IMG/VR virus record: IMGVR_UViG_3300030406_000208
Coordinates: 1 to 24,969 of that record
DNA: 24,969 nucleotides
From: a virus
Strand: one strand, 5' to 3'
Below the pieces are notes generated by a model. It had not been told where the DNA came from and made no database searches. It worked only from the letters and a program-made list of their open reading frames with translations. This document shows, in pieces, positions 1 to 24,969 of this stretch. A program made the translations under genes and the position numbers. Position 1 is the first letter of the stretch. The number at the start of each line of letters is the position of its first letter.

Positions 1-1
1 C

Positions 2-52
2 GAATGCTACAACCGTGAGATGGACAAACTTGAGGAGCAAGCACCATGTTGA
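2..52 (+). CDS. 3' end of an unidentified rightward gene (partial)
   Basis: An open frame enters from the left edge and stops at TGA 50-52. It encodes only 16 residues ending in a charged stretch (MDKLEEQAPC). It overlaps the start of the following exonuclease gene by 7 bases, and the GAGGAG ribosome binding site of that gene lies inside it. The tight overlap fits a coupled gene pair. Another frame is also open across the edge, so assignment to this frame rests on the overlap geometry. Nothing can be said about function. Confidence 0.4.
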   Translation, partial: ECYNREMDKLEEQAPC

Positions 53-909
53 CAGAAGCACAGCTAAAGGAACGAGCCACCTACATCGGCTCGTCAGATG
101 CCAAAGTTATCGCCTCTGGTGATATCGAACAATGGCAAACACTAGCAGCACAAAAGCGTGGTGAAGAAACATTCAAGCCCAGCAAGCAAGTCCAACTTAT
201 GATGGATGCTGGCTCTCATATGGAATCGTTCATCATCGACAAATGGGTAGAACAGGAGGCACAAAATGTTTGCATGGAAGGAGCTGGCAAAACTAATCTT
301 ATTGACGGCGTCCCTTTGCATTCTACCTTTGATGCTTGTATTTCTGGCTCTCTTGATCCTGTGGAAGTTAAAACTCATTTTGGTTTCAAGGACATGGACG
401 AACTATGTGAGTTATATGCGCCACAATGTCAGCACCATATGCTCGTGGCTGGTCGCAACGTCTGCTATCTTGTGGCTCTATTCGGTGTACGATGCCGTCT
501 AGAATGGCGACTCATCAAAGCTGACCATAAGTGGCTAGATGATTACCTTGTGCAATGTAATCAATTCTGGGATATGTATCAGAATGGGGTGCTAAAAACA
601 CCTCTTGCATTACCACCTGTAGATTACTCAGATATGTTCGTTATGAATATGCGTGACTTGCCTGACTGGTCTGAAGAAACAGACTCTACTATGCGTATGG
701 TGTCTCAAGCTATCATCGATGCAAAGGATGCTGTCAAGCTAAGTGATGAAGCCAAAGATGCATTCAAGTCTAAGATGCCTGAGAAATGCCGGCGTATGGA
801 CTACGACATTGGAGGCAACCTATCAGGCCACAAGATTCGTGTCACACGTTCTCGTGCTGGCACACTAACATGTTCACACATTGCACCAAAGGAGAAGAAT
901 GATGAGTAA
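46..909 (+). CDS. YqaJ-type phage recombination exonuclease
   Basis: The 287-residue product matches the YqaJ/lambda-exonuclease-like nuclease family, which degrades one strand of double-stranded DNA ends to leave single strands for annealing recombination. Visible landmarks are an N-terminal IGSSDA motif (residues 14-19), H58-M-E60, a metal-binding D96 followed by E107-x-K109 (the D...ExK nuclease core), and the family's YxxQxQ motif at Y124, Q127 and Q129. A further FWDMYQNG stretch lies near residue 175. The ATG at 46 has GAGGAG 8 bases upstream. The gene overlaps the annealing-protein gene by 8 bases, and an exonuclease paired with an annealing protein is the usual arrangement of phage recombination systems. 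Family assignment is confident; an actual role in replication or repair of this phage is inferred. Confidence 0.88.
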   Translation: MLTEAQLKERATYIGSSDAKVIASGDIEQWQTLAAQKRGEETFKPSKQVQLMMDAGSHMESFIIDKWVEQEAQNVCMEGAGKTNLIDGVPLHSTFDACISGSLDPVEVKTHFGFKDMDELCELYAPQCQHHMLVAGRNVCYLVALFGVRCRLEWRLIKADHKWLDDYLVQCNQFWDMYQNGVLKTPLALPPVDYSDMFVMNMRDLPDWSEETDSTMRMVSQAIIDAKDAVKLSDEAKDAFKSKMPEKCRRMDYDIGGNLSGHKIRVTRSRAGTLTCSHIAPKEKNDE

Positions 910-1474
910 TGTATGGTCAACACTATCTAAGTTTGATGTATCACCAGAAGTCAAAAAGAAGGGTAAGTTTGACTACCTATCATGGGCTTGGGCTTGGGCT
1001 TACGTCAAGGAGAAGTATCCTAGTGCCACGTTCGAGAAGCATATCTTCCGTGACAATCAGGACAATCCACTCCCTTTCATGCGTGACACTAAAGGGCATA
1101 CCTATGTGGCTGTGTCTGTCACTATTGAAGAACAAACTCATACAGAGATTCATTACGTTATGGATCACAAAAATCAATCTGTTCAGCATCCAGATGGCGC
1201 ACAGGTTAACAAGGCTCTACAGCGTTGCTTAGTCAAAGCTATTGCATTCCACGGTCTTGGCCTCAATGTCTATGCTGGTGAGGACTTACCTATGGACTTG
1301 GATGAAGAGGATGGCTCTGTTATCATCGAAGACTTTAACAAAGCTAAGTCAGTTGAAGAGATTGACAAAGCATGGCGTAAGCATTCAGCAGCTATCTCTA
1401 CACTGGGCAAAGTTGTAAAGGGTCAGGTAACTGATGAGTTCAAAAAGGCGAAGAACAAGCTCAAAGCAGCGTAA
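902..1474 (+). CDS. DUF1071/Sak-like single-strand DNA annealing protein
   Basis: The 190-residue product has the DUF1071 signature near its N-terminus (YLSWAWAWAYVKEKYPSA, about residues 25-42), then a beta-rich segment and a C-terminal half containing ALQRCLVKAIAFHGLG. DUF1071 proteins belong to the Sak/RAD52-like annealing recombinases that pair single strands exposed by an exonuclease. The start at 902 is preferred because GGAG at 891-894 lies 7 bases upstream; ATG at 899 is only 4 bases from it, and the longer frame from 881 uses TTG. The first bases overlap the stop of the YqaJ gene, so translation is probably coupled. The lysine-rich last 20 residues could contact DNA; that point is inference. 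Confidence 0.82.
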   Translation: MSNVWSTLSKFDVSPEVKKKGKFDYLSWAWAWAYVKEKYPSATFEKHIFRDNQDNPLPFMRDTKGHTYVAVSVTIEEQTHTEIHYVMDHKNQSVQHPDGAQVNKALQRCLVKAIAFHGLGLNVYAGEDLPMDLDEEDGSVIIEDFNKAKSVEEIDKAWRKHSAAISTLGKVVKGQVTDEFKKAKNKLKAA

Positions 1475-1670
1475 CCATATATTTGCACGTTGCCGTGAGT
1501 GCGGCAAAATGTTTAACTGTCAGCTAGATAGTTTTACTGTAACAGCCGCAGGGGACAGATTCTGCGACCGATGCTACTACGGTGTCGGTTGGCAGAATCT
1601 AAAGAAGCCTTATGAAAACTACTCAGAGGGACGAGAAATCCAGAAAGTCCGTTACCGAGATGACAAATGA
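1434..1670 (+). CDS. Small zinc-ribbon protein of unknown function
   Basis: The 78-residue product has two CxxC knuckles, C20-x2-C23 and C44-x2-C47, about 20 residues apart. This is the classic pattern of a four-cysteine zinc ribbon. The N-terminal 15 residues are very basic (KRRR). ATG 1434 gives a 41-base overlap with the annealing-protein gene; no ATG, GTG or TTG lies between it and the first cysteine, so this start is likely. The following gene starts inside its last codons. Zinc ribbons of this size in phage recombination clusters can bind DNA or partner proteins, but I do not recognise the specific family. Confidence 0.62.
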   Translation: MSSKRRRTSSKQRNHIFARCRECGKMFNCQLDSFTVTAAGDRFCDRCYYGVGWQNLKKPYENYSEGREIQKVRYRDDK

Positions 1671-2049
1671 ATGCCTACACGATAGAGGTCTGCAAAGTCT
1701 TCTTGCAAAAAAGGCACAGATATTCTCACCACAATGCATAGCTGAAGACAACTGCCTCTGGGTTACAGGTGCTGGTGTATTCACTTCATACCGTCAGATG
1801 TTTATCAACGTAAGACAGGTAACTAAAGATGCGGTAAAGATATCTGTCACCATTGTAAATGACGACAGGGGACACACTAACTTCCTTATTTGGGGATATG
1901 GGGATAAAGAGAACAAGTCTTCTGTAGCGCAGATGCTTATATTTATTATAGAAGATATTTTGACAGGGGGCGGAGAAGAAGTGTTTGAAGCACACCCCTT
2001 CTCCTCTTCCCATACAACCGCCGATGAGGGCAGCCATGACTCAGATTAA
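1660..2049 (+). CDS. Hypothetical protein in the recombination cluster
   Basis: I do not recognise this 129-residue product. The middle (about residues 45-105) alternates hydrophobic and polar residues, as in a small alpha/beta fold (WVTGAGVFTSY, then ISVTIVNDD, then MLIFIIEDIL). The tail is rich in Ser, His, Thr and Asp and looks disordered. ATG 1660 overlaps the upstream stop by 11 bases and is preferred over ATG 1612, which would force a 59-base overlap; neither has a strong ribosome binding site. The 3' end overlaps the next gene by 14 bases. Its place in the operon suggests a role in DNA metabolism, but nothing in the sequence shows it. Confidence 0.55.
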   Translation: MTNECLHDRGLQSLLAKKAQIFSPQCIAEDNCLWVTGAGVFTSYRQMFINVRQVTKDAVKISVTIVNDDRGHTNFLIWGYGDKENKSSVAQMLIFIIEDILTGGGEEVFEAHPFSSSHTTADEGSHDSD

Positions 2050-2245
2050 TGATAATGATCCTGTTTTGTCAATGACCCCAGATGAATTTGCTGAATATCT
2101 GGCTGACAAACGTGAAAAACTATTTAACAGAGCAGCAGCCGTAGCAACTAAACAAACACGTTCTACGCTAATGATGAGGTCACTTGCGAAGAAGTCTATC
2201 CAAACCTTTAATGCCAAGCGCAGCACTGCAAACAAGGTAAAGTAG
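2036..2245 (+). CDS. Hypothetical basic helical protein, last gene of the rightward arm
   Basis: The 69-residue product is of unknown function. The N-terminus is acidic (residues 1-20) and is followed by a long, probably helical basic segment (residues 21-69). ATG 2036 is chosen because GAGGG lies 5 bases upstream; the frame is open further back to 1985, but that would give a 65-base overlap. It is the final rightward gene and converges with the leftward holin gene, sharing positions 2180-2245, so its C-terminal 21 codons are also coding on the other strand. Confidence 0.55.
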   Translation: MTQINDNDPVLSMTPDEFAEYLADKREKLFNRAAAVATKQTRSTLMMRSLAKKSIQTFNAKRSTANKVK

Positions 2246-2524
2246 ATACTGATACCAGTCAGGCAACTCATTGAGCCTGTCAAAGCCAGACTTTACAAGT
2301 TCTTCAGTGCCAGGAATAAAACACATTATCACAGGAACTAGTACAACAATCGTGACTGCCTCGTCTTTCCAGCTTCCTTTTGTAGACTCAGCCATGATTA
2401 GTTCCCACTTACTATCATGCTGTGCCGCAGTCTTCATTACCTCTGCTTTGGCTTTTTCTTTTTCTACCTTGCCTTCTAAAAATGTTTTGGCAAGACTACC
2501 AGCTATTCCTAATAGTTGTATCAT
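2180..2524 (-). CDS. Phage holin of the GTA-holin 3TM type
   Basis: The 114-residue product resembles the holin family first named from gene transfer agents. An amphipathic N-terminal half precedes the segment ESTKGSWKDE (about residues 47-56), a hydrophobic helix ending in CFIPG (about 57-72), the motif LPDWYQYLL (about 87-95) and a second hydrophobic helix ending in ALGIKGL. Such proteins form inner-membrane lesions at the end of infection that release or activate the endolysin. It begins with an ATGA overlap with the upstream gene. The GIK motif lies in the part overlapping the rightward gene, so the overlap is not an annotation error at this end. No endolysin gene is adjacent. Confidence 0.78.
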   Translation of the reverse strand: MIQLLGIAGSLAKTFLEGKVEKEKAKAEVMKTAAQHDSKWELIMAESTKGSWKDEAVTIVVLVPVIMCFIPGTEELVKSGFDRLNELPDWYQYLLYLVCSAALGIKGLDRLLRK

Positions 2525-2727
2525 TCAATAAACTCCAAGATTTCACCGTTAAGAACCATAACTTTATGCTCTTTGCATGACCATTTCTGGTCAAAGTTAT
2601 TGGTATGACCTACATTACGTTTAATCTTACGTCTTACTGACAAGCACTCAGCTAAAGACCTGTACGGTGTGTACTCCATCTTTTCACCATTCATTACCAA
2701 TAATAATACAAATGTAAGCTCAACCAC
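2521..2727 (-). CDS. Small conserved phage protein with hydrophobic N-terminus
   Basis: The 68-residue product starts with a short hydrophobic stretch (residues 4-12, LTFVLLLVM), followed by a polar domain with Cys at about 28 and 51 in a pattern (SLAECL, then WSCKEH) that recalls small unnamed proteins of marine podoviruses. It would start at GTG 2727, the only non-ATG start proposed in the leftward arm. The start overlaps the upstream stop by 8 bases, and the stop overlaps the holin start (ATGA). The hydrophobic start could be a signal or membrane anchor, and two cysteines would suit an exported product. A lysis accessory role (spanin-like) is possible but unproven. Confidence 0.6.
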   Translation of the reverse strand: MVELTFVLLLVMNGEKMEYTPYRSLAECLSVRRKIKRNVGHTNNFDQKWSCKEHKVMVLNGEILEFIE

Positions 2728-3115
2728 CGTTTCGCATCTTCTCTAAGTTTTCTTCAAGATTACTAATACGCTTCTCATAAAATTCTAGTGTTAATTTTTG
2801 TTGTTGATCATAGGGAGCCATACCACCCTCTATTTCATTTTGTAATTTTTCTAGCTCAACTGCCAAGTGTTCTATCAACATGAACTGTTCACTGTCTGCT
2901 GGCAAACTTCCCATTTCGCCTCTAGGCCATTTAATACGAAACTCTGTGTTCTGCTCTAAATCAGAACGCATCATAGTCTGGTTAGTCTCTAATGTATTAA
3001 GCCTTTCTATCAAGCCAAAGTAAGCCCAAGTAGCCAGACTAGCAGCTGCAACCATAGATATGATATTGCGTAGTGGTAATGCTACTTCAGTATTCTCATT
3101 CAGCTTTGCTGGCAT
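2720..3115 (-). CDS. Membrane-anchored coiled-coil protein, possible lysis accessory
   Basis: The 131-residue product has one clear transmembrane segment at about residues 17-36 (IISMVAAASLATWAYFGLI), then heptad-like polar helices at about 37-50 and 80-128 rich in Glu, Leu and Lys. One membrane anchor plus a coiled coil is the architecture of inner-membrane spanins, and the gene sits between two holin candidates, so a spanin-like or virion membrane role is reasonable. No lipoprotein partner with a lipobox is seen beside it, which weakens the spanin idea. The start ATG directly abuts the upstream TAA. Confidence 0.62.
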   Translation of the reverse strand: MPAKLNENTEVALPLRNIISMVAAASLATWAYFGLIERLNTLETNQTMMRSDLEQNTEFRIKWPRGEMGSLPADSEQFMLIEHLAVELEKLQNEIEGGMAPYDQQQKLTLEFYEKRISNLEENLEKMRNGG

Positions 3116-3322
3116 TTACTTCTCTGAGTTTAACCAAACTGCTAGACTGCCTGTCATAGCTCCTGTAACTACAGAGATTAAACTAGCTTGCTGAGTTGTC
3201 AAATCTGGCTGTGACAATGCCCACTCAATACAACGTATATATACACCAGTCATACATAACATCATAAAACGTGGCAGTATCTTTAGTTCCAATAGCTTTC
3301 TTGCTACGTCTTCTGCACTCAT
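3116..3322 (-). CDS. Small two-helix membrane protein, candidate second holin
   Basis: The 68-residue product has two predicted membrane helices at about residues 18-34 and 47-64, separated by a short polar turn (SQPDLTTQQ). Size and layout fit a small class II-type holin or antiholin, but the family is not one I can name. ATG 3322 is chosen over the upstream ATG at 3352 because a strong AAGGAGG lies 6 bases before it and because it makes a 4-base ATGA overlap with the preceding gene. It precedes the coiled-coil membrane protein and the 3TM-type holin, forming a run of membrane proteins at the end of the operon. Confidence 0.62.
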   Translation of the reverse strand: MSAEDVARKLLELKILPRFMMLCMTGVYIRCIEWALSQPDLTTQQASLISVVTGAMTGSLAVWLNSEK

Positions 3323-3786
3323 TTGAAGCCTCCTTTTAACCATACTACCCAAGCCACAAGCCCAGCTACCATAGAAGCTATAAGTAAACTTGCAAAACCT
3401 AAGCCAAGCATATCCATAATTTTCTGTACTCGTCTAGCCTTTCTGCGTTTTTCTTCCAATCGTTCTTGACGCAAGCCACGTTGGATACGCATCAAGTCAG
3501 TCCAAGCGTTGAAGCCATAGTTAGCTATCAAAAAGTTTTTAAGGTCCATCTCCATCTTCTCAGCTTTTTTCAAAGCTGCATAGGTATCAAGAGCTTGTTC
3601 TTCTACGTTCTTAAATCGAGATTGCTTCTTTTCTTGATGGGCTTGCTTTACATCAGCAATAGCACCCATCCACTTGCCTATGTCCTTAGACATGGCCTCT
3701 ACTTGCTTGCCAGCCCTGTAAGCTGAAACTATACCCCTGTATGCGGTGGTGGCTACAGCAATAGCCGATACAGGATCAATAGCCAT
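3319..3786 (-). CDS. Conserved hypothetical protein with C-terminal membrane helix
   Basis: The 155-residue product begins with MAIDPVSAI, a start I associate with proteins found just after the fibre genes of marine podoviruses. It continues with helical, charged segments (about 25-125, many Lys, Arg and Glu, probably coiled coil) and ends with one hydrophobic helix at about 128-150 followed by a basic tail. This orientation would place a tail-anchored protein with a large cytoplasmic or intravirion part. The function is unknown. Position between the fibre block and lysis block allows either a minor virion or a lysis-related role. Confidence 0.65.
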   Translation of the reverse strand: MAIDPVSAIAVATTAYRGIVSAYRAGKQVEAMSKDIGKWMGAIADVKQAHQEKKQSRFKNVEEQALDTYAALKKAEKMEMDLKNFLIANYGFNAWTDLMRIQRGLRQERLEEKRRKARRVQKIMDMLGLGFASLLIASMVAGLVAWVVWLKGGFK

Positions 3787-3789
3787 CTG

Positions 3790-4284
3790 TTACCCAGCTA
3801 TTTCCATTACATAAAAAGTTGATTGTGTTCTTGCATAGTTATCACTGCCTCTTCTATTCATATACCATGTTTCACCGCTACTTGCAGCTACTACACGCCA
3901 TTGCAGTTTATAAACGATTGAGCTGGTAGAACTAGGACTATCAACAAACGCATGAAACCTTGGCTCAAATAAATTATTTGCACCGTTATAGTTTTGCAAA
4001 AACACATTATGTGTATCTGCGCCAGAGCCAGCACCAATTTGTGTACTGTCTCTAAACAGTTTCATTAAACAACCAGTTGAAGAGCCAGTGCTACATAAAA
4101 GACCAAATGAAACTTGAATTAATATTTTGCTACTAGTTGACCTCGGGGTAATCGTTGCCGTCATAGACGGTATATCGGTGTAAGTTTCTGTATCAATGCT
4201 TGAAGCAGCGGTACTTGAACTTGACTTTACTTGCAAAATAGAACCTGCTGGAAGAGCCTGATTGTTTATTCGTGTCAGTGCCAT
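3790..4284 (-). CDS. Putative fibre-tip or virion adhesin protein
   Basis: The 164-residue product is Ser/Thr-rich and beta-rich. It opens with MALTRINNQALPAGSI and contains ITPRSTSSKILIQV (about residues 46-59), a motif I recognise from receptor-binding or head/tail fibre proteins of marine phages. The rest resembles a single jelly-roll-type tip domain. It begins after a TAGGAG-N6-ATG junction in which the upstream gene's stop codon supplies TAG. As the last gene of the fibre block it is probably a host-contact or decoration protein; the exact location on the virion cannot be read from sequence. Confidence 0.6.
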   Translation of the reverse strand: MALTRINNQALPAGSILQVKSSSSTAASSIDTETYTDIPSMTATITPRSTSSKILIQVSFGLLCSTGSSTGCLMKLFRDSTQIGAGSGADTHNVFLQNYNGANNLFEPRFHAFVDSPSSTSSIVYKLQWRVVAASSGETWYMNRRGSDNYARTQSTFYVMEIAG

Positions 4285-4293
4285 ATCAGTCTC

Positions 4294-5145
4294 CTATCTA
4301 GCCAAACCAATAGTGCCAAAGGTATGTGTGTTAGCCCCAGTGCCATTGTAAAAATCCATACCATGATAATTTTGCCAATAAATTGTGTCATTTGCTAAAC
4401 AAGAAAGAAGAACAGACCCACGGTTTACCCTTTGTTGCTCAAAAAAACGGGCTTGAATTGAATTTACTCCTGAACGGCCTCTCATAACATGAATTTCGTG
4501 GTTTGTATTTGCCGCTATAAGCCCACCATGAGAAACCATATAAAGGCCATCTACAGGACAAGTAAATGTATAAGCAGTTGTACTCCACAAAGATGAATCA
4601 CCGTCCCCTACAGTATTAAATGGCATAGCACCCGCAGACATAGTTTGATAGACACCAGTGGTGCCACCCAAATTAACATAGACATAAGGTCTTTGTGAAA
4701 ACGATACACGCCCACTGCTATCAATAGTCATAGCAGTATTTGAGCCGCTACCGTCCTTGATTGTCGGCACACTCAGGCTGGTCTGCACAGTCAGGTCATG
4801 CGCTAGCTTGTCAGATGTAACAGCATCATTTGCTAGCTTTGCCGTTGTCACAGACCCATCGACAGGCGTAACAGCAGAGCCTGTGTCACCCAACGCAATG
4901 ATGAAGTCTATGACATCGCCAGTGACCAGGTTCTCAGTGAACGTGATTGTTGACCCACTTATATTGAACGCATCACCAGCAGCCTGTATCACACCGTTCA
5001 CGCTGACAAGCAAAGCATTGGCAGTCGCTGGCTTGTAGGCTGTACCGTTGTAGTTCAGCGTGTAATTTGGCTGACCATTGACTACAGAGATTGCGTCTAG
5101 CTTTTTAAACTGTCCTGTCAGGGGCTGTGTTCCAATGTAAGGCAT
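4294..5145 (-). CDS. Fibre-like protein with adaptor, linker and C1q/jelly-roll-like tip
   Basis: The 283-residue product has three parts. Residues 1-95 form a beta-rich adaptor (VNGVIQAAGDAFNISGS, then TGDVIDFII). Residues about 100-146 form a linker with DGSVTTAKLANDAV and GSNTAMTIDSSGR. Residues about 150-283 form a C-terminal domain resembling the trimeric C1q/TNF-like tips of phage fibres. The adaptor and linker are paralogous to the 292-residue product encoded at 6414-7292, whereas the tips differ. ATG 5145 (MPYIGTQ) is chosen over the frame's earlier ATG at 5187 because it overlaps the 57-residue upstream gene by one base (TAATG). A role in host binding is inferred. Confidence 0.68.
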   Translation of the reverse strand: MPYIGTQPLTGQFKKLDAISVVNGQPNYTLNYNGTAYKPATANALLVSVNGVIQAAGDAFNISGSTITFTENLVTGDVIDFIIALGDTGSAVTPVDGSVTTAKLANDAVTSDKLAHDLTVQTSLSVPTIKDGSGSNTAMTIDSSGRVSFSQRPYVYVNLGGTTGVYQTMSAGAMPFNTVGDGDSSLWSTTAYTFTCPVDGLYMVSHGGLIAANTNHEIHVMRGRSGVNSIQARFFEQQRVNRGSVLLSCLANDTIYWQNYHGMDFYNGTGANTHTFGTIGLAR

Positions 5146-5318
5146 TAGTCTGCATCCTGTATTGTGTTGCCATCTTCCTTTGCCCATTCAAGAATGGCTG
5201 CATAGTCTGTATTGTCTGGGTCTAAAGGCACAAAGAGCTTTTCGCCATTGCTATTTGTAACAATAACACAAACATTGACCCCTTGATTTGCACCGTATTG
5301 GGCTGATTGAATATCCAT
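5145..5318 (-). CDS. Small conserved protein within the fibre block (57 aa)
   Basis: A 57-residue ORF fills the space between two fibre genes exactly: its ATG at 5318 directly follows the TAA of the upstream gene, and its own TAA overlaps the next ATG (TAATG). GGAG lies 6 bases before the start. The sequence contains FVPLDPDNTDYAAILEW and an acidic end. The pattern of 'xVPxDPxNTDYxxxxxW' is one I recognise from very small proteins scattered among fibre genes of marine phages. The fold is probably a short beta hairpin plus helix. The function is unknown; a fibre assembly accessory or inter-fibre linker are possibilities only. Confidence 0.68.
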   Translation of the reverse strand: MDIQSAQYGANQGVNVCVIVTNSNGEKLFVPLDPDNTDYAAILEWAKEDGNTIQDAD

Positions 5319-6404
5319 TTACAACTCCGCTTGGGCTGTCCAATTACAACCGTATGGATTGCCGCCTAATGTCGGGGCAGTGCTAAGAAAAAATCTTAAC
5401 TTTGATGATGTTGCACTGATAGAAGAAACTGCATACTCAGTTGTCACTGTGCCATTTACTAAATCATTAATGTATGCCCCAGAATTAGCAGGAGCTGCTT
5501 GAGGGTTGTAAGCCTGACAGGTAGGAGTCGCTCTCATTGTTTTTTCTAAATAGACTATAGCCCCTGCGTAACTTACGCTGTCGCTAGGAGGCATTTCTGA
5601 AGTTCTAACACCTGTAATATCGTTTGCTGGTGCAGTACCATAAGCAAAAGACTTTTGATAATATCTTTTACACTTGTCTAGTTCATCATCAAATGATCTA
5701 TGCTCAAAGTCTGTTATTCCACCAACTTCAAGCTGAAGCCCTGTTATTTCAAAAGTTCTGGATGTGCTATCAAAAAAAGATGTATCACTTGAGTTTGCTC
5801 TAGTGTCTGAGGCTACAGCCGCCCATCCAGTATTTTGTGTGCCAGAATTGTAAGTAGACCCAGAGTGAAGCCAAATAAGAAGTATTAAACTAAGCGCATT
5901 GTCATTATCAAAAGCACCTGTAGCATCACCTGCATAAGTTAAAGACACACGATTCCATGAAGTCGTTACATTAAATCTTTGGCTAAATGTTCTGCTGTTA
6001 TCAAAATCATACAACTCCGCAGTATAAGTTGCTGCTGCATTTCCTTTAACATAAAAAGAAAGCGTTAATGTTTCTGCGTCAGATGTGCCTTTTTTTAAAT
6101 GCTGTAAATCTTGTCCTTCCCATCTATGTTGAAGAAGAAAATATTCACCAGCCGCAATACTGGTGTCAGCAGTTGTACACTCTAGTTTTAATGACTTAGT
6201 AAAACCAGTCAAATCTGTAACAGTGTTTTGAGATGCCGTGTATCGCCCTCCACTATCACTTGAAGTAAATGTTCTATCTACAACCCATTGGGCAGCAGTG
6301 GTTGTTCCTAAACCTGTTGCAGATGTGCCTCTTTGGGCAATTTGCATTGCGCCATTCATTGCAAGATTTCTGACACCTGATGAACGTATTTTTGATAATG
6401 CCAT
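5319..6404 (-). CDS. Fibre-like protein with carbohydrate-binding-like beta-sandwich
   Basis: The 361-residue product begins with VRNLAMNGAMQIAQRGTS (about residues 11-28), a conserved opening of phage tail proteins. A beta-sandwich region follows (about 45-225) with features of a carbohydrate-binding module, including LTLSFYVKG and FEITGLQLEVG. The stretch EHRSFDDELDKCKRYYQKS (about 235-253) is a widely shared motif just after such modules in phage tail fibres. The C-terminal 100 residues form a separate, Ser/Ala-rich tip. The start follows a TAGGAG-N6-ATG junction. Binding of a cell-surface sugar is the expected role from family architecture, but the ligand is unknown. Confidence 0.7.
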   Translation of the reverse strand: MALSKIRSSGVRNLAMNGAMQIAQRGTSATGLGTTTAAQWVVDRTFTSSDSGGRYTASQNTVTDLTGFTKSLKLECTTADTSIAAGEYFLLQHRWEGQDLQHLKKGTSDAETLTLSFYVKGNAAATYTAELYDFDNSRTFSQRFNVTTSWNRVSLTYAGDATGAFDNDNALSLILLIWLHSGSTYNSGTQNTGWAAVASDTRANSSDTSFFDSTSRTFEITGLQLEVGGITDFEHRSFDDELDKCKRYYQKSFAYGTAPANDITGVRTSEMPPSDSVSYAGAIVYLEKTMRATPTCQAYNPQAAPANSGAYINDLVNGTVTTEYAVSSISATSSKLRFFLSTAPTLGGNPYGCNWTAQAEL

Positions 6405-6413
6405 TGCTTGCTC

Positions 6414-7292
6414 CTAACCTATCAACTGCCCAGAAAAATGGGCATGAACCACATCTGAATGCCATTTGTAGCTAGTATATGCGCCAACAGAGATTTGGTC
6501 ATTAACAGCTAAAGTCATAATGTGTGTAAAGCTATGTGTATACCAACCATAATCACCAGCAGTCCATGTATAATATATTGTCTCAACAGATGATGAACCT
6601 GCTGGACGATGCACAACCCATAAACTTCTACTCTCATCATTTTGGCTATAAGTACGAGAACACGATATGGTAAATTGATATATACCAGCGACTGGCGCAG
6701 TTAATCTTCCATCATTTCCATACATTCCACCTTGGTTTATGTGTGTCTGTGACCATGCTGTTACCTCTCTTAGATTTGATATTGCCCCAATATCTCCACC
6801 TGTATTAGCTGCGGTATCTGTGGTAAAAGGGCTGGAACTAGAGAAAGTTGATGCACCTCTTAAGGACATAATTGGCTTAGCTGGTTGAAAAATACGTCCA
6901 GTGCTGTCAATCGTCATGGCTGTGTTTGACCCACCACTGTCTTTAATTGTAGCAAGGTTTACTGATGAGCCAAGATTAGTTGCCGCTGCACCAGTATCTA
7001 ATTTTGCCGCAGTTACAGAACCATCAGGCGGTACAGTTGTTTGCAATGCTTTGCCCTGATAAATAACGTAGAAGTCATCAGTGCTTGCGACATTGCCTGT
7101 CATAGTCAATGCAGTGCCTGATACTGTGTAAGCAACCCCTGGCTCTTGTCTGACGTTGTTTACAAACACCTCAATTTCTTGAGCGTTGGCTACAGAATGT
7201 GTCAGTGTATAGCTTGCACCACCGTTACCAGTGATGGTCTGCTTATCCATACTGCTGTAACTGTTTGTTGTTTGATTGCCTACATAACCCAT
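6414..7292 (-). CDS. Fibre-like protein with adaptor, linker and C1q-like tip
   Basis: The 292-residue product shows the same plan as that of 4294-5145. A beta-rich adaptor occupies about residues 20-85 (VFVNNVRQEPGVAYTVSG, then DDFYVIYQG), followed by a linker with DGSVTAAKL and GSNTAMTIDSTGR (about 88-133). A C-terminal domain (about 145-292) has a C1q-like pattern including RLTAPVAGIYQFTIS and a final aromatic-rich strand. C1q-like tips are trimeric and often mediate host contact. The start ATG follows a TAG-GTG junction 7 bases after the preceding stop. It is probably an interchangeable receptor-binding protein attached to the main fibre or tail. Confidence 0.68.
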   Translation of the reverse strand: MGYVGNQTTNSYSSMDKQTITGNGGASYTLTHSVANAQEIEVFVNNVRQEPGVAYTVSGTALTMTGNVASTDDFYVIYQGKALQTTVPPDGSVTAAKLDTGAAATNLGSSVNLATIKDSGGSNTAMTIDSTGRIFQPAKPIMSLRGASTFSSSSPFTTDTAANTGGDIGAISNLREVTAWSQTHINQGGMYGNDGRLTAPVAGIYQFTISCSRTYSQNDESRSLWVVHRPAGSSSVETIYYTWTAGDYGWYTHSFTHIMTLAVNDQISVGAYTSYKWHSDVVHAHFSGQLIG

Positions 7293-7299
7293 GTGTCAC

Positions 7300-7965
7300 C
7301 TATGTGCTAATTGCATCCACAGCAGAAACCCAAACATCAAGCGAACTTGCTGTTGATGAGCGAACAAACAACCTGTCACCAGATTGCACAACAAACTTTG
7401 CACCGCCATCAAGCAACTGTAAAGCACCGCCAGCAGCAATAGGAGCATCTTTAATAAGATAGTGTGCGCTGTCGATTGTAATGTCATTGCCCATGCTATT
7501 GCCATGCGTAGTACAATAATAATACAGTGCATCTGGTGTTGTATCTGTGATAGCTATAGTTGTCTTTGCCCCAGCCTGACCTAATGTGCCTGTAGTTGTT
7601 ACACCTGTTGTATAAGCAGAGCCAGCAGCTCCCTCTTTAAAAGCAATCTGATGCCCTGAGTTTGTGCCATCAGACTGGTCAAAAGTGTATGTAAAGCCTC
7701 TATACAATGTCAGGGCTGGCTTAGTAACACCATCCAAACGGAAAGCACCACCGCTTACTGTAACGGCATAAGTGAAATAATCACCAGCACCTCTGTCGGT
7801 TGCCCCAGTTGTGATAAAAGCATCTACCGTTATTGCATTGGCATTGGTGTTTGCCATATGAATGCCAACAATAGTATCAAAACTATCAAAATCTGAACCA
7901 TCTGGAATATCTTGGGCTGTAGACCCTACCCCTGTTAGTTTGTATCTACGAAAGTTTTGTGCCAT
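7300..7965 (-). CDS. Virion beta-sandwich protein with an inserted cupredoxin-like domain
   Basis: The 221-residue product appears to be a small beta-sandwich virion protein interrupted by a second domain. Residues 1-58 and about 168-221 resemble one continuous domain (VGIHMANTNANAITVDAFI, then HYLIKDAPIAAGG and SGDRLFVRSS). Residues about 62-165 form an insert with TLYRGFTYTFDQSD, H105, and YYYCTTHGNSMG carrying C151, H154 and M158. H...C-x2-H-x3-M is the ligand set and order of type 1 copper (cupredoxin) proteins. Similar inserts occur, from memory, in structural proteins of marine phages. Copper binding is inferred. It lies between the main fibre and the fibre-like genes, with a TAGGAG-N6-ATG start. 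Confidence 0.66.
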   Translation of the reverse strand: MAQNFRRYKLTGVGSTAQDIPDGSDFDSFDTIVGIHMANTNANAITVDAFITTGATDRGAGDYFTYAVTVSGGAFRLDGVTKPALTLYRGFTYTFDQSDGTNSGHQIAFKEGAAGSAYTTGVTTTGTLGQAGAKTTIAITDTTPDALYYYCTTHGNSMGNDITIDSAHYLIKDAPIAAGGALQLLDGGAKFVVQSGDRLFVRSSTASSLDVWVSAVDAIST

Positions 7966-7974
7966 CTCAATCTC

Positions 7975-9261
7975 CTATAATGCGATAGCCATTGCGATAG
8001 CAAAGCCAGCAGTTGTTCCTGCTTCGATGGCTATCCATTGTGTGTTTCCAAGGTCATAAACCTTAAGTTTATTGCTTGATGTATCGAAATATAATGCTCC
8101 ATCTGTTAATGCCTGACTGTCATTGTCAAGAGTAGGATCAGATGATTTAGCACCAAGATATCTATCATCGAAAGTGTCAACATAAGATTCAGCTAACTCT
8201 GCATAATACCTAGCAGACTTATATGTACCATCAACAGTGTTATTTCCATCTACATAAGAAGCCCAATCTTTTGCTGAGTGTGCGCCAGATGAACCTCTAT
8301 TCATATCTCCAATGGCGTAACCCTTTGCACTAAACTCACCACTACTATCTACAGCAGTTGTAGCGTTTGGTGATGACCCACCACCTATTGCCCACTCTCT
8401 TGCAGAACCTGTTACAGATGTAACTCCTGTACCACCAACAGCCTGTGCTTTTGCAGAAAAGTCAGAGGTGCTAGGTATCGGCCCATCTACTTTTGTAGCG
8501 TAGTTCTGTGCTTTAGTTGCATTGTCAGCAGCAGCACCAATAGCTGTTATGTTGCCTGCTACTGTATTGACATTACTAATAGAACCGCCAACCAAGTTAA
8601 TATTTGTTGCAGCACTGGCAACTGTAGATAAATTATTTGTAGGGGATATCTGACCAGCAACTAAATTTATATTAGTAACAGCAGCAGCAACAGTATTTAT
8701 GTTTGCAACATTAGTAGAAACAGTGCCAACACTTGCTATACTTGGCCCGGCTTCTGGCAATCCACTTGTAGCATTAAAAGCCAAAGTAGTGCCTTTTCTT
8801 GTATCAAGGTTAGGTAAAGTTAGAGAAGCTGCTGTATCAGAATCAGCAAGCTTCATAGTACGTCCAACTTTTGTTTCAAGTTCTTGCTCAATAGCAAAAA
8901 TCTTGTCTAGCTCAGTATTTAAAGCAGATACATTAAAAGGCCCAGAAGTAGGAAAATCTGTTGTTCTTTCTACTGTAATGTCACGGAAAATAGTGAATTT
9001 AGTGCCACTACCATAAGTATCACCAAGAGTGATGTGACCACCATCGAAACCATCATCAACAGAACTTCCTGTAACCGCAAAAGTTCCTGTGCCAGTTCCT
9101 CTAGTAAGCGTAGTATCCACACCTGATGTATTGGTAACAATAACATTTATGTCATCTAAGCTAAAAAAGGGAAAGTCTATAGTAAGCTGTGTGCTATTTG
9201 CAGTAACAGCTTGCGTATATTGCTTTCTCGCATCATTATCTGCTATCGATATAGTAGCCAT
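7975..9261 (-). CDS. Tail fibre with T7 gp17-like N-terminal domain
   Basis: The 428-residue product starts with a T7 tail-fibre-type attachment domain (about residues 1-135): ARKQYTQA near the start, FPFFSLDDINV, LTRGTGTGTF, then FTIFRDITVERTTDF and LNTELDKIFAIEQELE. In T7-like phages this part docks on the tail tube. A repetitive segment follows (about 175-250) with repeated NINxVA units, then several SAKxWA/SARxYA units (about 265-355), and a C-terminal LTDGALYFDTSSNKLKVYD module. No obvious receptor-binding tip is present, so the adhesive function may be supplied by the downstream fibre-like proteins. The start is 8 bases from the preceding stop, with AGGAGA further upstream. Confidence 0.82.
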   Translation of the reverse strand: MATISIADNDARKQYTQAVTANSTQLTIDFPFFSLDDINVIVTNTSGVDTTLTRGTGTGTFAVTGSSVDDGFDGGHITLGDTYGSGTKFTIFRDITVERTTDFPTSGPFNVSALNTELDKIFAIEQELETKVGRTMKLADSDTAASLTLPNLDTRKGTTLAFNATSGLPEAGPSIASVGTVSTNVANINTVAAAVTNINLVAGQISPTNNLSTVASAATNINLVGGSISNVNTVAGNITAIGAAADNATKAQNYATKVDGPIPSTSDFSAKAQAVGGTGVTSVTGSAREWAIGGGSSPNATTAVDSSGEFSAKGYAIGDMNRGSSGAHSAKDWASYVDGNNTVDGTYKSARYYAELAESYVDTFDDRYLGAKSSDPTLDNDSQALTDGALYFDTSSNKLKVYDLGNTQWIAIEAGTTAGFAIAMAIAL

Positions 9262-9269
9262 AGCCTATT

Positions 9270-12200
9270 CTATCTCCTGTTAGCCTCTGGTTGTCTATTC
9301 ACATTACCTTCACCAAAAACCCCATCATATATAGGGTCAAGATAAAAAAGATTTCCTGAAGGGAAAATAAACCTTAAATCTTGAGCTGTTTGATTACTAA
9401 CATTTCCTGTAATTGTATCTCCAGCAACAGAAAGGGCATTAAGTATTGCACTTGATGTTGGGCCTGTAACAGCACTGGCCTTTGCAGTTGTATGAACAGG
9501 ATATTGCTGTTGGTCAGTTAGCAAAGGTCTCATGCCAAGTTGATAGTCACTTAACTTTTCAATGCCGTTATTTACATCTGTAAACCAGCCAAGTAACCCA
9601 GAACGGTCTACTGCATTTATAAGTTTTTGATCAAAGCTTTCGTTGCTAGTTAAACCATATTGCGCCCTTTTAATCTCATTAACCATAGCGGCCAAGCCAA
9701 CAATAAGAAAAGCACCTTGCCAAAAAGCACCGTCTTTTTCTTGTAGGCCAGAAGTAAACATTCTTTGCATTGCTCCCTGACCATAAGATTTAAACTGTGT
9801 AAGTAATGAGCCAAACTCAGTAGATGTCCACAAAGCTCTATCACCAGCCCCAGGTGTTATAATTATTCTTTCAACATTTTGATTAAGAGCATTTCTAAAT
9901 CTTAGTCTTTGAGTTACATCTGTCCAAGCATCTGTGTTAGGAAGCCATTCATTTCCTACTTTTTGCCCATGTTCTTCTATATTCATACGCATAATGCCAT
10001 AGTCTTGTCTGCTTATGCCATTTTTTAAAAGCTTTTGACGCTGTGCATCAGTCAAAGATTGCCAGCCATTTTTTGCCATAATAGATTCTGTCATTCTTAA
10101 CATGGTGACATTGCCAGCTATTTCCTTAAGAACTTGATTCCATATATTTAATCCATTCATTAAGAAAAACATTCCAGTGGCATCGTTTAGGGTTCGTTCA
10201 ATAGTGTATCTATTGCCAAACAAATCTCCCATATCTGACATAGCATGCGCTCTTAAACCAAGCGCAGCATCAACACCAATAGCAGCTTTGTTTAGTTCTG
10301 GCTTGCTCATTGTTCTTATGATTGCAGCTTGTTCGTTAAACAAAGTAGCAAACCCACGAGAATAAGCATTGCTAAATCCCTCTACCATAGCAATACGAGC
10401 AATATCAGGAACAGAAGAAACCATAGCACTGCCCATTCCAGTAAGCACATTAAATGATTTCATAACCCTAACAAAACGACTGGATAATTGATGAGGGTCT
10501 TTAGACGCACCATAAGTTCCCCTTAATCTATCACGCAGCCCACGAATATCACGAAGGTCATTTTCTAAACCTTCAGCAAGTTTTGCTCTTCTTGTAAAGT
10601 CTTTAGTTTCACCTATAAGTCTTTGATACTCATCAGTTATTTGTTTTATTACATCATCCATAGATGAGCTTCCAAATTTGCGTGTAAGCTCAATATCCAT
10701 TCCCATTGTTTTGACATGAGTTCTCATAAGTGACTCAATGTCTCTTTCTAAAAATTCTTCTATAAGTTCATCAGGTATTTCTAATGATCTGGCTTGAACG
10801 CCACTTGGCAACTTAACAAAATCTAAAGCATCAGTAGCAGATTCATAATCAATAAATGGACGCCTTCTCGTAACTGTATCAAGGACTTGTGCTGCAAAAT
10901 TGTCAGCATTGGCTGGGTTTACTCTTCTTGTTCTTATAGCCCATTCTTTAATTATATTTAGAAAACGAGGAATGTTCTGTTCTATTTTATCTATTCTATA
11001 AATTCTAGGAACATATGATGGAGCAGTATTAACAGTTACGCCTTGCTCTCTAAGCTTAATAAGCTGTTCTTGTAATCGTGTTACTGCCGCTGTATCTCCT
11101 CTAGCAGTTGCTGCCGCTATGTCACTTGCAAGCTCAGATTCAAATAACCTAACTGCTGGTGAGTTAGCTTCGTCTTTTATTTTGTTAAATACTTTTCGAT
11201 AAGCTTTTGCTGCTTCAGTTACAAAAGGAGAAGCTGCATCACCAATGCTATCAACGTCCCCTCTAGCCATTGCTTGACCAACTCTATTTCTAAATTGAAC
11301 TTCTGTTAAATGACCATCTCCTTTAGAAAAAATATCTTCCATTCTGGCTTTCATCATTGCACCAGCTCTGCCTATTTCTCCTTGAGGAACTGCTTTCCCT
11401 CTATAGCGGAGATATGCACTATCTGATGCTCTAACAGCATCCAACACAAGAGGGTAATAAGTTGTTCTAAAAGTGGTTTCAACAGACTGCTCCATCTCAA
11501 CACCTCTAAGAACTTTCTTTTGTATTAAACCACCAACATCAACCATTGCTGGAACAATGTTTCTTGACAGAGGCATCTCGCTTTTAAATAAACGTATTGT
11601 TGGATTCCAACCCAACTTTTCTATTCCTATTCCTGTCTCAGCTAAACCCTCTGCTTCTAGCTGTCTATACATATTTGTTCTAGCTATTTCTGGACTAACT
11701 TGCGCTCCTGCTGCATATACCTGTTTAAGTTCTTTTATTTGCTCTGCTGTATATTTTGATTCTTTGCCTAACATTTGAGTTCTAAATGCATCTTCTTGTA
11801 AACGCATTTGAGCTATTCTTGACGGAGCTATTGATTGACCTAATGCTGTATGAATAGTACCGCCTAATACCCCAGCAGCAAAAACACCTAGAAAAGCGTT
11901 TGTTGCATCTCTTGATTCATTCTGAGATTCAATAACCGCTTGTTGAGGAGCAGTTGTAAGAACACCAAATCCAAAGCCTTCCATAGCTCTACCTACACGG
12001 TAGTTACCACCTTTAAATATTTTAGAAGGAAAAAAAGGAGCCAAAATTGTTGGGTCTGTTAATGCAGCCAAAACAGAGTATCCTGTTCCAGATGAGCTTA
12101 ATTTAACAGTTTCCATATCTTTTCTATCTTGAACCATTCTTCTGTATTTCAGCATTGATTCTTCATGGCTTCCAGAATGTCTAAAAAAGTATAGACCATC

Positions 12201-13409
12201 TTCACCCACCATTCTTTTTAAAATGTCATCGTTATAGACACTATAACCTGGGGTTTTTTTGTACTTAGCTCTGTTGGCTATGCTTTTATCAAACATACGA
12301 GCCATCGATGGTATTATGTTATATTGCCTAAATGCAGCACCAAAAGCCTGACCTTCTGTTGGTGTAAACATATGATAGTCAAAGCTATCATCGCCTAGTG
12401 TAGATTGCATCACTGTGCCGTAACGCCTTGAACCTAAAAATTGAAACTCATTTAACTCTTTTGGCTCTGGAAGTCTTTCTGCATATTTTGGATTTGTGTT
12501 TTCTATAAGAGAAGATTGTGTTTGGCTTTCTTCTGCAAGATTTTGTGCATTAGACTCTACTTCACGAAAGTTTGTTATTTTATTTTGAATTTCTTGTGGT
12601 GGCACATAACCATCAGGCGTAACAAAACTGTCTTCTGCTTTTTCCATTCCAAAACTTGTAATGCCAAACATTGCTTCAAAAGAACCCTCTTGTGGAGGAG
12701 GAACGCCTTCTGGCAACTGAGGCTCTGGACCTTTTGGTAAGGTCACAGGCTCAAGCATCATATCATCAGGGGAGACTAAATCTTCTGTGACTTTAGTCTT
12801 TTTTTTTACGCCATCATACGCACCAGATGCTGAGTGTATAGGCGCACTAATAGCTTTGCCAATTACAGCACCATCAGCAGTTTTGTAAGAAAATAAACTT
12901 CCTGTGCCTTGTTTTGTAACTGATAAACTTTCAATTTCTGCAAAACCCTGTTCTCTTGCAACATAGTTATAAATATCTAAACGTCTGTTTCCAAGTCCAC
13001 GCAAAGCACCACGCTTGCCTGTTTCTGGGTCATTAGCAGCTACTACATCTAATGTTTCACTTAACGCATCTTGATAACGACCTTCTTTTAAAGCAGAACT
13101 AAATCCTTTAAATCGAGATATATCACCGCCATTATATGCAAGGTCTACAGCAGCCATCTTTACGCTATCAGGCCATTCATCATAATTGTTAAACTTTTTC
13201 TTTATTTGCTCTTCGTTCCAAAGAACATATTCTCTAGCTAGTTCTTCATCTGACATCTCATCAGCATTAGCACCTTTAGTTTGCATAAAGCTCTGAGCTA
13301 AATCAGTAAGTCCATATCCTCTGGTGTAGCCACCACCCTCAATAGCTTTTGCCCCACGAGTTCCCTCATGCTTGGCAAGTATCTTCATATATTCATCTAT
13401 CCAGCTCAT
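9270..13409 (-). CDS. gp16-like internal (ejection) virion protein with lysozyme-like N-terminus
   Basis: At 1379 residues this is close to T7 gp16, the large internal protein ejected to form a channel across the envelope. The N-terminal ~150 residues resemble GH24-type lysozyme: HEG with E15, E24 nine residues on, YTRGYGL with T29 (compare T4 lysozyme E11, D20, T26), LAYNGGDISRF, and a closing RRLDIYNY. Long helical segments follow, with a glycine-rich hydrophobic patch near residue 510. The C-terminal part has GDRALW and LTQFKSYGQGAMQRM, typical of podovirus internal virion proteins. ATG 13409 (MSWIDEY) is used because it makes a one-base TAATG overlap with the upstream gene; the frame extends 8 codons earlier. 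Confidence 0.84.
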   Translation of the reverse strand: MSWIDEYMKILAKHEGTRGAKAIEGGGYTRGYGLTDLAQSFMQTKGANADEMSDEELAREYVLWNEEQIKKKFNNYDEWPDSVKMAAVDLAYNGGDISRFKGFSSALKEGRYQDALSETLDVVAANDPETGKRGALRGLGNRRLDIYNYVAREQGFAEIESLSVTKQGTGSLFSYKTADGAVIGKAISAPIHSASGAYDGVKKKTKVTEDLVSPDDMMLEPVTLPKGPEPQLPEGVPPPQEGSFEAMFGITSFGMEKAEDSFVTPDGYVPPQEIQNKITNFREVESNAQNLAEESQTQSSLIENTNPKYAERLPEPKELNEFQFLGSRRYGTVMQSTLGDDSFDYHMFTPTEGQAFGAAFRQYNIIPSMARMFDKSIANRAKYKKTPGYSVYNDDILKRMVGEDGLYFFRHSGSHEESMLKYRRMVQDRKDMETVKLSSSGTGYSVLAALTDPTILAPFFPSKIFKGGNYRVGRAMEGFGFGVLTTAPQQAVIESQNESRDATNAFLGVFAAGVLGGTIHTALGQSIAPSRIAQMRLQEDAFRTQMLGKESKYTAEQIKELKQVYAAGAQVSPEIARTNMYRQLEAEGLAETGIGIEKLGWNPTIRLFKSEMPLSRNIVPAMVDVGGLIQKKVLRGVEMEQSVETTFRTTYYPLVLDAVRASDSAYLRYRGKAVPQGEIGRAGAMMKARMEDIFSKGDGHLTEVQFRNRVGQAMARGDVDSIGDAASPFVTEAAKAYRKVFNKIKDEANSPAVRLFESELASDIAAATARGDTAAVTRLQEQLIKLREQGVTVNTAPSYVPRIYRIDKIEQNIPRFLNIIKEWAIRTRRVNPANADNFAAQVLDTVTRRRPFIDYESATDALDFVKLPSGVQARSLEIPDELIEEFLERDIESLMRTHVKTMGMDIELTRKFGSSSMDDVIKQITDEYQRLIGETKDFTRRAKLAEGLENDLRDIRGLRDRLRGTYGASKDPHQLSSRFVRVMKSFNVLTGMGSAMVSSVPDIARIAMVEGFSNAYSRGFATLFNEQAAIIRTMSKPELNKAAIGVDAALGLRAHAMSDMGDLFGNRYTIERTLNDATGMFFLMNGLNIWNQVLKEIAGNVTMLRMTESIMAKNGWQSLTDAQRQKLLKNGISRQDYGIMRMNIEEHGQKVGNEWLPNTDAWTDVTQRLRFRNALNQNVERIIITPGAGDRALWTSTEFGSLLTQFKSYGQGAMQRMFTSGLQEKDGAFWQGAFLIVGLAAMVNEIKRAQYGLTSNESFDQKLINAVDRSGLLGWFTDVNNGIEKLSDYQLGMRPLLTDQQQYPVHTTAKASAVTGPTSSAILNALSVAGDTITGNVSNQTAQDLRFIFPSGNLFYLDPIYDGVFGEGNVNRQPEANRR

Positions 13410-16400
13410 TAGTAATACCCCAGTGACACCCACGATTGATAAGCTTCCATAACATCTTCAATTTCTTCTTTATTAAAAGGTTGCCCCATACCATCTATAA
13501 ATGATTGTGGCGCACCTTCATGTGTAAGTATCCTAAGCTCGTCTAATTTCCTTACAATGCCCATAAGACTTCTATCAGAAGCTCTTTTTGAGTATTGCTC
13601 CATATTATTTTGAAGAAGACTTCTATCGAACAAACCCATCATAGACCAAAATTCCTTGCCTCTTTCAGTCTTCATTCTATTCATTACTTGTTCATAATGA
13701 GGAGCTTGTATTGAACTGGCAAACTCCCATTTGTAATCTGTATCTACTACAGTCGGATTTCCGTAATGGTCTGTTAAAATAACTGTGTATGTTTGCTGAC
13801 TTCCAAAATTTATGTTGGCATGAAATGTAAGGTCAGAACGATATAGATTACCATAGTCAGAAACTGAGCGCATTGCTTCATCTAACCTCGGGTTTCTTAA
13901 GCCAGGAGTTCCACGAGCAAACCATTTTTCAACAAAGTCAGTGTCAATCATTTCACGAGTTAATGTAAACATAGGTTGATTTCGACCACCTATTCTCATG
14001 CTTGGTATAGTTGCTTGAGCAAAATCCATAATAGGACGTTCAACTAAATATATTTCACCAGTTTGTCTGTTTTCTTCATAACCAAATCTTTTGCCAACTT
14101 TTACTAAAGCCTGACGCATAATTTCTTTTGCGTCTCCTTGACCTTTAACATGTGCAACTCTTTCAAGAAAAATTCCTTTCACAGCACTTCGTACATCTGG
14201 GTCTAAAATAACTGCCTGACCTAAATCGTTAAGATTTATATCAGCAGATTCAGCAAACTCTATTAATTGCTGTTGACGCATAGAAGATATTTTAGGATTT
14301 AAAAGCTTCCACCAATTATGACCAGTCATGGCTTCTCTAAATGTAGTATCAAAAAGCTCATCTGTTGCTTCGTCTAAACTAACACCATCAGCTCTTGTTG
14401 GTAGAAGAGCATTTAAACCACGATTTGTATCAACGCTATCTAGTGCTTTAATAGCATCAACAGCAAGTTCTGGACTTAGTTTTGTAGCCATCATTAGTGC
14501 TGAAGTTGTTTTGTTATCTAAATCATTTATAGCTATAAGATCATACAAAGCTTCTTCTTGAGTAATGCTTTCAGTTGCAGATATTCCTGTTACAATTTGA
14601 CCAACAATTCTTTTGGCTTTGTCTGCAAGCTCAGGAGTGTTTACTAAATTATCTACAATTTCTTTGGCTGATGGATGCAGCTGACCACCTGTTTCATTAG
14701 CATATCTATCTACAGCATCTACAGAAGCCAAAAAATGTTCTATATCTTCTTCACCATTTTCTAAAACAGGAAAGAAATCAATAGGTCTTACACTGTTATC
14801 TGGCATAATTGCTTTGTAGTTTGGTGTAAATTTATTCAGGGCATCTATTTCTGTTTTGCCTAATTTCAAACCAGCTTGAGCCTTTCTTAAGGCAGCAGAA
14901 CCTTCTATTCTTTCATTTTCCTGTTTTCGATAATCAACAGCGTATTTAAATAAAGCATCGTTATATGATTGCTCATTTTTATATTTTAAACTTTTTGGCC
15001 CAATAACACCTGCTGCAATAAGATCAGGCTTCTTAGCTGCCCAAAACTCTGGAGGCCTTAAATAACTGCTTGCTTTACTTAACTCTTTAGAAACATAACC
15101 AGTAAGCGTATCTCTTTCTGGCTTAACAAACTTATCATCTTCATATTCTAAATACGCAACTCTAGCAGCTTCATACTTACCAAAATCTACTAAACCTTTC
15201 TCATACAAGTCTCTTATAGAAAAAAATCTTGATAAAAGGTTTTTCTCAAAGTCAGTGCCTTTTATTGTTCTCCAGTTTTGAAGAAAGGCAAACTCTTCGT
15301 TATAAATATTGTTTGCATATTCTTTTCTATCTGCATCATCTATAGATAATAAACTACCTATCTGAGTTCCCTCTAAGTTATGAATAGGATGTTGTGGATC
15401 AGCAAGCATCTCTGCTACAGACTTCTTTCCCTCACTTCCAACTTCTTTTAGATAAATCTCCCTTGAAATAGCTTGATATATATTTTCTCTATTTTCACCT
15501 TCTTCTTTTTTGCGTTGGTTTTGTATGTTTACTAAATCAGCAGCATGAGCATCTAAAGATTGTCTTAGCACATCTATGTTTACGTCATCAGGAGCTTCAG
15601 CAACTATTTTGCTTATAGCTGTTAAAGTTTTTTCATAACTTTGAGTTGCTGTAAAAACCCTATCAATATGAGATTGACCAGCTCTTATAGCTAAATGGTT
15701 TCCTTGAAGTTCCCTAAGTTGTTGTATTTGTGTTGGCGTTGCACCAAAAGTAGCAAGATTTTCTAATATTTGTTCTTGTTCTTCTTGAAGCTCAGAGAAA
15801 CGGTCAGCAAATGCAGCATCATCATTTGGTTCTCCGCTTGAGCCAACAGCAATAAGATTGCCTAATTGACGCATGTTTTGGTCAAAATGCTCACCAAAAA
15901 ATACTCTGCTTGTTTCTTCTGCTTCTTGTTGCTGCTTTGCAGCAGCTCTATTTTTAACCTCAAGAAAAGCTGCCTCTGCTTTTGGAGCAAGCTTAAGATA
16001 TATATCCTGATCCATTTTAGATAAGGAAGACATATACCCCTGCATACTAGCTTCTATAGCATCAGGGTCATTTGAGTTTGCTAAGTAAGATTCGTTGGCA
16101 GCAGAATAAATACCACTAACTGCCTGTGATGTGTAAGCACCAATAGCGGCTGTTTTGTAAGCTTTTAGAACTGCATCTTTTTCTTTATCAGAATACATCT
16201 CCGCAGCTTTGGCATATTCAAAATTAACAAGAGGTTTAAGATTACCGTCAGCATCTCTTTTTACGCCAGATGTTTTGCCTTGTATTTCGGCCTCTCTTAT
16301 AGCGTCATTAAACTCTCTTTGACGCTCATTAGTGCCAATAGACATTCCAAGTTTTGCAATGTTGGCATACTCAGCAGCAGCCTGAGAAAACCCAGAAAGG

Positions 16401-16459
16401 TTTGGCATACCAGTGGGCTGAACGAAAACACCTCTTCCTTTTGTTTTTTGGAAAGCCAT
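13409..16459 (-). CDS. gp15-like internal (ejection) virion protein
   Basis: The 1016-residue product is almost entirely helical, with many Lys, Glu and Gln and few cysteines. It lies between a small gp14-like protein and the gp16-like protein, as gp15 does in T7 (747 residues there). The N-terminus is GVFVQPTGMPNLSGF, a low-complexity opening often seen in podovirus internal proteins. By position it should be part of the internal core and of the channel built through the periplasm during DNA entry. Similarity to T7 gp15 itself is not visible by eye, so the call is mainly from order, size and composition. It is coupled at both ends (TGATG upstream, TAATG downstream). Confidence 0.72.
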   Translation of the reverse strand: MAFQKTKGRGVFVQPTGMPNLSGFSQAAAEYANIAKLGMSIGTNERQREFNDAIREAEIQGKTSGVKRDADGNLKPLVNFEYAKAAEMYSDKEKDAVLKAYKTAAIGAYTSQAVSGIYSAANESYLANSNDPDAIEASMQGYMSSLSKMDQDIYLKLAPKAEAAFLEVKNRAAAKQQQEAEETSRVFFGEHFDQNMRQLGNLIAVGSSGEPNDDAAFADRFSELQEEQEQILENLATFGATPTQIQQLRELQGNHLAIRAGQSHIDRVFTATQSYEKTLTAISKIVAEAPDDVNIDVLRQSLDAHAADLVNIQNQRKKEEGENRENIYQAISREIYLKEVGSEGKKSVAEMLADPQHPIHNLEGTQIGSLLSIDDADRKEYANNIYNEEFAFLQNWRTIKGTDFEKNLLSRFFSIRDLYEKGLVDFGKYEAARVAYLEYEDDKFVKPERDTLTGYVSKELSKASSYLRPPEFWAAKKPDLIAAGVIGPKSLKYKNEQSYNDALFKYAVDYRKQENERIEGSAALRKAQAGLKLGKTEIDALNKFTPNYKAIMPDNSVRPIDFFPVLENGEEDIEHFLASVDAVDRYANETGGQLHPSAKEIVDNLVNTPELADKAKRIVGQIVTGISATESITQEEALYDLIAINDLDNKTTSALMMATKLSPELAVDAIKALDSVDTNRGLNALLPTRADGVSLDEATDELFDTTFREAMTGHNWWKLLNPKISSMRQQQLIEFAESADINLNDLGQAVILDPDVRSAVKGIFLERVAHVKGQGDAKEIMRQALVKVGKRFGYEENRQTGEIYLVERPIMDFAQATIPSMRIGGRNQPMFTLTREMIDTDFVEKWFARGTPGLRNPRLDEAMRSVSDYGNLYRSDLTFHANINFGSQQTYTVILTDHYGNPTVVDTDYKWEFASSIQAPHYEQVMNRMKTERGKEFWSMMGLFDRSLLQNNMEQYSKRASDRSLMGIVRKLDELRILTHEGAPQSFIDGMGQPFNKEEIEDVMEAYQSWVSLGYY

Positions 16460-16893
16460 CAGCCTGTTTTCACCCCACCACCTGTTTGAATGTCATAAAT
16501 GCTAGCTGCTGTTTTAGCATAAGCACCAAGACGTATCGCCTTGCCTTTCTCTCTAGCACCTGATGCGCTTAACTCATATTTACGCCTATTGCTCATACCC
16601 ATAAGTTTAATCGCATTTATATCTTTTTTGGCTAATCTTTCTTCATCATTTCTTAACGCAGTGACTGATTGAGATGTTCCTAATGCCACACCTTGGCTAG
16701 ACATAGCAGAACCTAATGAAGCCAACTGTTTTCTAAGTTGAGTATCACGCTCTAATGCTTGTTGATCAGCTTGAATGGAAGCCATCTCAGCTTGCTCTTT
16801 ATAAGCTTGCTCTTCCATTTTAGCTGCACCAGCCGCTTTATTAGCTGCTGCTAAACCAAGGAATACACTAGCAATTTGCATTTGTACGCCCAT
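16459..16893 (-). CDS. gp14-like internal virion protein
   Basis: The 144-residue product has a hydrophobic, Ala/Gly-rich N-terminal segment (about residues 6-24, IASVFLGLAAANKAAGAA). A long Gln/Glu/Ala helix follows (25-60), then the motif GSAMSSQGVALGTSQSV (about 61-77), which I recognise from gp14-type internal proteins of T7-like and other podoviruses. T7 gp14 is the component that reaches the outer membrane early in ejection. The gene order (tail tubular B, this gene, gp15-like, gp16-like) is that of T7. The start ATG overlaps the upstream stop by one base (TAATG); an alternative ATG four codons later is possible. Confidence 0.76.
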   Translation of the reverse strand: MGVQMQIASVFLGLAAANKAAGAAKMEEQAYKEQAEMASIQADQQALERDTQLRKQLASLGSAMSSQGVALGTSQSVTALRNDEERLAKKDINAIKLMGMSNRRKYELSASGAREKGKAIRLGAYAKTAASIYDIQTGGGVKTG

Positions 16894-18821
16894 TACACTT
16901 CTACCTCTAGCAATAGGCCATTGATTGTGAGTGGCAATGGCTGATCTTGTGTTATTGTCACTGTACCTTCTTTACCCCAACCCAGTAAATAAACTTCCTT
17001 ACGCTCAGTAAGTGGAGTTGGCTCAAGAGAGAAATCATCTGTAACTCTTCTTATGAGAATGCTTGTGCCTTTTGTTTTAACATCAAGCGTTTCGTTTAAG
17101 TCAAGAACAGCACGGACAACCCTACGTTTCTGTCCAACTGATATACCATCACTTAACTGAAACTCAGGAGGAAGCGTTGTAAGTTCTGGTGTAAAGTTAA
17201 GCCCTATTTCAACGCTGGTAACAGCATCTGTAAGTGTGAGTTGACCACTTCCATTTGTTGTATAAGTACCCATAGAATAGTTGCCAGACTTAACAACAAC
17301 TTCAGTGTTAGGCAAATGAGCAACTGTCCAGTTTTTTGTTGCTGAACCAGTTTGCTTAGATGCAGAATCGGTGTGATATGTATTATCCAAAAGCTCTAAG
17401 GTTGTAACTGTTGAACTATTAATAGTTCTTTCGACAATAGAATAAACCTGTCGGTTTACATTAACTAAATTCTTAAAATTACCTTGTGTTGACCACTCAC
17501 ACCAACCTTGTAGCTGTTCTTTACGAATTGACATAAACACAGGCATCTTGCCATCGCTATTAACAAGATAAAGATAAGCTTCTACTTGGTCTTGTGCTTC
17601 ACGCTGAGAAACCATTTGAGAAGGCACACCTATTATGTGCGGTGACAGTAAAGTAAGTGCATCAGCATTATATGCTTGGCTTACATCAGAGTATACAAAT
17701 TCCCTAACTGCTCCCTTAGACTTAGTAAGAAAAACCAAAGCACCATCAAAATCAGAAGCAACAACCTCTCCGCTGCCGTAAGAAGTTTGTTTTTTAACTG
17801 ATATAGTAGCTGGGGTAAGTGGTCTGTTTTCTGAAGTTGGAACATATAATTCTTGCTCCGATGTAAATATAACCAGATGTCTAAATGAAGCCAAAGACTT
17901 GATTTCTGATATTTGATTTTCAGCTATCTGCACTTGTATAGATTCATCATCTAATCCAGTGCCAATATCAAAATTGAAAAACTCTCCGGCTTTAGACATA
18001 AATAAATGGTTAGGTAAATCTCTTGACCCACCAAATATTAATCTCTGATCATGGAATGTAACAGAACGAGCAAAACCTTTTCTTGTAGAAAAAACTTGCT
18101 CTCTAAATGTATCTCTTGCATTTGTATTAGCTATTGCAGCACTCAGGGTTCCAGTAACATTCTGGGCATCTGTAAAGCCAGTAATCGATATATGAACAAT
18201 AGTTCCGGCAGAATCTGTAAACTCTATTTTTTCACCAACCATATTGCTGCTAAATAAACTTGCACTTGCTTGGAAATTTTGCGAGGCAGTAGTGGTTGCA
18301 GCGGGGGTTATGGTGATTGATGGAGCAGAAAACCTAAAGAATGGTTGTAATGTTTTACCATCAGAAACATCAAAAGCATAATCAGTTCTGGCAAAAGTAT
18401 CTACTGCTGTACGAGTAAGCTTTTGCATAGCCATATCTTTATGCACAACAATCATTGTGTCACCAGACTGAGATACTCTTAACTCACCAATCATAGCAGT
18501 TGTCCAAGGACATCCTGTTATTGTCTGGGTGATTACTGTTGGTGCAGTAACATCTATTACTTCTAATTTTGTATTTGAGAAAAGCAGTATATAAGCTTCA
18601 TCCTCATCGAAGATATAAGCTTCAGACTGATAAGTTGTGTTAGTCAGTGTTTGGAGAAAACGGAAACCACCTCTACGCCTTATACCACCCTGAGATAGCA
18701 TACGAAAGTTACGAAGCTTCTTAGTGCCGTTTTTATAAGCGTTAGCATCAACCCTTGAAGACAGTAAGGGCGTTAGCTCTCCTGACGTAAAGTTGGTGTA
18801 GAACTGACGAAGCAGTGCCAT
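16893..18821 (-). CDS. Tail tubular protein B-like (nozzle) protein
   Basis: The 642-residue product starts FYTNFTSGELTPLLSSRVD with YKNGTKKLRNF and GGIRRRGGFRF (about residues 8-55), the conserved opening of podovirus tail tubular B/nozzle proteins related to T7 gp12 (794 residues there). The rest is beta-rich, with RLIFGGSRDLPNHLFMSKAGEFFNF (about 260-284 in shortened form: RLIFGGSR and LFMSKAGEFFNF) typical of the family's propeller domain. The protein forms the end of the short tail. It follows the tail tubular A-like gene by 3 bases and is coupled to the gp14-like gene. Confidence 0.86.
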   Translation of the reverse strand: MALLRQFYTNFTSGELTPLLSSRVDANAYKNGTKKLRNFRMLSQGGIRRRGGFRFLQTLTNTTYQSEAYIFDEDEAYILLFSNTKLEVIDVTAPTVITQTITGCPWTTAMIGELRVSQSGDTMIVVHKDMAMQKLTRTAVDTFARTDYAFDVSDGKTLQPFFRFSAPSITITPAATTTASQNFQASASLFSSNMVGEKIEFTDSAGTIVHISITGFTDAQNVTGTLSAAIANTNARDTFREQVFSTRKGFARSVTFHDQRLIFGGSRDLPNHLFMSKAGEFFNFDIGTGLDDESIQVQIAENQISEIKSLASFRHLVIFTSEQELYVPTSENRPLTPATISVKKQTSYGSGEVVASDFDGALVFLTKSKGAVREFVYSDVSQAYNADALTLLSPHIIGVPSQMVSQREAQDQVEAYLYLVNSDGKMPVFMSIRKEQLQGWCEWSTQGNFKNLVNVNRQVYSIVERTINSSTVTTLELLDNTYHTDSASKQTGSATKNWTVAHLPNTEVVVKSGNYSMGTYTTNGSGQLTLTDAVTSVEIGLNFTPELTTLPPEFQLSDGISVGQKRRVVRAVLDLNETLDVKTKGTSILIRRVTDDFSLEPTPLTERKEVYLLGWGKEGTVTITQDQPLPLTINGLLLEVEV

Positions 18822-18824
18822 TCA

Positions 18825-19445
18825 TTATGTGCCTTCTATGTTTTGATAAATACCGCTACCAAGTCTGGCACGATGGTATCTGCTTAATCTTAGATTTTGA
18901 TTAGTTACCTGTTGTGAATCCCTGGCTTTGGCTCTTCTAAACTGGCCTTCTGCAAGCTGTGTATAAGACTGAGCAATATCTCCCTTGCGAGTAACAGACA
19001 AGGCAAAAACAGAAGCCAATCTAAATATAACCCACATAGTAAATGTAGGAGGCCAATACTGAGTTTCTGGTCTAAACACATAATTTAGAACAACATTATC
19101 ATCTTCCTCTGCATTGATATAAACATACCTTTCGTAAATATCATAAGACTGAGGAACATCATCAATGGTCACAGTTTGAACTTGTATAACTTCAGGATTA
19201 GTTGGCAATGCGTACGCAGCATCCCACCTGTCTACAGGAACATCTGAAAGCCTAGATAATGTCTTTTGACCTGTTGCAAAATTCCATGTGTGCTGACCAA
19301 GACAATCACTAACAACATCCTCAAATATTGTATTAGCAACAAGTGCTTCATCAGTATTATCTGTAAATGAAGTCAAAGGCTCTAGCCCGATCATGACCAT
19401 AGCCTTTTGTGCAACCTCAATATCTGTAGATGGAGTTGTTGGCAT
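18825..19445 (-). CDS. Tail tubular protein A-like (head-tail adaptor) protein
   Basis: The 206-residue product has the usual size of podovirus tail tubular A/gatekeeper proteins (T7 gp11, 196 residues). Features are an N-terminal helix EVAQKAMVMIGLEP, then HTWNFAT (about 52-58), WDAAYALPTNPEVIQV (about 74-89), YVYINAEEDDNVVLNYVFR, and a C-terminal helical part with FVQ-like AEGQFRRAKARDSQ. It forms the ring between portal and nozzle. The start ATG overlaps by one base a possible 14-codon ORF upstream (TAATG), and the tail tubular B-like gene follows almost immediately. Confidence 0.84.
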   Translation of the reverse strand: MPTTPSTDIEVAQKAMVMIGLEPLTSFTDNTDEALVANTIFEDVVSDCLGQHTWNFATGQKTLSRLSDVPVDRWDAAYALPTNPEVIQVQTVTIDDVPQSYDIYERYVYINAEEDDNVVLNYVFRPETQYWPPTFTMWVIFRLASVFALSVTRKGDIAQSYTQLAEGQFRRAKARDSQQVTNQNLRLSRYHRARLGSGIYQNIEGT

Positions 19446-19489
19446 TAGTAACCTCTACCGCCTTTACGCCCCTTTTTCTTTGTTTTCAT
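19445..19489 (-). CDS. Possible 14-residue basic peptide ORF upstream of tail tubular A
   Basis: The ORF MKTKKKGRKGGRGY starts at ATG 19489 with AGGAAAG upstream and ends in a TAA that overlaps the tail tubular A start (TAATG). It lies out of frame inside the end of the 43-residue ORF at 19464-19595. Of its 14 residues, 7 are Lys or Arg. It may be a real minigene, or simply a leader whose translation brings ribosomes to the next start, since no good ribosome binding site otherwise precedes that ATG. The size makes the call tentative. Confidence 0.35.
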   Translation of the reverse strand: MKTKKKGRKGGRGY

Positions 19490-19595
19490 TTTTCTTTCCT
19501 TTCTTAGCAGCTAGGATTTTCTTTTGAAGTGCTGGTGGAAGAGTCTTCTGTTTTTTACTTAAACCATTACCACCATTTTTACCCATATGTTTCAT
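19464..19595 (-). CDS. Tiny basic protein (43 aa), unknown function
   Basis: The ORF of 43 codons starts at ATG 19595, inside the stop of the preceding tiny gene (ATGA overlap), with AAGGG 6 bases upstream. It encodes KNGGNGLSKKQKTLPPALQK followed by a Lys-rich tail (KKILAAKKGKKNE). About a third of its residues are Lys, with no Cys and little hydrophobic content. The LSKKQKTLPPALQKKI core recalls tiny proteins I have seen named only as hypothetical in marine phages. Nucleic-acid or capsid-interior binding is a guess from charge. An internal ATG at 19586 is an alternative start. Confidence 0.62.
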   Translation of the reverse strand: MKHMGKNGGNGLSKKQKTLPPALQKKILAAKKGKKNENKEKGA

Positions 19596-19720
19596 GTTAC
19601 ACCCTTTCCAAGAGTAACGCCCTTACCAAAAGTTACTTTATGGCCTTTGACCATTTTCGTTTTTAGCTTGGGTGAAGGGGCAGCTTTCACTGCCTCCTTC
19701 TTTGTAGGTTTCTTAGCCAT
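19592..19720 (-). CDS. Tiny basic protein (42 aa), unknown function
   Basis: The ORF of 42 codons starts at ATG 19720, which overlaps the upstream stop by one base (TAATG), and ends in TGA overlapping the next start. The product begins MAKKPTKKEAVKAA and ends with the near-repeat FGKGVTLGKGVT. It is strongly basic, has no Cys or Trp and is probably disordered at the N-terminus. The tight coupling on both sides and clean frame support a real gene, although it is very short. It is one of three consecutive tiny basic ORFs between the 86-residue virion candidate and tail tubular A. Confidence 0.62.
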   Translation of the reverse strand: MAKKPTKKEAVKAAPSPKLKTKMVKGHKVTFGKGVTLGKGVT

Positions 19721-19980
19721 TATCGACTATCTGTTGCCAAGCTGACGACATCGCCTGTATCAACCACGCCACCTGAGTTGCTCAAAACATTAACAATGCC
19801 AAAACCATTTGATGAGTTTACGAAGATAACATCTCCTACATTCATCTCTGATGAGGCTTCATTAAAGTAACCAGCAGTATCAATAGTGTTACTATTGTCT
19901 GCTGTTGAGACATAGTGCCAAATGTGAAAGCCGTTGCCGCTGTAATTGACAAGAGAAAGATTTGCTTTTGCGAATGCCAT
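19720..19980 (-). CDS. Small beta-rich protein next to capsid, candidate virion protein
   Basis: The 86-residue product is beta-rich (GNGFHIWHYVSTAD, then YFNEASSEMNVGDVIFV) and acidic to neutral. It directly follows the capsid gene with a TAGGAG-N6-ATG junction, in which the capsid stop codon is... not involved; the TAG belongs to the capsid ORF end at 19990-19992. In marine podoviruses a protein of this size and pattern, with 'YFNxAxxxxNVGD', commonly follows the capsid gene, from memory. A capsid decoration or cement protein is a reasonable inference from location and fold, but no domain is recognised for certain. Confidence 0.66.
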   Translation of the reverse strand: MAFAKANLSLVNYSGNGFHIWHYVSTADNSNTIDTAGYFNEASSEMNVGDVIFVNSSNGFGIVNVLSNSGGVVDTGDVVSLATDSR

Positions 19981-19989
19981 AATTCTCTC

Positions 19990-20829
19990 CTAATTTTTCA
20001 GCTCAAGTTCAAAGCAACCTTCAGCATCGATTAAGGTCGCATTCATTTGCATTTTATTTAATACAAAGTATGAGTCCTTATCGTTGTGATATTGCATATT
20101 AGAACTTACGTCTGCACCAATAGCGTGACCAACGGAACCAGAATGATAAGCAAAACACTTCTTGTGTGTTGTGCCAGCAGCACCTGATCCATTTGTGCCA
20201 TCTAAACCTGAGAACGGCATCCACATAAAGCCAAGCCAGTTTTTAGCTGTCATAGCATTTTTGAATGGCAGTTCAGCTTCTCCGACATAGTTTGTTCTTG
20301 AGAACTCATCAATGTCTAGTAGCTGTGACCACTGTTCCCATCCGACAACAACATAACGCTGACCATCATCAGGAACACTGTTATTGCCAAAAAGCTCCAT
20401 AAGACCGAAAGCCCAAGCCAATGTAATACCATTAGATGTTTCATTATGTGTTGAAGTTGTTGCGTCCATAGCCGCAAGAATCAGGTCATCTGTCTTACGA
20501 CCAAGTGCATAAGCACCTGACTGTTGAGCAACAAGCATTTCGTCATGGTTAATGCGTAGCTGATCTAAATCATCTATCCATTCACCTGCGAAAAAATCCT
20601 CAACGGTTACGGAAACATTTGTGTGTGCAATGTTCATAGGAGCGACATTACCGTGTCTCGCCTTGGACGTTGCAAAACCCTTACCGATTTTTTGAAACGT
20701 GGTTTTGTTCTTAACACCGTTCACTGTGCGAACAGTATTACGAAGCTTTGACCCCATGCGCTGATACGCCATGTGGACGCCAGATTCAAACTCCTCGATA
20801 AAGGAGGTAGAAATAGTTGGTGTTGCCAT
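19990..20829 (-). CDS. Major capsid protein
   Basis: The 279-residue product is the likely shell protein. It is encoded directly after the scaffold and before the tail genes, starts behind the strongest ribosome binding site in the window (AAGGAGG, 5-6 bases from ATG), and follows the only sizeable gap in the leftward arm. Sequence features that fit a podovirus-type HK97-fold capsid are FIEEFESGVHMAYQRMGSKL (N-terminal helix), FQKIGKGFA, DLDQLRINHDEML (about residues 86-98) and VVVGWEQWSQLLDIDEFSRTN (shortened: VVVGWEQW and DIDEFSR). It has three cysteines at most. Copies assemble around the scaffold to form the icosahedral head. Confidence 0.82.
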   Translation of the reverse strand: MATPTISTSFIEEFESGVHMAYQRMGSKLRNTVRTVNGVKNKTTFQKIGKGFATSKARHGNVAPMNIAHTNVSVTVEDFFAGEWIDDLDQLRINHDEMLVAQQSGAYALGRKTDDLILAAMDATTSTHNETSNGITLAWAFGLMELFGNNSVPDDGQRYVVVGWEQWSQLLDIDEFSRTNYVGEAELPFKNAMTAKNWLGFMWMPFSGLDGTNGSGAAGTTHKKCFAYHSGSVGHAIGADVSSNMQYHNDKDSYFVLNKMQMNATLIDAEGCFELELKN

Positions 20830-20966
20830 AACACCCTCCTTTTACAAGTTACACTACATTTGTTCTATCTGGTTATCCATCAACGCAGGGTCCGAAGATT
20901 ATCCATTGCCTTTGGGCCTTCTAGTAACATTACATTTTCACAACTAAACGCTTTAGAAAATTCACA
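20830..20966 (-). promoter_or_regulatory. 137-base non-coding gap before the capsid gene, possible promoter region
   Basis: This is the only gap longer than about 10 bases in the leftward arm. On the minus strand it contains two of three copies of ATGGATAA and a small inverted repeat CTAAA-GCG-TTTAG at 20944-20956. A weak sigma70-like pair is also present: TTACTA, 18 bases, GATAAT, with GATAAT at about 20898-20903. It ends in the strong AAGGAGG of the capsid gene. A separate promoter or RNA-processing site for capsid is plausible, but the -35 match is only 3 of 6 and a phage polymerase promoter could not be recognised. Confidence 0.35.
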
Positions 20967-20974
20967 TTATCCAT
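20873..20974. repeat. Three direct copies of TTATCCAT around the capsid leader
   Basis: The 8-base word TTATCCAT (ATGGATAA on the transcribed strand) occurs at 20873-20880, 20899-20906 and 20967-20974. The last copy covers the end of the scaffold gene, including its stop codon. The flanks differ, so the copies are not part of a longer duplication. They could be operator-like sites, or the two gap copies could have arisen from the scaffold end. Chance cannot be excluded for a word this short. Confidence 0.45.
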
Positions 20975-21722
20975 TACGTCTGCTGTACTGAGCAAAACCC
21001 TGACGCACTTTTTGAATAAACGCAGGGTCTTTATCCTTCCAGTATTTCGGGTCGTTCTGCATTGACCTTAAATCATCAATGCTAAGAACCTCCTGAAATT
21101 CTGTATCGGAAGTCATGTTAAACTGAGGCTGACCATTCAGTTCCATCAGTTCTTCAAATAGTTGAACCATACCAGCAGAAGCTGGAATATTAGCAAATAC
21201 CTGATATGCATCTTCACTAAGATTCTGATGCGCCCATGAATCTGCTCTTTCTAAACGTTTGTCAGCATACTCGCCAAGAGCTTCTGACTCTACATTCCAA
21301 TCAGGTCCACGAGTAGCATCTACTTGTATATATTCATTCATAAGCCCATCAAATTCTTCTTGGGATAAACCATAAGAATGTGCTGTGGCACGAAACCAAT
21401 CTACCATAGGATCATCATCTGCTACAGAATACTCTACACCTTCTGGTGCATTAAAGTTCAATTCATAATCGGCAGGGCTAATAGGCGCACTGCTGGTAGC
21501 TTCCTCATTGAGTTCACCAACAATTTGATTGCGTAGTTCTTCTTTGCGTGTGTAAAAAGCACGTTCTAATTCCTGATAGCTATTCGCTAGTTCTTCTGGA
21601 CGCTCAAACTTCTCTGGAAGCCAATCAGGTCTTTCTTGAGTAACTTCTTGAGGTTGCTCCGACTCTCCAGCCTGAACCTCTTCAGTTTGTGCTTCTGCGT
21701 TTTCTTGTAGTTCTTCTGACAT
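20967..21722 (-). CDS. Scaffold (capsid assembly) protein
   Basis: The 251-residue product lies between portal and capsid, as scaffold genes do, and has their composition. It has a disordered acidic N-terminus (residues 1-32, rich in Glu and Gln), the motif RPDWLPEKFERPEELANSY (about 31-49) typical of phage scaffolds, long helices, and a basic C-terminal end (VRQGFAQYSRRNG) that in known scaffolds binds the capsid protein. It should shape the procapsid and be released before packaging. ATG 21722 (MSEELQE) is preferred over ATG 21734 because it overlaps the upstream stop by one base (TAATG). Confidence 0.84.
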   Translation of the reverse strand: MSEELQENAEAQTEEVQAGESEQPQEVTQERPDWLPEKFERPEELANSYQELERAFYTRKEELRNQIVGELNEEATSSAPISPADYELNFNAPEGVEYSVADDDPMVDWFRATAHSYGLSQEEFDGLMNEYIQVDATRGPDWNVESEALGEYADKRLERADSWAHQNLSEDAYQVFANIPASAGMVQLFEELMELNGQPQFNMTSDTEFQEVLSIDDLRSMQNDPKYWKDKDPAFIQKVRQGFAQYSRRNG

Positions 21723-21991
21723 TAACAATCCCACTTCCTTAGTGCTTTGTTGATACGGCTGTTAGGGTCATTAGCCGTCTTTTTAGATGTAAGCTTCTTT
21801 TTCATACCCATCATACGCTTACAAAAGCTTTTACGTCTAGCTGCGGCTTTTGGCGAACGCTTTGCTTCTTTAGCAGATACAGGTCTCTTGATGTTCTTCC
21901 CTTGCCTACGAAGGCTTGCTCTGCCTTTAGCGTTAAGACCTCCTTTTGGGTCTTTGCCTTCCTTGCGTTGCCATGCTGGTGATTTAGCCAT
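21722..21991 (-). CDS. Small basic conserved phage protein (89 aa)
   Basis: The product opens with SPAWQRKEGKDPKGGLNAKG (residues 4-23), a conserved motif of small proteins found near portal and capsid genes in many marine phages and named only as unknown. The rest is Lys/Arg-rich (RRKSFCKRMMGMKKK, about 52-66), with two cysteines and a terminal WDC. No enzymatic motif is seen. The start abuts the preceding TAG, with AGGA 5 bases before the ATG, and the stop overlaps the scaffold start. High charge and position suggest an assembly or DNA-contact role inside the head, which is inference. Confidence 0.72.
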   Translation of the reverse strand: MAKSPAWQRKEGKDPKGGLNAKGRASLRRQGKNIKRPVSAKEAKRSPKAAARRKSFCKRMMGMKKKLTSKKTANDPNSRINKALRKWDC

Positions 21992-22225
21992 CTACGTCCT
22001 CGCATAAGTAGGTTTCTTGCCACCACCACTAGGATTGGTAGCACGTTTACGTCTAACCGCTGCTGTCTTCTGTGCTTTAGTCATAGATGCAGCTTTAGAT
22101 GCTGGTACACATTTTGGGTATTTCCTACCATCACCCATTTTTCTACCACACTTTGGATGACTTCCATCTTTGTTCTTGGTAGATATATCACGCCAATCTT
22201 CATTAAACCACTTGGTTAGACTCAT
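21992..22225 (-). CDS. Small basic protein with KWF/CGR/YPKC motifs
   Basis: The 77-residue product has LTKWFNEDWRDIS (residues 3-15), KCGRK with C26 and KYPKCVP with C39, then a Lys/Arg/Ala-rich tail. This pattern defines a family of unknown function that I recall from marine phages and also from large algal viruses. The two cysteines with H23 could hold a metal, which is a guess. The start overlaps the upstream stop in ATGA, and the stop is followed directly by the next ATG. It is one of four consecutive small proteins between the portal-proximal 85-aa gene and scaffold. Confidence 0.7.
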   Translation of the reverse strand: MSLTKWFNEDWRDISTKNKDGSHPKCGRKMGDGRKYPKCVPASKAASMTKAQKTAAVRRKRATNPSGGGKKPTYART

Positions 22226-22362
22226 GCGTATCTGCCGCCCATTTTCTTATATTGCTGAACAAGCTGACCTGATGCATATGCACTAGGCCATTTCTTTACT
22301 CTTGCCTTTACTATAGCTTTTGCTTTTGCATATAACTTTGGATTCGTTGGTTTACCAGCCAT
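22222..22362 (-). CDS. Tiny protein with WPSAYAS motif (46 aa)
   Basis: The 46-codon ORF starts at ATG 22362, overlapping the upstream TAA by one base (TAATG), and its TGA overlaps the next start (ATGA). The product contains NPKLYAKAK (residues 7-15), KKWPSAYASGQLVQQYKKMGG (about 23-43; core WPSAYAS) and ends GRYA. This compact helical family is shared by phages and large algal viruses; I believe it corresponds to a DUF (possibly DUF5872), but the number is from memory. It is basic, with no Cys. The function is unknown. Confidence 0.72.
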   Translation of the reverse strand: MAGKPTNPKLYAKAKAIVKARVKKWPSAYASGQLVQQYKKMGGRYA

Positions 22363-22517
22363 TACTTACCTACCTTCTTCATAGCCAACTTGTGTGCCTG
22401 TGTGAATGTGCTGCCATCCATCATTTTTTTTGTCATAAAATCCATGTGCTTTTTGGTATGATGCTCAGAGTGACGCTTCATTGTAGCTTTCTGTCTTTTT
22501 GTAAGTTCTTTAGTCAT
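22362..22517 (-). CDS. Tiny His/Lys/Met-rich protein (51 aa)
   Basis: The 51-codon ORF starts at ATG 22517 and overlaps the 85-aa upstream gene by 8 bases. The product has LTKRQKATMKRHSEHHTKKH (residues 5-24), then MDFMTKKMMDGSTFTQAHKLAMKKVGK. Small proteins with 'H-x2-HHT-x-KHM ... FTxAHxxAxKxVGK' occur beside phage portal genes, from memory, with no known function. Four histidines lie within residues 16-24 and six are in the whole protein, so metal binding is conceivable. The predicted fold is two helices. Confidence 0.7.
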   Translation of the reverse strand: MTKELTKRQKATMKRHSEHHTKKHMDFMTKKMMDGSTFTQAHKLAMKKVGK

Positions 22518-22767
22518 GCTGCTTTCTACCCTTTTCACACCTAGCTTTCATAACCGCAACCACCCATCTAGCACCTTCAGCATGAGCTAGAGTTTCGATT
22601 CCAGTTCCCGCAGGATATATGTTATTCGTTGTGATCGACTCCAAGTATTGTAAAAAATCTTTTCCGATACCGCTGCCGAACAAACCATAGGCCTTACTAT
22701 TAAGGTCTTCGTCAACTTCTTTGCGATACCCACGACCATCGATTGAGACATTTATTTTCTCCTTCAT
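22510..22767 (-). CDS. Small portal-proximal protein, Bbp19-like pattern
   Basis: The 85-residue product has LFGSGIGKDFLQYLESIT (about residues 29-46), a variable loop with a proline, and LAHAEGARWVVAVMK (about 60-74). This two-helix pattern, 'G...FL.YL...T ... EG.R..V..I', resembles the Bbp19 family of small phage structural proteins located next to portal genes. The start overlaps the portal stop in ATGA. A role as a minor head component is likely by position; the family call is by eye only. Confidence 0.62.
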   Translation of the reverse strand: MKEKINVSIDGRGYRKEVDEDLNSKAYGLFGSGIGKDFLQYLESITTNNIYPAGTGIETLAHAEGARWVVAVMKARCEKGRKQHD

Positions 22768-24335
22768 TGCGGCATTTGTCCTTGCTGCATTAACTGCTGC
22801 AACATTTGTACATTGTCCTTAACTTGGCTTTGTTCCGCTAGAAGTTCTTCTTTAATACCAAACTTTTGTGCTAAGAAGCGTATAACCATTTCTTGATTAT
22901 ACAGAACAGGAGTAATCTCAGGCCCGAAAGTGGATGCAACAGTTTGTTGGAATCTTACAAAGTCAGAAACGTCTTGTTGGTCTTGCGCTCTGAGCAGGGG
23001 AGAAACTGGCACGATACGCAATTCACGACCATCCACCTTCGGGATGTCCAACAGTCCCTGCTTTGTGTAGATATAGATCAGGCGTTCTACCAGAGGCTGA
23101 AGGAACTCTTTTTGCATTCGACCAGCAACAGCACCCATATCACGAGCAACATCAGCAAGCCTTTCGGAAACTTCGGTGGCCGATAGTGGGGTTCGAGCAT
23201 TCGGGCGAGTATCAAGTTCATCAATGAATAATGCCTTTCTTACATTACGTCTCATATCATCGATGACAAGTTGCGCTACGTCAAAACGACCAGCACTTTG
23301 CAAACTCTCTATGGAAGAGCCAGGGCTTCTAGGTATAAAAGTGCCGGGCTGTATCGTAATGTTATCAGGGTTAAAAACGCCATCATCATCGTAGACATAA
23401 GAACCAGCAATAGCCATTTCAGCATTTTCAAGAATCAACTGTACTGTTAAATTTAATGTTTTAATCGCTGGCATTGCTTGCAGAACAGGACCACGACCCC
23501 ATACTTCAAAACCTGACTTAGACCAGCGTGTTGTAATCCAAGGTTGAGAACCACGACCCTTGAGCCTTTCTTTAATCAAAATACAGTTATCTGTTTCTGA
23601 AATAAGATAGTAAGTATACTCATCCTTAAACTTATCCTGTTCATCATAAACAGTTGCTTCAACAATTTTTGTTTTGCGTTTAGGATTGCGCTTTTGCTCA
23701 CTAGCCATTTTTTCAGTATATTTAGCTTTTGGATAGCGGTGTTTAACCTCAGTAATATCCATGTAGTCATTCCAGCGAAACCAGTCTGACACACCATCCA
23801 TGCGGCCCGGAAGCAAAGCCAAGTTAGTAGGGGGAACAGATGAGAAGTGTAAGTCACCTTGAAAACGACCTTCTTCACACAATAAGTTCATTGTGCCTAT
23901 ACCAAGGTCTTGCAATCCTTCGTGCATCTCAGCATTGAAGTTTGAGTTACGCAAACCTTCGTGCAGTAAATCTGTTATCTTATCTAACTCTTCTTGTAGG
24001 CCAGAACCCATCATTTCCTTGGGAAACTCGGGGCCGGGCTGTAGTCTGAAAGCACGACCATTTGGAGGAAAGAAACCAAGTTGTAGACGACTAGCAAACT
24101 TAGGCAAACCCACCACAGCAGTTTCGTCATAGATATTTTCTGTTCTACGAGATGCTTGAGATTCCTGATAGAAAGACTCACGATGAGGAAGAACGTAATC
24201 ATATATCTCTTCCCATAAATCTGACCAAGACATCCAGCGAGACTTTGCCTTCTTGTATCGGTCCATGACCCTTTTTAATTCTTGCTCTTCATTAGAGCCA
24301 GATACTGCTGGGGCAAAGCTTGAGTCAGTGTACAT
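22764..24335 (-). CDS. Portal (T7-type head-tail connector) protein
   Basis: The 523-residue product fits the head-tail connector family of T7 gp8 (536 residues). It forms the ring at one capsid vertex through which DNA is packaged and ejected. Landmarks are WSDLWEEIYDYVLPHRESF (about residues 37-55), RLQLGFFPPNGRAFRLQPG (about 83-101), a Gly/Arg turn GRGSQPWITTRWSKSG, WGRGPVLQAMPAIKTLN (about 277-293), PGSSIESLQS, and TPLSATEVSERL (about 378-389). The last is the conserved 'TATEV' crown-helix motif. The C-terminus is Gln/Met-rich. The start is one base after the preceding stop, with AAGG 7 bases upstream. Confidence 0.9.
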   Translation of the reverse strand: MYTDSSFAPAVSGSNEEQELKRVMDRYKKAKSRWMSWSDLWEEIYDYVLPHRESFYQESQASRRTENIYDETAVVGLPKFASRLQLGFFPPNGRAFRLQPGPEFPKEMMGSGLQEELDKITDLLHEGLRNSNFNAEMHEGLQDLGIGTMNLLCEEGRFQGDLHFSSVPPTNLALLPGRMDGVSDWFRWNDYMDITEVKHRYPKAKYTEKMASEQKRNPKRKTKIVEATVYDEQDKFKDEYTYYLISETDNCILIKERLKGRGSQPWITTRWSKSGFEVWGRGPVLQAMPAIKTLNLTVQLILENAEMAIAGSYVYDDDGVFNPDNITIQPGTFIPRSPGSSIESLQSAGRFDVAQLVIDDMRRNVRKALFIDELDTRPNARTPLSATEVSERLADVARDMGAVAGRMQKEFLQPLVERLIYIYTKQGLLDIPKVDGRELRIVPVSPLLRAQDQQDVSDFVRFQQTVASTFGPEITPVLYNQEMVIRFLAQKFGIKEELLAEQSQVKDNVQMLQQLMQQGQMPQ

Positions 24336-24336
24336 A

Positions 24337-24588
24337 TTAATACCTTATTGATTTACCTTTAGAGGGAGTAGTTCCCATGTTTCTTCTAAATCCTGTAAAG
24401 CCTTGTAGCTCTTCATCCTGCAAAGACCTAGTACCAAGAAGATTACTACGCTTTTTTCTTTCTTGGTCTTCAGCTCTACGTTCTGCTGCAAGCTTGTCTT
24501 TTTCTGCTTGCTCTTTAGCAGCCTTTTCAGCAGCAATCTGCTCTTCAGATTTCTGAGGCATTTTAGGTTTTGAGAATACTGAACCCAT
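24337..24588 (-). CDS. Small Lys/Glu-rich protein upstream of portal
   Basis: The 83-residue product starts MGSVFSKPKMPQKSEEQ and continues as a long charged helix (about 15-50, Ala/Lys/Glu repeats). A tail with NLLGTRSLQDEEL and a basic C-terminus follows. The MGSVFxxPKxP opening is one I recognise from small hypothetical proteins next to portal genes in marine phages; an N-terminal MGxxxS invites comparison with a myristoylation signal, but that is not expected in bacteria. ATG 24588 is used because AAGGAG lies 6 bases upstream; the earlier ATG at 24645 has no such signal. The function is unknown. Confidence 0.7.
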   Translation of the reverse strand: MGSVFSKPKMPQKSEEQIAAEKAAKEQAEKDKLAAERRAEDQERKKRSNLLGTRSLQDEELQGFTGFRRNMGTTPSKGKSIRY

Positions 24589-24969
24589 CTGAGTCTCCTT
24601 GTTCTTTCTCGAAGATGTGCTGATGTCCTTGTCTACGCAATTCACAATAGAGCTGATAAGGTGTAATAATCCACCATTTATTTATTCCAAGAAAATGCTT
24701 AACAAAAGAGACACAGTAAAGCCAACGTGGAAAATATATAGCAGTCTTGGTTCCTGTTGCGTCTACGCAAGTAGCATACTCAATTAAAGAACCTACAAGA
24801 AGGTCTGACTCATCTTCCTTATAAGCGTTAAAAACCATACTCTTACTAGCGCACTCAGCCTTTAGCCAGACTTTAGCTTTAGGGTCATAATCCACTATAT
24901 AGCAGTGGTTAAAACCCTTACGCCAAAATGTAAACAATCTCCATGTGCCGTAGTTTTGGCTTTCACAAA
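24563..24969 (-). CDS. Unknown protein cut by the right window edge (partial)
   Basis: The frame is open to the window end, so the true start lies outside; the first visible codons read CESQNYGTWRLFTFWRKGF. About 134 residues are visible, with FNHCYIVDYD, WWIITPYQLYCELRRQ and several Cys and Trp residues. The 'HCY' near the start and 'TPYQLY' near the end are features I associate with a podovirus family of unknown function. A cysteine-peptidase-like fold is conceivable but not shown. It ends inside the following gene (26-base overlap). Confidence 0.62.
   Translation of the reverse strand, partial: CESQNYGTWRLFTFWRKGFNHCYIVDYDPKAKVWLKAECASKSMVFNAYKEDESDLLVGSLIEYATCVDATGTKTAIYFPRWLYCVSFVKHFLGINKWWIITPYQLYCELRRQGHQHIFEKEQGDSDGFSILKT

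Follow-up and report, generated by a model that had tools for sequence, protein, structure and literature searches.

What is a domain resembling a copper protein doing in the middle of a small protein from the tail region of a phage, and how did it come to be there? The window, by which we mean the whole stretch of DNA analysed, is an ocean virus record of 24,969 bases with podovirus-type genes on its minus strand: a head-tail connector, the major capsid protein, tail proteins, a tail fibre and a block of small tail-region genes. Its large ORFs were taken as putative internal virion proteins from their order and size; the 1387-aa ORF is so called from these two properties alone, and the 1016-aa ORF had no PHROG match. 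Within the fibre block, two genes have C-terminal regions that match the C1q fold, at 4294-5187 (-) with an E-value of 2.6e-5 and at 6414-7292 (-) with an E-value of 6.2e-5, the latter just under the cut-off. An earlier note on this DNA had read the 221-aa product downstream of the fibre gene as a virion protein interrupted by a cupredoxin-like domain at about residues 62-165, and residues 62-165 correspond exactly to 7471-7782 (-), with H105, C151, H154 and M158 all present and C151 as the sole Cys of the protein. The parts of the locus are:

7975-9261, minus strand: upstream tail-fibre gene, 428 aa, assigned by a PHROG tail-fibre match
7300-7965, minus strand: 221-aa virion-type protein, a small beta-sandwich protein with an inserted predicted cupredoxin domain
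7804-7965, minus strand: N-terminal half of the interrupted base domain, residues 1-54, joined without a break to the C-terminal half in homologues of 108-116 aa that lack the insert
7471-7782, minus strand: inserted predicted cupredoxin domain, residues 62-165, assigned by AlphaFold2, PDB fold matches and a profile match to PF00127 proteins
7651-7653, minus strand: H105, putative first His ligand, ahead of predicted strand 4 (186/186 full-length copies)
7513-7515, minus strand: C151, putative thiolate ligand, at the end of predicted strand 7 (186/186)
7504-7506, minus strand: H154, putative second His ligand (186/186)
7492-7494, minus strand: M158, putative axial Met ligand (184/186)
7303-7467, minus strand: C-terminal half of the interrupted base domain, residues 167-221, assigned by homology to insert-free proteins

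Predicted fold and family of the insert

Structure prediction places the insert in the cupredoxin superfamily, with a complete predicted set of type 1 copper ligands formed by H105, C151, H154 and the axial M158. AlphaFold2 modelled the full 221-aa protein at a mean pLDDT of 89, with ten-residue blocks from 71 to 160 at 91-98, and the domain alone at a pLDDT of 96.8 and a pTM of 0.89. The model is a Greek-key beta-sandwich of cupredoxin topology in which, according to the predicted strands and the profile alignment, the first His lies ahead of strand 4 and the Cys-His-Met group on the loop that joins the final two strands. When compared with the PDB by Foldseek, the model had three-domain nitrite reductase and rusticyanin at the top, followed by laccases and pseudoazurin, at probabilities of ~1.0 and modest E-values (best 6e-4). 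VIA-align superposed the domain on the N-terminal cupredoxin region of Hyphomicrobium nitrite reductase over 97 residues (Z 9.4, 2.6 A), on small laccases (Z about 8.7) and on rusticyanin (Z 8.4), and all 50 of the matches listed were copper cupredoxins. A predicted fold other than cupredoxin had been set beforehand as grounds for giving up the idea, and all three programs returned the cupredoxin fold.

Searches of Pfam, NCBIfam and the PDB sequences yielded no significant named match. The window protein did not match PF00127 (Copper-bind), which 6 of 22 relatives match weakly with a best E-value of 0.015, below the curated cut-off; likewise, the window domain did not match PF25489 (At5g54830-like), to which 8 of the 22 show weak similarity, again below the curated cut-off (best E 0.0016). 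Because the scores fall below the cut-off, we do not place the domain in PF00127, and no NCBIfam model names it, nor does any of the other family libraries searched. Sequence matches to nanobodies and antibodies in the PDB were rejected as apparent noise centred on a YYC motif. Profile-profile comparison by HHalign, using 80 sequences of the domain family and 18 PF00127-found sequences from SAR86 and from archaea of the domain-carrying phylum, gave a probability of 93.9 with H, C, H and M all in register, and a probability of 0.4 for a control family; the proposed correspondence to the type 1 ligands of plastocyanin-type proteins is thus borne out.

Conservation and loss of the ligand set

By itself, the H/C/H/M motif is weak evidence, and the loose pattern H-x(25-70)-C-x(2-4)-H-x(2-5)-M arose in 221 of 200,000 shuffles of the 221-aa protein and, among 1713 unrelated ORFs no shorter than 150 aa, in 37. 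It rises above chance because it is conserved across full-length relatives. Among 186 distinct full-length copies, found by a profile in which the four ligand columns were masked (two further rows were cut by contig ends) and often agreeing at only about half of their residues, 184 read HCHM, one HCHQ and one HCHK, with His, Cys and His invariant. A profile of the first half of the domain, with its His masked, found 277 copies that have the His plus a downstream C..H..M, and it also found about 50 gp7-type copies, from a cyanomyovirus clade, that are without the ligand set. The few mixed rows comprise the two variants with Gln and Lys, alignment offsets (L025 and L108), four rows of the ligand-free clade with a stray His and one unclassified copy (L429). 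Thus, as far as the alignments indicate, the ligands are retained or lost as a set, and the gp7 clade appears to have lost all of them, possibly in one event, its ~50 copies not being independent trials. Independent loss of the four residues among homologues, which would have spoken against the reading of the earlier note, was not seen; the sole ligand replaced singly is the axial Met, twice, by Gln and by Lys. Known type 1 sites vary at the axial ligand as well, Gln there being of the stellacyanin type.

Natural variants within the 221-aa type of host protein include Met to Gln (L006, 3366-3686), Met to Lys (L121, 2142-2822) and a C-x3-H form (L112, 3127-3795). In Synechococcus phage Sf-CH1b (L317, ~701-1000), a C-x2-H-x4-M copy with plastocyanin spacing lies in a very large virion structural protein. 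The gp7-type (baseplate wedge) cyanophage clade, made up of L316, L318, L320, L321, L324, L325 and most of L326-L396, has a first half that resembles the domain, a longer middle and no ligand set; from its sequences it looks like a metal-free offshoot, and could serve as a natural control.

The interrupted base domain

That the flanking halves are one interrupted domain is confirmed by homologues in which they are continuous. These insert-free proteins of 108-116 aa, with one of 125 aa, lack the middle part and are encoded by cultured phages, namely Lederberg and HTVC203P of Pelagibacter (SAR11) and HMO-2011 of SAR116, as well as by many IMG/VR contigs; the named ones, Lederberg_6, HTVC203P_gp43 and HMO-2011 phage1322_42, occupy the same gene position as the 221-aa protein, and insert-free relatives are annotated as putative structural proteins. 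With both flanks homologous and the place after the fibre gene kept, the window protein belongs with this small, 110-aa marine phage virion-type protein; gene order and insert-free homologues together also support the suggestion that the insertion was into a virion-type protein adjoining a tail-fibre gene. From homology and gene order, we infer that the 221-aa protein is probably located in the virion. When the full model was aligned over residues 1 to 221, about 100 residues paired with an endospore appendage protein (Z 8.7) and, likewise, with the Haloferax tailed virus 1 turret protein (Z 8.3). This points to a sandwich formed by the flanks themselves, although Z near 8 may reflect a common arrangement and the assignment is accordingly weaker than that of the cupredoxin.

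The insert stands in place of a short hairpin turn, between a stretch ending VDAFIT and one starting HYLIK. An insert-free relative (L059, 4992-5375) has a longer loop of 18 residues at this hairpin, which suggests that the turn tolerates insertions. In a tree built from the flanks, which offers few columns and a root that serves drawing only, one change is enough to account for the 12 distinct insert-bearing proteins (support 86/98), and a single gain of the cupredoxin insert would fit this tree. The closest relatives of the insert outside its own family are 58-62% identical and lie within longer ORFs (L015-L019). At three loci (L130, L153 and L155) the cupredoxin domain sits in the upstream fibre gene and the small protein is insert-free; in all, there are 28 insert-free loci with a copy of the domain in the vicinity, a count that is not a frequency as all of them came from a domain query; at insert-bearing loci, no second domain copy was present within the stretch of contig examined. 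Internal duplication was ruled out as a source of the insert, the base domain being unmatched by the cupredoxin profile (probability 0.4). Most of the insert-free relatives show that the base protein can do without the cupredoxin domain.

Distribution of the module

Sequence comparison indicates that the domain is an unnamed cupredoxin subfamily that would move as a cassette among tail-fibre, baseplate and small virion-type proteins of marine phages, hundreds of whose tail proteins contain the module. A tblastn search with the domain at E-values up to 1 returned 197 phage records, some of the ligand-free gp7 class included, mostly from Synechococcus and Prochlorococcus phages, with Methylophilales phage Melnitz and Pelagibacter phages among the other carriers. 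The carrier genes are labelled tail fiber, baseplate wedge, neck, structural protein or hypothetical, their PHROG matches are for the most part to tail families, and 68 predicted viral structures in BFVD matched at an E-value of 0.001 or better. Some long ORFs hold tandem copies (L056 and L052).

Cellular relatives are found in Marine Group II archaea, as predicted exported lipoproteins that carry the domain at the end and, in several cases, collagen-like stalks (L166, L168-L172, L174, L175, L180, L183, L184 and L186, one of them labelled Acidiferrobacter), and in SAR86 bacteria, as short predicted lipoproteins (L190, L192, L194 and L195), the signal and lipobox being judged by eye. L170 and L172 have a common gene neighbourhood around the archaeal lipoprotein gene, and in both L192 and L195 the domain gene is followed by a large ORF of ~970-1000 aa. 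Because such gene order is common between genomes, we read the cellular relatives as chromosomal genes; some bacterial-genome matches are in fact viral contigs, for example L182.

Possible functions of the metal site

How the site is used can be approached from what selection appears to have kept. The earlier note had allowed that the site might be a relic, its C-x2-H pair standing slightly closer to the Met than in plastocyanin; this sign loses its force, in that x2, x3 and x4 before M all occur after C-x2-H in intact relatives, along with one C-x3-H-x2-M. A relic would also be expected to drift, whereas His, Cys and His are invariant in 186/186 copies of the class that holds the window protein, with Met in 184/186, in a set gathered blind to the ligands. 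We therefore regard it as quite unlikely that the domain serves purely as a beta-sandwich spacer, with ligand residues that have ceased to bind metal, even though the gp7 clade keeps the domain after losing the whole set and so indicates that the fold can do without metal. If the metal site is what selection keeps, the handling of metal could itself be the main use, with virions holding copper, zinc or some other metal, drawn from seawater or from hosts that have lysed, as a protective scavenger, cargo or bait, and a similar idea has been put forward for iron in tail fibres (PMC11705849). Each domain has just one site, however, and nothing points to a host metal receptor, to delivery or to virion metal content, which makes this use unlikely, if somewhat less so than a mere spacer. 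We give very little credence to the remaining suggestion, that the domain is a mimic which docks on a copper or electron-transfer protein at the host surface: its carrier genes do lie in the tail region, and marine archaea and SAR86 encode cellular relatives that are predicted to be lipoproteins of the surface, but no partner has been identified, and a general tail module better fits phages of hosts as different as Synechococcus, Prochlorococcus, Methylophilales and SAR11.

On balance, we think it probable that the domain is a metal-binding cassette with a type 1 copper site of the cupredoxin kind, carried on marine phage tail proteins, loaded after release and acting as a rigid adhesion or surface knob, the support for any specific role being less than that for a copper-type metal-binding module. 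Inserted at a hairpin, the domain should project as a separate knob. The protein would be synthesised metal-free in the reducing cytoplasm of the host, where copper is not free; because it folds there, copper or another soft metal would be taken up at or after lysis. Extracellular uptake would likewise apply to the predicted lipoprotein relatives. Bound metal could then lock the ligand loop and yield a rigid, stable surface or adhesion module. Copper as the bound metal, and the manner of its loading, are what we infer for the domain. A rigid, metal-locked knob for adhesion or virion stability would be the most economical role, and is at the same time the least supported part of the proposal; we arrive at it by analogy, since the module resembles other exchangeable tail domains in its behaviour, is found in tandem copies in some long ORFs and has no recognised redox partner. 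Since no such partner was recognised near the gene, the domain probably does not serve mainly in electron transfer. That true type 1 copper centres sit on the outside of marine phage tails as a copper pool loaded from seawater or lysate, with copper status affecting stability or adsorption, is a possibility we put forward tentatively, and we would sooner expect it to fail than to hold.

Should the cassette prove to bind copper, virus particles may carry this metal, which bears on whether phage particles join the trace-metal chemistry of the ocean. Carriers include cultured phages of Synechococcus, Prochlorococcus, Methylophilales and SAR11, so that direct testing is possible in isolates. In addition, the analysis supplies an annotation for a domain that the family libraries searched leave unnamed.

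Comparison with known systems

The predicted cupredoxin domain would bring a known fold and a known site into a new context, that of phage virion-type proteins. The open-access literature, to which the search was confined, yielded no description of a cupredoxin domain in a phage virion protein, and this absence is weak evidence. With rusticyanin, the plastocyanin family (PF00127) and the N-terminal domain of Hyphomicrobium nitrite reductase, the window domain shares the predicted fold and the order and register of the ligands; it differs in scoring below every Pfam cut-off, in lying inside a virion-type protein and in the residue after the first His, which is mostly Pro in the domain family and Asn in plastocyanin and azurin. 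Its likeness to the At5g54830-like domain (PF25489), compared by sequence alone, is limited to the weak match below the cut-off. Lederberg_6, HTVC203P_gp43 and HMO-2011 phage1322_42 resemble the window protein in both flanking halves and in gene position, and differ in having no cupredoxin insert.

Phages are already known to encode a type 1 copper protein, as cyanophages carry plastocyanin (petE) genes (PMC5083919); petE, however, is a separate metabolic gene thought to be active in host electron transport during infection, whereas the copper site of the window domain is a predicted one within a virion-type protein. The metal sites that we found described in phage tails are the iron-binding HxH motifs of fibres, as in T4 gp37 and Alteromonas phage R22Y (PMC11705849). 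Those fibres and the window protein are alike in being phage tail proteins with a metal site, predicted in our case, but the former have His-only iron sites along a trimeric fibre and the latter a Cys-His-His-Met set in a predicted cupredoxin fold, so that a type 1 copper cassette would be a new metal-bearing part of the virion.
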